Assembly: GCF_009176705.1 (NCBI RefSeq)
Contig: NZ_AP021846.1
Location: 1,892,001-1,956,000 of the forward strand
Reading direction: 5' to 3'
Length of the DNA: 64,000 nt
DNA from: Pseudoalteromonas sp. A25
GTDB taxonomy: Bacteria; Pseudomonadota; Gammaproteobacteria; Enterobacterales; Alteromonadaceae
Each line of letters begins with the position of its first letter. Positions within the stretch are counted from its first letter, which is position 1. Below the pieces are notes generated by a model that searched no databases, had not been told where the DNA came from, and saw only the letters and a list, made by a program, of their open reading frames with translations. Both the position numbers and the translations under genes were made by a program. This document shows, piece by piece, positions 1-64,000 of the stretch.

Positions 1-713
1 TGGTCCAAGGACTAGATAAGCGCATTCCCGTGTTTGGTTTGCAGCCTAACGAGATAGCAGATAAAGATGAAGTATTAAGCTCGGTAAGTTTAACGGCGAG
101 CCATTACTTATCAGAGCTAGATAAATTGAACACGAGTGGTGATATTCACATCGTTGCGCATTCATTTGGTAGTTTTATTGCTCACGAAATGGTGCAACAG
201 GCAAAGCATAAAACGCATATTAAACTATCTTTAACCGTATTAGACACACCAGTGCCAACACAGGTAGATAAACCAACTAGCGATGAACAATGCAATCAAA
301 TAATGTTAGAAAACATAATGGCATTCTTCTCAGTGCCTTTGTCTGAAGAGCAAAAATGCGAGTATGCAGGCCTAAATCAAGCACAAAAGATGGGGTGGGC
401 CTCTCGTATTCTAAATGCCTCAGGGTATCGCTTTTCGATTTCTCAACTCAGCTGTTTCTCCAAAGTGTTTTCTGCACAGCTAAATGCACCCGTTGCGCTA
501 ATGCCACTTTTCCCTCTTGACACAATGGAGATTATTAAAGCCAATGAGACCAACGAGTTCGAAGGCCAGTTGATAAAGCCAAGCATGGGGTGGGATAGCT
601 TATGCAACGAAACAACTTGCTATGAAGTTGAAGGTAATCATTTGAGCATATTGAAAAAACCACACGTGGACGCTGTCGTGAGAATTTTAGAAAAGAATTA
701 TGTTTTGCATTAA
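1..713 (+). CDS. Thioesterase domain, C-terminal end of a nonribosomal peptide synthetase or stand-alone thioesterase (5' partial)
   Basis: The reading frame is open to the left edge of the window (it reads VQGLDKRIP before the GTG at 30), so the true start lies outside and the GTG is not a convincing start. The visible part is an alpha/beta-hydrolase of the NRPS/PKS thioesterase family: VFGLQP opening strand, nucleophile elbow A-H-S-F-G, LDTPVP acidic strand, and a late G-N-H-L that would hold the catalytic histidine. Such domains release the finished peptide, often by cyclisation. The dioxygenase and cyclic-peptide exporter downstream support a role in peptide biosynthesis. It cannot be decided from here whether this is the end of a multimodular synthetase or a separate type II thioesterase. 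Confidence 0.82.
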   Translation, partial: VQGLDKRIPVFGLQPNEIADKDEVLSSVSLTASHYLSELDKLNTSGDIHIVAHSFGSFIAHEMVQQAKHKTHIKLSLTVLDTPVPTQVDKPTSDEQCNQIMLENIMAFFSVPLSEEQKCEYAGLNQAQKMGWASRILNASGYRFSISQLSCFSKVFSAQLNAPVALMPLFPLDTMEIIKANETNEFEGQLIKPSMGWDSLCNETTCYEVEGNHLSILKKPHVDAVVRILEKNYVLH

Positions 714-772
714 CATTTGTAAAATATTTGTTCTACATTGTACACCTTACCTAGTTAAAGGATGGGAATAAA

Positions 773-1735
773 ATGGACCAACTACTATCAGTAAAGATGG
801 ATACAAACCAAGCGGATATCGATCATCGGATCCACGACCTTTCATCTGAAAAGCAAAGCGGTTTAGCGTGGGTAAAAAACCACGTTGATAAGGTTAACCA
901 GTGGGTAAATGATGATGGATTTGCGGTGTTGCGTGGCCTGAACATAGTCAGTAGCAACCAATTTAGCACGATATTAGAGACTATTTTTGGTGAGCCTTTA
1001 AGCCAATATGTGTATCGTTCTTCTCCTCGCACAGCGATGAGAAACAATATATACACCACAACTGAATATCACTGCGATCAAGTCATACTTCAACACAATG
1101 AAAATGCTTATTCAAACAAATGGCCAATGCGAATGGGTTTTTTCTGTGTGGTCCCCGCTAAAAGTGGTGGCGCAACGCCACTGGCAGATAGCCGTGAAGT
1201 GTATCAAAACTTACCAATCGCATTACGCGATAAGTTTGAGCAACAGGGGGTTATGTACGTTAGAAACTACGGTGATATTGACCTGCCTTGGCAAGAAGTG
1301 TTTCAAACACACAGCAAGCATGAGGTAGAAACCTACTGTAACGCGAATGGCATTGAATATGAGTGGCACGATGACCGGCTACAAACACGGCAAAAAAGAC
1401 CCGCTGTGGCTAAACATCCGCAGACGGGCGAGAAAGTTTGGTTTAACCAAGCACACCTATTCCATGCCTCTAGTATTGATGGCCAATCTTCTGAGCTAAT
1501 GCGAACAAGTATTGGTGAAGAGAGATTACCTCGTAATGCTTTTTACGGCGACGGCAGTGCAATCGAGGATGACGATATACAAACAATAAACCAAGTGTAC
1601 AAAGATGCGACGTTTTCTTTTCCTTGGCACAGAAACGATATTCTATTGCTTGATAACATGCTGTTTACCCATGGTCGACAAGCTTATACAGGAACGAGGA
1701 AGGTACTCGTTGGCATGGCGAAGATAGTGGGTTAA
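773..1735 (+). CDS. TauD/TfdA-family Fe(II)/2-oxoglutarate dioxygenase, SyrP-like
   Basis: A 320-residue protein of the TauD/TfdA superfamily. The iron ligands expected for the SyrP-like subgroup are visible: H108-N-E110 in the H-N-E-x-x-Y context, and H300 in T-H-G-R just before the G-x-R that binds 2-oxoglutarate. The W-P-x-x-x-x-F-F-C and G-G-A-T-P-L-A-D stretches are also typical. Members hydroxylate carrier-bound amino acids during nonribosomal peptide assembly; SyrP itself makes beta-hydroxyaspartate. The gene lies 60 bp after the thioesterase on the same strand, with an AAAGGATGG Shine-Dalgarno before the ATG, so it is probably a tailoring gene of the same pathway. The substrate cannot be read from the sequence. 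Confidence 0.85.
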   Translation: MDQLLSVKMDTNQADIDHRIHDLSSEKQSGLAWVKNHVDKVNQWVNDDGFAVLRGLNIVSSNQFSTILETIFGEPLSQYVYRSSPRTAMRNNIYTTTEYHCDQVILQHNENAYSNKWPMRMGFFCVVPAKSGGATPLADSREVYQNLPIALRDKFEQQGVMYVRNYGDIDLPWQEVFQTHSKHEVETYCNANGIEYEWHDDRLQTRQKRPAVAKHPQTGEKVWFNQAHLFHASSIDGQSSELMRTSIGEERLPRNAFYGDGSAIEDDDIQTINQVYKDATFSFPWHRNDILLLDNMLFTHGRQAYTGTRKVLVGMAKIVG

Positions 1736-1821
1736 CTACGAATTTTTTAAAAGATTAAACAAAATTTTGTTAGTGGTCGTGTGATTAGCAAAAAATAGAC
1801 ATTCATCGAAGGACATTGACA

Positions 1822-3189
1822 ATGAATTGGCTTTTACATTCACGTTTTAAAATTACTGTATTGTGTTTACTTAGCTTAATCTTAGCCTCTTGTTTACAAA
1901 AAAAGAGTGTGGCTAAAAACACGACAATTACTGCCAGCCAGGTAGAAATGATTGCAACAACGGTCAATGATTATTGTGATAAACGTGTTTTTTTCGGCAC
2001 GATTTACATAACGGCTCAAGATAAAGTGGTGTATCAGGCTAATTGTGGTCCACAAAATATACAATATGGCATTGATAACACCATAGAGTCTAAGTACCGA
2101 ATAGGCTCTAATACCAAAGCGTTTGCTGCAACGATATTAATGCGGATGTTAGAAGGTAAAGACTTACGACAAGAAACCATAGGTGATCATTTACCTTGGT
2201 ATCCCAAAAACCAGTGTGCGGACGTTTCCTTACATCATTTGTTGACCATGTCTTCTGGTATTGATAATTACAGCGATAACGAAGATGTCTACGATAATTA
2301 TGGCTGGCGGCCCTTTTTGTATGACACAAACTTAAATTTAAATGGCCCTGAAGATTTTAGTAATCGATTTTGCACCTGTAGCGCTCAAAGCGATAAACCC
2401 TCTTTTACTCCCGGCTCTAAATACGAATATAGTAATTGTAACTATTACCTTGTCGGCAATATTATCGAGCAGTTGGCAGCGGGAAAACAAGGCGACATCT
2501 CAAGAGAGTATTGGTTTGAAAACCTTTTGAGGGAACATATTTTAGATACACTGGCTATGAACGATAGTGGTTCATTTAGTCCACTCGGTATTTATAGCCA
2601 CATGACCACAGGCTATATTTACAATCAAAATCAATATCTGCCTTTAGCAAATGGCCGTCCTCCGTTAACGGGGGGTCAAGCGCCGTACGAAGATATTTTA
2701 GTCAATCCATATAGCAATCCACTGGTTTTGTATTCAGCAGGCGATATGTACTCTACGGTTGAAGATATGCATAAATGGGATCAGGGGCTATACACCAATC
2801 AAATCTTAAACGAAGCTCAAAAGCTTGCAGCGTTTGCGCCGTATTCTAATACTGGAAGCTCAGACTACTGCGAGTACTATGGATATGGCTGGTTTGTTAC
2901 CTATATTGACCCTAACCAGTACGGCAAAGTAGCTAACTGCCCAGAGAACCCAAATGATACAAACTTACGCCAGTACGAGAAGTTTTTACAGTATTCGGGG
3001 AGCTATCCGTATTCGTGGGTGACAAGTTTTAATCGTTTAATAGAGCGAGATCAGTCAGTCATGGTGTTTAGTAACTATGTAAAAACGGGTACGGAATCAG
3101 ACTGTATATCAAGTGAAATTAGGAACATAATTTTTTATAGCGACAAACACCGTAGCACCGCTTGTCAAAGTGTGTTGAATGACGCGTAA
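1822..3189 (+). CDS. Serine hydrolase, class C beta-lactamase/PBP-like lipoprotein, cysteine-rich
   Basis: I choose the ATG at 1822 because AAGGA lies 8 bp upstream; a TTG at 1816 is the alternative. The N-terminus is a lipoprotein signal peptide ending in the lipobox L-A-S-C. The mature part has the beta-lactamase fold signatures: S-N-T-K (residues 96-99, the catalytic S-x-x-K) and Y-S-N (203-205, Y-x-N). This family (Pfam Beta-lactamase, PF00144) contains carboxypeptidases, esterases and peptide-trimming enzymes; true antibiotic resistance is the minority. About ten further cysteines, an even number, suggest several disulfides in the periplasm. Its place between tailoring and export genes suggests maturation of, or protection from, the peptide product, which is inference. 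Confidence 0.75.
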   Translation: MNWLLHSRFKITVLCLLSLILASCLQKKSVAKNTTITASQVEMIATTVNDYCDKRVFFGTIYITAQDKVVYQANCGPQNIQYGIDNTIESKYRIGSNTKAFAATILMRMLEGKDLRQETIGDHLPWYPKNQCADVSLHHLLTMSSGIDNYSDNEDVYDNYGWRPFLYDTNLNLNGPEDFSNRFCTCSAQSDKPSFTPGSKYEYSNCNYYLVGNIIEQLAAGKQGDISREYWFENLLREHILDTLAMNDSGSFSPLGIYSHMTTGYIYNQNQYLPLANGRPPLTGGQAPYEDILVNPYSNPLVLYSAGDMYSTVEDMHKWDQGLYTNQILNEAQKLAAFAPYSNTGSSDYCEYYGYGWFVTYIDPNQYGKVANCPENPNDTNLRQYEKFLQYSGSYPYSWVTSFNRLIERDQSVMVFSNYVKTGTESDCISSEIRNIIFYSDKHRSTACQSVLNDA

Positions 3190-3398
3190 GAGATTGTGAA
3201 AGTCTATGAGAAAAGGAAATAGAGCAGTTGTATTTCGTTTTCGCTTTTTGAGTTTTTAACCGATCAAAATAAGAATTACTTTTTAGCTCATAAAGTTAGA
3301 AAGTGAAAAAGGGCAAGTTAACGACTAAGCTTTAACCAGCTTTGTTGTGGCTTGATATGTTTAACAACTGTTTAATTCTAAATCATAGAGGACTTAAT

Positions 3399-3950
3399 AT
3401 GACAGCGACAAAAACAGCGAAGGAAGAGAAAGCGAGCGAGCCAAGTGCTGAGCAAGATGTAAATCATGCAGAGGCTGACAATCGCGAAGCTCAAGCGCAG
3501 CTAATTGTCGATAAGTATACCAAGTGGTCGTTTGGAAGTGGTCTAATACCTATTCCAGCGGTTGACTTAGTAGCTTTGACTGGCATTCAAATAAAAATGA
3601 TTGGTGAAATCGCAAAAGTGTATGGCCAATCATATAGTGAAAACAAACTACGCGGTACGATCTCAGCCGTTATTGGTGGTTCGTTTCCACAAACTTTGGG
3701 TGGCGCTGGTTTAAGCAGCTTTTTGAAAGCTGTTCCTGTACTTGGCACGTTGAGCGCACTGGCGTTTATGCCTGTCGTATCGGCAGCATCTTCACATGCT
3801 GTAGGTACAACGTTTATTCGACACTTTGAACATGGTGGAACTTTATTAGACGTTAACCTTTCCAGTATTAAGGATGACGTCTCTGAGGTTGCAGCAAAGT
3901 ATAGAAAAAACAAAGACAACGCAGATACACAAGTGAATGCTGCTAGCTAG
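3399..3950 (+). CDS. DUF697 (YcjF-like) family protein
   Basis: The ATG at 3399 follows GAGGA by 6 bp; an ORF extends 19 codons further up without support. The 183-residue product starts with a charged, Glu/Ala-rich tail (about 45 residues). A DUF697-like core follows: KWSFGSGLIPIPAVDLVALTGIQIKMI, then a Gly/Ala-rich region with two likely membrane-embedded helices (S-A-V-I-G-G-S and V-L-G-T-L-S-A-L-A-F-M). DUF697 domains are found in YcjF and at the end of some Era-like GTPases; their biochemical role is unknown. It is followed by a strong terminator, so it is probably a single-gene unit rather than part of the exporter operon. Confidence 0.72.
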   Translation: MTATKTAKEEKASEPSAEQDVNHAEADNREAQAQLIVDKYTKWSFGSGLIPIPAVDLVALTGIQIKMIGEIAKVYGQSYSENKLRGTISAVIGGSFPQTLGGAGLSSFLKAVPVLGTLSALAFMPVVSAASSHAVGTTFIRHFEHGGTLLDVNLSSIKDDVSEVAAKYRKNKDNADTQVNAAS

Positions 3951-3962
3951 TAGTAACTTGAT

Positions 3963-3986
3963 AAACCAGCAGGCATCTGCTGGTTT
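3963..3986 (+). terminator. Rho-independent terminator after the DUF697 gene
   Basis: A 10-bp perfect stem (AAACCAGCAG / CTGCTGGTTT) with the loop GCAT, followed by ATTTGTT. It starts 13 bp after the stop codon. Confidence 0.8.
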
Positions 3987-4019
3987 ATTTGTTCTGACTG
4001 ATAACTAAGGAGATGGATT

Positions 4020-4193
4020 ATGTTGGTAATTCTTTATTTGGCTTTATGCATGTTGTCTGGTTACTGGGGGCGTCATACTTTTGCTGGGCCCGTTGGCTTT
4101 TTTCTGATCTCACTGGTATTTACACCATTAGCGGGGCTACTAATACTGTTTTTAGCTAAGCGTAGGGAACCGATAGAGGATGAGGAAGAGTAA
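4020..4193 (+). CDS. Small two-helix membrane protein (57 aa)
   Basis: A short ORF with AAGGAG 6 bp before its ATG. The product begins MLVILYLALCMLSGYWGR, has a second hydrophobic stretch G-F-F-L-I-S-L-V-F-T-P-L-A-G-L-L-I-L-F and ends with an acidic tail EPIEDEEE. The pattern (short helix, G-R-x-x-x-x-G-P-x-G-F, helix with T/S-P-L-x-G-L) is one I associate with small uncharacterised membrane proteins encoded in many Gammaproteobacteria. It lies between the DUF697 gene and the ABC exporter. No function is assigned. Confidence 0.65.
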   Translation: MLVILYLALCMLSGYWGRHTFAGPVGFFLISLVFTPLAGLLILFLAKRREPIEDEEE

Positions 4194-4301
4194 ATTCATG
4201 AGTTATTATTTTTTCAATAATTAACACCAGTGTTTCTGACGCGAAAATAAAAGCGATTTGTAAATAAAGTTTAACGACGCAACAATAATAAAGAAGATCA
4301 A

Positions 4302-5963
4302 ATGGTATTATACGATTTAATAAGTCGAAACATAAAAATAAAGAAGCGCAACTTCGTCGCACTAGGATGTATTTCTGGTTTAGCAAATGCACTGGTACTT
4401 GCCCTAATCAATAATGTTGCAGAGAACATCTCGGACATAAATAGAGAAAATCACATTCTCTATTATTTAGTGCTATTTAGCTTAACAATCGCAATTTACG
4501 GTTTCACTCAACAGCGCTTGATGACGAAAGCTGCGCGAACTGTTGAGAAGGCAATTTCAGGGCTGCGCGTCGAGTTGTTTGAATGTGTTCGATATACTGA
4601 GCTTTCAACCCTAGAAAAAATTGGCAAAGAGCGAATATTCAATACGTTAAGTAAAGAGTTGCAAACGATTTCTCAATCGGCTCAGCTCTTTGTCATTATT
4701 GGCCAGTCAATCACATTGGTTTTTTTCACTTCCCTTTATATTGCTTATCACTCTTTTGTGGCGTTTTTGGTAATTTCAGTGTTAATTATGCTCGGTGCGA
4801 GTATTCATCGGTTACGTGCAAACGAAATACAAAAAAATATGAAGTTATCGTTTGAAAGCGAAAATATGCTTATTCAAAGGTTATCTGATTTGCTGGATGG
4901 CTTTAAAGAGGTTAAGTTAAGCAATCCTAGAGCTGATGATTTAGAAAAGGAATTTGTATCTGACTCAACGAGAGCTAGAAACGCAAAAACAAAAACTCAA
5001 ACATTATTTGCTACTGACTTTGTTTTATCTCAAATTACTTTTTTTGCAGCAACAGGGGCGATGGTTTTTATTGTTCCTTTATTATCGAATATATATACAG
5101 ATGTTGTGATAAAAGTAACAACCGCTTCTCTATTTCTAATCGGGCCAATAACCAGTATTGTTGGCGGCATCCCAATTTATACGACCGCAACAGAAGCTGC
5201 CAATAATGTGCTTGAGTTAGAAAGCGAGCTTAAACTTGCGACGCAAAAAGCACGAAAATCTAACGATAGTACACCAAAAGAGGTGTATGAATTTAAAGAA
5301 ATAAAACTTGAAGGTGCTTATTACCAGCATAATCGTCCTGCTGGAGAGCGTCCGTTTTTTGTTGGGCCTGTAGATTTAACGATTAAACCCGGTCAAATAA
5401 CATTTGTTACTGGTGGTAATGGTAGTGGAAAAACGACATTTATCCGCATGTTAACGGGGTTATATGAACTACAGGCAGGGCAAATATTGCTTGATGGTCA
5501 GAGCGTGACAAATAATGAACTCGATGCATATCGAAGTTTGTTTACAGCGGTGTTTTCAGATTTTCATTTATTTAAACAACTGTATGGGATCCGTGTGGGG
5601 TCTGCGCAAGAGATAGATGACTGGTTAGTTTTTTTAGAAATGAACAACAAGGTGAGTGTAGAAAACAGCGAATTTTCAACCGTTGCACTGTCATCCGGAC
5701 AAAGAAAACGGCTAGCGTTATTGAGTACTATTCTAGAAAATCGGCCTATTTATATTTTTGATGAATGGGCAGCAGATCAAGATCCAATTTTTAGGCGTAA
5801 GTTTTACGAGCAGGTTTTACCTAAGCTAAAAGAACGTGGTAATACTGTAATCGCGATTACTCATGATGATGCATATTTCCATTTAGCAGATGTACACTTA
5901 AAAATGGTAGAAGGGCAATTAATGGACCATAGCATGGCAGAGAATGAGGGAGTGTCTTCATGA
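4302..5963 (+). CDS. Cyclic-peptide-type ABC transporter (SyrD/PvdE-like), fused membrane and ATPase domains
   Basis: A 553-residue half-transporter: six predicted membrane segments in the first ~310 residues, then a nucleotide-binding domain with Walker A GGNGSGKTT (residues 371-379), signature L-S-S-G-Q-R-K-R and Walker B I-Y-I-F-D-E-W followed by A-A-D-Q-D-P. The length and the short, divergent membrane domain match the cyclic peptide transporter family that includes SyrD and PvdE, which moves nonribosomal peptides or their precursors across the inner membrane. Its stop overlaps the start of the SPFH gene by 4 bp (ATGA), so the two are translationally coupled. The link to the peptide genes at the left edge is by family and position. 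Confidence 0.88.
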   Translation: MVLYDLISRNIKIKKRNFVALGCISGLANALVLALINNVAENISDINRENHILYYLVLFSLTIAIYGFTQQRLMTKAARTVEKAISGLRVELFECVRYTELSTLEKIGKERIFNTLSKELQTISQSAQLFVIIGQSITLVFFTSLYIAYHSFVAFLVISVLIMLGASIHRLRANEIQKNMKLSFESENMLIQRLSDLLDGFKEVKLSNPRADDLEKEFVSDSTRARNAKTKTQTLFATDFVLSQITFFAATGAMVFIVPLLSNIYTDVVIKVTTASLFLIGPITSIVGGIPIYTTATEAANNVLELESELKLATQKARKSNDSTPKEVYEFKEIKLEGAYYQHNRPAGERPFFVGPVDLTIKPGQITFVTGGNGSGKTTFIRMLTGLYELQAGQILLDGQSVTNNELDAYRSLFTAVFSDFHLFKQLYGIRVGSAQEIDDWLVFLEMNNKVSVENSEFSTVALSSGQRKRLALLSTILENRPIYIFDEWAADQDPIFRRKFYEQVLPKLKERGNTVIAITHDDAYFHLADVHLKMVEGQLMDHSMAENEGVSS

Positions 5964-7096
5964 ATATTATTATCCCACCAGATATCGGGCTGTTAGTTTT
6001 AGGTGCATTATGTTTGGTGATAATTATCTCCAATATCGTGATGCGAATATTAAAGCGCCATTATCCAAAGTTACGTAAACGTATTATCTCATGGCGCTTT
6101 AGAGCGGGCGTGACACTCTTAATTGTTATGTTTTTGGTTGTGGCATTGGTGCCAGTTGTTTTTATCAAAGTAGATTCTGGTGAGGTGGGGGTGCTTTGGA
6201 AGAGATTAGGTGGCGGTACCTACCTTGATAAACCATTTACCGAAGGTACCGTGTTGGTTATGCCATGGGATAAGCTCACAATTTACTCTAGCCGTTTCCA
6301 AACAGCTGATAGAGAAATACATGCTATTACAAATCAAGGTTTACGCATAACGCTCGATGTCACAGTTCGTTATCGCCCGGTTGTTGATCATATCCCGTTT
6401 TTACATCAACTGGTGGGCAAAGATTATATGAATGAAATGGTAATTCCTGAGGTCAGCTCAGCGGTGAGAGTTATTGTGTCTAATTACACAGCTGAGGAGG
6501 TATATGGTTCACAAAGAATGGATGTACAGGAGCAATTATTGGGAAAAGTTTTAAATGAGCTTAAACTCCAAGAGCAAACGATTCTCAAGGGAATAGCCGA
6601 AGACATGAAAGGCCACGCATTAGTTAACCTTGATGACGTATTAATTCGCAGTGTGAATGTACCAGAAAAAGTACATAACGCCATCATTGCCAAAGTAAAT
6701 CAGCATTATCTGCAGCAGGAATACGATATGCGTTTAGAGGTTGCAGAAAAAGAGGCTTTGCGTAAAGAAACTGAAGCTAAAGGCATTGCGGCCTTTCAAA
6801 AAACAGTTAGCGGTGGCATTTCTGAAACCTATTTGAGATGGCGCGGTATTGAAGCGACAATAGAGCTCGCCAAGTCAAATAACGCCAAGGTAGTAGTGAT
6901 AGGGGGCGGCAAAGATGGGCTGCCGTTAATTTTGAATACTGATAATAGTCTTGGTCCGTCTTTGCCTGCTGTGTCACACGCAAAAGATGCTAAAGAAGCA
7001 ACAGAAAAGACAAATAAGGAAACTAAGAAAGAACCAGTATATCGTAGCCCAACAGCAAGTGCACACATCCCACTTGAAGAGGTCGCGCAACCATAG
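5960..7096 (+). CDS. SPFH/prohibitin-family membrane protein
   Basis: A 378-residue protein with two N-terminal hydrophobic segments (about residues 8-28 and 48-68), then an SPFH (Band 7) domain starting at the V-D-S-G-E-V-G-V-L-W-K-R motif typical of prohibitin-like proteins. A long charged helical region (about 240-290, L-E-V-A-E-K-E-A-L-R-K-E-T-E-A-K-G) probably forms a coiled coil. The C-terminus is low-complexity and rich in Lys/Glu/Thr. SPFH proteins form large ring or cage assemblies that organise membrane domains. The ATGA overlap with the exporter gene indicates co-expression and perhaps a shared complex. Confidence 0.85.
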   Translation: MNIIIPPDIGLLVLGALCLVIIISNIVMRILKRHYPKLRKRIISWRFRAGVTLLIVMFLVVALVPVVFIKVDSGEVGVLWKRLGGGTYLDKPFTEGTVLVMPWDKLTIYSSRFQTADREIHAITNQGLRITLDVTVRYRPVVDHIPFLHQLVGKDYMNEMVIPEVSSAVRVIVSNYTAEEVYGSQRMDVQEQLLGKVLNELKLQEQTILKGIAEDMKGHALVNLDDVLIRSVNVPEKVHNAIIAKVNQHYLQQEYDMRLEVAEKEALRKETEAKGIAAFQKTVSGGISETYLRWRGIEATIELAKSNNAKVVVIGGGKDGLPLILNTDNSLGPSLPAVSHAKDAKEATEKTNKETKKEPVYRSPTASAHIPLEEVAQP

Positions 7097-7099
7097 CAA

Positions 7100-7130
7100 A
7101 AATATGCCACGCAGTTTAGGCGGCATATTT
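7100..7130 (+). terminator. Hairpin after the SPFH gene, possible terminator
   Basis: AAATATGCC and GGCATATTT form a 9-bp stem around a 13-nt loop just after the SPFH stop codon. There is no clear T-run after it, so termination is only likely. Confidence 0.4.
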
Positions 7131-7259
7131 ATAATAATGCATGTTTAGATCTAGTAGTTCAGACGCTATAAAAATCGCTTATTTTCACGTTGAGAAATTA
7201 GGCTATGCTTTAATTATTGATTCAATAACTATTTTCAATCGAGGAAATTAAGAGTTTGC

Positions 7260-7937
7260 ATGAAGTATAGTGCCATTCTGTTGTTGTTTTTGTCATGCAG
7301 CCTGTTTGCGCAAGCAGTAAAACAAGAGGACACAAGGTTTGTAATCAGCTATGTGGAGCACAAGGGTATCATTCATTACTACGTGCCGTTGTTGGATCAA
7401 GCGTATCGTAAGATAGGTATCGAACCAAAATTTGAATTGATAAATGATAAGCGTGCGTTAAAGCTATTAGATCAAGGCTTAATAGACGCAGATACTGCCA
7501 AATCGTTAGAGTTTGTTGACGCCTATAAAAATATCATTGTTGTACCAACACCAATAAGTCAAATTGACGTTGTTCTGCTTTGCCAGCCAAAGTTGCAATG
7601 TGATCTATCGGTACTTAAAAATGCCAATCGTTCCTTAGGGTTAATTGCAGCAAAAGAGTTTTATAAAGAGCTATTATCCGGCAGCACTATCAGTCTTGTT
7701 GAGTTTTCAAGTTTTGAAACACTTCTTAAAATATTTAGTCAAGATAAAGTCGATTATGCCATTGTTGTGTTTGATGATTACACCAAAGATGCCCTGTCCA
7801 ATTACCCAAATCACTTCTTTATACAACAAAAAATTGGCTATCACCTGTTACACAAAAAGCATCGAGCTATCGTCAAGCAGCTCGATGAAGCGATTAAATC
7901 GGTCCGTGCGCAGGGCGGGTTTGTAAAATCAAATTAA
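7260..7937 (+). CDS. Periplasmic solute-binding protein, SBP_bac_3-like
   Basis: A 225-residue protein with a signal peptide (hydrophobic run L-L-L-F-L-S-C-S-L-F-A-Q-A). The mature part has the pattern of short SBP_bac_3 proteins of Alteromonadales: an early Y-x-P-L-L-D-Q-A-Y-R-K-I-G-I, a K-R-A-L-K-L-L-D-Q-G-L-I-D-A-D segment, and a C-terminal Y-H-L-L-H-K-K-H. No permease or ATPase genes lie nearby, so it may serve as an orphan ligand sensor rather than part of an importer. The GAGGAAATTAAGAG ahead of the ATG supports the start. The ligand is unknown. Confidence 0.72.
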   Translation: MKYSAILLLFLSCSLFAQAVKQEDTRFVISYVEHKGIIHYYVPLLDQAYRKIGIEPKFELINDKRALKLLDQGLIDADTAKSLEFVDAYKNIIVVPTPISQIDVVLLCQPKLQCDLSVLKNANRSLGLIAAKEFYKELLSGSTISLVEFSSFETLLKIFSQDKVDYAIVVFDDYTKDALSNYPNHFFIQQKIGYHLLHKKHRAIVKQLDEAIKSVRAQGGFVKSN

Positions 7938-8003
7938 GCGTTTTCGAAATAGACAGCAAAAGTGATACACTACGCGTTATGTCAATTATAGATGAGGTAA
8001 TGT

Positions 8004-8255
8004 GTGGAGTGTCGTCTTCATTGTGGTGCTTGCTGCATCGCACCAAGTATCAGTTCTAGCTTTCCCAACCACCCAGAAGGCAAACCAGCAGGTGAGCGTT
8101 GTAAAAACCTCACAGATGACAACTTGTGCAAATTATTTGGTAAACCAGAACGCCCCAAAGTGTGCCACGACTTTAAAGCCACACCGTGGGTATGTGGGAA
8201 TAATTCATCTGAAGCGATCACCATCCTAAATGAGCTAGAAACGCTTACAGGATGA
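8004..8255 (+). CDS. YkgJ-family cysteine-cluster protein
   Basis: An 83-residue protein starting with GTG: an in-frame stop lies two codons upstream and GAGG lies 6 bp before it. It has M-E-C-R-x-x-C-G-A-C-C-I-A-P-S-I-S-S, then G-K-P-A-G-x-x-C, C-K-L-F-G-K-P-E-R-P-K-V-C and W-V-C-G-N, which match E. coli YkgJ almost throughout. The eight conserved cysteines are thought to bind metal, probably zinc or an Fe-S cluster. Function is unknown. An overlapping 75-codon frame starting two bases earlier is a shadow. Confidence 0.88.
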   Translation: MECRLHCGACCIAPSISSSFPNHPEGKPAGERCKNLTDDNLCKLFGKPERPKVCHDFKATPWVCGNNSSEAITILNELETLTG

Positions 8256-8662
8256 AGATCCAATATACGTCTACAGGTGATGCAGTTATCACGACTCTTA
8301 AATGAAATGAAAAGTGGAACTAACGCTGTTCACAGACAGTGACTCTGATCTCATCCAACAGTTTTGTAGAAAAGTTTAGATTTTATCTGAAAGGCAGTTA
8401 CCAACGAAGAAAGGACGTTGGTAGAGATCAAAGTTATGCTGCTTTTATACAAAGTCCTAATTTTGTCCTATAACATTATTACTCGTCGTTTTGGGGTAAA
8501 GTGACAAACTGGAATTTTCCGCCTTGTTATATGCCTGTTTACAATAGCAATTATCAGTGGAATTATGAAGGTATGTAATATGAGCCGCTTTGGTGTGTTA
8601 TAAACTACCAAAGTGGGACAGAATAAGCTGTTAGCACTCTAAATGAATATCGAGATACCTGG
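8256..8662. other. Gene-free interval (407 bp)
   Basis: No credible ORF on either strand. It holds a hairpin (CTTTGGT / ACCAAAG at about 8589-8613) and, at its right end, the left copy of the inverted repeat that flanks the LysE gene. The rest shows nothing recognisable. Confidence 0.5.
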
Positions 8663-9310
8663 ATGATAGATTTTTCAATTTTACCTATATTTTTCACTGC
8701 AATTTTCTTTCTGGCCATATCACCTGGCCCAGATTTAGTTCTTATTTCTACTTACTCTTCGACGAAGGGCTTTCAAGCGGGATTCATGGTGGCTATTGGT
8801 GTCTTTTTCGCCGGTATTCTACAAACTTTACTCGTGGCTTTAGGCTTAGGGCAATTGATGCAATCAATGCCTATCTTTGCGTATGCTATAAAAATTTTTG
8901 GTGCCTTATATTTGAGTTACTTGGGTATAAAAATGTTAGGCAGTTGGTACCGCAATAATCAACAAACCTCCAGCACTCAATCTAGTAGTGAAAATTTAAC
9001 CAGCTTAAGCTTGATAAATAAGGGGTTCTTAAATAACCTGCTTAACCCAAAGGCTTTATTATTTTTTAGTCTGTTTTTACCTCAATTTATAACGGGAACA
9101 GGCTCACTTTCAGTCCAAATTTTAGTACTTGGTGTTTTGCTTAGTAGTTTTGTTTTATTAGTAAACTGTGCATTTTCAGTAGCATTTAGCCAATTTGGTA
9201 AATTAGTTAGTAAAAAGTTTAACTTAGGCCGCCACATAGATGGGCTATTAGGCTTTATCTTTTTAGGTTTAGCAACTCGCTTAGCTACCAGTAAATAACG
9301 AGTGCTAACA
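8639..9310. repeat. 11-bp inverted repeats flanking the LysE gene, possible relic cassette boundaries
   Basis: TGTTAGCACTC (8639-8649) and its exact reverse complement GAGTGCTAACA (9300-9310) sit 14 bp before the start and 2 bp after the stop of the LysE gene. The right copy continues CTAACAAGGCCTTAAAG, which resembles the opening of the integron attC sites at 48 and 50.7 kb. The rest of an attC hairpin is not evident, so this is a relic at best. Confidence 0.45.
8663..9298 (+). CDS. LysE/RhtB-family amino-acid exporter
   Basis: A 211-residue inner-membrane protein with about six hydrophobic segments and the family signature S-P-G-P-D-L at residues 19-24, plus N-P-K-A-L-L-F-F in the middle. 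LysE/RhtB proteins export amino acids such as threonine, homoserine or lysine by proton exchange. The ATG at 8663 is preceded only by a weak GATACCTGG. No regulator gene is adjacent. The gene is boxed in by inverted repeats that look like relic cassette ends, and a second, unlinked LysE paralogue lies at 25.1 kb. Confidence 0.85.
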   Translation: MIDFSILPIFFTAIFFLAISPGPDLVLISTYSSTKGFQAGFMVAIGVFFAGILQTLLVALGLGQLMQSMPIFAYAIKIFGALYLSYLGIKMLGSWYRNNQQTSSTQSSSENLTSLSLINKGFLNNLLNPKALLFFSLFLPQFITGTGSLSVQILVLGVLLSSFVLLVNCAFSVAFSQFGKLVSKKFNLGRHIDGLLGFIFLGLATRLATSK

Positions 9311-9416
9311 AGGCCTTAAAGTCGGATTCGTTACGGTTTTAGGTGGAATATTTGGATTTAGGTCACAGGAACAACGCGGTAAGTCGGGTCGTTTCAAAGT
9401 GAATATTATAACTTTT

Positions 9417-9489
9417 GTCGGATGGCGGCGCTGAGCGCCTTATGCCGACCTACATAAAAGGTAGGTCGGTTAAGCCGAAGGCGCCACCC
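9417..9489. repeat. REP-like palindromic pair (BIME-like)
   Basis: Two related GC-rich units in opposite orientation: 9417-9453 (GTCGGATGGCGGC ... GCCGACCTAC) and 9461-9489 (GTAGGTCGGTTAAG ... GCGCCACCC), separated by ATAAAAG. Each shares GTAGGTCGG and a GGCGCC core when reverse-complemented. This is the organisation of bacterial REP sequences, much more GC-rich than the surroundings. Confidence 0.65.
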
Positions 9490-9522
9490 AACTAGCTTCT
9501 TTATGATCCTAGAATACAAAAA

Positions 9523-9541
9523 AGCCAAGCTAGGCTTGGCT
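9523..9541 (-). terminator. Terminator of the DUF4136 gene
   Basis: On the minus strand AGCCAAGC / GCTTGGCT form an 8-bp stem with a 3-nt loop, followed by TTTTTTG. It starts about 20 bp after the DUF4136 stop codon. Confidence 0.75.
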
Positions 9542-9562
9542 CTCGATTCTTAACTCAGATTC

Positions 9563-10114
9563 TTAGTGCTGCACTTTTGGTGGGAAGTTTTGCAATATGT
9601 CAGCAACGGTTTTGTTGATAGATGCTTCTCTTTGCTCAGGTGTTTGCTTGTTGCGCAACCGACCTTCTTTCGCTCCGCGCCACACTAATTGTTTAGATGT
9701 ATTGTCAATCACATCAATCACTAGTGTACCAACATCATACTCTCTGGTTGTGGTATGGGTTTGCACACCCCAACCCCAGTAGTTCCAGCGTACGCCATAG
9801 CTGGTATTGAGTGTGTCGGCTTCAATTTTACTCTCAACCGACGCATGATAGTTAATTAGCATGTCGGCATTTGCTTGCTCAACCAATGTAATACCTTGGC
9901 TTGACAATGTTTGTGCAATGGCTGCCCGAACACGTTTTTCCATCAACTCATTGATTTGATAGTCACTTGCGCTGGCTTGAAGTTTTGCATCTGGCGCCCA
10001 AGCAAAGGTTTTATAATTACCAAATTCAACCGACTTATCATAATCCCAATCAGGCGATGATGAGCAGGCACTGATTAGCAGCAATAGTGATGTTAATACA
10101 ATATGTTTGAACAT
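9563..10114 (-). CDS. DUF4136 lipoprotein
   Basis: A 183-residue protein with a lipoprotein signal (L-L-L-I-S-A-C). The mature part has the DUF4136 pattern: W-D-Y-D-K-S-x-x-F-x-x-Y-K-T-F-A-W near the start, D-M-L-I-N-Y-H in the middle, and G-T-L-V-I-D-V-x-D-x-x-x-x-x-L-V-W-R-G towards the end. Such proteins are secreted and anchored in the envelope; function is unknown. AAGGAGA precedes the ATG by 7 bp. It lies 65 bp downstream of mksB on the same strand, separated by a CCCAGCGG/CCGCTGGG hairpin (10130-10156), and occupies the place where a Wadjet jetD gene would be expected. Confidence 0.82.
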   Translation of the reverse strand: MFKHIVLTSLLLLISACSSSPDWDYDKSVEFGNYKTFAWAPDAKLQASASDYQINELMEKRVRAAIAQTLSSQGITLVEQANADMLINYHASVESKIEADTLNTSYGVRWNYWGWGVQTHTTTREYDVGTLVIDVIDNTSKQLVWRGAKEGRLRNKQTPEQREASINKTVADILQNFPPKVQH

Positions 10115-10179
10115 GTTAAGTCTCCTTGGCCCAGCGGGTTATCAACGTCCGCTGGGTATTCTTATCAAACCTTTAAAGA

Positions 10180-12972
10180 TCAGACTGCTTGAGCGGTATT
10201 ATGTTCCACTTCAATCCAGTCTTTTTCATCTACCCAGTTTTGACTACCATTTTTTACGCTACGTATAGGTACAATATAATCACAGCTAATTTGCGGTTTA
10301 ACTGACGCAAATATGGGCACAAAGCCAAAGCTTAGCGCCGTCTCAATGATGGCTTTTTGGTTTTGTGGATCAATGTCAGCCGCTTCGTCGATGTAGATAG
10401 GAATACGATACAGCGTTTGTTCTTGATCAGAAAGCAAATAGCGTATAAATAACATACCACATAATAACTTAATGGTGATACGAGTACCGTTTGAGCCTGC
10501 TGAATCAATTTTATCAAAATGCTCTTTTTCGCCAGCGCGGTTTACCACTTCAAAGCGAATATCAAATAAGTCTGTTAACGTAAGCCCAGCTTTATCGCTG
10601 GCCAATTTAATTAAATGATCTTTAGCATCGTTTAGTGCTTTTTCATCACTTGGCTGAACCGACAACAAATCGAAATTATCGCCTTTTTCATAGTTATCAG
10701 ACGTGCTAATAATGGTATCAATACTATCGATAAGCATTTTACGAGGGATAATATTAATCTTAAATGACTGTAAATTTGATATACGATGCTGACTTATGCC
10801 TTTGTTAAAGCTATTCATTTCACGGCGAAGTCTATCAAGATCTTCACGCAACCCTTTAATCGTTGCGGCAACTTCAGTAAGTGCAACGCGAGCTTGGCGG
10901 TCAACGGCGTCACGCTCGTTATCAAGGTTATGATAAGCGCTGATAAGCTTGGCATATTTACTATTTTCATCACTCTCATTATCAAACTTAGTGATACCTG
11001 CGTTATAGATGTGCAAATAAGTATTACGCACGTTAACACTTAAGTTTCGCAGTTCATTACACTCTTTATTGAACTGGTGTACTACTTCAGCGAGGTTATC
11101 AAAGTCGAGTTTAACGTCAATTGGGTAGGGGGTTTGCTTGCCGTTATAAATATCTAATGTGTGATCAATACGCTCTGATTTAACTTGACGTAAACGGTCA
11201 CTTTGGCGAGTTAATAAATCTTGCTTGCTTTTTATAATAGAGCGTCGGTCAGAAATAGAGCCTGCATTACGTTGCACATCTTGCAAGTATTCGTCTACCT
11301 GCTCACGCTCCGCATTTAATTGTTCGCGCAGCAACTCCTGCGCTTCGACCGATTGCAACATAGTTTGATATTGTTCAAAACGTTTTAGCGCCGCCTCAAG
11401 TGCCATAAGCTCATCATAAAGCGCATCTCTTTCTTGTTGTTTTTGAGCTACGTTTGCAGCAACTTCACGCTGTTGCTTAAACTCAACTAAAGACTGCTGC
11501 AGGGCATCAAGTTGTGCCTTAAGTTGCTCTTTGTTTTCGCCACTTTGCATTTGCACTGGGCTCAGTTTTTTGAGCTTTATTGTTGCGCCGGGTAGGGTTA
11601 GCTCACCCCCCTTAACACTTGCTGATAGTAATTCTAAGAAGCCGCCAAAAGCATCTTCATCGGTAATCGTGATATCACCTTGATTAGTCGTCGCAAAAGA
11701 CAATAAATCAGGGTTCAAAATACGCGATATCTCTTCAACTTCTTTGAGCGATAAGTCCTCGCGCATGCGCGTGAACAAATTAAACTCTAAGTTTTTAAGC
11801 TGCAGTTTTAGGCTTTTGATCTGCTTTTGGGTTTCATTAATACGATAATCAAGAGTATGTAAGCTCTGACCTTGCGCGCTATTAATTGAAAATGACAGTT
11901 GCTCATATTCTTTTTTAAGTAACTGCAAATTAGTTTTAAGCGTTGCGTGATTAGTGAGTTCAAATTCAGTTTTCAGCGCATAAAAGTCAGTAAACCACTG
12001 TTCAATCTGTGTTTGACGTCGCTCAATATCTCTAGATTGTTGTAAGTATAATTGTTGCTTTTGTTCAAAGTCGTGCTTTTCTTGCTCGATATCTTCTAAT
12101 TGAACACTCAATTCGCTCATTAGCTCTTGTTGATATTGCTCATATTCTACAAGTGCAACGTCAATTTTAGGCGCGTAAGCTGCTAACTTACCTTTGATGG
12201 TTGCTTCGCTATCTAGCATGGCTTCGAGCGCAGCTATTGGCTCTTGCATTGATTCAAGGGCATTGAGTTCACGGCGCGAGCGGTTTACTTTGTCAAATGC
12301 GCGGCGCCACACTTCATAAAAATCTACTTTAGAGTTAGACATATGACGTTCAAATACGCGCAGCATAAAGCGTTTTACATCATTTGCGCCTAGCTTATGC
12401 AAATTCAAAATGCGGCGAAAAATTTCTTTATAAATTGCCGCATCTTGAACATTATTTAGCGGGATCATTTTTAGATTCACATCGCCATCAAAGGGCGTCG
12501 CGCCGCCAGTGAGTAGGGCGTTTAGCTCTTGTGCTTTGAGCTCAATAGGCTTTTTACCTTGCGCTTCTAGATGTTTAAATAACTTAGTATATTTGATGAT
12601 GCTTTTTTCTTGGGTAAAGTCATCGAGGCTTAATTTTCCTGGATAGCAGAAAAATTGATGGGCAAAGCCCGCTATTTTTCCAAGCCCAGCAACGCCGATA
12701 ACAACATCACCGTGTGGCAGGTTTGCCTCAAGAAGAATGTACGACTGGTCAGTCGAAAAATAAAATTTTCGAGTTTCTTCTAAGTCATGACCATCCCATT
12801 CAGTTAGGCGCAAATCATTTATTAAGGGGAACTGCAGCGCATTTATGACAGAGCTTTTACCTGTGTTGTTCGGCGCACATATTGAGGCACTTTTATCGAG
12901 CGGGATAACACATTTTGCATAACCCGCAGTGTTTAATAATGCTAGCTTACTTAAGCCATATAACTTATTCAT
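10180..12972 (-). CDS. mksB: MksB/JetC-like SMC ATPase of an MksBEF condensin
   Basis: A 930-residue SMC-type protein. The Walker A region C-A-P-N-N-T-G-K-S-S (residues 32-41) follows an N-terminal half-head. Long coiled coils with many Glu/Gln/Leu heptads run from about 270 to 760, broken by a hinge-like stretch near 430-480. The C-terminal head has a modified signature (A-G-S-N-G-T-R) and Walker B I-P-I-Y-I-D-E-A-A-D. Its size and the order kleisin-MksE-SMC match MksBEF rather than canonical Smc or MukB. MksBEF loops DNA and takes part in chromosome segregation; Wadjet relatives restrict plasmids. Its ATG overlaps the mksE stop by 4 bp. Confidence 0.85.
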   Translation of the reverse strand: MNKLYGLSKLALLNTAGYAKCVIPLDKSASICAPNNTGKSSVINALQFPLINDLRLTEWDGHDLEETRKFYFSTDQSYILLEANLPHGDVVIGVAGLGKIAGFAHQFFCYPGKLSLDDFTQEKSIIKYTKLFKHLEAQGKKPIELKAQELNALLTGGATPFDGDVNLKMIPLNNVQDAAIYKEIFRRILNLHKLGANDVKRFMLRVFERHMSNSKVDFYEVWRRAFDKVNRSRRELNALESMQEPIAALEAMLDSEATIKGKLAAYAPKIDVALVEYEQYQQELMSELSVQLEDIEQEKHDFEQKQQLYLQQSRDIERRQTQIEQWFTDFYALKTEFELTNHATLKTNLQLLKKEYEQLSFSINSAQGQSLHTLDYRINETQKQIKSLKLQLKNLEFNLFTRMREDLSLKEVEEISRILNPDLLSFATTNQGDITITDEDAFGGFLELLSASVKGGELTLPGATIKLKKLSPVQMQSGENKEQLKAQLDALQQSLVEFKQQREVAANVAQKQQERDALYDELMALEAALKRFEQYQTMLQSVEAQELLREQLNAEREQVDEYLQDVQRNAGSISDRRSIIKSKQDLLTRQSDRLRQVKSERIDHTLDIYNGKQTPYPIDVKLDFDNLAEVVHQFNKECNELRNLSVNVRNTYLHIYNAGITKFDNESDENSKYAKLISAYHNLDNERDAVDRQARVALTEVAATIKGLREDLDRLRREMNSFNKGISQHRISNLQSFKINIIPRKMLIDSIDTIISTSDNYEKGDNFDLLSVQPSDEKALNDAKDHLIKLASDKAGLTLTDLFDIRFEVVNRAGEKEHFDKIDSAGSNGTRITIKLLCGMLFIRYLLSDQEQTLYRIPIYIDEAADIDPQNQKAIIETALSFGFVPIFASVKPQISCDYIVPIRSVKNGSQNWVDEKDWIEVEHNTAQAV

Positions 12973-13520
12973 ACATCATCCTCAAGCGTGTCAAAACTGT
13001 CGTCGTTCACTTCCATAAGCGCATCGATATAACGATAGACAGGTGCTAAATGCATAAAACCTTGTTCAACTTCTTTAGCCAGTCCTAGCCTTACCATACG
13101 TAGATAAACATCTTTTCTTAAATCTGAACCAGAGAAAATCTCTAGCTGATCAAATAAATGCTTGTTTAGCTGAACGACTGTTTGCATCAGCTCTAAGTCT
13201 GCAACTTCATCAAATAAGGCTTTTAGTGGGTCTTTACCTTGGTTTGCGTAATGCTCGATTAAGATAAACACTGTTAAAGCGATTGCTCGAGATATTTTCC
13301 CCATATTAGGGGTACTTTCATCACTGGCTAAATAATAAAAGCCACGGCCGTCATGTTGTAGATCATGGCCCAATGCAGTAAAAAGAGCTTGGTAAGCGTC
13401 GATATTTTGATCTAACTGCTGCCAAAGCGTGGTGTCTTGTTCACTAATGTGGTAACCGCTCACCAATTTTTTATTGATGGCTTGCAACTCACTGAGTTCG
13501 GATAAATTAATCTGCGTCAT
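12969..13520 (-). CDS. mksE: MksE/JetB-like condensin subunit
   Basis: I place the start at the ATG at 13520 (MTQINLSEL), giving 183 residues; a longer frame begins 20 codons upstream inside mksF but has no better ribosome site. The protein is acidic and helical, with R-G-F-Y-Y-L (residues 59-64) and a C-terminal L-A-P-V-Y-R-Y-I, as expected for the winged-helix MksE subunit (DUF4194/JetB type) that binds the kleisin. It overlaps the end of mksF by 14 bp and the start of mksB by 4 bp, so the three genes form one translationally coupled operon. Confidence 0.8.
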   Translation of the reverse strand: MTQINLSELSELQAINKKLVSGYHISEQDTTLWQQLDQNIDAYQALFTALGHDLQHDGRGFYYLASDESTPNMGKISRAIALTVFILIEHYANQGKDPLKALFDEVADLELMQTVVQLNKHLFDQLEIFSGSDLRKDVYLRMVRLGLAKEVEQGFMHLAPVYRYIDALMEVNDDSFDTLEDDV

Positions 13521-14781
13521 TGTGTGTTTCTTGTAATTTACTTGCGTTGAACGGGTAAAGTGCAAAAGTGTGATCAGCAATGCTCACTTTCGCCCGCTCG
13601 GTGTCTTGATGTAATTCAAATTGCTCGTCGCTGATAAGCTTTTGATATAAAAACAGCATTTCATCGGCGTCAAGGCTTGGGTATTGTTCGCTTAAAAAGC
13701 CCAATAAAGCATGGCTCTTATTTGCATTTTTGGTGAAGCGCTGAGCAAACGAAGCGCGCACATCGTTGTAATCAGGTATGTTTGGACTTTGATAAGCTGG
13801 TACATCGGTCTGATCAGGCAATTGGTAATCTTCATGCTCAAACTGCGATAAGCCAGCCATATAAGCCACCATATGTCGCTGTTGACCAAGTGAAAATCGC
13901 TGAATATCTGATACATACTCAGGCTGCACGGGCGCTAACATTCTGTCGACACCATTTTTTCTAACCAGTCCGAGTACTTTTGCTGCTTGACGGGTTATGA
14001 GCGTGTTGCGACGTAGCTCTTCTCGTAGTGGCATTAGCATGTCTGCACTTTTGCGCAAACTTTCACGACCCACAAGGTGCATCTCTAGTATCCTTGTACG
14101 CAATTGCTCTAGCATTCGCTTGTCTTGTGTACCGCGGCCAAACATTTCGATGCTGTCTATCTGGTTACTTATCTGAAGCTCAATAACTGAAAAACAGGCG
14201 TGAAACTCACCACGAATATCTACCATTTCTAACATTGGCTCGATGTATTCGTCAAAGGCTTCAATGACGGCGGCGTAGCGTTTTTGTAGAGAGATATTGC
14301 TGTTATCGGATTTAGCTTGTTCAACAAGATTGAATATTGCACTTTCGTTATGCTGAAACAATTTAACAATTTTTCGAACTCGTTCGTCCATGATGCGGTT
14401 AAAGCGTCTAAGTTCGCTAAAATCGCCCTCATCGCCAGCTTGCTGTAACCGCAAACCAAGCCGTTCTAGATCTTTTACAAGTACGGTAATTTCTTCGGCT
14501 AAGCCGAGATCTTCTTCCTGTAACAAGAAACTGGCAAAATCAGCAATCGCTCGGTTGATTTCCAATTGAGATGATTTAGCTAATGGTATAATAATCTCTT
14601 GATTTAGTAGACGGTTTGTCTCTTTAAAAATCCGTTCGCTGGTCCATTGCGGGTTTTTATGTTTTATAACGTTTTGAACGTCTTTTAGGCTGAAATCGGT
14701 CATTTTAAACCGTTTAAAAAGCAGCTCTAACACACCCCAATGTTCGTTGAGTGTGTTTAATACTTTTTTTGCTGGGATCAT
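13507..14781 (-). CDS. mksF: MksF/JetA-like kleisin subunit
   Basis: A 424-residue, largely helical protein, first gene of the mks operon. The N-terminal ~100 residues look like a winged-helix domain (W-G-V-L-E-L-L-F-K-R-F), and the middle is rich in charged helices (R-F-N-R-I-M-D-E-R-V-R-K-I-V-K-L-F). The length and position match MksF/JetA (Wadjet JetA family), which bridges the SMC heads. GGAAAG lies 4 bp before the ATG. A 150-bp intergenic space separates it from the divergent nhaD and must hold its promoter. Confidence 0.8.
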   Translation of the reverse strand: MIPAKKVLNTLNEHWGVLELLFKRFKMTDFSLKDVQNVIKHKNPQWTSERIFKETNRLLNQEIIIPLAKSSQLEINRAIADFASFLLQEEDLGLAEEITVLVKDLERLGLRLQQAGDEGDFSELRRFNRIMDERVRKIVKLFQHNESAIFNLVEQAKSDNSNISLQKRYAAVIEAFDEYIEPMLEMVDIRGEFHACFSVIELQISNQIDSIEMFGRGTQDKRMLEQLRTRILEMHLVGRESLRKSADMLMPLREELRRNTLITRQAAKVLGLVRKNGVDRMLAPVQPEYVSDIQRFSLGQQRHMVAYMAGLSQFEHEDYQLPDQTDVPAYQSPNIPDYNDVRASFAQRFTKNANKSHALLGFLSEQYPSLDADEMLFLYQKLISDEQFELHQDTERAKVSIADHTFALYPFNASKLQETHNDAD

Positions 14782-14931
14782 AACTTTCCAGTTTGTATCA
14801 ATTTTATGACAAGCAGGGTAAATTAATTACTTGTAGCCGTAGCGAATACAAGCAGCAAATGCTATTCTTCGCGCCGATTTACACGTTACCTTCAAATTTT
14901 ATTAATTTTACTTACAGGTTGTTTACGCAAT

Positions 14932-16179
14932 ATGGTTACGCCCATTATCCTTACCCTAATAGCGATTGCGTTCTTGCTTATCGTTATAGAGGATATCATC
15001 CATGTAAACAAGGCCAAAACTACCCTTTTTTTTGGTACTTTATGTTGGATTATCGCTTTTATATCTCCAATTCATGGGCAAAGCCCAGAAACTGTACAAC
15101 ATCAACTAGATCATAACATTCTTGAAATTGCGACTCTATGGTTATTCTTGATGGCGGCTATGACGTTTGTCGCATATTTGAATTCCAAAGGCTTTATTCA
15201 AAATATCGTTCACCGCGTTATGCCAGCGCAAATAAGTGAACGTAAGCTAATGTTTCTAGTAGGTATATCAGCTTTTGTGTTTTCTTCTATCTCGGATAAT
15301 ATCACAGCAACCTTGATTTCTCTTGCTGTTGTAATGTCGCTAAAGCTCGACCCCAAAAAGCTAATTAAGTATGCAACCTTGATAATATTTAGTGTTAACA
15401 GTGGTGGGGTATCACTCATCACTGGTGATGTTACAACTTTGATGATTTTTCTAGCAGATAAGGTCACCATTCCAGATCTCTTACTGTTGATAGCACCCGC
15501 TTTGGTGAGTGTAATTGCGCTCGCTGCAATGTTATCAATTGGCATGAATAAAACACTAGAATTTAATAAAAATGAACCTAGAAGAATTGAGAAAACAGAT
15601 ATCACCATAGCGGTTATCTTTATGTCGACCATTTTTGCAACGCTGTTTTTGAGCGTTCAGTATAAAGTTCCACCATTGTTGACTTTCTTATTTGGGTTGT
15701 CGTTTATGTTTTTAGTTGCACAATTTTTAATGCGCAAAAAAGACGTAAACAAAAAAATCATCGACTATATAAGAGAAATCGAATACGACACGTTACTGTT
15801 TTTTGTTGGTGTACTTTTACTCGTTGGTGCACTCAAGGAGGTTGGTGTACTGAACATGTTTACAGAGTTATATGTTTACATGAGCCCAGAGTATGCAAAT
15901 TATCTGATGGGACTGCTATCTGCTGCCGTTGATAATGTACCATTAACCGCTGCGTTGCTAAAAGCAGATATCACAATGACAGCGCAGCAGTGGTTGATGT
16001 TTACTTATGCAACCGGTGTAGGTGGCTCGATGCTTGTGATAGGGTCGGCTGCGGGTATTATCGCAATGAGTAAAGTCAAAGCTTTAACGTTTATGAGCTA
16101 TTTAAGAATGTCGCTGTATTTGCTAATTGCTTATACAATTGGATACGCTGGTGCCTATTTGTCAGGTCAGTATATTTAA
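14932..16179 (+). CDS. nhaD: Na+/H+ antiporter NhaD
   Basis: A 415-residue membrane protein of the NhaD/ArsB superfamily with about 12 hydrophobic segments. Typical motifs are I-E-D-I-I-H-V-N-K-A-K near the start, S-S-I-S-D-N-I-T-A-T (ion-site region) and the C-terminal half repeat A-A-V-D-N-V-P-L-T-A-A-L. It exchanges Na+ or Li+ for protons, fitting a marine habitat. It is shorter at the N-terminus than Vibrio NhaD, which carries an extra leading hydrophobic segment. The in-frame sequence upstream reaches a stop without another standard start codon, so the ATG at 14932 is best despite a weak ribosome site. Confidence 0.87.
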   Translation: MVTPIILTLIAIAFLLIVIEDIIHVNKAKTTLFFGTLCWIIAFISPIHGQSPETVQHQLDHNILEIATLWLFLMAAMTFVAYLNSKGFIQNIVHRVMPAQISERKLMFLVGISAFVFSSISDNITATLISLAVVMSLKLDPKKLIKYATLIIFSVNSGGVSLITGDVTTLMIFLADKVTIPDLLLLIAPALVSVIALAAMLSIGMNKTLEFNKNEPRRIEKTDITIAVIFMSTIFATLFLSVQYKVPPLLTFLFGLSFMFLVAQFLMRKKDVNKKIIDYIREIEYDTLLFFVGVLLLVGALKEVGVLNMFTELYVYMSPEYANYLMGLLSAAVDNVPLTAALLKADITMTAQQWLMFTYATGVGGSMLVIGSAAGIIAMSKVKALTFMSYLRMSLYLLIAYTIGYAGAYLSGQYI

Positions 16180-16265
16180 TGCGTTGCTTGTCTAGATATT
16201 CAAGTAATTAAGCGTTTCGATAATTAAAACTTGACTCCTAGACGGCTAAAAGATATTTTCTATCG

Positions 16266-16286
16266 GCCCACTGAGACACAGTGGGC
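16266..16286 (+). terminator. Rho-independent terminator after nhaD
   Basis: GCCCACTG / CAGTGGGC form an 8-bp stem with loop AGACA, followed by TTTTATTTTG. It separates nhaD from the lysine riboswitch and lysC. Confidence 0.88.
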
Positions 16287-16325
16287 TTTTATTTTGCTTC
16301 GATTCAGCTTAATCAAGGCAAAATA

Positions 16326-16575
16326 AGCAGAAGAGGTGCGATGCTTAGGTATTTAATGGTAGGTGACGAAAGCCGAAGACCATTAAAGAGGGAAGTATTC
16401 GCCGAGGAAAGTTATTGTACGTCGCGATAACTTTTCGGTTTACGAGGCTGAATCCTCGGAACTGTCACCGTTATTGGTGGAGAGCTTCTGGCAGAGGTCT
16501 ATTCAAACATCTTCAGTACCTTAATTGCCAAGTTCTCCTGTTTTTTATGGTTGCTAGTTGAGCAATCAAAAGGAG
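16326..16575 (+). promoter_or_regulatory. Lysine riboswitch (L-box) controlling lysC
   Basis: The leader has the L-box landmarks: AGAGGTGCGATGC at 16332, G-A-C-G-A-A-A-G-C-C-G-A-A-G, GGAAG, the CCGAGG/CCTCGG arm and CTGTCACC. P1 can form between GCAGAAG (16327-16333) and CTTCTGG (16485-16491). The segment GGAGAGCTTCTGGC (16479-16492) can instead pair with GCCAAGTTCTCC (16527-16538), which itself can pair with the lysC ribosome site AAAAGGAGAG. These are mutually exclusive folds. With lysine bound, P1 would free 16527-16538 to mask the ribosome site and lower lysC translation. The fold logic is inferred by eye. Confidence 0.85.
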
Positions 16576-16580
16576 AGATC

Positions 16581-17927
16581 ATGAACTCGCAGTACACAGT
16601 CGCAAAGTTTGGCGGAACCAGTGTCGCAGATTATCCAGCCATGCATCGCTGTGCGCAAATTATTAACGATAACACGCAAGTTAGGGTGGTTGTCGTCAGT
16701 GCAAGTGCAGGTGTTACCAATCATTTAGTTACCTTAACGCAACAAAAAGCAGACGAATCACAGCGTAAGCAATTGGTGCAGTCTGTTATTGACATACAAG
16801 ATGCAATTCTTGCTCAATTAGAGTTAGACGAAGACTTAGCGTGTGGCTTTGATTTAACAATATCCGAGTTTAAAGCATTGGCAGCATTGCCCGCATTAAG
16901 TGCGCAACAATGCGACGAGATGCTCAGTTTTGGGGAGCGTTTGTCATCCTTCTTGTTTACTCAGGTACTTCGTAATTTGGGGATACAAGCAGAGCGTTTT
17001 GATGTGCGCAAGGTATTAAAAACCGACAACAAGTTTGGTAAAGCAACACCTGATATTTCCGCTACAGAAACGGCATCTAAACAGCATTTGGTACCGTTAC
17101 TTAGCGACAAAGTGTTAGTTACACAAGGCTTTATTGGCAGTGATGCCTATGGACAGACAACAACCTTAGGAAGAGGCGGCTCTGATTACAGTGCAGCCTT
17201 GCTCGCAGAAGCTATTGGCGCTCAAAGTATTCATATTTGGACCGATGTGGTTGGCATATTTAGTACAGATCCAAGGTTATGTATCAAAGCATCACCTATC
17301 GCACGTTTGAGTTTTGACGAGGCTGCCGAAATGGCAACATTTGGTGCAAAAGTGTTGCACCCCGCAACAATCTTACCAGCAAGTCGCAGTGGTATTTCAG
17401 TGTTCGTTGGTTCGAGTAGGGATCCTCAAGCGGGCGGTACATGGATTGAACGTGAAAAATCTACAGCGCCAGGTATTAGAGCTGTGACACAGCGTAAAAG
17501 CCAGATTTTACTTACACTTAAAAGTCCGGAAATGTTATTGGCAAGTGGATTTTTGGCAAGAATATTTACGATACTCAGTGCTTACAATATTTCTGTTGAT
17601 TTGGTCACAACATCCGAGATCAGTGTAGCAATTACCCTAGACAATGCTCAAAACGCATCTCGACCTGAATTAGACCAAGCGTGTCTAGATGAACTCAGTG
17701 AGTTTTGTCATGTGACAGTTGAGAATAACTTAACACTCGTTGCATTGATTGGTTCTGAGATACAGTTGAAGCAACACGAAATGAACTTGATGAAGGTATT
17801 GAGTGAGTTTGATATTCGCTTAATTTGCCATGGCGCAAGTAAACATAATCTGTGTTTTTTAGTTGAGCAGTCACACTCAGATCATGTTGTGCAATCAATT
17901 CACGAGCAGCTACTAGAGTCAGCCTAA
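16581..17927 (+). CDS. lysC: Lysine-sensitive aspartokinase III
   Basis: The ATG at 16581 has AAAGGAGAG 6 bp upstream and gives 448 residues, one fewer than E. coli LysC; a longer frame starts at 16551 without support. The N-terminal kinase begins V-A-K-F-G-G-T-S-V-A-D and includes T-L-G-R-G-G-S-D-Y-S-A (substrate loop) and the W-T-D-V-x-G segment. Two ACT domains at the C-terminus (from about residue 300) bind lysine. It phosphorylates aspartate, the first step to lysine, threonine and methionine. Feedback at the protein level joins control by the upstream lysine riboswitch. Confidence 0.94.
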   Translation: MNSQYTVAKFGGTSVADYPAMHRCAQIINDNTQVRVVVVSASAGVTNHLVTLTQQKADESQRKQLVQSVIDIQDAILAQLELDEDLACGFDLTISEFKALAALPALSAQQCDEMLSFGERLSSFLFTQVLRNLGIQAERFDVRKVLKTDNKFGKATPDISATETASKQHLVPLLSDKVLVTQGFIGSDAYGQTTTLGRGGSDYSAALLAEAIGAQSIHIWTDVVGIFSTDPRLCIKASPIARLSFDEAAEMATFGAKVLHPATILPASRSGISVFVGSSRDPQAGGTWIEREKSTAPGIRAVTQRKSQILLTLKSPEMLLASGFLARIFTILSAYNISVDLVTTSEISVAITLDNAQNASRPELDQACLDELSEFCHVTVENNLTLVALIGSEIQLKQHEMNLMKVLSEFDIRLICHGASKHNLCFLVEQSHSDHVVQSIHEQLLESA

Positions 17928-17936
17928 TACTCTAAT

Positions 17937-17968
17937 TTAAGTGGCACTGATATATAAGTGCCACTTAA
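17937..17968 (+). terminator. Hairpin after lysC, probable terminator
   Basis: A perfect 12-bp stem TTAAGTGGCACT / AGTGCCACTTAA around GATATATA, 10 bp after the lysC stop. It lacks a following T-run, so it may stabilise the transcript end rather than terminate by itself. Confidence 0.6.
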
Positions 17969-18107
17969 AGCTGCAACTCGTCATCAGTAATCGAGCATTT
18001 CCATTTTACGCATAATTGTAGCCTTGTCCGATGGACCTATTTTATTCGCAATTTTTAACAACTTAAGTATAATCGGCCGTCTAAAATAATAACTACATTA
18101 AACTGAT

Positions 18108-19436
18108 ATGGCTCAATTGCGAGATGGTTTTCAAAGCCGACTAGGCTTCGTTCTTGCTGCAGCAGGCGCTGCGGTTGGTCTTGGTAATATTTGGGGGTTT
18201 CCTACACAAGCAGCGAACCACGGTGGTGGGGCATTTTTGCTTGTTTACTTTATTGTTATATTTTTGTTAGCACTGCCAGCGCTTTATACAGAGTTATATT
18301 TGGGGCATCAAGCTCAGTCTAACCCTGTCAATGCGTTACGCCAAGCATGGAAAGAGCGCTCGCCCAGAGTAGGCGCGGGCGCAGGTTATTTAGGATTGGC
18401 TGGAGCAGTCATTATGCTTAGCTTTTACTCTATTGTTGCAGGTTGGATGTTGTCATTTTCAATAGAGCCTTTGGCACGCTTTTTTGGCTTTGATCAAGCG
18501 AGTGTATTTTTACAAAGCGACTCTACACTTAGAAACTTCATTTTTACTCCGCTCATGTTGCTATTAACTGCAAGCATTATATTAAAAGGTGTAAAGTCGG
18601 GGATTGAAACGTGGTCAAGACGCCTGATGCCAATGTTGTTGGTGTTGTTGATTGCGCTTATCGGATACATTGCGACGTTGGATGGTGCAGCGGAGGGCTT
18701 TAGTGCTTATTTAGTACCAGATTTTTCTAAAGTTACCGACTCAGACTTAATCATTGCCGCAATGGGACAAGCGTTTTTTTCATTGTCCTTAGGTGTTGGC
18801 TGTATGATGATCTATGGCTCTTATCTTAAACCCAATGAAAACCTACCTAAATTAACGTTTAGTGTTGCCGCCCTTGATACCGGTGTTGCGTTTTTGGCCG
18901 GCTTGTTAATCATTCCAGCGGTATTCGTTGCCCAACATAATGGTGTAGAAGTTTTCCAAGATGGCAAGCTTATTGGTGAAGGGCGGTTAATTTTTGCAGT
19001 TTTGCCACAGTTGTTTGAAAGTATGGGGCCAATCGGCTTATGGGTTGGCTTGACGTTTTTTGTATTAATGTCAATTGCTTCAGTTACCTCTACAATTTCA
19101 TCAACTGAGATCCCGGTATCTTTTTTAGTCGAAAACCATGATATGGAGCGAAAGGGAGCTACGTGGTTGGTTACTGCGGTGATATTCGTTGTGTCCAGTG
19201 CGATTATCGTAAACTTTGAATGGTTGTTTGGGCTTGTTATCACACTTTTAACGCAATATCAGCTGCCTCTAATGGGCTTATTTTACTTTGTTACGGTCGG
19301 TTGGATATGGAAGCGTGGCAACCAGTTAAGCCTTGAATGTAAGGGGGCTCACTATTGGTTTGCCCAGTATGTGCGTTTTGTTTGTCCGGTATTGATGACA
19401 CTCGTATTTGTGAATGTTGCACTTAACAGTCATTAA
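18108..19436 (+). CDS. Sodium-dependent neurotransmitter-symporter (NSS/SNF) family transporter
   Basis: A 442-residue inner-membrane protein with about 11-12 segments. The first helix carries the family hallmark F-V-L-A-A-A-G-A-A-V-G-L-G-N-I-W-G-F-P, whose unwound middle binds substrate and Na+. Other family motifs are G-G-G-A-F-L-L-V-Y and A-M-G-Q-A-F-F-S-L-S-L-G-V-G. Bacterial members import amino acids such as tryptophan, tyrosine or leucine with sodium. The substrate is not predictable from the sequence alone. The gene stands alone and is followed by a strong hairpin. Confidence 0.9.
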   Translation: MAQLRDGFQSRLGFVLAAAGAAVGLGNIWGFPTQAANHGGGAFLLVYFIVIFLLALPALYTELYLGHQAQSNPVNALRQAWKERSPRVGAGAGYLGLAGAVIMLSFYSIVAGWMLSFSIEPLARFFGFDQASVFLQSDSTLRNFIFTPLMLLLTASIILKGVKSGIETWSRRLMPMLLVLLIALIGYIATLDGAAEGFSAYLVPDFSKVTDSDLIIAAMGQAFFSLSLGVGCMMIYGSYLKPNENLPKLTFSVAALDTGVAFLAGLLIIPAVFVAQHNGVEVFQDGKLIGEGRLIFAVLPQLFESMGPIGLWVGLTFFVLMSIASVTSTISSTEIPVSFLVENHDMERKGATWLVTAVIFVVSSAIIVNFEWLFGLVITLLTQYQLPLMGLFYFVTVGWIWKRGNQLSLECKGAHYWFAQYVRFVCPVLMTLVFVNVALNSH

Positions 19437-19444
19437 ATATCGAT

Positions 19445-19473
19445 AAGCCCTTAGTATGCAATACTAAGGGCTT
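19445..19473. terminator. Strong hairpin between convergent genes
   Basis: A 13-bp perfect stem AAGCCCTTAGTAT / ATACTAAGGGCTT with loop GCA, 8 bp after the NSS gene stop and 6 bp before the end of the convergent DUF5916 gene. Flanking T-runs are poor on both strands; it probably serves both directions. Confidence 0.7.
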
Positions 19474-19479
19474 TGCTCT

Positions 19480-21630
19480 TTACCAGCGATTTATGTAATT
19501 CAGTTTTATGGTCTTTTCGTCAAAGGTCGTTTTGCGTTCGTGCCATCCCTCATCTAAGTCATATCCCTTGTTGATACTTAATTGATATAACTCATCTGGT
19601 GCGCTTTGGTATCGCAACCGACTAAAAACGGATAAATTATCAGCCTTTGTGTTGTGTTGAATTAACGTATTCCATGACCACTCGCCATTAAACGCAATAT
19701 TGGCTTTAAAACGCGTACTGTACATGTTTTCACTCAAAATATTTTGTGTGTAATAGTGATGCCTTCTACTGAGTTGAAGCAAAACGTGTTTGTTAGGCTT
19801 AAAGTTAACTTCTGCTAATACTTCCTGTCTATCACTGTCGTAAAACTTGCCTGAAGTTAGCTTTACGTTACCGAAAAAGGTTTGATCTGTCGGTGTCTCA
19901 TAATAGGCTTCCCATTGTGAAAAGTGATAGTCTTTGGCGTCAAATCCAATGTTTCTTCCCATAGCATAGTGTTGCTTTAATCGCTCTTTTCTCGCAACAT
20001 ATTGGATTTGAAAGATAGACGACCCTTTAGTGTCAATGCGCAGTGGTCTAATTACGTATTCTTTGCTGAGCCAATTATTGTCAACATCGTTGCGTTGAAA
20101 ATAGTGGTAGTTTACTTGATAGTAATTAATATAGTCACTGAGCCAACCCGTTTGCGGGCGGCTTCTATAATGGCTGACAAGTTCATAGTAATTAATACCA
20201 TTTCGGTTAACAAAACCAAGGGATGGTTTAAAGTCTTCACCTAAATAGCGATATATCGTGCTTAAGTAAACTTTGTCGTTTGGTAGTGTAATTTGCATTC
20301 CATACGCTTTGGTATCTTGAGTCGCGTATTGTTTTTGTGTTTCTTGATACCAAGCGTACGCTCGTATCTGTTGGTCGTTGAATATATCACTTTCATATCG
20401 GTAATCTAAACCATAGAGTTGATCTTTGCCGCGGTTGTTCGCACTACCGTCTGTGATTATTGCGCCAACTTGGTGGCTTTCTCCAAACTGATGTTTTACG
20501 CGGCTTACTGTCAGTTGGGTTTTTTCGTCAGGTTGTCCATCGGTGCTTTGACTGACGCTTAGTAAACCAAAGCTCGTTGCGCCAACTTGTCCGGTGAGCT
20601 TGGTTCCCCAATCGATGTCTAGTACGCCACTTTGCGGCCCTTGGCCAATGGTGCGTGAATAAAATGGCATGCCGTTATAGTCATGGTTGTTAAAATCTCC
20701 AAAACTAAATACTTGACTGTCTTGTAGGAAGAAATCTCTTTTTTCAGCAAAAAATTGATTAAAACGCGTCATATTAATGTCGACTTCATCCACGTCTGTG
20801 CCTGAAAAGTCGGTGTTTACGGTTAATACGCCCGTAATATTTGGAGTAAATTTGTAAAATGCGTCAAATGACGGAGACCATTTCGACTCATCTAGGTTAT
20901 CTTTAAAGCTCAAACCTGTTTTTAACTCAATCCCTTTTCCTTGGGTTAACCCTGTAAGGTCAGTGATTTGAGCAACTTGAGGGGCTGTCCATCCGCCATT
21001 TTGTGGGTCATTAATATTCCAAAAATTTTGTTTGTAGGGCTTTGATAATTTGTGTCTTAACTGTAATCCCCAATTGCTTTTTGTTGGATCAAATGAGACT
21101 GATTGCATTGGAATAGCCATCTCAACACTCCAGCCATCTTCAGTCCGTTGAGTTTTAGCGTACCAAATGGTACTCCACTCACCGATATATTGAGTGCCAT
21201 CAACGAGGCCGTCTTCTCTAACACCCGATGGCGTCACATGAAATAAGTAGGCGTCTCGTTTATCAAAGTTAGTGTCTAATGTAATGCCAAAATAATCTTC
21301 GTCCCAAATTCTATCACCTTGGGTTAGTACTCTATCGGTGATTGTCTCTTGAGGTTGAGAGATCTGCGCTGCAACGTAGAAGTAAGACTCATCATATGCA
21401 ATACGCGCTTTGACCGGGTATATAGGGTTATTTCCCAAGTCTGGTCTAAATTCAACAAATTGTTCAATGACGGTTGACCCCATCCACTCATCTTCGTTTA
21501 CACGTCCATCAATAGTCGGAGCAGTAGTGAGTTTAGTAATACTAACAGGGGCTCTTTGAAAACTATCGTTCGCGTAAGTATTGAGTACTGGTATTAATAA
21601 ACCTAATGTCAGGCACTGTGTGTATTTCAT
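19480..21630 (-). CDS. DUF5916 outer-membrane-type protein with CBM9-like N-terminal domain
   Basis: A 716-residue exported protein: signal peptide ending near T-Y-A-N. A carbohydrate-binding CBM9-like domain follows at about residues 28-220 (T-I-D-G-R-V-N-E-D-E-W and F-x-V-T-P-S-G-V-R-E-D-G). DUF5916 (about 235-716) opens with D-F-S-G-T-D-V-D-E-V-D-I-N-M-T-R-F-N-Q-F-F-A-E-K-R-D-F-F and is rich in alternating aromatic beta strands with a terminal Trp, as in outer-membrane barrels. Function is unknown; a role in binding or uptake of polymers at the surface is plausible. No SusC/TonB gene lies beside it. Confidence 0.82.
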   Translation of the reverse strand: MKYTQCLTLGLLIPVLNTYANDSFQRAPVSITKLTTAPTIDGRVNEDEWMGSTVIEQFVEFRPDLGNNPIYPVKARIAYDESYFYVAAQISQPQETITDRVLTQGDRIWDEDYFGITLDTNFDKRDAYLFHVTPSGVREDGLVDGTQYIGEWSTIWYAKTQRTEDGWSVEMAIPMQSVSFDPTKSNWGLQLRHKLSKPYKQNFWNINDPQNGGWTAPQVAQITDLTGLTQGKGIELKTGLSFKDNLDESKWSPSFDAFYKFTPNITGVLTVNTDFSGTDVDEVDINMTRFNQFFAEKRDFFLQDSQVFSFGDFNNHDYNGMPFYSRTIGQGPQSGVLDIDWGTKLTGQVGATSFGLLSVSQSTDGQPDEKTQLTVSRVKHQFGESHQVGAIITDGSANNRGKDQLYGLDYRYESDIFNDQQIRAYAWYQETQKQYATQDTKAYGMQITLPNDKVYLSTIYRYLGEDFKPSLGFVNRNGINYYELVSHYRSRPQTGWLSDYINYYQVNYHYFQRNDVDNNWLSKEYVIRPLRIDTKGSSIFQIQYVARKERLKQHYAMGRNIGFDAKDYHFSQWEAYYETPTDQTFFGNVKLTSGKFYDSDRQEVLAEVNFKPNKHVLLQLSRRHHYYTQNILSENMYSTRFKANIAFNGEWSWNTLIQHNTKADNLSVFSRLRYQSAPDELYQLSINKGYDLDEGWHERKTTFDEKTIKLNYINRW

Positions 21631-21877
21631 TTTTTCTTCCTGAGTAAATAGCTACCTAAAGCTTGCCTGAGGGCTTAGATAAAGGCGTGATAAAGCAAGG
21701 AAATTGAGTGACAAAAAGGTGATAAGACAATCTAGCTTGCCTTAATTGTATGATTTATATGCTTTGTTTTTGGTTTTTACGAGTTGGGGTTTTAGCATTT
21801 TAATAGTAAGTAAGTGAACTAATCTAACTATTCAACGTATTAACGCTTAGATAATTGTTTTATAGGGCCAATGCAGA

Positions 21878-23248
21878 ATGTCTAAAGCACTTTATTGGTT
21901 TACGCATGACTTACGCTTAACTGATAATCATGGGATCAATCTACTTTTAACCAACCATACAGAAGTTGCCTTTATTTATATAGTAGACCCTCAGTGGTTT
22001 CGGCCAATAAATTACCAGCAGCGCTTTATGGGCGCTCACCGTTGGCGGTTTTTAAAAAGCGCACTAGAAGATTTACAAAATAGTTTAAATAGCCGAGGGC
22101 ACTATTTATACGTGCAGATTGGCGACCCACAGGAGTCTATCTTACGCTTTGTGAAAGACAACGGTGTGAAAACTATTTATGTGTCTAAGCAGTTTGGTAC
22201 ATATGAAAAACATGCGGTATCTTTACTTGAGCGTCGTTTAGAAAATGTGCACGTACACAGGGTAGGCAACTACACGCTATTTAACGAAAATCAAATCAAT
22301 CACGTTCAGGTACCATTGCAATCTTTTAGCGCGTTTCGAAAATACGTTGAGCAAAATAAGGTCGATATTCCTAAACCAACTACGGCAATTGAAAGCGCGT
22401 GGCCAGCGCCGTTGGTATTAAATAACGAAACCAACAGCAAGGAGTTTAGTGCTAAACTCGATGTTATTGAACAGCAGTTCATAAGCTGTAAATACAACGA
22501 TAAAGCAGATGGCGAGGCTACGCGATTTATTGGCGGCGAATATCACGCTATTAATCATGTAACTGCGTATTTTTCTTCATCATCGCCTGCCTCTTATAAA
22601 CAAACACGAAACGAACTTGATGGTTGGAATAATTCAACAAAGTTCAGCTCCTATTTGGCATTAGGCAATATTTCACCAAGATATGTTTGGCATACGCTTA
22701 AGCAATATGAAAAACAACGATGCAAAAACGACTCGACGTATTGGATAGGGTTTGAATTACTGTGGCGAGAATATTTTCAGTGGTTGCTTGCTAAAAATGG
22801 TAGGCTATTTTTCTTGTTCAAAGGCAATGTATCTAAAAGACCACTTACCAGTTTTTATCCGCAGCGGTTTGCAAAATGGTGTAGTGGACAGACACCATAC
22901 CCGTTAGTAAATGCTTGTATGAACCAATTAAATAGAACCGGTTATATCTCAAATCGCGCGAGGCAAATAGTCGCGAGCTGTTTGGTCAATGAATTAGCAG
23001 TAGATTGGCGCTATGGTGCGGCATATTTCCAAAAACAGTTAATTGATCATGATGTTGCGTCAAATTGGGGAAACTGGCAATACATTGCGGGCGTTGGTGT
23101 TGATCCAAGGGGCGGAAGGCACTTTGATATAAACAAGCAAACGCATATATACGATAAAAATGGTTTATTTATCACCAAGTGGCATGGCGAGCGAAGTGGC
23201 ATAAATGAGATCGATTCAGTTGACCTAGTAGACTGGCCTGCACTATGA
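21878..23248 (+). CDS. DASH-family cryptochrome/photolyase
   Basis: A 456-residue photolyase-superfamily protein. The N-terminal alpha/beta domain begins [14 protein letters not shown]; the C-terminal FAD-binding helical domain contains [26 protein letters not shown] and W-R-Y-G-A-A-Y-F. R-x-[14 protein letters not shown] near residue 46 is typical of the DASH group. DASH proteins repair pyrimidine dimers, preferentially in single-stranded DNA, and may sense blue light. Its stop overlaps the next small gene by ATGA, the first of three overlapping genes. Confidence 0.88.
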
Positions 23249-23394
23249 GTAAAAATAGCCTACCTTCTAAAACATGTGTTGTTTGCTTGCGTCCATTCAG
23301 CTGGCGTAAAAAGTGGTGCAGAGATTGGGATAACGTGAAGTATTGCTCAAAGCGTTGCGCTAATAACCGCGAAAAAATAAAGGATGTACGATGA
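23245..23394 (+). CDS. DUF2256 small cysteine-rich protein (49 aa)
   Basis: A short gene wedged between two photolyase genes, overlapping each by 4 bp (ATGA at both ends). The product has [28 protein letters not shown], the complete DUF2256 motif, whose two C-x(2-3)-C pairs look like a zinc ribbon. DUF2256 genes are known neighbours of cryptochrome and photolyase genes, but the role is undetermined. The overlaps imply strict co-translation with both enzymes. Confidence 0.88.
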
Positions 23395-24965
23395 ATACGA
23401 CTTACAAACAACTTAGGCTGGTACTTGGTGACCAACTTAATGCACAGCATAGTTGGTTTAAAGAGAAGTCCGATGATGTATTGTACGTTATTGCTGAACT
23501 TCATCAAGAATGCTCATACACTCAACATCATATTCAAAAAGTTTGTGCGTTTTTTAGTGCCATGGAAAACTTTGCATCGGCCTTGGTTCAGGCTGAACAT
23601 CATGTGCTCCATTTAACGCTAGACGATACAATGGCATATGGAACGTTACCTGAGCTGCTTTCAGACTTAATGTCTCGTTATAACGTTAAAGAATTTTCAT
23701 ATCAGTTGCCCGACGAATTTAGACTCAAAGAGCAACTTTTAAACTATACAAAATCACTTGAGATAACTACTACATGCGTTGAAACTGAGCACTTTTATCT
23801 CGATGAAAATGCCCTAAAACGAGAGTTTAAGGCGGGTAAACGCCACAGAATGGAAGCATTTTATCGAAAAATGCGCAAACGATTCAACATACTAATGGAT
23901 GGCCAAAACCCAGTAGGAGAACGTTGGAACTTTGATGAAAAAAACAGAAATAAATTAAAACCAAATGACTTTGACAAAGTACCTGATCCGAAGAGATTTG
24001 AACATGACGTTACTTCCATTATTAAACGTATAGAGCGACATAATATAAGAACAATCGGATCAATTAGTAATAATGTATTAGTGTGGCCCACAACGCGAAC
24101 TCAAGCGAAACAATTGGTTGATTATTTTTGTCAGCATTGCCTAGCGTATTTTGGCTACTTTCAGGATGCTATGAGTGGCGAGCTTGATAATGCTTTTCAA
24201 AAAAAACAGTGGAGTTTGTTTCATTCAAGACTGTCTTTTGCGCTTAATTGCAAAATGATAAGTCCTCATTATGTAGTAAATAAGGCGCTTGAGTACCACG
24301 TTAGCAATAGTGACAAAGTTACGTTGGCGCAAATAGAGGGATTTGTTAGGCAAATTCTAGGGTGGAGAGAGTTTGTCAGAGGGATATACTGGGCAAATAT
24401 GCCTCAGTACGCACAGCTCAACACTTTACATGCAGATAAGCAACTACCAGCGTGGTTTTGGGATGGTAATACAAAGATGCGTTGCCTTAGACACGCAATA
24501 GAACAATCACTAGAGCACGCATATGCACATCATATTCAAAGACTGATGGTTACTGGTAATTTTTGCTTACTCGCAGGCATATCACCAGATGATGTAGATC
24601 AATGGTATTTAGGTATATACATTGATGCAATAGAGTGGGTCGAGTTGCCTAATACACGAGGTATGAGTCAATTTGCTGATGGTGGCATTGTGGGTTCAAA
24701 GGCTTACGCGGCAAGTGGCAATTATGTAAATAAAATGTCTGATTACTGTAATAAGTGTCACTATGAGGTTTCTCAGGCTGTAGGGTGTAAGGCATGTCCA
24801 TTAAACTCACTCTATTGGCATTTTATGAGTCAGCATGAAGCGTTATTTTCCAATAATCCGCGGCAAAAACTTGTTTATGCTAATTGGAATAAAAAAACAG
24901 ACACTCAAAGGTCAGAGATATTAAACCAAGCCGAAAAGTATTTAATCGACATAGAAAACCTTTAA
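23391..24965 (+). CDS. FeS-BCP-type cryptochrome/(6-4) photolyase
   Basis: A 524-residue protein of the photolyase-related family (prokaryotic (6-4) photolyases such as PhrB). The N-terminal L-V-L-G-D-Q-L-N domain is the usual opening. The catalytic region has [26 protein letters not shown] and [17 protein letters not shown]. Three C-terminal cysteines (C-N-K-C-H and G-C-K-A-C-P) with one earlier cysteine would hold the 4Fe-4S cluster. It would repair (6-4) photoproducts with FAD. It is the last gene of the cryptochrome-DUF2256-photolyase unit. Confidence 0.9.
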
Positions 24966-24972
24966 ATAACCA

Positions 24973-24991
24973 CTGTAAAGGGCCTTTACAG
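24973..24991. terminator. Near-perfect 19-bp palindrome after the photolyase gene
   Basis: CTGTAAAGG / CCTTTACAG around a single G, 7 bp after the photolyase stop. It could be a terminator lacking a T-run or an operator for the LysE gene that starts 94 bp further on. Confidence 0.45.
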
Positions 24992-25084
24992 GAGCCTTAC
25001 TAACTCAAATTTTGCTTTCAACATATTTGCTGACATAAAGCTGATTATTTCATACCATATCAGTTTTAACAGTGAGGATCGTTA

Positions 25085-25705
25085 ATGGAATTGTCTACTT
25101 GGGTGAGTTTAGCTGTAATATGTATTTTGGGTGCGATGTCTCCGGGCCCAAGCCTTGCCGTAGTGCTTAAGCATTCTTTGCATAACAGTATGTTGCACGG
25201 AGTCGTTGCAAGTATCTCTCATGGTGTGGGCGTCGGATTATATGCCATGGTTTCTTTGTTAGGACTGGCGGGGTTGATAACCCATTACCCGTCATTCTTT
25301 AAAGGAATGGTAATCGCTGGTGCTGTATATTTAGCATACATGGGCATAAAAATATTATTAAGCAGTTCAAAAGGTGTTGAAGTTCATTCTCAACCTATTG
25401 TGAATTACAGACAAGCAGCGCAGGATGGTTTTGCAATAGCATTTTTAAACCCCAAATTAGCGGTTTTTTTCTTGGCGCTTTTTTCTCAATTTATAGTACC
25501 TGATCAGCTAACAAGCATGACTGTATTTATAATGTGTATCACGGTATTGCTTATTGATACAGCTTGGTATTTTATGGTCTCTATGATCAGTGCGGGTGCA
25601 AAGAAGAAATTTGATTTACAAAATAAACAAACGGTAGTGGATAAAGTATTAGGTGTTGTATTTTTGCTGCTCGCCAGTAAGGTGATAATGGAGCAATTTT
25701 CTTGA
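25085..25705 (+). CDS. LysE/RhtB-family amino-acid exporter
   Basis: A 206-residue membrane protein with six hydrophobic segments and the signature G-A-M-S-P-G-P-S-L-A-V-V (residues 14-25) plus F-L-N-P-K-L-A-V-F-F-L-A-L-F-S-Q-F, which defines the LysE exporter family. GAGGATCG precedes the ATG by 3-8 bp. It is a paralogue of the protein at 8.7 kb but clearly divergent. The substrate is unknown. It converges with the gene at 25.7 kb. Confidence 0.87.
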   Translation: MELSTWVSLAVICILGAMSPGPSLAVVLKHSLHNSMLHGVVASISHGVGVGLYAMVSLLGLAGLITHYPSFFKGMVIAGAVYLAYMGIKILLSSSKGVEVHSQPIVNYRQAAQDGFAIAFLNPKLAVFFLALFSQFIVPDQLTSMTVFIMCITVLLIDTAWYFMVSMISAGAKKKFDLQNKQTVVDKVLGVVFLLLASKVIMEQFS

Positions 25706-25720
25706 ACTGGTTATTAAAGT

Positions 25721-26305
25721 TCAGTCTAAAGTTTCGCTGTATAGTTCAAAAATCGTCTGTTTAAGGTCATGTAGCCCTTCATGTATATTCATGATTTCTA
25801 AAGACACAGCGGTGTCGTTTACTATTTTTGATAGCTCAACCTCAAACGTAACCTGTTTATCTCCTTGTAAATGCAATGTAACTATGTTTTCAGTTAATGC
25901 TTTCTTTAGTGTTATTGCCATAAACGGATGAGTTCGGATAACCAATCCTGAAAGAGATAAAGACAGTACCGGAAAGCGTGTACATATTGTAGGCACTTCT
26001 AAAACGATGCCTGACAAGCGCTTTGTGATCCAATGTCGGTTGTTAGACTCCGCATTAAAAATATTCGGTAAGTCACAGGAAAAGGTTGGGGCGCCATCAG
26101 CAGAGGTATGCAAGTGGGCCGGGAAATAAACAACTTCAGAGTTGACTTTGGCCACCAGCTGTATGTCTGATGCTTGACTGAGTGTGTGTAGCCAATGCTT
26201 TAGCTGCGAGGCACAACGCTCTTCTAAACATATATCGAAATGTGGTTCACCTTCATCTTTTAATACTTGTGAAATGAACAGTGTTTCTTCCTTTGACAAT
26301 TTCAT
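25721..26305 (-). CDS. Unrecognised cytoplasmic protein, possibly a degenerate PilZ-like domain
   Basis: A 194-residue soluble protein without signal or membrane segments. The middle has R-F-P-V-L-S-L-S-L-S-G-L-V-I-R, which recalls the D/N-x-S-x-x-G-hydrophobic strand of PilZ domains, but the R-x-x-x-R c-di-GMP motif is not obvious. The last 30 residues look helical (H-E-G-L-H-D-L-K-Q-T-I-F-E-L-Y). I do not recognise the family; PilZ-like is only a suggestion. It reads towards the LysE gene, and its promoter lies in the AT-rich 268-bp space to the right, where no supported gene was found. Confidence 0.55.
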   Translation of the reverse strand: MKLSKEETLFISQVLKDEGEPHFDICLEERCASQLKHWLHTLSQASDIQLVAKVNSEVVYFPAHLHTSADGAPTFSCDLPNIFNAESNNRHWITKRLSGIVLEVPTICTRFPVLSLSLSGLVIRTHPFMAITLKKALTENIVTLHLQGDKQVTFEVELSKIVNDTAVSLEIMNIHEGLHDLKQTIFELYSETLD

Positions 26306-26573
26306 TTTGCAAAACCCGTAAAAGTTACAGCTAAATAATAAAACACTGCGTGTACCGCTTACAGCAAATAATGTGAGTGTAACGCTATTTATAAAAAGTG
26401 GTTATTACACTCTATTACATAAGGATATAGGTTGTATAATATGTTGTTTTTCATCTGATTATTTATATATCGGCAGGTTGACGATATATTTTAGCTTAAA
26501 TATTAGCCTAATTTTTTCAATAGCGTACTGTATTGGTGACAAAAACAGATATGCTTTGTATCAGGGATGGTGA

Positions 26574-27299
26574 TTAATGGTCTAAGCTGAATCGCTGCTT
26601 GCGATTAAATACTTCGTGCTCAGCGTTTGAAACAATTTTGGCGAGCATTCCATTGCTTGACAGCTCTTTGAGCTTTTCGTCTATCTGTTTTATCAACTGA
26701 ACATGGTCGCGACGAATATAGTGATATAACGCCTGTTTATCTAGGCTTTTTTTATGTGGGACAATATCTGTAATGCCTAAATGTTTGAGTACAATGAGAC
26801 CATCAACTCGATTGGTGATAGCTACATCAGCTAACCCTGCAGCGACTAACTTAAACATTTGCGCCGTATTGTCGGTATCTGTAACGTTTTTTAGTCCTCT
26901 CGTTATATTTTCAGTATGTTTTACTCCTCTCACTTTAACGATATGATACTTCGCTAAGTCTGCTGCATTATTGATTATGATACCACTGCCTTTTTTGGTG
27001 AAAACCATAGTCTCTAAGTAGTAATATGGAGTCGGAACACGCATTGTCACAGGGGTTTCATCTCCATAGCTGTATATACGCATAATCTCGCCATCATTTA
27101 ATCCTGATGCCGTCACATACTGCGCTCTTTTGCCAGGCAAGGGCGTGATGACAATGTTTAAGCCAAGCTGCCTATACACCTCTGTCATTACAATACGGCC
27201 AACTTCTTGTTCAATTAAGTAATTGATGGATGCAAATTGATAGGTTTGAGCCCATAGGGGATAGCTGATGATTGATAGAAATAGCAGTAGATACTTCAT
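26574..27299 (-). CDS. Periplasmic solute-binding protein, SBP_bac_3-like
   Basis: A 241-residue protein with a cleavable signal peptide (L-L-L-F-L-S-I-I-S-Y-P-L-W-A). The mature part has E-V-Y-R-Q-L-G-L-N-I-V-I-T-P-L-P-G-K-R-A, a G-L-N-D-G-E segment and T-P-Y-Y-Y-L-E-T-M-V-F, typical of the SBP_bac_3 proteins that occur as orphan genes in Alteromonadales. There is no transporter nearby. It may deliver ligand information to a membrane sensor; the ligand is unknown. This is the second of three such proteins in the window. Confidence 0.78.
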   Translation of the reverse strand: MKYLLLFLSIISYPLWAQTYQFASINYLIEQEVGRIVMTEVYRQLGLNIVITPLPGKRAQYVTASGLNDGEIMRIYSYGDETPVTMRVPTPYYYLETMVFTKKGSGIIINNAADLAKYHIVKVRGVKHTENITRGLKNVTDTDNTAQMFKLVAAGLADVAITNRVDGLIVLKHLGITDIVPHKKSLDKQALYHYIRRDHVQLIKQIDEKLKELSSNGMLAKIVSNAEHEVFNRKQRFSLDH

Positions 27300-27492
27300 A
27301 ATTCACTAAAGTCTGATAGGTTTACAGCATGCTGTATAGCCTCATTATAGTCTATTTATTGAAGAGCATATAAAAGAAATTAATACTTAGGCTGGCACCA
27401 ATGGCACAACGCGAATAATAAAATTGAATCGTTCAGAACCTTTTGACGCTTTGGTACGCCTTTATATTAAAGCATTAATTTTTTGGAGTGTT

Positions 27493-27996
27493 ATGAATGC
27501 CAGTGAAATAGCGATACTTGTACTTGAAGCTCAGCATGGAGATAAAGCGTCTTTTGAAAAGCTCTGTAATGCGCTTTACCTGCCAAGTTATCGGTTTGCG
27601 CTCAAATTAACGCGTTGTCCTTCAATGGCTGACGATGTAACCCAAGAAGCATGGGCATGCGTAGCCAAAGACATTACAAAACTAAAGGAGCCAGGCGCAT
27701 TTAAAGCATGGCTATATAGATTAATATATCGGCGTTTTATTGATCTTATTCGTAAAAATAAGCACATTTTACTACCGATAGATGAAGAAGGTTATGCACC
27801 AACAGTTGAGCAACACTATGATGTACTTGTATTAATAAATAAATTACCAGATATTCAAAGGCATATCGTTTATTTATTTTACTTTGAGCAAATGACACTT
27901 GCTGATATTAGCGCGGTTCTAGAAATGGCCGTTGGCACTGTGAAATCAACATTGCATAGGGCTAGAGCGACATTGTTAGAGCTTGCAAGCGAATAA
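27493..27996 (+). CDS. ECF-type RNA polymerase sigma factor
   Basis: The ATG at 27493 has GGAGTG 3-8 bp upstream and gives 167 residues; a frame extends 23 codons further up without support. Region 2 carries R-F-A-L-K-L-T-R and M-A-D-D-V-T-Q-E-A-W-A-C-V, and region 4 carries L-P-D-I-Q-R-H-I-V-Y-L-F-Y-F-E-Q-M-T-L-A-D-I-S-A-V-L, A-V-G-T-V-K-S-T-L-H-R-A-R. This is an extracytoplasmic-function sigma factor. The gene 24 bp downstream encodes a DUF6768 membrane protein that probably controls it. Confidence 0.88.
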   Translation: MNASEIAILVLEAQHGDKASFEKLCNALYLPSYRFALKLTRCPSMADDVTQEAWACVAKDITKLKEPGAFKAWLYRLIYRRFIDLIRKNKHILLPIDEEGYAPTVEQHYDVLVLINKLPDIQRHIVYLFYFEQMTLADISAVLEMAVGTVKSTLHRARATLLELASE

Positions 27997-28020
27997 TGGG
28001 AACTATCAGGAGTATTGAAT

Positions 28021-28407
28021 ATGAATATTGACAAAAAAATCAAAGAAAGCTTAATTGCTGAGCAGCAACATTTAGACTCAATCATTAGTAGTGATCAGGG
28101 TTTATTTGGCCGCTTATCAGATATTTATCAGGGTAGTATGCGTTTATGGGTAATAATATCAACGCTTGCAGGTCTTCTTATAACCATTGGTTTTGTATAT
28201 GCTGGATATCAGTTTGTTATTGCTACAACGCCTTCATTACAAATTTTTTGGGCTGTCTGGTTCATTGTTGGACTGATATCTCAAATAGCAATAAAGTTGT
28301 GGCTTTTCATGGAGATGAACCGTATTGCTTTGCTTAAAGAAGTTAAGCGCAGTGAGTTAAATATACTCTCAGCAATTAACGATCAAGGAGTGCAAGACAC
28401 GGTTTGA
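28021..28407 (+). CDS. DUF6768 membrane protein, candidate regulator of the ECF sigma factor
   Basis: A 128-residue protein (ATG at 28021, AGGAG about 10 bp upstream; TTG at 28015 is less likely). It has a charged N-terminal helix, Q-G-L-F-G-R-L, two transmembrane helices (about 44-68 and 76-96) and a characteristic tail L-W-L-F-M-E-M-N-R-I-A-L-L-K-E-V-K-R. I recognise this as the DUF6768 family, members of which often sit next to ECF sigma genes. An anti-sigma-like role is inferred from that context; no zinc-binding anti-sigma motif is present. Confidence 0.75.
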   Translation: MNIDKKIKESLIAEQQHLDSIISSDQGLFGRLSDIYQGSMRLWVIISTLAGLLITIGFVYAGYQFVIATTPSLQIFWAVWFIVGLISQIAIKLWLFMEMNRIALLKEVKRSELNILSAINDQGVQDTV

Positions 28408-28500
28408 ACCGTGTCATTCACACTTTCATACATATTTACATTTGCATTCAAAAATAAACCGCTTAGTATGCTAGCGCGTTCAAGAAAATAGAATAAGCAA

Positions 28501-30531
28501 ATGTCAGTACTACAGTTTGGTGAATTTCAGTTTGATCTTACCTTATCTCGTCTATCAACAGAGTTTACAGAAGTAAACCTTGATCCCAGGCAAACCGCGT
28601 TATTACAGTACTTTGTTGCAAATCCACACAGAATCATAAATAGAGACGAGCTTCAAAATGAAATTTGGAATGGCGTTATTGTTACCGATAATGCGATAAA
28701 TAAACTGGTCGCAAATTTACGTAAGGCGCTGGGAGACGATGCTAAAGAGCCAACATATATTCAAACTGTCCCTAAACTTGGCTATCGTTTTGTTTGTGAT
28801 GTTGTTGCTATTGAACGCAATGAAAGCTTGCTTTCACCAGCATACAAAAACAGTCAGCATAAGCTGAATATAAAACTAATTTCGAGCATTTTTATTGGTG
28901 TGTTGCTGGTATTAGTTGTTGCTTTTAGTATGTTTAAAAACGAGCACCATTATGGTGATACTCAAACACTAAGTCGTTTTCATGGCTCTAAAAGTCCTCC
29001 TGTATTTGTTGATGATATCGGCAATATGTTGTTTATCAATGCAACCCAACGGGGTAAAACGCTGTGGCTAAGTGATGGAAAATCAGCGCTCCCAAGGGAG
29101 GTTGATATGACCAAGCACTATATTGATGAGCTAGTAGGCTTTTCAAATGGTAAGCTTCTATACAAAGGCTACTCATCTGAATGCGGCTGGTTTGTTACTG
29201 ACGTTGATATAGAGAGCGGCCAGTTATCAGACGATAGAGTTGAGTTTTCGCTATGTGGCGAGCGTACAATTCATAATTCAAAATTTGATACGCGAAGCGA
29301 GACTTTGTATGTTTTGGCACACGCTAAAAGGCACGAACATGATAATCAACTGTATATGTCTCGCATGGGAGAAGAACTTCAGCAGATTAACCTAGATTTA
29401 GGGGCTCACTGGCGTATAGCTTCATTGGATATACACCCAATTAACAATGAATTACTAATTACTGCTCATTCTCTCGCAGGGAAAACGGGGGCTTTTGTTT
29501 ACCAGACGTCCTCAGGCAAGCTTGAAAAATTAAAAGAGTTTGCGAGCATAGTTGAACATGTAACCTGGGACCACCAAGCACAGGGGGTAGTTTATATTAC
29601 ACCTGCTCCGACGAGTCGATTGATGTATCAATCATTAAATACTCAAGACTCAAGTTTAATTGCAAACGTAAACGAGCGTTTATGCTGCAATATTGTGCGT
29701 CACCCAAACCAAGTTGACTATGTATTTGTTAGCAGCGACAAAAATATAGACATAAAATGGCTAGCAACAAATTATGCGCTGGATAATAGCAGTGTAATTG
29801 ACCGAGAGCCTTTATTTGCGCATACAAAGTCAGGCCACTATTTTCTATCTAACCGTTCAGGGCATTCTCAAGTGTATTTCCAAGCCCCCGGTGAGTCGGC
29901 TAGGCTTGTCACAGAGCTTGCACATAATTCTAGGATTAAAGCGATGGCGCTGTCACAAGACGATACTCTTTTACTTTTAAGGGGCAAACATCGTTTATGG
30001 CTAGTCCCGACACAGCGCGAAGGAAGTATCAAAAATACTTACATCGAAGGGTATACCTATGCCCAGCATTGGCTAACAAACACGCTTTTTTCGATTACTA
30101 TCAAGCAACAAGATAAAAGACACGTTTGGATAATGAATACAGATATGCAAAAAGTAGCTCAGCTGCATGATGACTTTACTCATATTCTGGTTGATCCAAA
30201 AAATCCAAACATACATTTTTATGTGGATAGAGAGAATAAGATATATCGCGCCTCTGTAGAGCAAATGTTACTCAATGTAGGTAAGGAGCAACTCTCTTTT
30301 ATCGGTGATTTACCAGAATTTTCTCAGCTTTTAATTGAAGATCACATCCTATACCTAGTTAGCCTTTATGGTGAAACACTCACTACCTACAAGCTTGGCG
30401 ACGCTTTACAGCTATTGGCTAAGCAGCCTATTAACGCCTATTTAGGGTTTGACGTAAAAGATAGCCAAGTAATTTATGCCGGCAAAACACACTATCGTAG
30501 TGAGGTTTACAGAACAAAAGCGACGCAATAA
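28501..30531 (+). CDS. CadC-like membrane-anchored winged-helix transcriptional regulator
   Basis: A 676-residue protein. Residues 1-105 form an OmpR/PhoB-type winged helix (R-I-I-N-R-D-E-L-Q-N-E-I-W, A-I-N-K-L-V-A-N-L-R-K-A-L-G-D, T-V-P-K-L-G-Y-R-F). One transmembrane helix follows (about 126-145). The remaining ~530 residues are periplasmic, in short beta-strand repeats resembling a TolB/WD-like propeller. Like CadC and ToxR it would bind DNA while anchored in the membrane and sense signals outside. It has no receiver domain. A TPR histidine kinase gene follows 122 bp downstream on the same strand. Confidence 0.87.
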   Translation: MSVLQFGEFQFDLTLSRLSTEFTEVNLDPRQTALLQYFVANPHRIINRDELQNEIWNGVIVTDNAINKLVANLRKALGDDAKEPTYIQTVPKLGYRFVCDVVAIERNESLLSPAYKNSQHKLNIKLISSIFIGVLLVLVVAFSMFKNEHHYGDTQTLSRFHGSKSPPVFVDDIGNMLFINATQRGKTLWLSDGKSALPREVDMTKHYIDELVGFSNGKLLYKGYSSECGWFVTDVDIESGQLSDDRVEFSLCGERTIHNSKFDTRSETLYVLAHAKRHEHDNQLYMSRMGEELQQINLDLGAHWRIASLDIHPINNELLITAHSLAGKTGAFVYQTSSGKLEKLKEFASIVEHVTWDHQAQGVVYITPAPTSRLMYQSLNTQDSSLIANVNERLCCNIVRHPNQVDYVFVSSDKNIDIKWLATNYALDNSSVIDREPLFAHTKSGHYFLSNRSGHSQVYFQAPGESARLVTELAHNSRIKAMALSQDDTLLLLRGKHRLWLVPTQREGSIKNTYIEGYTYAQHWLTNTLFSITIKQQDKRHVWIMNTDMQKVAQLHDDFTHILVDPKNPNIHFYVDRENKIYRASVEQMLLNVGKEQLSFIGDLPEFSQLLIEDHILYLVSLYGETLTTYKLGDALQLLAKQPINAYLGFDVKDSQVIYAGKTHYRSEVYRTKATQ

Positions 30532-30653
30532 TCGCTATCTGATAGAAGTGAAACTGATACCTACCTGTAATGTAGTGTAAGCGATCCAGTTATTTATAAA
30601 TTTTTTAATTACTTTAAACTTAGCTCTGATTTATAAAAATTTATTGGATTGAA

Positions 30654-32858
30654 GTGTATAAACTCATTCATATATTTCGCTCATGTATCATCATGACGTT
30701 GTTTGCGTGTGCAACCGTATTTGCTGAGCCGCATAATTGGCAGATAGTTGATGCTACTTTACAGCAACAATTAGAATCGAACCCTGAACTCGCATTACAA
30801 CAAGCACAAGAATTACTTAAAAAAGAAAACTATTCACCAGACTCTAACAGAGCCGCTTGGTTTGCGCTCAATGAAGTTATTGCACATGCCCAAATTAGTA
30901 TGGGTCTTTATGATGAAGCTGCACATATTGCTAATCATCTATATAAAACGCATGACAGCAGGCTGTTTACTGAATATAAAGCTCGCGCTATTTTATTGAA
31001 AGCAATGTTAGCAGAGCGTCATAATGATGTAGAGCAAACAAAAGAGACCGTCCAAGAGGGGTTGGCTTTATTAGCAAATAGTAAAGTCAGTTTGAACCAA
31101 AGCTTACAGGCCGATCTATATTCTTTATTGAGCAAAGGTTACCGTGAATCGGCTGATTACGCTAATGCATTAAAATATGCAAAGCGCGCGATTGAACTTG
31201 CTAACAACGACTCCTCACGGCTGGCGCGTTTTCATAACAAGATTGGCGTGATTTATGATTACACCGGTAATGTTGAACTTGCGCTCAAACATCATGATTT
31301 ATCTTTACGTTTAAGACAAGCAACCGATAATCAGCAGGGCATTTCAGATTCACTATACAATATTGGTGAAATATACCGCGATATGGGCCGTTTTCCTCAG
31401 GCGCTCAAACACTTCTTACAAGCATTAAAGGTTGATGAATCCTTGGGTAATCCCTACCACGTAGCAAATAGTCACGGAAAGTTAGGGCAAGTGTATCTGG
31501 CCATGGGAAAAGTGGATTTGGCGCTGGAACATATTAATCATGGCATTTACATTACTAAGAAAATGAACGCTCCTAGTGATATGGCATGGCAAAAGAGTAA
31601 TTTAGCACGTGCCTATATCGCAAAAAAACAGTTCGATAAAGCGCTTAATATCGCAAATGATGCACTGCAACTTGCGGTAGCTGCCAAAGCCAAGCGAACC
31701 GAGCACACTGTTCGAATGGTGTTGTTGGACATTTTTATTGCGCAAAAACGCGTTGATAAAGCAGCAGAGCAAATTGATTTATTGCTATCTATGGCTAATA
31801 CCGGTTTGCAATATCAAAGTGAGCTACACAAAGTCAGTGCTCAGCTTTATGAACAGTCAGGTGATACTCGCAATGCTTACTCGGCTTTAAAACGCTTTGT
31901 AGAGACGCAACAAAAGCTTCATGAGTATATAGAGCAGCGACAATCAGAGCGAGTAACGCAGAATGTCGAAGTGATACGCCAAGAGCAAGCGTTAAAATTA
32001 TTGCAAAAAGAGCAAGCCTTACAGCAAGCAAAACTTGATAACCTTGAATTGCAAAGAAAAATGGTTTTTTTAGTGTTGTTGTTGTTAGTTGGCGTGGCTT
32101 TGATGATTTATTTTAGATTACGTGCAAAACAAAAACTTGCTAATTTAAGTGCCGATATGTTGGCAACCAACTTAAGAGAAAAAAATCAATTGTTGTCAGA
32201 TGTATCTCACGAGCTGAGAACGCCACTGGCCGCACTAAAATTATCTATTGAACTTCTTGAGCACAATATCGAACCAGATACCGAAAAAGCATATCGCAAG
32301 GTACACCAAAAAATAGCACAGCTTGATCACTTAATTGCAGATATTTATCGCTCAGCTCAGTACGATAATAATGTTATGCAACTCATCAAACAGCGTGTTG
32401 AATTAAACGAATTAGTAAAAGATGTAGTCAGTGATTTTAAGCCTCAATTTGACGCACAAGACCAAGCGTTAGATGTTGAGTTTATGTCTGAGCAATTAAT
32501 GTGCGAGGTAGACCCAGAGCGTTTTAAACAAATACTCATTAATTTGCTTAATAATAGTTTGGCCTATACGCATAAAAATGGACAAACTCACCTCTGTTTA
32601 CAAGTAGTTAATTTAGCAAATAAAAGGCGGGCTCTTCTTAGCGTGAGTGATTCTGAACCGGGTGTAACTGATGAGCAGCTTAATAAGATATTTGAACGCT
32701 TCTACCGAGTTGATGCATCTCGCAGTCGAGACTCAGGAGGTTCCGGCTTGGGCCTTGCTATTTGCAAACAAATCGTTTTGGCGCATGAGGGTGAAATAAT
32801 AGCCGAGCATAGTGATTATGGGGGCATTACGTTTAAGGTATTGATAGATATAGATTAA
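30654..32858 (+). CDS. TPR-containing sensor histidine kinase with BaeS-like kinase core
   Basis: A 734-residue protein starting at GTG with a signal-like segment (C-I-I-M-T-L-F-A-C-A-T-V-F-A). Residues ~30-400 are tetratricopeptide repeats (for example S-L-Y-N-I-G-E-I-Y-R-D-M-G-R-F-P-Q-A-L-K-H), presumably periplasmic. A coiled coil and one membrane helix (about 475-490) lead to the kinase: H519 in S-H-E-L-R-T-P-L, the N-box N-L-L-N-N-S-L, and F-E-R-F-Y-R-V-D-A-S-R-S-R with S-G-L-G-L-A-I as in BaeS. The G1 box reads D-S-E-P-G-V. No response regulator lies beside it; the CadC-like protein upstream is the only regulator nearby. Confidence 0.88.
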   Translation: MYKLIHIFRSCIIMTLFACATVFAEPHNWQIVDATLQQQLESNPELALQQAQELLKKENYSPDSNRAAWFALNEVIAHAQISMGLYDEAAHIANHLYKTHDSRLFTEYKARAILLKAMLAERHNDVEQTKETVQEGLALLANSKVSLNQSLQADLYSLLSKGYRESADYANALKYAKRAIELANNDSSRLARFHNKIGVIYDYTGNVELALKHHDLSLRLRQATDNQQGISDSLYNIGEIYRDMGRFPQALKHFLQALKVDESLGNPYHVANSHGKLGQVYLAMGKVDLALEHINHGIYITKKMNAPSDMAWQKSNLARAYIAKKQFDKALNIANDALQLAVAAKAKRTEHTVRMVLLDIFIAQKRVDKAAEQIDLLLSMANTGLQYQSELHKVSAQLYEQSGDTRNAYSALKRFVETQQKLHEYIEQRQSERVTQNVEVIRQEQALKLLQKEQALQQAKLDNLELQRKMVFLVLLLLVGVALMIYFRLRAKQKLANLSADMLATNLREKNQLLSDVSHELRTPLAALKLSIELLEHNIEPDTEKAYRKVHQKIAQLDHLIADIYRSAQYDNNVMQLIKQRVELNELVKDVVSDFKPQFDAQDQALDVEFMSEQLMCEVDPERFKQILINLLNNSLAYTHKNGQTHLCLQVVNLANKRRALLSVSDSEPGVTDEQLNKIFERFYRVDASRSRDSGGSGLGLAICKQIVLAHEGEIIAEHSDYGGITFKVLIDID

Positions 32859-32959
32859 ACTAATATTTTTGCTCAAAAAATTTAAAAATATAGCTTACCT
32901 CTTAAAATGAGAGATAAGCTTTTACTCGTTAAAAGGCCGTATAAAAGATTCAGCAAAAC

Positions 32960-35059
32960 TTAATATATTAACTGCTTTGATAGTAACAATGGCTCACCAT
33001 CTACCTCTAGTTTTGCTTTAATATGCACAATACCATTTTTAAGCTGCTTTAAATTTGCTATATCAGGTGACCAATGTTCTTGCTCATAAGGCCTGAGCTT
33101 AATATGCTGCTGCCACAGCTCAGCACTTTGCGCTGAGTCCTCAAACGAATAAAAATATACCGACAAGGTGCCAGTAGTTTTTCCTGAGTAGGGGCCAGAA
33201 ATGGCAATATCCAGCTCACTTTTGTTTTCGACATCCATGTGCACCCCGTCGAAAGTTTGCTCGTATCGCGGTGTAACGTGATGGTGAGCACTGTATTTTG
33301 CAATTTGTGGTTGCCATTGCTGTGCTAAAAGGCTTAACTGCGACTCTATATTGGCATGCTCTGAGGGCATTTTTAGTTTTATTGCTAACTCTGCAAGCAC
33401 TTTGCGGCAACCATGGAGTTGTATCAGCGCATTTTCACAGGTGTTGAGTAGCTTCACAAATAGCGCCGTGTGATTAAAATACCAAGGATCTGCCGTCGAT
33501 TTGTTTAGCTTTGGCAATTCAAATTGGTGTTGGTGTAGGTAAGGCGTAATTTTGTGATTCATCCCTTTACCTATCAAACTGGCTTTTCTGTTGCTTATTG
33601 TTGTATTAAATGGCAGCTCAAATGTCATTACCTGCTTGTTATACTGGGTATAAACAGTGACTAGCAGCTCGTTGTTACGTTGCTTGATGGCAAAAGTGAG
33701 CGCTTGACCTTGCTTCAAGTCTTCTGTTAATTCAGGTTTCAGTGCTAACACTTGGTTTTTTTCGCCAAAGGCAAGCAATTCTAATTCAAACCGATTCGCT
33801 GCTTTTAACTTAAGTGGTAGTGGCGTATCCCCTTGGTACATTGCGATTCCAATCTCGCCACGATGCAGTTGAGAGGGTTCAAAATCGAGTTTTGCTGCGA
33901 CTAACCACGCAGAGTTCTCAAGTTGTATGGGCCATTCTGGTTTGGGAAAGTCCAAAACTGCATGTTTCGCTTGTGGATTAGCAGAGATATCTAACTGATG
34001 TGAAGATTTTGCGTCATCACTGCGTAACCAATAAGCATTGCCATCTTGCTCCCATGGGCCAGATACAATATTAAAAGTCGGTTTAATGCTTTGAACAAAC
34101 TGAGCAAATTGTTTCTCTAACATATGCCAATCGTTAAACGTAGTTTTTAGTAACTTATTGGCTGTTGGGAGCGTGTGTTCTGAGTGCGGATTCAGCGCCA
34201 TCAAATTGCTCAAGTAGCGCTTAAAGTATAATTGCCTGATTGGATCTGCCATTAAAAAGTGAATGACAAAAAAATTGAGACCCCTTTTTAGTTGGGGATC
34301 ATCATTAATTTGTTCAATCGTTGGCTTATTACTTTGCTGGTATTGCTCAAGCCCAGTGGTGATGTAATTCATAGGTGCTCTATCAAACACCATAACGGTC
34401 AACTGCTGCTTGTCTGGGTAGTAAACATGACTGGCTATGGCATCAGCTAGCCCTTCAGTGATCCAATTAGGGGCCCAGGTTGAGTGTCCATTTAATGCCA
34501 TATGAAAAGCGTGCATGGTTTCATGTATAACAATGTAGCGCTGATGGTGCTCTCTGTGGCTTGGAAAGTTATAGCCTGCGCGGTTATAGTACATTGTCTC
34601 GCCGCCTGCGTTTTTATGAATACCACGTAAAAAACCATCATCTAGCATGGCTTCTTTTAGGCGTGCCCTGGAGCTACCATACACGACAGCAATACGTTGA
34701 TTTTCAATATTTGGTGGTTCCATACCAAATAACTCCACGTAATGTGGATAGGCCATTTCGAGTAACTCTAGATATAGCCTTACTTTTTCTTCTGATAAGT
34801 CACTTTTTAATGCAAAATGTTTGCTTACCCACCAATTATAGCCACGGCTATTGCCAATTTTACCGTCACTATAAGTCGCAGGTACTGCTTTGCCTAGATA
34901 GGCTATGTCTACCTGTTTTAGCTTACTGGTTCGCCCAATTACTTGAATATCTGCTCTTAAATCAGCCGTATCTATTGGCTCAAACTTTTGCTGATTGTGA
35001 TCAATAACGCCTGTACAGCCTGTTGTAAGAAATAAAAATACAAGTAGTGACTTTCGCAT
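32960..35059 (-). CDS. Gluzincin-type metallopeptidase lipoprotein (DUF1570-like)
   Basis: The start is taken at the ATG at 35059 (M-R-K-S-L-L-V) because it opens a clean lipoprotein signal with lipobox T-T-G-C; 699 residues. The catalytic motif is H-E-T-M-H (H179, E180, H183) with a downstream glutamate in W-I-T-E-G-L-A-D (E202), the HExxH...E arrangement of gluzincins seen in DUF1570 and peptidase MA-like proteins. The C-terminal 350 residues have no clear family. It is anchored in the envelope facing the periplasm or outside. It diverges from the transporter gene over a 75-bp space holding a palindromic operator. Confidence 0.8.
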   Translation of the reverse strand: MRKSLLVFLFLTTGCTGVIDHNQQKFEPIDTADLRADIQVIGRTSKLKQVDIAYLGKAVPATYSDGKIGNSRGYNWWVSKHFALKSDLSEEKVRLYLELLEMAYPHYVELFGMEPPNIENQRIAVVYGSSRARLKEAMLDDGFLRGIHKNAGGETMYYNRAGYNFPSHREHHQRYIVIHETMHAFHMALNGHSTWAPNWITEGLADAIASHVYYPDKQQLTVMVFDRAPMNYITTGLEQYQQSNKPTIEQINDDPQLKRGLNFFVIHFLMADPIRQLYFKRYLSNLMALNPHSEHTLPTANKLLKTTFNDWHMLEKQFAQFVQSIKPTFNIVSGPWEQDGNAYWLRSDDAKSSHQLDISANPQAKHAVLDFPKPEWPIQLENSAWLVAAKLDFEPSQLHRGEIGIAMYQGDTPLPLKLKAANRFELELLAFGEKNQVLALKPELTEDLKQGQALTFAIKQRNNELLVTVYTQYNKQVMTFELPFNTTISNRKASLIGKGMNHKITPYLHQHQFELPKLNKSTADPWYFNHTALFVKLLNTCENALIQLHGCRKVLAELAIKLKMPSEHANIESQLSLLAQQWQPQIAKYSAHHHVTPRYEQTFDGVHMDVENKSELDIAISGPYSGKTTGTLSVYFYSFEDSAQSAELWQQHIKLRPYEQEHWSPDIANLKQLKNGIVHIKAKLEVDGEPLLLSKQLIY

Positions 35060-35085
35060 TTTGGTGTTCTCATTGTTGATATTTG

Positions 35086-35107
35086 GGTATATTGTATGCA
35101 ATATACC
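35086..35107. promoter_or_regulatory. Palindromic operator between divergent peptidase and transporter genes
   Basis: GGTATATTG-TATG-CAATATACC is a perfect 9-bp inverted repeat with a 4-bp centre, in the middle of the 75-bp space between the two start codons. This is the form of a dimeric repressor site (GntR/TetR type). The cognate regulator is not in the window. Confidence 0.65.
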
Positions 35108-35134
35108 TTACAGCGATTATGTCGGATTATCAAA

Positions 35135-36892
35135 ATGAATTACAAAAAAAATAAATCAGCGTATGAATTTGGCTCTGGGTTTTATACCGCAAACATCATG
35201 GAGATTTTTGAACGCTTGGCCTGGTATGGTTTTTTTGCTGTGTCGTCTATTTACATGACAACACCAGTAAGCCAAGGGGGCGTTGGTTTTACAGAAACAC
35301 AACGTGGTGCAATACAGGGGATCATTCCATTTTTTTTGTATTTATTGCCCGTGATTACAGGCGCATTGGGCGATAAACTTGGTTATAAGCGCTTATTTAT
35401 TATTTCGTTTAGCATCATGGCGCCTTGCTATTTCTTGTTAGGGCAGGTGAAGTCATTCCCGTTATTTTTTTTAGTGCTCAGTGGTATCGCAATTGGTGCG
35501 GCTTGTTTTAAGCCTATTGTTGTGGGCACTATCGCACATAGTACCAATGATCAAAATAGAGGGCTGGGGTTTGGTATTTTTTATACCATGGTAAATATAG
35601 GCGGGTTTTTAGGGCCATTAATAGCAGGGTCAATGCGCGCAATTAGCTGGGATGCAGTGTTTATGATGTCAGCTTTTTGGATTGCAATTAATTTTATTCC
35701 AGTTCTCTTGTTTTACCGTGATCCTCCCTCTGTGCGCAGTACATCAACAAGTTTAAAAATGGTTATATCACAGGCTCAAAGTGTATTAGGCAATGTGCGA
35801 TTTGCACTTTTAGTATTTGTATCCATTGCATTATTTATGGCTGCGGGCGTTGAGTGGCTAAGTTATTTGCAAAGCCTCGTTTTAATTTTAATCTGGCTGT
35901 GTATCAACGTAGCGTGGCATTTACTGGCAAATGAAAATGCCACGTCATGGTGGCAACAAAAGGTGCGTATCAGTAACGCTAAGTTCGCTATTTACCTCGT
36001 TATACTTTCACTGTTTTGGACGGTATATAACCAGTTGTTTTATACCCTACCTTTGTTTATTAGGGATTTTGCTGACACGCGAGATTTAGTAAATTTCATT
36101 GCATTGTTTGGTCAAGGAGCTGTTGAGTTTTTTGCTTATGTCGACAAGGTTGTAATCGCGCAAGCGTTAAAAGAGTTGGCAATAACATTAACCACAACAG
36201 GCTCGGTTAACATAGAAGCGCTCCGGCTAGAGTGGGTACATTTGAAAGTGAATGTGCCAATTGAAGATTTAAAAACACTGGTTACGCATGTAGCGCTGGT
36301 TAGTGACTCCGCTGGAGCATTACAGCAAGTGCATATTGAACGTTTTACTGAGCAGTTACTCACCTATAGACAGATTAACCCCGAGTACCTTATCAATCTT
36401 GATTTTGCTGCTATTGTAATATTACAAATAATAGTTAGTTACTTATGCCAAAAATTTAACCCAATGCATGTGTTAGCCGCAGGGCTAGTGGTAACCGCGT
36501 CGGCATTCTTATTGTTAATAAGTGACAAAAGTATGCTCAGTGGTTTAACGGTGACGACAGTGATTTTAATGATAGCAGTAGGGGAGATGTTTACGTCACC
36601 TAAAAGCCAGGAGTATGTTGCGTTTATTGCGCCTAAAGCACAAGCAGCGGTTTACATGGGATATTACTTTGTATCTATGGCGTTAGGGTTTTTATTTGCA
36701 GGCTTTTTATCGGGCTGGAGTTACAAAAAGTTTGCTTTAGAAGCGGGCCAGCCGCACTGGATGTGGGCGCTTTACGCATGTATTGCAATTGTGGCTTGTA
36801 TAGCAATGCTTATTTTCAAAGCGGTAAATACACCCACAGAGCGTAAAAGTCAGGTTGCACAAAAGGACACAAAATTACCTTTCAACTCTTGA
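35135..36892 (+). CDS. POT/PTR2-like MFS peptide transporter
   Basis: The start at ATG 35135 (M-N-Y-K-K-N-K) is preferred; an ATG at 35096 falls inside the operator. 585 residues. The first helix has F-Y-T-A-N-I-M-E-I-F-E-R-L-A-W-Y-G-F-F, whose E-x-x-E-R motif marks the proton-coupled oligopeptide transporters. G-D-K-L-G-Y-K-R follows, as in MFS loop 2-3. A hydrophilic insert of about 100 residues (near 340-430) separates the later helices, an unusual size for bacterial members. With the divergent peptidase it suggests use of peptides, sharing one operator. Confidence 0.82.
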   Translation: MNYKKNKSAYEFGSGFYTANIMEIFERLAWYGFFAVSSIYMTTPVSQGGVGFTETQRGAIQGIIPFFLYLLPVITGALGDKLGYKRLFIISFSIMAPCYFLLGQVKSFPLFFLVLSGIAIGAACFKPIVVGTIAHSTNDQNRGLGFGIFYTMVNIGGFLGPLIAGSMRAISWDAVFMMSAFWIAINFIPVLLFYRDPPSVRSTSTSLKMVISQAQSVLGNVRFALLVFVSIALFMAAGVEWLSYLQSLVLILIWLCINVAWHLLANENATSWWQQKVRISNAKFAIYLVILSLFWTVYNQLFYTLPLFIRDFADTRDLVNFIALFGQGAVEFFAYVDKVVIAQALKELAITLTTTGSVNIEALRLEWVHLKVNVPIEDLKTLVTHVALVSDSAGALQQVHIERFTEQLLTYRQINPEYLINLDFAAIVILQIIVSYLCQKFNPMHVLAAGLVVTASAFLLLISDKSMLSGLTVTTVILMIAVGEMFTSPKSQEYVAFIAPKAQAAVYMGYYFVSMALGFLFAGFLSGWSYKKFALEAGQPHWMWALYACIAIVACIAMLIFKAVNTPTERKSQVAQKDTKLPFNS

Positions 36893-36908
36893 TTGTATAC
36901 AATATACC
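36892..36908. promoter_or_regulatory. Second near-copy of the operator after the transporter gene
   Basis: ATTGTATACAATATACC differs at one position from ATTGTATGCAATATACC inside the operator at 35086-35107. It starts on the last base of the transporter stop codon and also holds the 12-bp palindrome ATTGTATACAAT. No gene starts here. Confidence 0.5.
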
Positions 36909-37022
36909 ATGTATCTTTAGTGCTGTTTCATAAAAAGTGTTCAGTTGGCTTGCAGTTGTAACTGAATGCGGAACAAGTACTTTGTACAGATAAAGTCGTT
37001 ATTATTATTTTCCCTTAGTTGT

Positions 37023-37047
37023 AAGCCCAGCATTGCTGGGCTTTTTT
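37023..37047 (+). terminator. Rho-independent terminator downstream of the POT-type transporter
   Basis: AAGCCCAGC / GCTGGGCTT stem with loop ATT, then a T-run on the plus strand. It lies 130 bp after the transporter stop and next to the end of the convergent astB. Confidence 0.82.
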
Positions 37048-37055
37048 AGATTTAG

Positions 37056-38408
37056 CTAACGTTGAAATTGATAAACGCTGCCAAGTGCCAATATTTGTGT
37101 AAGTTCATCTAGTGCTGTGTGTGTTTCTACAATTAAATGTGGGTCGGCAAGGTCACTGTCTGTTAACTTATCGCGATAGTGCTTATCTACCCAAGTGATC
37201 AACGCGGAAAACTTGTTGTCACTCATCATGACTTCGGGGTTTACGCTGGCCAGTTCTGGCTCAGTTAGTGCCACTCTTAATCTTAAACAGGCTGGGCCGC
37301 CACCATTTTGCATACTTTGCCTAAGATCAAAAAATTTAACAGTATTTATCGGGTTATCCATACTCAATAAAGCCTCAATATATTGGCTTACATTGCTGTT
37401 GTTTTTGCACTCTTCAGGCGCTACCAGCATCATCGAACCATCGGTTAGCGTTACAAGTTGGCTGTTAAATAAGTAGCTCTTTACTGCGTCTTCAACGCTT
37501 ACAGCTTGTGTTGGCACCTCAACGATATAAAGTGGCTTTTCGCCAATATATGCTTGGCGCAAGTTTTCCAAGGTTTTGCTTTGGTTTAAAAAGGCTTGTT
37601 CATGACACAACAGGACATTTTCATTGCCAACAGCAATAACATCATTGTGAAATACGCCTTGATCTATCACATCTGGGTTTTGCTGAATGTATATTGCTTG
37701 GTGTTCGTTAATATTATGTAGCCTGGCAATCGCTTGACTGGCTTCGAGTGTTTGTCGAGCTGGATATTTCTTGGGACCTTGTATTGAATTATTAAAACTG
37801 CTGGCACCATACACAAATAGCTCTAACCCTTTGCTAGCGTGGGTATCACATAAACGCGTATGATTAGCTGCGCCTTCATCACCAAAAAAAGGTTGCTCAG
37901 GTAAATGAGTATGATGCACAAATCGCTCGTTGTCGCAGAACATAGCTTTGAGCAATGCTGTTGTTGTTTGTGGCTCTAATGAGCGATGAAACTTATTGTT
38001 GAGGTTAGCGGCTGTAAAATGCAGTTTGCCATCATGTGTATCTAATGAAGGAGACACTGTTGCGGCATTGGCTGTCCACATCGCTGACGCTGAGTATACC
38101 GCCCTCAATAAGACAGGTGATTCTTTTGCCACCTTATTGATCACTTGTGTGTCGTTGCCAGTAAACCCTAAACGCCTTAGTACATCTGTATCTGGTCGTG
38201 CATGCGGGGCAAATACCCCTTGCTTTAAACCCATATCATGCATTGCTTTCATTTTTGCAAGCCCCTGAAGCGCTGCTTGTTTGGGGTTTGATACACCATC
38301 GGCATTATTTAAAGACGCTACATTGCCATAAGACAGCCCAGCATAATTGTGTGTTGGCCCCACTAATCCATCAAAATTTACTTCTAAGCTGGCCTGTTTA
38401 TTATTCAT
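37056..38408 (-). CDS. astB: N-succinylarginine dihydrolase
   Basis: A 450-residue protein of the AstB family (guanidine-modifying superfamily): [16 protein letters not shown] at the start, F-A-P-H-A-R-P-D, [16 protein letters not shown] with the catalytic cysteine, and [10 protein letters not shown]. It hydrolyses N2-succinylarginine to succinylornithine, CO2 and ammonia in arginine catabolism. The other ast genes are not adjacent, so here astB stands alone beside the arsenic operon. AGGAT lies 6 bp before the ATG. Confidence 0.95.
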
Positions 38409-38495
38409 GTCATGATCCTGTATTGTTGTTGTGTTAATGAGTATGACAACTGTCGCGTTTTAATCAATTGCCATTCGATTTCATAACTAAATATT

Positions 38496-38520
38496 GAATA
38501 TATGGTTAAGCGAATATATG
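38496..38520 (+). promoter_or_regulatory. Candidate ArsR operator: repeated GAATATATG
   Basis: GAATATATG occurs at 38496-38504 and again at 38512-38520, 16 bp apart, 33 bp before the arsR start; an AT-rich ACCGTATATTTAAAG follows. ArsR repressors bind such AT-rich repeats over their own promoters. Assignment is by position. Confidence 0.45.
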
Positions 38521-38552
38521 ATTTACCGTATATTTAAAGCACAGAGGTTAAT

Positions 38553-38903
38553 ATGGACCTGCTGATTTTTTATAAAGCGCTTGCTGATAATACACGTTTA
38601 CAATGTTTGCTATTAATCGAGCAAGAGCAAGAGCTATGTGTATGCGAGCTAATGGCAGCGCTTGAGCTGAGCCAACCGAAAATATCTCGACATCTTGCGC
38701 AGCTAAGAAAAGTAGGGCTTTTAACGGATCGTAAACACAAGCAATGGGTTTATTACCGTATCAATGAGCAGTTACCGCAATGGATAAAAGATATCCTGAC
38801 GCAAACTTATCAACATAATCAATCATTTTTACAATCAGCCACTGTAAAGCTCCATACCATGGGGTCACGCCCAGAACGTGTGGCAAGTTGCTGTAACGAC
38901 TAA
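38553..38903 (+). CDS. arsR: ArsR-family arsenic-responsive repressor
   Basis: A 116-residue winged-helix repressor: A-L-A-D-N-T-R-L-Q-C-L-L-L-I, the metal-site segment E-L-C-V-C-E-L, and the recognition helix Q-P-K-I-S-R-H-L-A-Q-L-R. The C-V-C pair in helix alpha3 is the classical As(III)-binding site. A C-terminal C-C near the end could add a ligand. Binding of arsenite releases the promoter. It is the first gene of arsR-GAPDH-arsJ, 13 bp before the next gene. Confidence 0.93.
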   Translation: MDLLIFYKALADNTRLQCLLLIEQEQELCVCELMAALELSQPKISRHLAQLRKVGLLTDRKHKQWVYYRINEQLPQWIKDILTQTYQHNQSFLQSATVKLHTMGSRPERVASCCND

Positions 38904-38916
38904 TTAAGGAACAACG

Positions 38917-39927
38917 ATGACTATAAAAGTAGGTATTAACGGGTTTGGCCGTATGGGTCGTTTAACCATGCGTGCGCTATACGCAAGTAACAATATTGAA
39001 ATTGTGCATATTAATGACCCCGCAGGCGATGCAGCGACTTTGGCACATTTGATGAACTTTGACTCTGTGCATGGCCGTTGGAATTACGACGTTGATGCCA
39101 ACGATGTCAGTATGCTTATTAATGGCAGCGCCATTGCAGTAACACATAATAAAGAAATCGCTCAAACAGATTGGTCTAACTGTGATTTGGTGATTGAAGC
39201 ATCTGGCAAAATGAAAACTAAAGCATTATTACAAGGCTATTTAGACCAAGGCGTAAAACAAGTGGTGGTAACGGCACCTGTTAAGGAAGAAGGCGTTTTA
39301 AACGTGGTGTTTGGGGTTAATCATCAAGCCTACGATGCCAGTGTACACGACATTGTGACAGCAGCTTCTTGTACTACTAACTGTTTAGCACCTGTGGTTA
39401 AAGTGCTACAGGATAAAATTGGCATTGAGCATGGCTCTATGACCACCATTCACGATATTACCAACACGCAAACAATTTTAGATGCGCCACATAAAGACTT
39501 ACGACGTGCACGTGCCTGTGGTATGAGTTTGATCCCAACCACAACGGGCTCAGCAACAGCAATTACACATATTTTTCCTGAGTTAAAAGGGAAGTTAAAC
39601 GGCCATGCTATTCGAGTACCGCTTGCTAACGCATCAATTACTGATTGCGTATTTGAAGTAAGCCGACAGACAAGTGTTGATGAGATCAACGGTTGGATGA
39701 AAGCGGCTGCGCAAAATGAACTTAAAGACATTCTTGGCTACGAGACCCGCCCCTTGGTTTCAATCGACTATCGTACTGATCCAAGAAGTTCAATAGTCGA
39801 TGCACCATCAACTATGGTGGTTAATGGCACACAAGTAAAAATGTACCTTTGGTATGATAATGAGTGGGGGTATGCGAATCGTACTGCTGACCTTGTTCGC
39901 TATGTTGTCGCTAAGCGGTTTGCGTAA
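38917..39927 (+). CDS. ArsJ-associated glyceraldehyde-3-phosphate dehydrogenase
   Basis: A 336-residue [18 protein letters not shown] at the N-terminus (NAD site), catalytic [11 protein letters not shown], and W-Y-D-N-E-W-G-Y near the end. When it lies between arsR and arsJ, the enzyme is known to use arsenate in place of phosphate and make 1-arseno-3-phosphoglycerate, which ArsJ exports. It is therefore a resistance enzyme rather than the glycolytic copy. The gene follows arsR by 13 bp with AAGGAAC ahead of its ATG. Confidence 0.93.
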
Positions 39928-39932
39928 TAACT

Positions 39933-41129
39933 ATGATAAGTACGCTTTCTAGTGAGATAAAACAGTATCTTATCATCACTGGTAACTATTGGGCGTTTAC
40001 CTTAACTGATGGTGCACTGCGCATGCTTGTGGTGCTCTATTTTCATCAGTTGGGTTACAGCCCAATTAGCATTGCCATGTTGTTTTTGTTTTATGAGTTT
40101 TTTGGGGTTGTTACAAACTTGCTAGGGGGGTGGCTTGGTGCACGCCTTGGTTTGAACAAAACCATGAACTTTGGATTGTCGTTACAAATACTGGCGCTCG
40201 TTATGTTGGCTGTTAACCCACAGTGGTTGAGCGTGGCTTATGTAATGGCAGCACAAGCGTTGTCGGGTATTGCCAAAGATCTAAATAAAATGAGCGCTAA
40301 AAGTGCGATTAAGCTGCTAGTGCCTGAAAATGCCGACAGCACACTCTACAAATGGGTGGCTCGTCTTACTGGTTCAAAAAATGCACTCAAAGGCGTTGGC
40401 TTTTTTATGGGCGGTGCGTTGCTTACCCTCTTGGGCTTTCAAGGTGCGCTATGGGCAATGACAGGGCTGCTTTTAGTTGCTTGGATTTGCAGCTTAATAT
40501 TGCTCAAACAAGACTTAGGTAAAAAGAAGTTTAAACCAAAGTTTAGTGAGTTATTTTCTAAAAGCAGGCAAATAAATGTATTGTCGGCAGCGCGCTTGTG
40601 CTTATTTGCGTCGCGCGACGTTTGGTTTGTTATTGCGTTACCGGTATTTTTGTCGTCAACATTTGGCTGGGACCATACACTGGTTGGGACCTTTATGGCG
40701 GCGTGGATCATCTTTTATGGTGTGGTACAGGCTAATGCGCCAAAAATTAGTAACCGTACTAACAAGCAAACAACCCCAGCTAAACAACTCACCTTTTGGG
40801 CGCTTTTACTAACGCTTATACCTGCTGCTATCGCTGTAGCGCTGACAAACCAAATTGCGCCTATGTGGGTTATTGTGATTGGCTTGTTATGCTTTGGTGG
40901 CGTGTTTGCGGTTAACTCGTCGCTCCATAGCTATTTAATCGTAAAATTTGCCGACAGTGATGGTGTATCGCTTGACGTGGGTTTTTACTATATGGCTAAT
41001 GCTATGGGCCGATTAATGGGCACGGTGTTCTCCGGGGTTATCTATCAAAGTTACGGCCTTGAAGCGTGTTTGTGGCTATCAAGCCTGTTGCTGTTTATCA
41101 CGGTGATGATAAGTAAGCAGTTAGATTAA
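39933..41129 (+). CDS. arsJ: Organoarsenical efflux MFS permease ArsJ
   Basis: A 398-residue major-facilitator protein with 11-12 helices and the family opening L-I-I-T-G-N-Y-W-A-F-T-L-T-D-G-A-L-R-M-L-V-V. K-M-S-A-K-S-A-I-K and the R-L-T-G-S-K-N-A-L-K-G-V-G-F-F segment are typical of ArsJ. It exports 1-arseno-3-phosphoglycerate made by the GAPDH encoded 5 bp upstream; outside the cell the product breaks down to arsenate. The pair gives arsenate resistance without reduction to arsenite. A 14-bp-stem terminator closes the operon. Confidence 0.92.
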   Translation: MISTLSSEIKQYLIITGNYWAFTLTDGALRMLVVLYFHQLGYSPISIAMLFLFYEFFGVVTNLLGGWLGARLGLNKTMNFGLSLQILALVMLAVNPQWLSVAYVMAAQALSGIAKDLNKMSAKSAIKLLVPENADSTLYKWVARLTGSKNALKGVGFFMGGALLTLLGFQGALWAMTGLLLVAWICSLILLKQDLGKKKFKPKFSELFSKSRQINVLSAARLCLFASRDVWFVIALPVFLSSTFGWDHTLVGTFMAAWIIFYGVVQANAPKISNRTNKQTTPAKQLTFWALLLTLIPAAIAVALTNQIAPMWVIVIGLLCFGGVFAVNSSLHSYLIVKFADSDGVSLDVGFYYMANAMGRLMGTVFSGVIYQSYGLEACLWLSSLLLFITVMISKQLD

Positions 41130-41142
41130 TCGCGTTAATACT

Positions 41143-41179
41143 AAATAGGGGAGATAGCCGTGAGGTATCTCCTTTATTT
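41143..41179 (+). terminator. Terminator of the arsenic operon
   Basis: AAATAGGGGAGATA pairs with TATCTCCTTTATTT through 12 Watson-Crick and two G-U pairs around the loop GCCGTGAGG. It starts 13 bp after the arsJ stop. Confidence 0.78.
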
Positions 41180-41746
41180 ATTTGCAGCCCTATATTTTTT
41201 TGGCTGATTATTTTTTGAGAAAACTCGTTCAGCAGCAGGTTAACCTTTAAATGCATCCCCAAATTGCTCCTGTAGTGGCCCATGCATCTGGCCACATAAT
41301 CAGCCCCCAAGTATAACTTTTCTTTTATACCAATTGCATTAAATTGGTGATCAGATATTGCGACAGATAAATGGCTTAGTATCAAGGAAAATATTTCGCT
41401 ATGTAGTTATTCTACATGAGAAATATTTAACGCAGTTAATGAGTTATTTAGCTCGCTAGAATGATCAATGTATTAATAAAATTGGTATTACACTTGCTAA
41501 GTAACTTATAGGGCGATTAGCAAACATTACTGATTTTAATAACATACTAAGTAAGTTTAGCGAGTCCTCCACGCAGTTTACATCTAATCAGTGATGGTGA
41601 TCACATAATCTCCAGCATAGTGGTCAAAATCATTGTAGTACAAAATATTTATATTCACGCGTATAGTGTGTTAGCTTAGTCAAGAGCCTCTCGTTTTCAG
41701 TTTAATCTGCGTTCTATGTTTTAATTTTTAGCACGGGTATATTTTA
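41180..41746. other. Gene-free interval (567 bp) with a MITE-like repeat
   Basis: No credible ORF. It contains the MITE-like element at 41325-41490. The remaining AT-rich sequence must include the promoter for the glycosyltransferase cluster, but no clear -35/-10 pair or operator stands out. Confidence 0.5.
41325..41490. repeat. MITE-like non-coding element with ~29-bp imperfect terminal inverted repeats
   Basis: The left end TTATACCAATTGCATTAAAT...TGATCA mirrors the right end TGATCA...AATTGGTATTA. The interior has AATATTTCGCTATGTAGTT / TCTACATGAGAAATATT-type complementarity and GAGTTATTTAGCTCGCTAGA. I recognise this arrangement as a dispersed small element of Alteromonadales. It has no coding capacity, and a TTA-type duplication (TTA at each end) would fit transposition. 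Confidence 0.65.
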
Positions 41747-42991
41747 GTGGTTGATAATAAAAGAATATTTATTTTAAACAATCTTTGTGGCCAACTTATG
41801 GCACTAGGAAAGGCACTTTGTGAAATGGGTCATCACGTTGGATTTTTGGAAACTGATGCTAACGGTTGTCGTGATTTAGAAACCGCTAAAGACGCGATTT
41901 CTACATTTAACCCTGATATTATTATCCAGCAAAATTTTAATGTTTATATGCTCAGTGGTGAGTTTGGTGAAAAACTCTTAGACTGGATTGAATCTTGTCG
42001 CTTTAAACAAGCTTTTTGGTTTGTTGGGCGGCCAGATTGTATGAGTAAGTTTTATCTATTTGAGCAGTGGGTAGAACAAGGGTACTTTAAACAGGCTGAT
42101 TTTTTTTGCACGTCTAAAACCATGATGCCTTTTTTTCAAAAGTATGGTTTTAATACTCACTATTTAGCCACAGCGATAGTACCCAACGCTATTAAACCGA
42201 TAAGTAAGAAACGTAGTGAGTTAGTAACGAGCTTTTTTAGTAATACTATAACTGGCCATGCTGCTAGTCCAACAGCAACAGTATTAGCAACGTTAAGCGA
42301 CAGAGAAACTTGTTTACGTTACTTTTTGATGGCTGTTTGTGCTAGTTTCCCAAATTACAATCAACAGACCATTATAAACTTGATTATAGGACCAATTCGG
42401 CAGTTTTTTAGCAGTGTTGATATTGATTTCGCGACTCATCAACTAAAACGCGATAGACTCGATAATTCATTAAGACATGTACCTGATCCTCTCCGTTATG
42501 CAGTGCTTCACCAAGTAGAGTTTATTTATAGCGACCATGTATGCTGTTCTATTTATCAAAATATAAAATCAGCGATAAAACATACATCTGGTAGTAATTT
42601 TTGGGATGCTTTAGAGCAATCTGCTTCTAATGTTGGTTCTGAAGCGGCTTGTCAGTTAGATAATGCGTCATTTAAAAATGGTGTAGTAGTATCGTTTTCG
42701 CCGTTTATCACTATGACGGCCCCTTCTAGTGCGCCACTATCAGTCATAGCCAGCGGTAATATTTCTATTTGTGAGTTTCGCGAAGAACTTTTGGAACTAC
42801 TTCCTAATGACTATGTATTAACTTACAAAACCATAGACGAGTTAGTTAATCATATTGATGGGGTCCTTGAAGGTAACCCTTCCCATTGGGATCGTATAGC
42901 TGCTGCACAAGAACATGTTTTAAGCCATCATACGTTTGCTCAGCGAGCACAAACTTTGACTGAGTGGTTAAATACAAGCTTTACAAAATAG
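41747..42991 (+). CDS. CgeB/DUF3880-like glycosyltransferase, paralogue 1
   Basis: A 414-residue protein with GTG start, aligned with the GTG start of its paralogue. The N-terminal half fits a Rossmann-like GT-B domain (I-F-I-L-N-N-L-C-G-Q-L-M-A-L-G-K-A-L-C-E-M-G-H; D-I-I-I-Q-Q-N-F-N-V-Y-M-L-S-G). W-F-V-G-R-P-D-C-M-S-K occupies the place of the W-x-x-D motif of DUF3880. The C-terminus ends like CgeB proteins (A-A-A-Q-E-H-V-L-S-H-H-T-F-A-Q-R-A-Q-T-L). The middle (about 165-300), with D-I-D-F-A-T-H-Q-L-K-R-D-R-L-D, is unlike CgeB and specific to this pair. It probably glycosylates a protein or glycan; donor and acceptor are unknown. Confidence 0.65.
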   Translation: MVDNKRIFILNNLCGQLMALGKALCEMGHHVGFLETDANGCRDLETAKDAISTFNPDIIIQQNFNVYMLSGEFGEKLLDWIESCRFKQAFWFVGRPDCMSKFYLFEQWVEQGYFKQADFFCTSKTMMPFFQKYGFNTHYLATAIVPNAIKPISKKRSELVTSFFSNTITGHAASPTATVLATLSDRETCLRYFLMAVCASFPNYNQQTIINLIIGPIRQFFSSVDIDFATHQLKRDRLDNSLRHVPDPLRYAVLHQVEFIYSDHVCCSIYQNIKSAIKHTSGSNFWDALEQSASNVGSEAACQLDNASFKNGVVVSFSPFITMTAPSSAPLSVIASGNISICEFREELLELLPNDYVLTYKTIDELVNHIDGVLEGNPSHWDRIAAAQEHVLSHHTFAQRAQTLTEWLNTSFTK

Positions 42992-43002
42992 GTAATGAAT
43001 AA

Positions 43003-43698
43003 ATGAATGAAATGGAACCAATCTTACGAATAATAGCCAGAGACCGAATGATCCGAACTCTTTATTCGTTTGTGTACAGTAATTTTCTTAAGAGATTAGA
43101 TACCGTTAAAGTGCTTGATGTAGGCTGTGCTAACGGCTTTAATTTACGTGAGATGGTGACTTTAGGGATCAAAGCAGAAAACTGCACAGGTATTGATATA
43201 GAGCCATCATTAATCGATGAAGCTAAACGCAGTTGCCCAGTGGGTATGAACTTTCACTGCCAGGCAATTGAAGATTTACCTATCTCGGATGAAAAATTTG
43301 ATATCATCATCACTTCGGGCTTTTTTGCTTATTTTACCAATGAACAAGTTAGTGGTTTGTCAACTAAGTTAAAACAGTTGGCTGCTCCTCAAGCGATTAT
43401 GGTCTCATCAAATTATGATTTAGCTTGGCAAAAAAATGATGGAGGCCAATTACGCAGTTTAGACTTGGTTAAAGATGGTATTAGGTCATTTGATTTTACT
43501 AATAATGAACTTAATAACTTGTTACAAAAAGACTTTCTTCACCTTCTTCGCTTCCCTCACCTTGTTGCTGGTCATCATTTAACTTTGCCTCAAATACAAG
43601 GTGTATTACGACCAGGTCATTACTCAAGCTATGAATCATTCATTGATAAAGGTGAGATAACGGCAACGTCTTATTTGGATTATTTTGTTGCTATTTAA
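43003..43698 (+). CDS. Class I SAM-dependent methyltransferase
   Basis: A 231-residue protein with the SAM-binding motif V-L-D-V-G-C-A-N-G (residues 37-45), an acidic strand T-G-I-D-I-E-P and F-D-I-I-I-T-S-G-F-F-A-Y-F after it, as in small-molecule or glycan methyltransferases. The C-terminal third is unlike common families. It begins 11 bp after the first glycosyltransferase and is followed 25 bp later by the second, so the three are one transcription unit. It could methylate the sugar added by its neighbours, which is inference from context. Confidence 0.82.
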   Translation: MNEMEPILRIIARDRMIRTLYSFVYSNFLKRLDTVKVLDVGCANGFNLREMVTLGIKAENCTGIDIEPSLIDEAKRSCPVGMNFHCQAIEDLPISDEKFDIIITSGFFAYFTNEQVSGLSTKLKQLAAPQAIMVSSNYDLAWQKNDGGQLRSLDLVKDGIRSFDFTNNELNNLLQKDFLHLLRFPHLVAGHHLTLPQIQGVLRPGHYSSYESFIDKGEITATSYLDYFVAI

Positions 43699-43723
43699 TA
43701 TTTAATTTAAGGAACTTTACTCG

Positions 43724-44956
43724 GTGAGTGATAGTAAAAAAATATTTATACTTAACAATCTTTGTGGCCAATTGATGGCTTTAGGTAAGGCCCTTGAAGA
43801 GATGGGTCATCAAGTGGCTGTACTTGAGACTGATGCCAACGGTTGTCGCGACTTAGTTACAGCTAAGAATGCGATTACTGCATTTGAACCTGATATTATT
43901 CTCCAACAAAACTTCAACGTCTATATGCTTAGTGGCGAGTTTGGTGAGGCGTTATTAGACTGGATTGAAGCTGAACAAATTAAACAACTTTTTTGGTTTG
44001 TTGGTCGTCCTGATTGTATGAGCAAAGTTTATCTATTTGAGCAATGGGTTGAAAAAGGTTACTTTAAAAAGGCAGAATTTTTTTGTACTGCGAAAGCGAT
44101 GATGCCTTTTTTTGAGCAATATGGTCTTAAAGCAGATCATCTACCGGCCGCGATAAAGCCAAGCAGTGTAAATGTGCAGACTAGAAAAAATGCTAAATTT
44201 GTTACCAGCTATTTTAGTAACACCGTAGTTTGGCCTAAAACGACTCCAATGGGTACCATAACCGCGGCTTTGAGTAACACAGACACATGCATGCGCTATT
44301 TTTTATCCCTTGTTTGCGCCAGTTTACCCAATCACAATCCACAGTCGATTGTAAATTGGATTTTAGATCCTGTTCGCCAATTTTTTAATAGCTTAGATAT
44401 TGATTTTATTACCCATCAATTAAAGCGAGATAGACTTGATAGCGCGTTGCAACACGTACCCGCGCAGGTACGCTATGCTGTGCTTCATCAAGTTGAATAT
44501 CTTTATAGTGATTTTATTTCTTATACTATTTACCAAAATATAAAATCAGCTGTGCAATATACATCTGGCAGTAATTTTTGGGATGCATTACAAGAATCAG
44601 CTGACAAAGTTGGTTCGGCAGAGGTTTGCCAGTTGGATGTTGCCTCATTTAATAGTGGTGCAGTTATATCATTTTCGCCATTTTTAACAATGTCGGCCCC
44701 TTCAAGTGCGCCATTATCAATAGTTGCAAGTGGAAATGTGGCCATTTGTGAGTTCCGTGAAGAGCTAACAGAATTGCTCCCTGCTGAATATGTAACGACT
44801 TATAAAACTATCGAAGAATTAAGTCATCACATTGATTCATTGGATAAGAACCTATCTAACCACAGTGACCGTATTGTTGCTGCTCAAGATTATGTTTTGA
44901 CTCATCATACTCATCTTCACCGAGCTCAAACAGTGACAGACTGGCTTAATAAATGA
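43724..44956 (+). CDS. CgeB/DUF3880-like glycosyltransferase, paralogue 2
   Basis: A 410-residue paralogue of the protein at 41.7 kb, alike from end to end (same I-F-I-L-N-N-L-C-G-Q-L-M-A-L-G-K-A-L, Q-Q-N-F-N-V-Y-M-L-S-G-E-F-G, W-F-V-G-R-P-D-C-M-S-K, T-H-Q-L-K-R-D-R-L-D and S-F-N/K-x-G-A/V-V-I/V-S-F-S-P-F blocks). Differences concentrate at residues 145-175. AAGGAA lies 9 bp before its GTG. The pair arose by tandem duplication with the methyltransferase between. Divergence without decay suggests both are used, perhaps on successive sugars or different acceptors. Confidence 0.67.
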   Translation: MSDSKKIFILNNLCGQLMALGKALEEMGHQVAVLETDANGCRDLVTAKNAITAFEPDIILQQNFNVYMLSGEFGEALLDWIEAEQIKQLFWFVGRPDCMSKVYLFEQWVEKGYFKKAEFFCTAKAMMPFFEQYGLKADHLPAAIKPSSVNVQTRKNAKFVTSYFSNTVVWPKTTPMGTITAALSNTDTCMRYFLSLVCASLPNHNPQSIVNWILDPVRQFFNSLDIDFITHQLKRDRLDSALQHVPAQVRYAVLHQVEYLYSDFISYTIYQNIKSAVQYTSGSNFWDALQESADKVGSAEVCQLDVASFNSGAVISFSPFLTMSAPSSAPLSIVASGNVAICEFREELTELLPAEYVTTYKTIEELSHHIDSLDKNLSNHSDRIVAAQDYVLTHHTHLHRAQTVTDWLNK

Positions 44957-45049
44957 ATGCTTTGTGGCAGGAGCAGCTACAGGATACTTTTAAATACTCG
45001 CTGATAGTTAAAAATGGATCAAACACCAAAACAACAACTAAGCGAGACG

Positions 45050-45213
45050 GTCACTCTAATTTGCATGTTGGTGAGCCTTGTCTAAGTTGCTAGTTCTTTA
45101 AAATCATTTCAAATTCTAAGTTTAAGGCGTGAATGATAGGATTCGCAAGGAAGCGGTAAATCAGTTTGTCATATACCCCGTATTATCATTGTTTTTCACG
45201 CCGTGCGCGTTGC
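45050..45213 (+). pseudogene. Decayed 5' remnant of a REP-associated (Y1/HUH) transposase element
   Basis: This stretch aligns with 51505-51665, covering the leader and first ~27 codons of the intact transposase gene: AATTTGCATGTTGG, CAAATTCTAAGTT, CGCAAGGAAGCGG and TATTATCATTG are shared. The ATG (45133) opens M-I-G-F-A-R-K-R and then hits TAA where the intact gene has CAA (Q). Similarity ends near 45213, so most of the gene is gone. From there to 45428 I see only leader sequence for the next gene. Confidence 0.8.
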
Positions 45214-45428
45214 AATAATTACTTTAGTTACACAATTTGTATCTTGTACGCACCACACAATTTTAAAGTGTTTATAAGGTGTTATGAGAACACATGGACC
45301 ACGTGTAATTACTCGTAATAGGCTAATTGAGTGCGTAAGACTAATATAAAACGCATCTCATATCCTAAAGGTAAACAGCAAACTTTGTTTATGAGAGCCA
45401 CAAAGTCAGTTAACGCAAGGAGAACATA

Positions 45429-46298
45429 ATGGGAATTTCGGAACAAGCAGACGTAAAACAACTGAAAGCTGAGGGCGCTTATCCTGCAATCGGTATTTTA
45501 AACACAGAAGGCTTTTTATTTTATCACGTTGGTTGCTTATTTATATTGGATGATTCCGAGCAACCTACGATACGCTTGCACGCAGATGGGTTTGGCGATG
45601 ATTTTGACTTTAGTATTTGTGATATAGACGGCTCATTCATCTTACCACCATCTGATTTAGAAGGCTCTTGTGAGTTTAGTTTGCTCGCGGCTGATTTTGA
45701 GGAAGGCGGCATTGAACTGACTATTTATAAGAAAGGTGAAGTCGTCGGTGAATTTGCAGGTGTGTGTGAAGGGCTCGGAGAGGTAGGCATCCTTAAACAC
45801 AAAGGGAAACTCTCGATTCCTAAACCAAAAGAGCATGTGAATGTTTTTAAATTTGTAGGTGAAAGTGGCATTGACTCGATTAATTTTTACTATGGGGATG
45901 TGAACTCGATCACGCCGGGTGAGCCTTGGGGCGATGTTACCAGTGAAAGCCATAATGGCGGCAAAACGGTGGAAATAAAAGTTGATGCAGGTCGAAAAGC
46001 AGATAAAGCTAATGCAAAGTGGTTCAATGACACCGTTAATAGTGAAAGTAGTAAAATGTTTCATACACGCGGTGGAGACAACGTTCCGAGTGAACTCAAC
46101 TTCGCCATTCAAGGGATCCTAGAAATCAATCAAAAGCGCTTTAATGTATGTTTAGGGCAAGGTACCTCAGGCTCGTATAATAATTGGCACTTAGCATCTG
46201 AAGACATTAATTCTGCCCATCCACACAAAGGAGGAGACATGGGCAGCTATCATTTCACACAAAGCGGCTCAGATGAGTTTATCGTAAAGAAAAAATAG
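45429..46298 (+). CDS. Unrecognised 289-aa protein, beta-rich
   Basis: GCAAGGAGAACATA precedes the ATG, a strong ribosome site. The protein has no signal peptide or membrane segment, is acidic in the N-terminal half (D-D-F-D-F-S-I-C-D-I-D-G) and rich in Gly and alternating hydrophobics, suggesting a two-domain beta structure with a linker near residue 130. The C-terminal domain has F-N-V-C-L-G-Q-G-T-S-G-S-Y-N-N-W-H-L-A-S and ends in G-S-D-E-F-I-V-K-K-K. The Asn/Trp/Ser-rich stretch resembles sugar-binding or pore-forming folds, but I do not recognise the family. It stands alone, closed by a strong terminator. Confidence 0.72.
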   Translation: MGISEQADVKQLKAEGAYPAIGILNTEGFLFYHVGCLFILDDSEQPTIRLHADGFGDDFDFSICDIDGSFILPPSDLEGSCEFSLLAADFEEGGIELTIYKKGEVVGEFAGVCEGLGEVGILKHKGKLSIPKPKEHVNVFKFVGESGIDSINFYYGDVNSITPGEPWGDVTSESHNGGKTVEIKVDAGRKADKANAKWFNDTVNSESSKMFHTRGGDNVPSELNFAIQGILEINQKRFNVCLGQGTSGSYNNWHLASEDINSAHPHKGGDMGSYHFTQSGSDEFIVKKK

Positions 46299-46314
46299 TT
46301 ACGCATTAACACAA

Positions 46315-46341
46315 AAAACGGCGCTAATATCGCGCCGTTTT
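46315..46341 (+). terminator. Rho-independent terminator
   Basis: AAAACGGCGC / GCGCCGTTTT form a 10-bp stem with loop TAATATC, 16 bp after the stop of the 289-aa protein gene. Confidence 0.85.
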
Positions 46342-46535
46342 ATCGAAAAGGCGGCGCTAATCGTAATAGTTGATTTTGCTCAATGGTATATTCTCTTTCT
46401 TCTGTGGAAGCCAGTGTAGAAGACCTAAATCGACTGTACTTACTAAGATCGCATGTAGAAAAATCGCATAACGCTTGTTGCTGGTACGATGAGTTGTTAC
46501 TCTCAACGTCAATAACAAGAATTAAAGGCAAAATC

Positions 46536-46973
46536 ATGCAGGAATTTTTTGAGAAGTTTGCAATTAATACCAAAATTAATGTGGTATGGGGTGAAATGGA
46601 TGCGTTGGGACATGTGAATAACGTGTCGTACTTTCGTTACTTCGAAACCGCACGAATCGACTTTTTAAGCCAAACAGGGCTACTGGCTGTATTATCAGAA
46701 CCTACACATAGCCCCGTGTTACGTGATACATATGCGCAATACAAACGACCGGTTACTTTTCCAGATACCTTGTACATCGGCTCATATATTACCGACATCA
46801 AAGAAGACCGCTTCACGATGCGTTACGAGGCGTTTAGTGAGTCGCAACAGGCAGTATGCACAACAGGGTATGCAAATGTAGTGATGTTTAACATGAAAAC
46901 AGGGCAAAAATCGCCGATCCCTGAGCATATGCTGACCATTCTTAAGCAATACGAAATGGATATTAATCAGTAA
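46536..46973 (+). CDS. Acyl-CoA thioesterase, hotdog fold (4HBT/YbgC-like)
   Basis: I place the start at ATG 46536 (AAAGG 8 bp upstream), giving 145 residues; the longer frame from 46383 has no similarity to the family in its extra 51 codons. The hotdog signature is V-V-W-G-E-M-D-A-L-G-H-V-N-N-V-S-Y-F-R-Y-F-E, with the catalytic aspartate and H-V-N-N, followed by Q-Y-K-R-P-V-T-F-P-D-T-L. These enzymes hydrolyse acyl-CoA thioesters. Single gene with its own terminator. Confidence 0.87.
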   Translation: MQEFFEKFAINTKINVVWGEMDALGHVNNVSYFRYFETARIDFLSQTGLLAVLSEPTHSPVLRDTYAQYKRPVTFPDTLYIGSYITDIKEDRFTMRYEAFSESQQAVCTTGYANVVMFNMKTGQKSPIPEHMLTILKQYEMDINQ

Positions 46974-47023
46974 GGTTACGCTTACCCTTATGCGCTTTAA
47001 AGCTTTTACTATGCAATTATCAC

Positions 47024-47050
47024 AAAGGTTAACAAAATTCAGTTAACCTT
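47024..47050 (+). terminator. Rho-independent terminator after the thioesterase gene
   Basis: AAGGTTAAC / GTTAACCTT stem with loop AAAATTCA, followed by TTTTTAC on the plus strand. Confidence 0.8.
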
Positions 47051-47076
47051 TTTTACGTTGCACGCGTACTTTTATT

Positions 47077-47391
47077 TTAATGTACTGTAATTGGCAGATC
47101 ATTGACCACAAGTGATTGACCATTTTTTTGAGCGCGCAGAAAGCTTGAGATCAAAACATCATGAGACAATGCGTTAATATCGTTAACCTCTTCAACCATG
47201 CAAAACGTAATAGATTCCCAACCTAAATCTTTAATAAAGGTTTTAAGCTGATTGATGTTATCTTGATAATTTTCATCGGTTGTTAGCAGGCCGATAGAGT
47301 GTTTGTTGCCAGGTTTGTATTTTCCATGGTGTGTGGTTGCACATTTAGCGTACCCGCTTAACACATACACCGTATTTGCGTTGTGAGCCAT
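47077..47391 (-). CDS. Hypothetical protein (104 aa)
   Basis: A small soluble protein without signal or membrane segments. It begins M-A-H-N-A-N-T-V-Y-V-L-S-G-Y-A-K-C-A-T-T-H and contains I-G-L-L-T-T-D-E-N-Y, a central helix and a final S-L-V-V-N-D-L-P-I. I do not recognise the family. The position between two repeat-rich segments, and its opposite strand, suggest a solitary gene at the edge of the cassette region. Confidence 0.55.
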   Translation of the reverse strand: MAHNANTVYVLSGYAKCATTHHGKYKPGNKHSIGLLTTDENYQDNINQLKTFIKDLGWESITFCMVEEVNDINALSHDVLISSFLRAQKNGQSLVVNDLPITVH

Positions 47392-47473
47392 CTTTATGAC
47401 ACCCTTAAATTTGATTTTGGCAATTCTTATGCATTTTTTAAACCAAGCTTTAAGATGTGCTTACTACAATTGT

Positions 47474-47896
47474 TTAAGCATTGAAAATATTAAGAATAAT
47501 CATATCTTCTTTAGATATTCTCATCACAAAAGGTGTCAATTTTTTGTGGTGCTCTACTGAACCCCAACTCTGATAGTCATTCCAATTCAGCGTTACCGAG
47601 TGTATTGGAGTGGCGCATACTGTTAAAACGTTATTGAGCACATACCGATAAAAGAACTGCAACCCATTGCGGTCGAGCTTCACGGTACTCCAAGAATGGG
47701 AGGCAATGAGCTGTGCAAAGTACGCTTTAAGGTCCTGGGTGGTTAAGTTATCAGGGCAGCAATCAAAGAAAGCAGCGATACGACGCACGGCACGGCTATA
47801 GGCATCGATGGTAGCTGGACGCTTGCCTTGCAGGGTTAAATTGGTAAGATGTTGTTGGTAAAGGTGATTAAACCGAAGTTGTTCGGACGAGTTCAT
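47474..47896 (-). pseudogene. Truncated tyrosine recombinase, N-terminal SAM-like domain only
   Basis: 140 codons whose first ~88 form the core-binding domain of a tyrosine recombinase: R-P-A-T-I-D-A-Y-S-R-A-V-R-R-I-A, L-T-T-Q-D-L-K-A-Y-F, S-W-S-T-V-K-L-D-R-N-G-L-Q-F-F-Y-R-Y-V-L-N. After V-L-N the frame runs into unrelated sequence and the catalytic domain (R...HxxR...Y) is missing. The pattern is that of recombinases paired with IS91-like elements rather than IntI, so it is not the integron integrase. Confidence 0.7.
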
Positions 47897-47994
47897 GATA
47901 TTACTCCTAGAAAGGCCATCGAGATAGATGGCATCTAGAAAGTATTAAATATCAGTGGGAAGATGTGTGTTTAACTCTGCCGCGCAGCGGCTTC

Positions 47995-48093
47995 GTTCAA
48001 CAAGGCATTCAAACGGACAATTTACAGTTGGCTTTTGTTCGTGCCTCACATATTTTAGCCAACTATAAACTGCCGCTTAATGTGGCGTTGGTA
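47995..48093 (+). repeat. Integron attC site 1, split by an IS1111-type element
   Basis: R'' GTTCAAC (47995-48001) matches RYYYAAC exactly. The site continues AACAAGGCATTCAAACGGAC, has the internal arms ACAGTTGGC / GCCAACT, and ends TTAATGTGGCGTT where the IS begins. Restoring the far side gives GTTAGCA as R'. No intact cassette gene precedes it. Confidence 0.8.
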
Positions 48094-48397
48094 TGACTCC
48101 CACTGTCAAGTTAAACACACTGATCCTTGCCTAACTATAAGCCATAATTTCTTAACTCGAATTAGAGAGAGTTAACGCATAGGATGAAGCAAGTAATTTC
48201 GTCGGTTTTCATGCTGGTATTCGTTGGTTATTACTATTTCTAGTAACAGAGCAGACCTTACTTAACTCGACGTGGCACCTATCTTCAGTCTATGTTCGTG
48301 GTTCAATGCCGCGGTAACAACATTGCCATCCTAACGCCGTCGGTGGTTGTGCCACACCCGATGCTTGACCCAATGCATTAACTCTAATTCGTTCATA
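48090..48397 (-). ncRNA. Candidate guide RNA (seekRNA/bridge RNA) locus of the IS1111-type element
   Basis: In the IS110 family the long non-coding end of the IS encodes an RNA that picks the target; in the IS1111 group it lies downstream of the transposase gene, as here. The region is kept almost unchanged in the second copy (50781-51088). It contains CTAACGCC (48331-48338), the complement of GGCGTTAG across the attC insertion point, and GCATTAA (48375-48381), the complement of the TTAATGC of the adjacent attC arm. RNA boundaries and strand are not established. Confidence 0.5.
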
Positions 48398-49552
48398 TTA
48401 AGCAGGTACTCTTGATAATCGTAATTTAGGATTTATCGGTGAGAGTACAATCTGTTTAGCGATTGCCCAGATATAAGCAATCATTTCACGGGCAATGGCG
48501 GTGACAACCAAGTTGTAATGCTTGCCTTTATTAATGAGCTTTTTATAACGTTTACACAGTCTTAATTGTGCTTTCCATGCGATATCAACAATCTGTTTTG
48601 GTAAACCTTCTTGTCGTTTTTGTAACTCGGTCGATATGTTGGCTGCATGACGGTAACTATGAGCACCTTCGACCAATAAGCGCCTTGCACGACCATTGCC
48701 ACATCTAGTAATTGCGCCAATGTGCCTTTTACCACCGCTCGAGTGCTCACTTGGTACAAGGCCAAGGTAACTCATCAATTTACGCGGATGGTCGAAACGG
48801 GTTAAATCGCCAAGCTCAGCCACAACGCCAGCGGCCACGAGTAAGCGAACGCCGCGCATAGCCTGAATGGCTTTAACAACAGGGTAGTATCGCCATTGAC
48901 AAACATGGTGAGAGAGTTCATTGTCGAGTCGCTCTAATCGTGCAGTTCGCTCGTTTATAGTTTGAATAAACTCTTGTAAAACGATTTGTTGTGCGGGGTG
49001 TGGCAACACCAGTTCAGTGAGCCAACGTAAGTGTTTAAGAGACCAGTTTGCAGTGCCTGCGTAGTTAATATTGTTGCGAAGAAGCAGTGCTTTTAGCTGG
49101 TACTTCGCATCTTTTAAGTCTTTCATCGCGACTTCTCGAGCACGAGATAAATCACGAATAGCTTCATCTTCTGGCTCAGGCACATAAATAGGAGTTAAGT
49201 CTTCAGACTTAAGTAATTTAGCCAGTTTAAGTGCGTCACGCTTGTCAGTTTTTACACGCTCGCCAGGTTTTTTAGGAATAAGCGAAGGTGCAACAACGTA
49301 ACAACAATGCCCAAGAGAAGTGATTAAGCGATAAATCCAGTAACCACAAGGGCCAGCTTCATAAACGAAATGCAGAGTTGCGTTTGGGTATTTAGATTCA
49401 AATTGCCTGATAAGCTTTTTAATAGCGACTTTAGCAGAAGAAATGCGACCGAAATGAATGGGTTGTGCGCCGCGGTTATCTTCGATGTAGGCAACTTCAA
49501 TGAACTCTTTATGAGTATCTAAGCCAATGAAAAGTATGTTATGTTTAGTCAT
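48398..49552 (-). CDS. IS110-family (IS1111 group) transposase
   Basis: A 384-residue DEDD recombinase. The N-terminal RuvC-like domain has F-I-G-L-D-T-H-K-E-F (first Asp, D12), F-V-Y-E-A-G-P-C-G-Y-W-I and K-T-D-K-R-D-A-L-K-L-A-K. The C-terminal Transposase_20 domain has M-S-Y-L-G-L-V-P-S-E-H-S-S-G-G-K-R, carrying the catalytic serine. It is full length for the group and looks active. The last ~130 codons and the first ~15 are also present in the broken copy at 51-52.8 kb, nearly identical. Confidence 0.92.
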   Translation of the reverse strand: MTKHNILFIGLDTHKEFIEVAYIEDNRGAQPIHFGRISSAKVAIKKLIRQFESKYPNATLHFVYEAGPCGYWIYRLITSLGHCCYVVAPSLIPKKPGERVKTDKRDALKLAKLLKSEDLTPIYVPEPEDEAIRDLSRAREVAMKDLKDAKYQLKALLLRNNINYAGTANWSLKHLRWLTELVLPHPAQQIVLQEFIQTINERTARLERLDNELSHHVCQWRYYPVVKAIQAMRGVRLLVAAGVVAELGDLTRFDHPRKLMSYLGLVPSEHSSGGKRHIGAITRCGNGRARRLLVEGAHSYRHAANISTELQKRQEGLPKQIVDIAWKAQLRLCKRYKKLINKGKHYNLVVTAIAREMIAYIWAIAKQIVLSPINPKLRLSRVPA

Positions 49553-49679
49553 GCTAGCCTCTGCTATTTAGTTATTTGACAAACTAATTATGGCTCTGGC
49601 TTTAAGCTAACCCACGAAAATGCGGAGGCTAGCACCGTGTGGGAGTCATTATGTCTAGCATTACACGGAGTTTGGCACC

Positions 49680-50684
49680 TTGATTAGCTACATAGATGAA
49701 GCAGGAACTTTTGTTTCTAAAGGTGCACCTGAAAATTCATGGTGTACAGTCGCTTGTTATTCTCATCCTGAGTTTGAAAAAAGAAAACTGACAGAGTTGT
49801 TGAGGAAATTAAAATTAGACGAAGGGTTTTCTCAAGACAATGAAGTTAAGCTTAAAAATATCTCTGAAAATGGATACATAAATTTCCTTGATAAACTTAG
49901 CCAGTTAAATGGCACTTTGTTTTGTACCGCTACTGATTCTAGTTTCAATTCACTCGATAAAATCAACTCACACAAAGATGCTCATTTAGCATCTATTCTT
50001 CGTGGTCAAAGTGAAATGAAATATGATGGCGGAAAAGAAGCCATGAAGATCTTGCATAATCAGTTAAGCGGGCTACCAGAACAACTATATGTACAATTTC
50101 ACTGTCAAGCAGTCCTTCTTTCTTCATTTATTCAAAGAGGAATTGCATTTTATGTACAGAGGTACCCCAATTCACTCAAGAACTTTCGTTGGCGATATGA
50201 CGCCAAAGAGCTGTTGAAAATTACTGATTTTGAAGATTCTTTTCAAAAATTTGTTCCTACTCTTTTGCAGGCATACTCAATTGATAATCCAACAGCAGCA
50301 TTGGATTGGTGTGATTATTCGCCAATGAAAAAATTCATTGGCACTATACCTGATTACTTGGCTGAAAAAGTACCAGAGCTTGAAGGGAAAGAAGCCTTCG
50401 ATATTCAAAAAATAATTAGAGATGATATTCAGTTCATAGACTCTAAATCTAGTTCAGGAGTACAAACAGCTGATTTACTTGCATCGGGTTTAAGACGACT
50501 TCTAAGACTTGAGTTTCAGGATAATCAACTTGTAGCTGAACGCTTTGGAAAATTGTTACTGCAAGAAAAAGGTAATAAACCACCTATTTCACTAGTTGCA
50601 TTTGATGGTGAATCTGAAATAGATGGAGATTTAGCGGTAATCATTAAAACCTTGATACGTAACTGTAAACGGATTCTAAAGTAA
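49680..50684 (+). CDS. DUF3800 protein carried as an integron cassette
   Basis: A 334-residue protein with TTG start; GGAG lies 9 bp upstream and the family's opening Y-I-D-E-A-G falls at residues 4-9, so the start seems native. The C-terminal F-I-D-S-K-S-S-S-G-V-Q-T-A-D-L-L-A-S-G is the second DUF3800 hallmark; together they suggest an RNase H-like fold. DUF3800 genes are frequent in mobile and defence loci, but the activity is unproven. The stop codon touches attC 2, and the restored R' of attC 1 lies just before the gene: a complete cassette. Confidence 0.85.
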   Translation: MISYIDEAGTFVSKGAPENSWCTVACYSHPEFEKRKLTELLRKLKLDEGFSQDNEVKLKNISENGYINFLDKLSQLNGTLFCTATDSSFNSLDKINSHKDAHLASILRGQSEMKYDGGKEAMKILHNQLSGLPEQLYVQFHCQAVLLSSFIQRGIAFYVQRYPNSLKNFRWRYDAKELLKITDFEDSFQKFVPTLLQAYSIDNPTAALDWCDYSPMKKFIGTIPDYLAEKVPELEGKEAFDIQKIIRDDIQFIDSKSSSGVQTADLLASGLRRLLRLEFQDNQLVAERFGKLLLQEKGNKPPISLVAFDGESEIDGDLAVIIKTLIRNCKRILK

Positions 50685-50783
50685 TGCTAACAAGTCATTT
50701 AAAAGGACAAAAAACAGTTGGTTTTTGCTCCTTCGTTGCTTATTTTAACCAACTATTTTTAGCCTCTTAATGCGGGCGTTGGT
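50685..50783 (+). repeat. Integron attC site 2, split by the second IS1111-type copy
   Basis: It starts at the stop codon of the DUF3800 gene with TGCTAACAAG (R'' degenerate), has the arms ACAGTTGGTT / AACCAACT and CTCCTTCG between, and ends TTAATGCGGGCGTT where the IS begins. Restoring the far side gives GTTATGC as R'. The arms differ from site 1 in a compensatory way. Confidence 0.82.
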
Positions 50784-51480
50784 ATGACTCCCACTGTCAA
50801 GTTAAACACACTGAGCCTTGCCTAACTATAAGCCATAATTTCTTAACTCGAATTAGAGAGAGTTAACGCATAGGATGAAGCAAGTAATTTCGTCGGTTTT
50901 CATGCTGGTATTCGTTGGTTATTACTATTTCTAGTAACAGAGCAGACCTTACTTAGCTCGACGTGGCACCTATCTTCAGTCTATGTTCGTGGTTCAATGT
51001 CGCGGTAACAACATTGCCATCCTAACGCCGTCGGTGGTTGTGCCACACCCGATGCTTGACCCAATGCATTAACTCTAATTCGTTCATATTAAGCAGGTAC
51101 TCTTGATAATCGTAATTTATGATTTATCGGTGAGAGTACAATCTGTTTAGCGATTGCCCAGATATAAGCAATCATTTCACGGGCAATGGCGGTGACAACC
51201 AAGTTGTAATGCTTGCCTTTATTAATGAGCTTTTTATAACGTTTACACAGTCTTAATTGTGCTTTCCATGCGATATCAACAATCTGTTTTGGTAAACCTT
51301 CTTGTCGTTTTTGTAACTCGGTCGATATGTTGGCTGCATGACGGTAACTATGAGCACCTTCGACCAATAAGCGCCTTGCACGACCATTGCCACATTTAGT
51401 AATTGCGCCAATGTGCCTTTTACCACCGCTCGAGTGCTCACTTGGTACAAGGCCAAGGTAACTCATCAATTTACGCGGAT

Positions 51481-52792
51481 AAAAATTATCGTGGACATCC
51501 ACCTCAATTTGCATGTTGGGGTTGTTTGTCTAAGCTTTTAGTTCTTCAAATCATCTCAAATTCTAAGTTCAAGGAGTGAACGATGGGGTTGGCAAGGAAG
51601 CGGCAAATCAGTTTGTCGGATACTCGATATTATCATTGTGTTTCGCGCTGTGTTCGCCGTGCATTTTTGTGCGGTGAAGATAAATTTACGGGTAAGTCGT
51701 ATGAGCATCGCCGAGGGTGGGTAGAAGAACGATTGTTGTTTTTAGCTAAGGTATTTTGTATTGATGTGTGTGCTTATGCGGTGATGAGTAATCATACCCA
51801 TGTGGTGCTGTATGTTGATGATAAAAAAGCCCGAAGACTCAGTGACAAAGCGGTACTCATACGTTGGCACAAGCTGTTTAAAGGCTCGATTCTTGGTCAT
51901 AAATATCTACACAATGAGCGTCTGGACGAAGGTCAAAGATTCTTTTTAGACAAAGAGATAAAAGAATATCGACAACGCCTGTGCAGCATTAGCTGGTTTA
52001 TGCGGGTGTTGAATGAAGGCATAGCACGAGAAGCGAATAAAGAAGATGGGTGTACTGGCAGATTCTGGGAAGGGCGCTTTAAAAGTCAAGCTTTACTGGA
52101 TGAGGCCGCATTAATGGCTTGTATGGCGTATGTTGATTTAAACCCAATCAGAGCAAAAATGGCAAAGACACCAGAAGAGTCAGCCCACACCAGTATTCAA
52201 ATACGCTGTGCACAAGCCAAAGAGGGCAAACAACCAAAACAACTTGCACGCTTTGTAGGTAGTCCACGAAAACACATGCCCAAAGGCCTGCCATTTGAAC
52301 TTAAAAGCTATCTGGAATTAGTCGAACTGACAGGCAAATGTATTCGAACCGACAAACGAGGCCACATCGACAGCAATCAAGCCCCTATCCTTGAGCGATT
52401 GAATATCAAGGCAGACAACTGGCTAAAACTCACGACTCAGTTTGAAAAGGTGTTTCATGGTGCGGTAGGCAAAGAGCATGCGCTGGATTTGTATTGCCAG
52501 CGACAACAACATAAACGAAGACACAGCATCTCAAATTGCACAATGTTATTAAGCTGACACAAACCTGATTTCATTCATTTACCTTTATGCTTTCAAAATG
52601 GCAGAGATACGTGTGCTTAAAGGGTGAGAAATAGAGTAAAAAGCGGGTAATTTCAGCAATCATTTAACCATAGTAGGCATGATTTTGATAACATCTAGCG
52701 ACAAAGTCAGTTGCTTTGTCATTGAGCGCTTGTTGAAGGTTCTTTCTTATGTCTTTTTAAAGTGGATGTCCCATGAGTCGTGAGTCGAGTCA
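51481..52792 (+). mobile_element. Y1/HUH (REP-associated tyrosine transposase type) element
   Basis: The insert carries one transposase gene and is bordered by related motifs: the hairpin GTGGACATCCAC (51491-51502) on the left and GTGGATGTCCCA (52762-52773) on the right. No target duplication is visible, as expected for HUH enzymes. The tail from 52558 has no ORF and includes a GACAAAGTCAGTTGCTTTGTC-like hairpin near 52708. A decayed relative of its left part lies at 45.1 kb. Confidence 0.7.
51583..52557 (+). CDS. REP-associated tyrosine transposase (Y1/HUH, IS200-like)
   Basis: A 324-residue transposase with CAAGGAG ahead of the ATG. The N-terminal Y1 domain opens I-S-L-S-D-T-R-Y-Y-H-C-V-S-R-C-V-R-R-A-F, has the metal-binding H71-T-H73 in M-S-N-H-T-H-V-V-L and the nucleophile Y183 in Y-V-D-L-N-P-I-R-A. 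It is longer than true IS200 enzymes and has the G-R-F-W-E-G-R-F-K-S-Q segment of the REP-associated group. Such enzymes cut single-stranded DNA at hairpins next to short guide tetranucleotides. All catalytic residues are present. Confidence 0.9.
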   Translation: MGLARKRQISLSDTRYYHCVSRCVRRAFLCGEDKFTGKSYEHRRGWVEERLLFLAKVFCIDVCAYAVMSNHTHVVLYVDDKKARRLSDKAVLIRWHKLFKGSILGHKYLHNERLDEGQRFFLDKEIKEYRQRLCSISWFMRVLNEGIAREANKEDGCTGRFWEGRFKSQALLDEAALMACMAYVDLNPIRAKMAKTPEESAHTSIQIRCAQAKEGKQPKQLARFVGSPRKHMPKGLPFELKSYLELVELTGKCIRTDKRGHIDSNQAPILERLNIKADNWLKLTTQFEKVFHGAVGKEHALDLYCQRQQHKRRHSISNCTMLLS

Positions 52793-52954
52793 TTATGAGT
52801 ATCTAAGCCAATGAAAAGTATGTTATGTTTAGTCATGCTAGCCTCTGCTATTTAGTTATTTAACAAACTAATTATGGCTCTGGCTTTAAGCTAACCCACG
52901 AAAATGCGGAGGCTAGCACCGTGTGGGAGTCATTATGTCTATGCCTAGAAAGGT

Positions 52955-53224
52955 TTGGAGTTTAATATCTACTTATTGTGGCTACTCGCGATACATTTAA
53001 CCCTAAGCTTTCTTGTTGGTATTAAAATCTACAAGAATTTAATGTTATCCCGTTCAGAAAAATTAAAGCTTTTTACTTTGGCATTTGTGGTACCTATTAT
53101 TGGGTCTATCTTAAGTTTTTCTATAAGCCGAGGTAATGAATTTGGGTCACCTGCTAGAAGCAGTGATTTTTGTGGTAACCCTTCAAATCCTTTCGATGGC
53201 GGCTCAGATTCTGGCGGAGATTAG
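52955..53224 (+). CDS. Small membrane protein (89 aa), integron cassette
   Basis: A product with two hydrophobic helices (about 4-25 and 39-58) and a Ser/Gly/Asp-rich tail with F-C-G-N-P-S-N-P-F-D-G-G-S-D-S-G-G-D. The start is uncertain: the TTG at 52955 overlaps its only possible ribosome site AGAAAGG, and the IS ends 15 bp upstream, so the native promoter region may have been altered. The gene is followed directly by attC 3. I recognise no family. Confidence 0.6.
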   Translation: MEFNIYLLWLLAIHLTLSFLVGIKIYKNLMLSRSEKLKLFTLAFVVPIIGSILSFSISRGNEFGSPARSSDFCGNPSNPFDGGSDSGGD

Positions 53225-53228
53225 CTGC

Positions 53229-53331
53229 GTATAACAAGTTAATGAAACCGTGGACGTAAAACAGTAGGCTTGCGCTCCTTCGTCGCTTATTTTTGCCTAC
53301 TATTTTTCGCCGTTTATTAAGGCGTCTAGGC
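53229..53331 (+). repeat. Integron attC site 3 (uninterrupted)
   Basis: It begins GTATAACAAG 5 bp after the stop of the 89-aa gene, has the arms ACAGTAGGC / GCCTACT with CTCCTTCG between them, and ends TTAAGGCGTCTAGGC. R' is imperfect (GTCTAGG for GTTRRRY). The arms co-vary with sites 1 and 2 (TTGGC, TTGGTT, TAGGC). Confidence 0.75.
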
Positions 53332-53359
53332 GAATGCCTTATATTTAACAAAGGATGCT

Positions 53360-53890
53360 ATGAAAATAATAATGAGTTTAACTTTTGCAAGCCTAATTTC
53401 TTGGCAAGCTAATGCAAATAACGAGGCTGTAGGAGCTTTTGAGCACTTGTTGCCACAATATATTAAGTGGGCACATAAAGTAGATAAAGAGGGAATCAAG
53501 ATAGGTATACCTTTAGATAAAAAGGGACTTAATTTAGCCAGTGAATTAGGGATTAAGTCTCCTGAAAAAGTCAAAATCGTTTACGTTGATAGAGTCCCGT
53601 ACCCTTATGAAAATGAAGAATTAAAGAAAATGGGGTTGTCGTTAGGTTTTATCGGCGAAAATATTATTAATAATGCCCAAGTTTTTGGCTACTCAATATA
53701 CGTTAGAAAGGGATATGAACTTGATACCCCAAACTTAGCACACGAACTCGTTCATGTATTACAAATCGAAAGATCTAACTTGGACAAAATTATTACTCAG
53801 CACTTTTCTGATTTGGCAAAATACGGATATTCTAATGCTCCTTTAGAAGTTGAAGCATTTAAAGCAAACAAGAAGTACGGTGGCAGTTAA
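53360..53890 (+). CDS. Secreted HELVH-motif protein, integron cassette
   Basis: A 176-residue protein with AAAGGA 6 bp before the ATG and a signal peptide (M-S-L-T-F-A-S-L-I-S-W-Q-A-N-A). Near the C-terminus it has N-L-A-H-E-L-V-H-V-L-Q, a zinc-peptidase-like HExxH in the DUF4157-type context, with glutamates in P-L-E-V-E-A-F as a possible third ligand. The rest shows no known family. It may be a small periplasmic metalloprotease or a fold that lost activity. The stop is followed 4 bp later by GCCTAAC. Confidence 0.72.
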   Translation: MKIIMSLTFASLISWQANANNEAVGAFEHLLPQYIKWAHKVDKEGIKIGIPLDKKGLNLASELGIKSPEKVKIVYVDRVPYPYENEELKKMGLSLGFIGENIINNAQVFGYSIYVRKGYELDTPNLAHELVHVLQIERSNLDKIITQHFSDLAKYGYSNAPLEVEAFKANKKYGGS

Positions 53891-53893
53891 TTC

Positions 53894-54013
53894 GCCTAAC
53901 ACATATGAACCGTCTCCGGTCAATAAGCATAACGATACAAATTAGCAGCTTTTAAGCAGCTAATTTGTATCGGCAATTCTTAAATCTATTCAGCTTCGCT
54001 ATGTCGGTTAGCC
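53894..54013 (+). repeat. attC-like region 4 (atypical)
   Basis: It begins GCCTAAC (exact R'') just after the HELVH gene and reaches GGTTAGCC near 54006-54013, which could be R'. The inside lacks the ACAGTTGGC-type arms of the other sites and instead contains a long palindrome, so assignment is tentative. Confidence 0.45.
53933..53972. repeat. Long perfect palindrome
   Basis: CGATACAAATTAGC pairs with GCTAATTTGTATCG over 14 bp; inside, GCTT and AAGC pair again across TT. There is no T-run after it on either strand, so an attC arm or an unrelated cruciform is as likely as a terminator. Confidence 0.6.
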
Positions 54014-54265
54014 TTTAAAATCCTTTACGGCAAACACATATGAGGGTCTCTTATTGCGAACTCATCGCTGCTTAAATCAGTCGATACAATTCATCTTTTA
54101 GGGCAACTAGACAGTCATCGGTTAACCTTGATCCGCAGCTACTCAAGGGGATGACTCAAGTTCAGCTAGCTTCGTATTAAAATGGCTGTCCTGTATTCTG
54201 TATTCTATCTGTACCTTTTTTACTTAGGATAGGTTACGATTACATTCAAATTATTGCAAAACACT

Positions 54266-55711
54266 ATGTTGAATATAATGAGAAAGGGATTTTTAAACAC
54301 GGTTTTTCAATGCATTGGATTGATAGTTATCGTGGTTAGCTTAGTTGGATATGCTAGTGAACAAGCGGGCGCAAAGGGCGATGTTGAGAATGTTCATACC
54401 ATATATGAGCGCTTATGGTACGCTGAAGGTTATGGATACATAATTAAGTTTGTTAAAAATAAAGCATTTGTCTACGATGTGACCGCAGATTGGTGTGTGC
54501 TCAACCATACTTTGATGTTAGATCTTAGTGAGCTGGACTTTGCCAAAGACATCAGTTTGACGACTCCAAATACAGCGCTACTAGATTGGGGAGCTGCAAA
54601 CAAGCTAGTATTACGTATAACTGATGCTTTGCCGCAACATTGTAAAAACGCACTAAGTAATCAAAATAAGACTCCTTTTAATGCCACACAGCTTTTTGCT
54701 ATCTATACGCAGACGTACTTCGAATTATTCGCATTTAGTGATCCTGACCATTTAAAACAAAAAATCGCATTTTGGTCATCTAAGATCGATAAACAGACAA
54801 CCGAAGAAGAACTTGTTGAAGTTATTAATAACTTTATCGCAAGCGTAGATGATGGGCATGCCGCATTATGGGATAAAGATGGCGAATTACTGGCGTTTAA
54901 CGACACAGAGCTCAAAAGGTTAAATCAAAGATTAGAGTTAGAACAAACTAAAACCATAAACAGTGCACACACTAGCTATTGGCGTTACAAACAATACTTA
55001 CTAGATGGTTTTGAGTCTGCAACTAAGAGTTACTTTTTGGCACAGGCATCACCTATAAAAAGGTATGATAAGTTTATATTTGCGCATCTGCCCAATAATT
55101 TACGTTACTTTAAAATTTCAGAAATGAGTGAATATTCTGAGCTGCAATCACTCTCTAGTGATATAAGTGTGGTTGACACTGTATTAAGTCTAATACTGCC
55201 TAGTATGAGGCAGTCAAACGGTGTTGTTATAGATTTACGTTCAAACCCAGGTGGTTATGATTTAGTATCGCTCCAAATATTATCTTACTTCATTGACAAA
55301 AAAGTTGTTTTGGCTAAAAAACAGGCTAAATATTTAGCAGGTTATACTCCTCTTAATCCGGTAACGGCAATTCCGTCTGATATAAAACCTTATTCAGGTC
55401 CGATTGTTGTTCTGACTAACCAATTTACAACAAGTGCGGCAGAAATCTTTTTACTTGGACTTAAAGCTCGAGGAAACACGTCTTTTTATGGCTCTAGAAC
55501 TGATGGCGCCTTTAGTGACTCACTCGTAAAACAGCTTCCTAATGGTTGGTACTTTTCTTTATCAAATGAAATTTACTGGGATCCACAAGGAAACCATTAT
55601 GAAATGATAGGCCATCCTGTTAGTAAATTTTTTGAGTACCTTAACACAAATGATATTGAACAAGGTGTTGATAGCGCCTTACAAGCTGCCATAACAGACT
55701 TAAAAAAGTAA
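54266..55711 (+). CDS. S41-family (tail-specific-protease-like) peptidase, membrane-anchored or exported
   Basis: 481 residues if started at ATG 54266; no start has a good ribosome site (54254 TTG and 54278 ATG also possible). A hydrophobic N-terminal segment (I-G-L-I-V-I-V-V-S-L-V-G-Y-A) acts as signal or anchor. The C-terminal S41 core has V-V-I-D-L-R-S-N-P-G-G-Y-D and N-Q-F-T-T-S-A-A-E-I-F, holding the catalytic serine. The expected lysine after G-x-x-T-x-G is absent (G-S-R-T-D-G-A-F), as in the branch using a Ser-His mechanism or in inactive forms. No PDZ domain is evident. Confidence 0.8.
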   Translation: MLNIMRKGFLNTVFQCIGLIVIVVSLVGYASEQAGAKGDVENVHTIYERLWYAEGYGYIIKFVKNKAFVYDVTADWCVLNHTLMLDLSELDFAKDISLTTPNTALLDWGAANKLVLRITDALPQHCKNALSNQNKTPFNATQLFAIYTQTYFELFAFSDPDHLKQKIAFWSSKIDKQTTEEELVEVINNFIASVDDGHAALWDKDGELLAFNDTELKRLNQRLELEQTKTINSAHTSYWRYKQYLLDGFESATKSYFLAQASPIKRYDKFIFAHLPNNLRYFKISEMSEYSELQSLSSDISVVDTVLSLILPSMRQSNGVVIDLRSNPGGYDLVSLQILSYFIDKKVVLAKKQAKYLAGYTPLNPVTAIPSDIKPYSGPIVVLTNQFTTSAAEIFLLGLKARGNTSFYGSRTDGAFSDSLVKQLPNGWYFSLSNEIYWDPQGNHYEMIGHPVSKFFEYLNTNDIEQGVDSALQAAITDLKK

Positions 55712-55847
55712 GGGTTTAATTTTAAAATAATTATTCTGCGCAAAATATAAATGATGAAGTGTTTTTATTGTCGTTTAATGCGCTAAAACCTAGTGTGCAA
55801 GAGAGTTAAATACACAAAATTAAAGGTTTTGAAATCGTGCAAATAAA

Positions 55848-55870
55848 AAAGCGCCCATGCGGGGCGCTTT
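55848..55870 (-). terminator. Rho-independent terminator of htpX
   Basis: On the minus strand AAAGCGCCC / GGGCGCTTT form the stem, followed by TTTATTTGC, 19 bp after the htpX stop codon. Confidence 0.85.
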
Positions 55871-55888
55871 GGTGGGCTAGTAATTGGT

Positions 55889-56746
55889 TTATTTAAGCGC
55901 TTGAATACGTTGCTCAAGCGGTGGGTGAGAGGCAAACATCTCTGATAGGCTTTTACCAGAAGCAATACCAAAGGCCATCATAGAGCCTTCTAGATGCGAT
56001 TCTTGGTTGTGCTTTAGCCGCTCAAGTGCAGCACGCATTTTGTGTGCGCCAACCAAACTTGCCGCCCCCCTATCTGCAGCAAATTCTCGTTTACGGCTAA
56101 AGTAAGCCACTACAATTGAGGCCAACACGCCAAATAAGAGTTGAAAAATCATATCAAATACAAAATATGCCCAACTTGTGCCTTCTTCATCTTCGCCTCT
56201 AAAAAAGTTATCAACGATACCGGCAAGTACTTTCGCTAAGAAGATCACAAAGGTATTGACCACACCTTGAATAAGCGTCAGCGTTACCATGTCACCATTT
56301 GCTACGTGTGACACTTCGTGTGCTAACACGGCTTCGGCTTCATCTTGACTCATGTTATGCAACAAACCAGAACTCACCGCAACTAAGCTATTGTTTTTAC
56401 TAGGGCCTGTTGCAAAAGCATTGATCTCAGGGCTATCATAAATTGCAACTTCAGGCATCTTTATTTTGGCTTGTTGTGCTTGGCGCGCAACTGTTTGTAA
56501 TAACCAATGCTCTGTTTCATTGCGAGCTTGCTCAATAACCATCGCGCCTGTTGATTTTTTTGCAATCCACTTCGACATAAATAGCGAAATAAATGCACCA
56601 CCAAAACCAAACACCAGAGCGATAAGCATAATGCCGCTGTAACTTCGAGAAGAAATTCCTAATACCGACATTAATACAGATAAAACCACTCCCAACACTA
56701 GCATCACAGCTAAGTTAGTCAGTAGAAATAACACAACGCGTTTCAT
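55889..56746 (-). CDS. htpX: Membrane protease HtpX
   Basis: The start is ATG 56746 with GAGGTG 4 bp upstream (a GTG two codons earlier is part of that site); 285 residues. It has four hydrophobic segments, the zinc motif H143-E-V-S-H147 in [13 protein letters not shown], and R-E-F-A-A-D-R-G-A carrying the third ligand. HtpX degrades misfolded inner-membrane proteins alongside FtsH. It ends with [12 protein letters not shown], the family's C-terminal motif. Confidence 0.95.
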
Positions 56747-56904
56747 AATCACCTCAGTGAAATAATAAAATTACAAGCTGCACAAGCTCCGTGCAGAGTT
56801 AACTATCTAGTGAGTAAAATGGGGGAGTTTGAGATACTAATCAATAGCTGTAAGCGCGATAATTGTGAAAAAATAACGGTTTTTTGCAGTTAATTTTTTG
56901 TCAA

Positions 56905-56927
56905 GAGCCAAACATATCGTTTGGCTC
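56905..56927 (-). terminator. Terminator of the FMN reductase gene
   Basis: GAGCCAAAC / GTTTGGCTC stem with a 5-nt loop, 11 bp after the stop; on the minus strand it is followed by TTGACAAAA, a weak T-run. Confidence 0.6.
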
Positions 56928-56937
56928 AGATTATTTC

Positions 56938-57465
56938 TTATGGCTGCAACGAAAAAGCCGATTGTTTCAGTTCTTGCTTTAATGTTTCATCTTTTATCTC
57001 ACCTTTTTCGCTGTCAAAAACATCGTAAAAGCTAGGCACTGATACACTCGCTTTTACGTCCATTGCAAAAAACGGAGCCGAACCAGTTGCACTAGCTAAA
57101 ACGCTTTTTGCTCCACCGGGGCCCGGTGAGGTTGCTAGTAGTACCATTGGTTTGTTTTGATACACTTTTTGATTGATTCTCGAGGTCCAATCAAAAATAT
57201 TTTTGTACGCTGCTGTATAGCTACCATTGTGCTCTGCAAACGAAACGACAATCGCATCGGCCTCGCCAATTTTATTATAAAATTGCTGAGCTTGAGCGGG
57301 AATACCGCTTTCGTTTTCTCTATCAGAGCTGTAAATTGGCATTTCATAGTCGTTTAAATCGATTAGTTCGACTTCTGCACCCTCTATTAATGATGCCATG
57401 TACTGGACTAACTGCTTGTTAATTGATTGACGACTATTACTTGCTGCAAATGCTAATACTTTCAT
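56938..57465 (-). CDS. NADPH-dependent FMN reductase family protein
   Basis: A 175-residue flavodoxin-like protein: V-L-A-F-A-A-S-N-S-R-Q-S-I-N-K-Q at the N-terminus (FMN phosphate loop), S-F-A-E-H-N-G-S-Y-T-A-A-Y-K-N and A-T-S-P-G-P-G-G-A-K-S. These enzymes reduce FMN, quinones or azo compounds with NAD(P)H. AGGAGAGC stands 3 bp before the ATG. It diverges from a LysR-family gene 107 bp away, which probably regulates it. Confidence 0.88.
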   Translation of the reverse strand: MKVLAFAASNSRQSINKQLVQYMASLIEGAEVELIDLNDYEMPIYSSDRENESGIPAQAQQFYNKIGEADAIVVSFAEHNGSYTAAYKNIFDWTSRINQKVYQNKPMVLLATSPGPGGAKSVLASATGSAPFFAMDVKASVSVPSFYDVFDSEKGEIKDETLKQELKQSAFSLQP

Positions 57466-57487
57466 AATGCTCTCCTAAATAGGTCTG

Positions 57488-57503
57488 ATTGACTGTATTC
57501 AAT
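57488..57503. promoter_or_regulatory. Candidate LysR-type binding site between divergent genes
   Basis: ATTGA-CTGTAT-TCAAT is an inverted repeat with the T-N11-A form of LysR operators, located 22 bp upstream of the reductase start in the reductase/LysR intergenic space. Confidence 0.5.
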
Positions 57504-57572
57504 TTATGTAGCTCAGTGTATATTGATATCCATAAATCATTAATACCCTTTTTGTAAAGTTACTATTTCCAT

Positions 57573-58475
57573 ATGACTAATAATGTTTTTGACGGCATTC
57601 AAATTTTTGTGCAAGTGGTTAAAAGTGGCGGGTTTGCAGCAGCCGCTGCTGTGCTTGGGCATTCTAACTCTCATATCAGTAAAGAAATCAATAAACTTGA
57701 AGAGCGTATAGGCGTACGGCTATTAAATAGAACCACGCGCTCAATTGCGTTAACACCAGAAGGAGAGCTCTACTATCGATACTGTGAGCAATTAGTAAAT
57801 GATGCCACGGAGGCTTTTGCACTACTAACGCAAAACGACAATAACCCAAAAGGGGAGCTAAAAATTAGTTGCCCAATTGGGATTAGCCAAAACTATATCC
57901 AGCCGGTCATTGAGCAATACTTACAGCGCTACCCCAATGTAAGGCTTAACATAGACTTAAGTGACAAGCGTATTGATGTTATTGCTGATGGATTTGACCT
58001 GGTTGTTAGAGCTGCGCCTGAACTTTCAGAATCAAGCTTGATTTGTAAACGATTGTTCTCATGTCCTACATATATCGTGGCTGCGCCCGAATATATTTCA
58101 CGTTATGGACGTCCTTATCATCCTAAAGAGTTAACCAATCATGATTGCATTTGTTACTCGAATCTTAAAACACCAGATCGATGGGAGTTTGTAAGTGAGC
58201 ATGGTGAGCAGTTTGTTGTTGCTGTGCGAAAAAAAGTGATGTCTAACAATGGCAACATGCAGGCAACTATGGCGTGCTCTGGGGTTGGTATATGCAGATT
58301 GCCAGAATTTTACATTAAACATGAGCTTGCCAATGGGCAACTCGATATATTATTTGAGAAGTTTCCTCAACCACAGGTGAACGTTTACGCAATTTACCCT
58401 AGTAAAAAGCATTTATCACCAAAGGTTCGATGTTTTATTGATTTGCTAGACGAGTATGCCAAAGTAATGAGATAA
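57573..58475 (+). CDS. LysR-family transcriptional regulator
   Basis: A 300-residue protein: winged helix at residues 1-65 (S-G-G-F-A-A-A-A-A-V-L-G-H-S-N-S-H-I-S-K-E-I-N-K-L-E-E-R-I-G-V-R-L-L-N-R-T-T-R) and a periplasmic-binding-like effector domain after it (K-G-E-L-K-I-S-C-P-I-G). It belongs to the broad AaeR/DmlR-like group. The divergent neighbour, an FMN reductase, is the likely target, with a T-N11-A palindrome between them. The effector is unknown, perhaps a quinone or aromatic compound. Confidence 0.9.
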   Translation: MTNNVFDGIQIFVQVVKSGGFAAAAAVLGHSNSHISKEINKLEERIGVRLLNRTTRSIALTPEGELYYRYCEQLVNDATEAFALLTQNDNNPKGELKISCPIGISQNYIQPVIEQYLQRYPNVRLNIDLSDKRIDVIADGFDLVVRAAPELSESSLICKRLFSCPTYIVAAPEYISRYGRPYHPKELTNHDCICYSNLKTPDRWEFVSEHGEQFVVAVRKKVMSNNGNMQATMACSGVGICRLPEFYIKHELANGQLDILFEKFPQPQVNVYAIYPSKKHLSPKVRCFIDLLDEYAKVMR

Positions 58476-58605
58476 AAAGACGCAATATTTGCTTTTAGTG
58501 CGCGCTTTTAATCGCGTACACCCATTTAATGCGTTAAAATATGTCTCTTAATATCCTAATACTCGATATCCACCCAAAAGTGGTTATCCTGACATCGAGA
58601 ACACC

Positions 58606-58908
58606 ATGAAAAAAAACTTTGCGTTAACACATCCAAAACTCAAACCTGCACGATTAGTTGATGCAATAAAGTATGAAGTAAAAAAATACCTTCGCAGAGA
58701 GCGCAATAAAAATTTACCCGCAGGTGCAGATTTTTGGGACTTCGATTGTCGATTTGGTGCCACGCAAGAACAAGCAGATGTGATTAAGGTAGCGCACATA
58801 AACAAGCATATTGACCATGCTGTTAGTTCTGAACTGCCGTCTTTTTATCTAGAAATACTAGCAAAGCCTGGCTACAAAACACCAACAATGGACGATGATC
58901 CGCAATAA
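58606..58908 (+). CDS. DUF6172 family protein
   Basis: A 100-residue protein that matches the DUF6172 pattern along its whole length: M-K-K-N-F-x-L-T-H-P-K-L-K-P-A-R-L-V-D-A-I-K-x-E-V-K-K-Y, R-R-E-R-x-K-x-L-P-x-G-x-D-F-W-D-F-D-C-R-F-G-A and F-Y-L-E-I-L-A-K-P-G. It is basic at the N-terminus and probably cytoplasmic. Function is unknown. It is a single gene closed by an 11-bp-stem hairpin shared with the convergent rhombosortase gene. Confidence 0.87.
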   Translation: MKKNFALTHPKLKPARLVDAIKYEVKKYLRRERNKNLPAGADFWDFDCRFGATQEQADVIKVAHINKHIDHAVSSELPSFYLEILAKPGYKTPTMDDDPQ

Positions 58909-58918
58909 TAAGCCGTTG

Positions 58919-58942
58919 TTAGCGCTTAATTTTAAGCGCTAA
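58919..58942. terminator. Bidirectional hairpin
   Basis: TTAGCGCTTAA / TTAAGCGCTAA stem of 11 bp with a minimal TT loop between two convergent genes, 10 bp from each stop codon. Confidence 0.65.
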
Positions 58943-58950
58943 AACATTAT

Positions 58951-59544
58951 TTAGCTTTGTTTATCGTTGGCTGTGATCATCAGCTTTCTTAGTAGTGGCA
59001 GTGACAATAATAACCCACCAATCGCACCGATTAAGTGTGCTTCAATCGCGACTCTAGAATTAATAAGTGTGCCAACATCGGCACTTGGTCCTTGTACTTG
59101 CTCCCATATAAGCTTTATCCAAATACCTATGAACAGCAAAATGCCTGAACGCATGCCAACATGAATATCTTTGATGGCCCCCCAAACAATGACACCATGT
59201 AACAGGCCACTTAAACCGGTATAAACTTCAATCTCTGGGCAAAATAGCCAAATACCGATCCCTGTCCAAAGTGCTAAGAAGATGATATGACAAAAGTAAC
59301 TGAGCGCTGAGCGGTGCTCGGCATGTAACACCCAAATAAACACAATCCCAATCACATTGAGTAATAGATGAGTCCAGTTTGAATGCATAAATTGGCCAGT
59401 AAATATGCGCCACCATTGATCTGAAACGAGTTCTCTATCAAAAGCCAAAAATGAATGAGTATCGAATGCCATGAGTAAGGTACTCACAATAATGAGCGTT
59501 AATGGGGGCAGCACGTAGCGTTTTTGAAACGGTAATTCAATCAT
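58951..59544 (-). CDS. rrtA: Rhombosortase (rhomboid-family intramembrane protease)
   Basis: A 197-residue membrane protein with six hydrophobic segments. The catalytic dyad is S112 in Y-T-G-L-S-G-L-L-H-G and H170 in E-A-H-L-I-G-A-I-G-G, with W-W-R-I-F-T-G-Q-F-M-H-S-N-W-T-H-L-L-L-N upstream. This matches rhombosortase, which removes the GlyGly-CTERM anchor from secreted proteins, often proteases. The targets would carry GlyGly-CTERM tails; none was noticed in this window. Confidence 0.9.
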   Translation of the reverse strand: MIELPFQKRYVLPPLTLIIVSTLLMAFDTHSFLAFDRELVSDQWWRIFTGQFMHSNWTHLLLNVIGIVFIWVLHAEHRSALSYFCHIIFLALWTGIGIWLFCPEIEVYTGLSGLLHGVIVWGAIKDIHVGMRSGILLFIGIWIKLIWEQVQGPSADVGTLINSRVAIEAHLIGAIGGLLLSLPLLRKLMITANDKQS

Positions 59545-59626
59545 GGTATCGCATCGTTATTTTTTGCATATTGTGCCTGTTTGCTTTTATCATGCCAATG
59601 TTTCTAATGGATAAAAGTGATTACAA

Positions 59627-61387
59627 ATGAAATACGCACCGCATTTGGCATTGATGCTTTTACTGAGTAGCTGCGCATCGCATAATACCGCGATAGAGTC
59701 TCAAAAACGCGAAACGAGAGAGCCTGAAGCAGCTACGGGCTTGCAGCATAAAAAACAAGTCTTGGCCAGTCAATTTATGGTTGCAGCAGCAAACCCGTAT
59801 GCGTCAAAGGCAGGACAGTTAATGCTTAAAAAAGGGGGGAACGCTATTGACGCTGCAATTGCGACACAGCTTGTATTGACCCTAGTAGAGCCGCAATCTT
59901 CAGGTATTGGGGGTGGGGCATTTATCCTGTATTTTGATAAAAAGCGTGGTCAGTTAGTCACCTTTGACGGTCGAGAAACGGCTCCGAGCAACGCAGATCA
60001 TACCTTGTTTTTAGACGAAGATGGTAAAGCTGTGCCGTGGATAAAGGCGGTTGTGGGAGGTCGCTCTGTTGGTGTTCCGGGCATTTTACATGCATTTAAA
60101 CAAGCCCATCAACAATATGGAGCATTACCATGGAAAGACTTGTTTAACCCTGCAATTAAATTGGCATCTGAAGGGTTTATAGTTTCACCCAGACTCAACA
60201 TGCTACTTAAAAAGAAATTCAACCCAGGTTTGACACAATTGTCTCCAGCAAAAGAGTATTTTTACCCTGATGGCCTTCCACTGCAAGTCGGTACTGTTAA
60301 GAAAAACCCAGAGCTTGCAGAACTTTACCAACAAGTTGCATTAAATGGCATTAACGCGTTTTACAAAGGAGATAATGCTAAAAAATTGGTAAAGGCAGTT
60401 ACCAGTGCACCAATTGCGCCCGGAAAATTAGAAATATCGGACTTAGCACGCTATAAAAGCAAACAGCGAGACGCAATATGCATCGACTACCATCAATACC
60501 AGGTATGCTCAATGGCTCCACCAAGCAGCGGTGGTATTGCTGTATTACAAATATTGAAGTTGCTTGAAGGTAAAAACTTATCTACATACCGACCAAATGC
60601 GCCTGAGGCACTTCACTTGTTTACACAGGCATCACGATTGGCATTTGCCGATAGAAACCATTACGTTGCCGACCCTGATTTTGTCGCCGTGCCTACAGAC
60701 GCATTACTACGTGCAGATTACTTAAAACATAGAGCGACGCTTATCGGCGAAAAAGATAATCATAATGTTCCTGTTGGTGACCCAACAAAAGGTAAGTTGG
60801 CCTACGCGCAAGATGATGGCTATGAGTTACCTTCGACTACTCATGTGTCGATTGTTGATAGCCAAGGGAATGCAGTGTCAATGACCAGCTCAATCGAAAT
60901 GGCATTTGGCTCAACGGTTATGGTGAACGGGTATCTTTTAAATAACCAATTAACCGATTTTTCTTTAAGTCCTAAAAAAGACGGTAAGTGGATGGCTAAT
61001 CGCGTTGAAGCAAATAAACGTCCTCGCAGCTCAATGTCACCGGTAATGGTATTTAACCCAGATGGTAGTTTACGTTTGGTTGTTGGGTCTCCTGGTGGCA
61101 GCAGAATTATTAACTATGTAGCACAAACCGTGATAGGGGTGCTTGATTGGCAGTTGACGCCACAACAGGCCATCGATTTACCTAAAATTACAAATCGAAA
61201 TAAATACACAACACTTGAAAAAGGTACCGAACTTGAAAACTTGGTGCCGTTCTTTAAAGAAAAAGGCCACAACGTGCAGGTAAGAGATTTAAACTCCGGT
61301 ATACATGCGATTGAGCTTAAAAACGGTCGACTCTATGGGGGGGCCGATCCTCGTCGAGAAGGCGTCGCGCTTGGCGAAAACGACTGA
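59627..61387 (+). CDS. ggt: Gamma-glutamyltransferase, lipoprotein
   Basis: A 586-residue precursor with a lipoprotein signal (L-L-L-S-S-C). The body has G-G-N-A-I-D-A-A-I-A, S-S-G-I-G-G-G-A-F, the activating cleavage site before T405 in S-T-T-H-V-S-I-V-D (nucleophile threonine of the small subunit), and S-P-G-G-S-R-I at the oxyanion region. It transfers or hydrolyses gamma-glutamyl groups, chiefly of glutathione, at the cell envelope. Autoprocessing would give large and small subunits of about 404 and 182 residues including the signal. Confidence 0.93.
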   Translation: MKYAPHLALMLLLSSCASHNTAIESQKRETREPEAATGLQHKKQVLASQFMVAAANPYASKAGQLMLKKGGNAIDAAIATQLVLTLVEPQSSGIGGGAFILYFDKKRGQLVTFDGRETAPSNADHTLFLDEDGKAVPWIKAVVGGRSVGVPGILHAFKQAHQQYGALPWKDLFNPAIKLASEGFIVSPRLNMLLKKKFNPGLTQLSPAKEYFYPDGLPLQVGTVKKNPELAELYQQVALNGINAFYKGDNAKKLVKAVTSAPIAPGKLEISDLARYKSKQRDAICIDYHQYQVCSMAPPSSGGIAVLQILKLLEGKNLSTYRPNAPEALHLFTQASRLAFADRNHYVADPDFVAVPTDALLRADYLKHRATLIGEKDNHNVPVGDPTKGKLAYAQDDGYELPSTTHVSIVDSQGNAVSMTSSIEMAFGSTVMVNGYLLNNQLTDFSLSPKKDGKWMANRVEANKRPRSSMSPVMVFNPDGSLRLVVGSPGGSRIINYVAQTVIGVLDWQLTPQQAIDLPKITNRNKYTTLEKGTELENLVPFFKEKGHNVQVRDLNSGIHAIELKNGRLYGGADPRREGVALGEND

Positions 61388-61562
61388 TAATCGTAGGCTT
61401 AACGCTTAGTTTGCGATATACTGTACGGCCCTGTTTACAGACAGAACGTTCTTTGGACAGGGCTTTTTACATTGGTCTGATGTGAGTGAAATTCATTGAA
61501 ATTTAACCACTTTGGGCAATAATGAACTCTCAGCCTATAAAAATGTGTCAAAACTTGTAAAT

Positions 61563-63257
61563 ATGACTAAACAAACAGATCCTAATTATTTATACATTCC
61601 ATACTCTGGTCCCAATCTTTTAGAAACGCCTTTATTGAATAAAGGAAGTGCATTCAGTCAGCGTGAGCGTGAAAGCTTTAATTTGGCAGGGTTGCTGCCT
61701 CCTCGTTACGAGACCATTGAAGAGCAAGTTGAGCGCTGTTATCAGCAATACTCAAGCTTTAGTGACAACCTAAACAAGCATATTTACTTAAGGGCGATTC
61801 AAGACAATAACGAAACGCTTTATTATCGCTTGGTGCGCGATCATTTAGAAGAAATGATGCCTATTATTTACACCCCGACAGTTGGTGACGCATGTGAGAA
61901 GTTTTCAGATATTTATCGCAGCTCACGTGGCTTATTTATCTCTTATGAAGAGCGCCATCAAATAGACGATATTTTACGAAATGCAACGAAAGGCAAAGTG
62001 AAAGTGATCGTCGTCACAGACGGTGAGCGTATCTTAGGCCTTGGAGACCAAGGTATCGGTGGCATGGGAATTCCAATAGGTAAGTTATCGTTGTATACAG
62101 CTTGTGGTGGTATTAGCCCAGCTTATACTTTGCCGGTGATGCTAGATGTGGGCACCAACAACGAGAAATTATTGGCAGATCCTATGTATATGGGGGCGCG
62201 ACATAAACGTATTGAACAGCATGAGTATGACGAATTCTTAGAGCTGTTTATTAATGCTGTTAAGCGTCGCTGGCCTAACGTACTTTTGCAGTTTGAAGAT
62301 TTTGCTCAACCAAATGCTATGCCGTTACTTAAGCGCTATCGTAACGAGATCTGTAGCTTTAACGATGATATTCAAGGCACGGCATCTGTTACTGTTGGTT
62401 CATTGCTTGCGGCCTGTCGGGTTAAAGGCGCTAAGCTATCAGAACAAAAAGTGGTGTTTGTTGGCGCAGGTTCAGCCGGCTGTGGTATTGCTGAGCAAAT
62501 TATTAGCCAAATGGTGGCAGAAGGCGCAACCGATGAGCAAGCACGTAGTCAAGTCTACATGGTAGACCGCTTTGGCCTGTTAACTGAAGGCATGCAAGAT
62601 CTGCGTGATTTTCAAGCTGCGTTAGTGCAACAAAAAGATGCGTTAAGCGATTGGTCTTATAGTGGAGACTACGCCTCGTTGCTAGATGTAATGCATTGCG
62701 CTAAACCAGATATTTTGATTGGTGTATCTGGGCAACCTGGTTTATTTACCGAGCAGGTTATTCGCGCTATGCACAATGGCTGCGAGCGTCCGATTATTTT
62801 CCCGCTCAGTAATCCTTCTCGCCAAGTAGAGGCGCACCCTAAAGACGTTATCGAGTGGACTGATGGACAAGCAATAGTAGCAACTGGCAGCCCGTTTGAG
62901 CCTGTTAGTTACAACGGGACTACGTTCCCAATTCCTCAGTGTAATAACAGCTATATTTTCCCAGGGATCGGTTTGGGTGTCATTGCTGCAAAAGCAACAA
63001 GCATTACAGACGCCATGTTGATGGTTTCGAGTGAGACATTGGCTGAGTCATCACCATGGGCTAATACTGGCAAAGGTAGCCTATTACCTGCGTTAGTTGA
63101 AATTGAGCCCCTGAGTAAACGTATCGCGTTTGCGGTTGCTAAAAAAGCAATGGAAGAGGGCGTAGCTTTAGAAATGGCTGATGACGCAATATGGGCAGCG
63201 ATAGAGAAAAACTATTGGCTGCCAGAGTACCGTAATTATAAGCGTCGCAGCATTTAA
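61563..63257 (+). CDS. maeA: NAD-dependent malic enzyme
   Basis: I take ATG 61563 ([17 protein letters not shown]) by comparison with E. coli MaeA, giving 564 residues; a frame extends 17 codons upstream. The malic domain has the tyrosine region [10 protein letters not shown] and the catalytic lysine in [11 protein letters not shown]. The acidic metal ligands lie in Q-F-E-D-F-A and F-N-D-D-I-Q-G-T, and the NAD site is [12 protein letters not shown]. It converts malate to pyruvate and CO2. A strong terminator follows. Confidence 0.94.
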
Positions 63258-63272
63258 TTAATCATAAATAGA

Positions 63273-63299
63273 GCCAGCATTATGAATGCTGGCTTTTTT
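63273..63299 (+). terminator. Rho-independent terminator of maeA
   Basis: GCCAGCATT / AATGCTGGC 9-bp stem with loop ATG, followed by TTTTTT, 15 bp after the maeA stop. Confidence 0.92.
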
Positions 63300-63358
63300 G
63301 TATCTATATTTAATTGAGAACCAAGGAGGTGAGATTACATTTTTACGATGAGAGCTGT

Positions 63359-64000
63359 ATGAAATATCTGATACGAAGCGTTTGTTTTTTAGTTTTTTTT
63401 GTATCCAACTGCTATGCATTGGTTATCGACTTAGCGTCTGATTATGACCCGTCAAAAAGCAACGAGCCTACCGACGCTGCTATGGTGATGTTGTTGAAAA
63501 TCCAAAACAACCTCGATGGTAAGCTTATATTTAATCACATCCCAGCAAGCAGAATTAGAGAGTGGCGTGAATTGGACAGCCATCCCACAACATGTCTTTA
63601 CAATAAAGCGAAAACGCCAGAGCGTGCAAAACAAGCCCTGTATAGTAGGTATCCTTTTACTGCTTTTCCTGCTAATAGGATAATTGTTAATAACCCACTT
63701 TCCTTGCCAGAAAGCCTATCAATAGAAGAGCTTGTAACAAAACATGGGTTACAGCTAGGCGTTGCAAAAGGCCGTTCATACGGCCACGAAATCGACCGTA
63801 TGCTTTTAACATTAAAAGATCGAATATTTATAAATGAAGGAGCCAATAGCGCGGCTCGTCTAAGAAAAATGTTGTTGCAAGGTAAGCTCGATGCAATTAT
63901 TGAATATGGTCCAGTATTTAATTATGACTTTCCAGATAGGTCGCAACAAAAAGGCATCACCTTTCATAAAATAAAGGGGGCGCCAGAGGCAACATTTGGT
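63359..64000 (+). CDS. Periplasmic solute-binding protein, SBP_bac_3-like (3' partial)
   Basis: An ATG at 63359 opens a frame that stays open to the window end (214 codons). It has a signal peptide (F-L-V-F-F-V-S-N-C-Y-A). The mature part contains N-H-I-P-A-S-R-I-R-E-W and C-L-Y-N-K-A-K-T-P-E-R-A-K-Q-A-L-Y-S, the pattern of a TIGR02285-like SBP_bac_3 group. A 4-codon frame (ATG 63349) overlaps its start by ATGA, and a perfect AAGGAGGTGA at 63323-63332 lies too far upstream to be its ribosome site; a GTG at 63329 is in frame. This is the third such orphan binding protein here. Confidence 0.75.
   Translation, partial: MKYLIRSVCFLVFFVSNCYALVIDLASDYDPSKSNEPTDAAMVMLLKIQNNLDGKLIFNHIPASRIREWRELDSHPTTCLYNKAKTPERAKQALYSRYPFTAFPANRIIVNNPLSLPESLSIEELVTKHGLQLGVAKGRSYGHEIDRMLLTLKDRIFINEGANSAARLRKMLLQGKLDAIIEYGPVFNYDFPDRSQQKGITFHKIKGAPEATFG

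Follow-up and report, generated by a model that had tools for sequence, protein, structure and literature searches.

An IS1111-type insertion sequence of Pseudoalteromonas sp. A25 whose entry into integron attC sites is very probably directed by a guide RNA

The window, the whole stretch of 64,000 nucleotides from Pseudoalteromonas sp. A25 that was analysed, holds two copies of one insertion sequence (IS), each lying directly at the end of an integron attC site (Table 1). The intact transposase of copy 1 matches the IS110-family models PF01548, PF02371 and NF033542, and carries the motif GL-P----S(T)G as GLVPSEHSSG (GLTPSEHSSG in the A1 consensus); among solved structures it finds distant matches only, the best of them IS621 (E 4.5e-5). 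A preliminary description of this DNA, made from the letters alone, had set limits for the non-coding tail of copy 1 that proved exact at both the end of the IS and the border with the transposase gene (tnp), which is read from the minus strand. In that reading direction, the left end of the element is AGACATA followed by ATGACTCCCAC, and the right end is GTGGGAGTCAT followed by ACC. The sub-terminal inverted repeats (sTIRs) ATGACTCCCAC and GTGGGAGTCAT thus have extensions of 7 bp on the left and 3 bp on the right, and the 3-bp right extension is a trait of IS1111 elements. So is the 7-bp extension on the left (PMC11187229). Once the two ends are joined in a circle, TTGACA and CATAAT would form a pair that is promoter-like by sequence, 17 bp apart, and a similar -35/-10-like pair across the junction is present in 65 of 73 close relatives; a junction promoter has been described for the IS1111 element ISEc11 (PMC11187229).

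In copy 2, about 0.7 kb of tnp has been replaced by a foreign segment of 1.3 kb (approximately 51481-52792), which encodes a 324-aa protein that weakly, below the cut-off, resembles REP-associated tyrosine transposases; a related start of this segment is also found at 45058-45205. The IS tail has seven occurrences in the A25 genome, one partial. At C1:1740911-1741849 the genome has an integron integrase gene that scores above the family cut-off; two of the IS copies are close by, at 1743430-1747510. Two stretches of the window, 49657-50780 between the IS copies and 52941-53325 beyond them, resemble gene cassettes, one apparently carrying a gene for a DUF3800 protein (49680-50684), and the other a small frame of 89 aa. 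At about 53213-53325 there is a third site resembling attC; its R' box (GGCGTC) is weak, and no IS is present. Near the first attC, a 140-aa frame on the minus strand (47474-47896) shows the phage-integrase N-terminal SAM-like domain PF13495 with no catalytic part seen, and is possibly a broken recombinase gene.

Table 1. Positions of the IS copies, their attC sites and the putative guide RNA elements in the window
Feature	Position	Strand	Basis or remark
attC of the interrupted cassette boundary	47999..48089	+	family D3; ends at insertion point GGCGTT
IS copy 1, 1567 bp, IS1111-type	48090..49656	-	ends and flanks; splits attC R' box, GGCGTT / IS / AGC
Non-coding region 3' of tnp, 308 bp, putatively encoding the guide RNA	48090..48397	-	RNA sense is the minus strand
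TTGACA in right end, -35-like	48104..48109	-	pairs with left-end CATAAT
Outer stem, 3' strand, RNA UGCGUUAACUC	48169..48179	-	covariation
Candidate donor-reading segment, RNA AUACCAG	48214..48220	-	like right end plus target start CATACC|A; weaker support than target arms
Target-loop closing stem, 3' strand, RNA GUGCCAC	48272..48278	-	fold and alignment
Putative target guide arm 2, RNA CAUAGAC	48288..48294	-	sense of left flank plus left end; pairs with bottom strand
Putative target guide arm 1, RNA GGCGUUAG	48331..48338	-	pairs with CTAACGCC (top strand, IS orientation); covariation with sites
Target-loop closing stem, 5' strand, RNA GUGGCAC	48349..48355	-	fold and alignment
Outer stem, 5' strand, RNA GAGUUAAUGCA	48374..48384	-	covariation; contains heptamer 48375-48381
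Transposase gene tnp, 384 aa	48398..49552	-	domain models DEDD_Tnp_IS110 and Transposase_20
CATAAT in left end, -10-like part of junction promoter	49648..49653	-	sequence
Second attC, ends at its own insertion point	50686..50780	+	rejoined flanks
IS copy 2, tail as copy 1, tnp broken	50781..52940	-	both ends and guide region kept

The element enters attC at T|AACGCC, at the R' end CTAACGCC. All five insertions listed for the A25 genome have the form T|...|AACGCC in a single orientation, and the flanks of copies 1 and 2, when rejoined, give an R' box like that of intact attC sites. A pair of occupied and empty sites was not found for either copy among the 108 genomes of the genus Pseudoalteromonas, and we therefore infer the absence of a target duplication rather than observe it. 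Among the rows listed for these genomes, the rejoined flanks returned their two halves in the A25 genome itself, the attC half alone elsewhere, and no full-length match; the attC half of the rejoined copy 1 site was found in 101 of the 108 (A25 included), and many of the listed matches stop at the insertion point. We counted 39 attC-like sites without an IS in the fetched loci, 38 of them listed, and three of these were by eye variants of the IS; in 34 of the remaining 36, GCGTT is followed by A, foremost in the triplets AGG (10), ATA (8) and ATG (8). Reverse-complemented, these triplets give the left flanks most often seen at insertions, CCT, TAT and CAT. Six of the listed sites have AGCGTT as R' box instead of GGCGTT.

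The preliminary description had noticed that the tail contains the octamer CTAACGCC (48331-48338, plus strand), and 36 nt further on the heptamer GCATTAA (48375-48381, plus strand), both recurring in copy 2 (51022-51029 and 51066-51072). These placements are correct. The complementarity that was claimed for them, to the insertion site and to the adjacent attC respectively, holds for one copy each: on the rejoined flanks, the octamer is complementary at all bases to the site of copy 1 (GGCGTT|AGC) but at only 7/8 to that of copy 2 (GGCGTT|ATG), whereas the heptamer finds its complement in the attC of copy 2 (TTAATGC) and not in that of copy 1 (TTAATGT). In 5000 dinucleotide shuffles of the 306-nt tail, the octamer turned up 21 times in the same orientation and 35 times in either orientation, and some 8-mer of the 16-nt attC end, on either strand, was present in 358. 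By its letters alone the octamer is thus weak evidence, and that it goes beyond chance follows from comparison with relatives. A search of 46000-54000 against Rfam returned no guide-RNA family, its one match being weak and unrelated (E 0.34).

Relatives were collected from several sources: a transposase search, with matches at 1e-80 in 35 of 295 relatives and at 1e-60 in 13 of 369 genomes of the class (the own genome included in both counts), a plasmid search (the best 60 of 1896 records), viral contigs (2 loci matching the transposase), an alignment search of genome contigs (the best 80 of at least 539 confirmed), and a second query, L064, against 394 genomes of the order (22 with a match at 1e-100). 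The transposase C-terminus could be read in 222 elements, of which 177 were left after removal of duplicates; ends were called in 137, and the other 40 were left out. A common pattern, AG.....-ATG-sTIR ... sTIR-CAT-3 bp, runs through the called ends: A is the first base in 131 of the 132 right flanks that are at least 6 bases long, and AG opens 136 of 137 left extensions, although the end-calling score itself gave preference to AG on the left and to A following the right end. AACGCC forms the right flank in 71 of the 132 elements with at least 6 bases of it, in 55 of 73 whose transposase is at least 60% identical (short flanks counted among those without AACGCC), and in 15/15 members of a second attC group with transposases about 47% identical to that of A25.

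For each of 125 elements, being the 137 after removal of short flanks and duplicates, we took the longest exact match between the tail and the complement of its own 10-base site, without any anchor. For the 60 elements at sites other than AACGCC, these matches sum to 396, against 308.8 (sd 7.1) when sites are permuted, and 0/20,000 permutations reach 396, a count that is not a strict probability since the relatives are linked in the tree. Their mean own match is 6.6 bases, compared with 5.1 for the sites of others and 5.3 for the own sense strand. The match is 8 bases or longer in 19/60, as illustrated by L155 (guide GGAAGTTAT, site AACTTCC), L175 (GGGTGTTAT, AACACCC) and L190, where 10/10 bases agree; in 17/60 it is only 4 or 5 bases, about the average with the sites of others, and these low scorers include L147, L078, L096, L097, L099, L085 and L105. 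Some of the longer own-site matches fall outside the loop (L120, L150, L214, L215). Conversely, GGCGTTA is present in the tail of 64/65 elements at AACGCC sites, versus 7/60 at other sites. In 50/65 rows of the close relatives, a GGCGTTAG loop goes with an AACGCC site; GGAAGTTAT is found at AACTTC and GGTGTTAT at AACACC. A clear exception is L147, which has the loop GGTGTTAT and the guide GGGTGTTAT, and yet a right flank, AACTTCC, that is the site expected for the guide GGAAGTTAT of its close relative L155. In L148, some 50 extra bases interrupt the arm 1 loop directly after GGGCGTT. In a tree of 105 rows, elements at AACGCC sites are scattered among relatives with other targets, the label requiring 12 changes, some of which represent degenerate attC sites. 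Through this covariation of guide and site in relatives, which is the strongest evidence, the earlier suggestion that the octamer is the target-reading arm of an IS1111-type guide RNA (seekRNA or bridge RNA), and that the choice of attC is RNA-guided, is very probably right.

A one-base change in guide and target was encountered within one Pseudoalteromonas genome, G008, which has five full-length copies of 1573 nt that differ at 7 positions, and a sixth with a shortened transposase match. Four copies (L049, L245, L246 and L247) have the guide GGCGTTAG, with base G, and are found at AACGCC, AACGCC, AACACT and AACGCC, their location in attC being judged by eye and from neighbouring attC matches. 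Two near-identical copies (L248/L249, equal to L051/L050) have the guide GGCATTAG, with base A, and are found at AATGCT and AATGTC. As such, guide G faces target C in four copies and guide A faces target T in two. The A-copies split ordinary genes, one for a UvrD/REP helicase and one OmpP1/FadL-like (the latter by weak, below-cut-off matches), and score only 6 and 5 bases in the exact-match test of arm 1. At the three variable positions of tnp, they have the same letters as L049, which is at an AACGCC site. The guide change would have preceded the moves to AATG sites, and it is fairly probable that this single base redirected an element specialised in attC to ordinary genes. If true, guide drift would offer IS1111 elements a natural route out of integrons and towards new target lineages, and the wider relatives suggest likewise.

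Could the transposase protein itself recognise the attC hairpin or the R' box, and the octamer be a coincidence? Sites of the attC type can fold, and the 358 shuffles mentioned above indicate that such an octamer alone is not very improbable. However, in many relatives inserted elsewhere than in attC, the tail contains the complement of the site that each occupies, and in G008 it is a one-base change in the guide that accompanies the AATG sites in protein genes, the variable tnp letters being those of a copy at an AACGCC site. Protein-only recognition is rejected on this guide-site covariation, and we regard it as very improbable.

The preliminary description had taken the heptamer as a second guide segment and missed the segment that is very likely the true arm 2, CAUAGAC, which covaries with the left flank in relatives. 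This segment has the same sense as the left flank plus left end, and is therefore complementary to the bottom strand. The loop bases that precede AGA (CAT in the A25 copy) agree with the end of the left flank more often than chance allows: 153 against 85.3 (sd 6.6) for all 83 element-site pairs, and 92 against 43.4 (sd 5.0) for the 51 pairs with transposases of less than 60% identity, with 0/20,000 permutations in both cases, again not to be read as strict probabilities among phylogenetically linked relatives. In this test, 28 elements had no readable anchor, and several visibly misread anchors (e.g. L190, L096, L075) were left in. Within the close group of A25, arm 2 is nearly invariant, and the test consequently has little power there. 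The arm for the top strand lies 5' of the arm for the bottom strand, as in the IS1111 seekRNA, which has one arm per strand with the top-strand arm first; in ISEc21, the two target arms are in reverse order (PMC11187229). Alternatively, the tail might have picked up part of attC at a previous target, so that the match would record past insertions without any guiding role. Such capture agrees with IS copies sitting in attC and with the match being attC sequence, but is highly improbable and is rejected on the guide-site covariation: across relatives, this one loop contains the complements of many unrelated sites, the second arm matches the opposite strand, and capture would not put both arms in one conserved loop.

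The two guide arms would lie in one internal loop of the RNA. A 241-nt fold containing them has a z of -2.54, with 4/200 shuffles equally stable, whereas a 107-nt fold alone (z -0.18) is no more stable than shuffles. The centroid of this longer fold leaves the octamer and arm 2 unpaired, as well as the donor segment discussed below. The minimum-energy fold of the single sequence pairs the last octamer base, and RNAalifold pairs three arm 1 bases (columns 98-100) with columns 137-139 across the loop, without compensatory change. The outer stem, GAGUUAAUGCA with UGCGUUAACUC, is 99.7% paired over 30 relatives, compared with 27-39% for shifted partners, and has double changes in 10/11 pairs. It follows from this covariation that UUAAUGC, the RNA form of the heptamer, is a stem strand. 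The expectation that octamer and heptamer would share one target loop is therefore borne out for the octamer, and fails for UUAAUGC, which is paired in the centroid; equally, of the two segments whose burial in stems was to count against the idea of a guide, UUAAUGC is buried and the octamer is not. A guide made of the octamer plus UUAAUGC, reading a longer stretch of the same attC strand, would account for the presence of both segments in both tails and for a joint occurrence in just 1/5000 tail shuffles, but the outer-stem covariation rules UUAAUGC out as guide segment and the own attC of copy 1 reads TTAATGT; this reading is as improbable as capture.

A second hairpin holds AUAYCAG, resembling the right end of the element. 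The string AT plus right extension plus A is found in the tail of 7/9 elements with unusual right ends and of 68/97 with the usual ATC or ACC, and two of the unusual 6-mers are also present in 17/102 and 17/105 other elements. Because some right-end 6-mers are this common elsewhere, AUACCAG is only probably a donor-reading segment.

So how would attC be chosen? Comparison establishes, at the level of sequence, the positions of the arms, their covariation with the sites, the covariation of the stem and the structure of the site. On this basis, we consider it highly probable that an IS1111 guide RNA with two target arms steers the insertion into attC. The RNA would be encoded by the non-coding region 3' of tnp in an element of IS1111 type, and would read the target with two short arms in one internal loop: GGCGUUAG would pair with the top strand of CTAACGCC, that is the attC R' box and the next two bases, while CAUA(GAC) would pair with the bottom strand on the left side of the target. 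The RNA-loaded transposase would then place the element at the junction of T and AACGCC, in a fixed orientation and apparently without target duplication. The second hairpin probably reads the right end of the element itself, by which the RNA would join both ends in the circle, where the promoter-like pair could serve for transcription of tnp and the RNA. The preference for attC would be written in RNA, and a change of guide would lead to a change of target. For the production of the RNA, its binding to the transposase, its part in the reaction and the formation of the circle, we rely on published relatives.

The IS1111 elements ISKpn4 and ISPst6 target attC, and their seekRNAs, which co-purify with the transposase, hold one match to the top strand and one to the bottom strand (PMC11187229, Siddiquee et al. 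2024). Like these, the A25 element would use a guide RNA encoded in non-coding DNA 3' of tnp, with two short arms of which the top-strand match is 5'. Unlike these, for which the RNA was co-purified and sequenced, the A25 lineage is known from sequence only, and its transposase of 384 aa lies outside the 330-350 aa described for IS1111 (PMC11187229); this is the only feature outside, and concerns a described range rather than a strict criterion. Layout, end structure, arm order and site all fit an element of the IS1111 family with a seekRNA. Furthermore, attC is also the target of ISPa25, for which a comparable seekRNA is predicted (PMC11187229), and ISPa21 is reported from within cassettes of blaGES-5 integrons, where it may disrupt attC (PMC11616780); both are IS1111-group elements linked to attC like that of A25, likened here by description. 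Bridge RNAs of IS110 and IS1111 elements combine target-binding and probable donor-binding nucleotides in one non-coding RNA, which is predicted in 93.0% of IS1111 elements, mostly at the right end, and is mostly upstream of tnp in the IS110 branch (PMC11208160, Durrant et al. 2024). Compared with that branch, the RNA region of A25 lies downstream of tnp, and the donor-reading segment is only suggested.

Neither ISKpn4, ISPst6 nor another named attC element is among the matches listed for the protein and tail DNA searches of plasmids. The nearest named relative among the best 60 plasmid matches is of the ISSso6 type, with a transposase of about 50% identity and a second hairpin alike in the tail, but it differs in site and loop, and its own arm 1 match is poor (L078, 5 bases). 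No title describing the Pseudoalteromonas IS lineage of A25 was found in a literature search with most subscription journals outside its scope. With the work on ISKpn4 and ISPst6, RNA-guided choice of attC is a published mechanism, and what is new here is the Pseudoalteromonas lineage as a member. In this marine lineage, a short RNA loop very probably encodes the specificity for attC, with many natural pairs of guide and site in support. Moreover, the large set of naturally reprogrammed guides, including the probable one-base redirect in one genome, is useful for finding which pairs set the choice of target.

A relative with a 79% identical transposase (L082, NZ_CP095763.1) lies between arr-3 and qacEdelta1 on an IncC plasmid of Klebsiella pneumoniae, a setting that by its neighbours is a class 1 integron, and the left flank of L082 agrees with its arm 2 (TCT). 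A relative of the marine lineage of A25 thus adjoins integron resistance cassettes on a Klebsiella plasmid.
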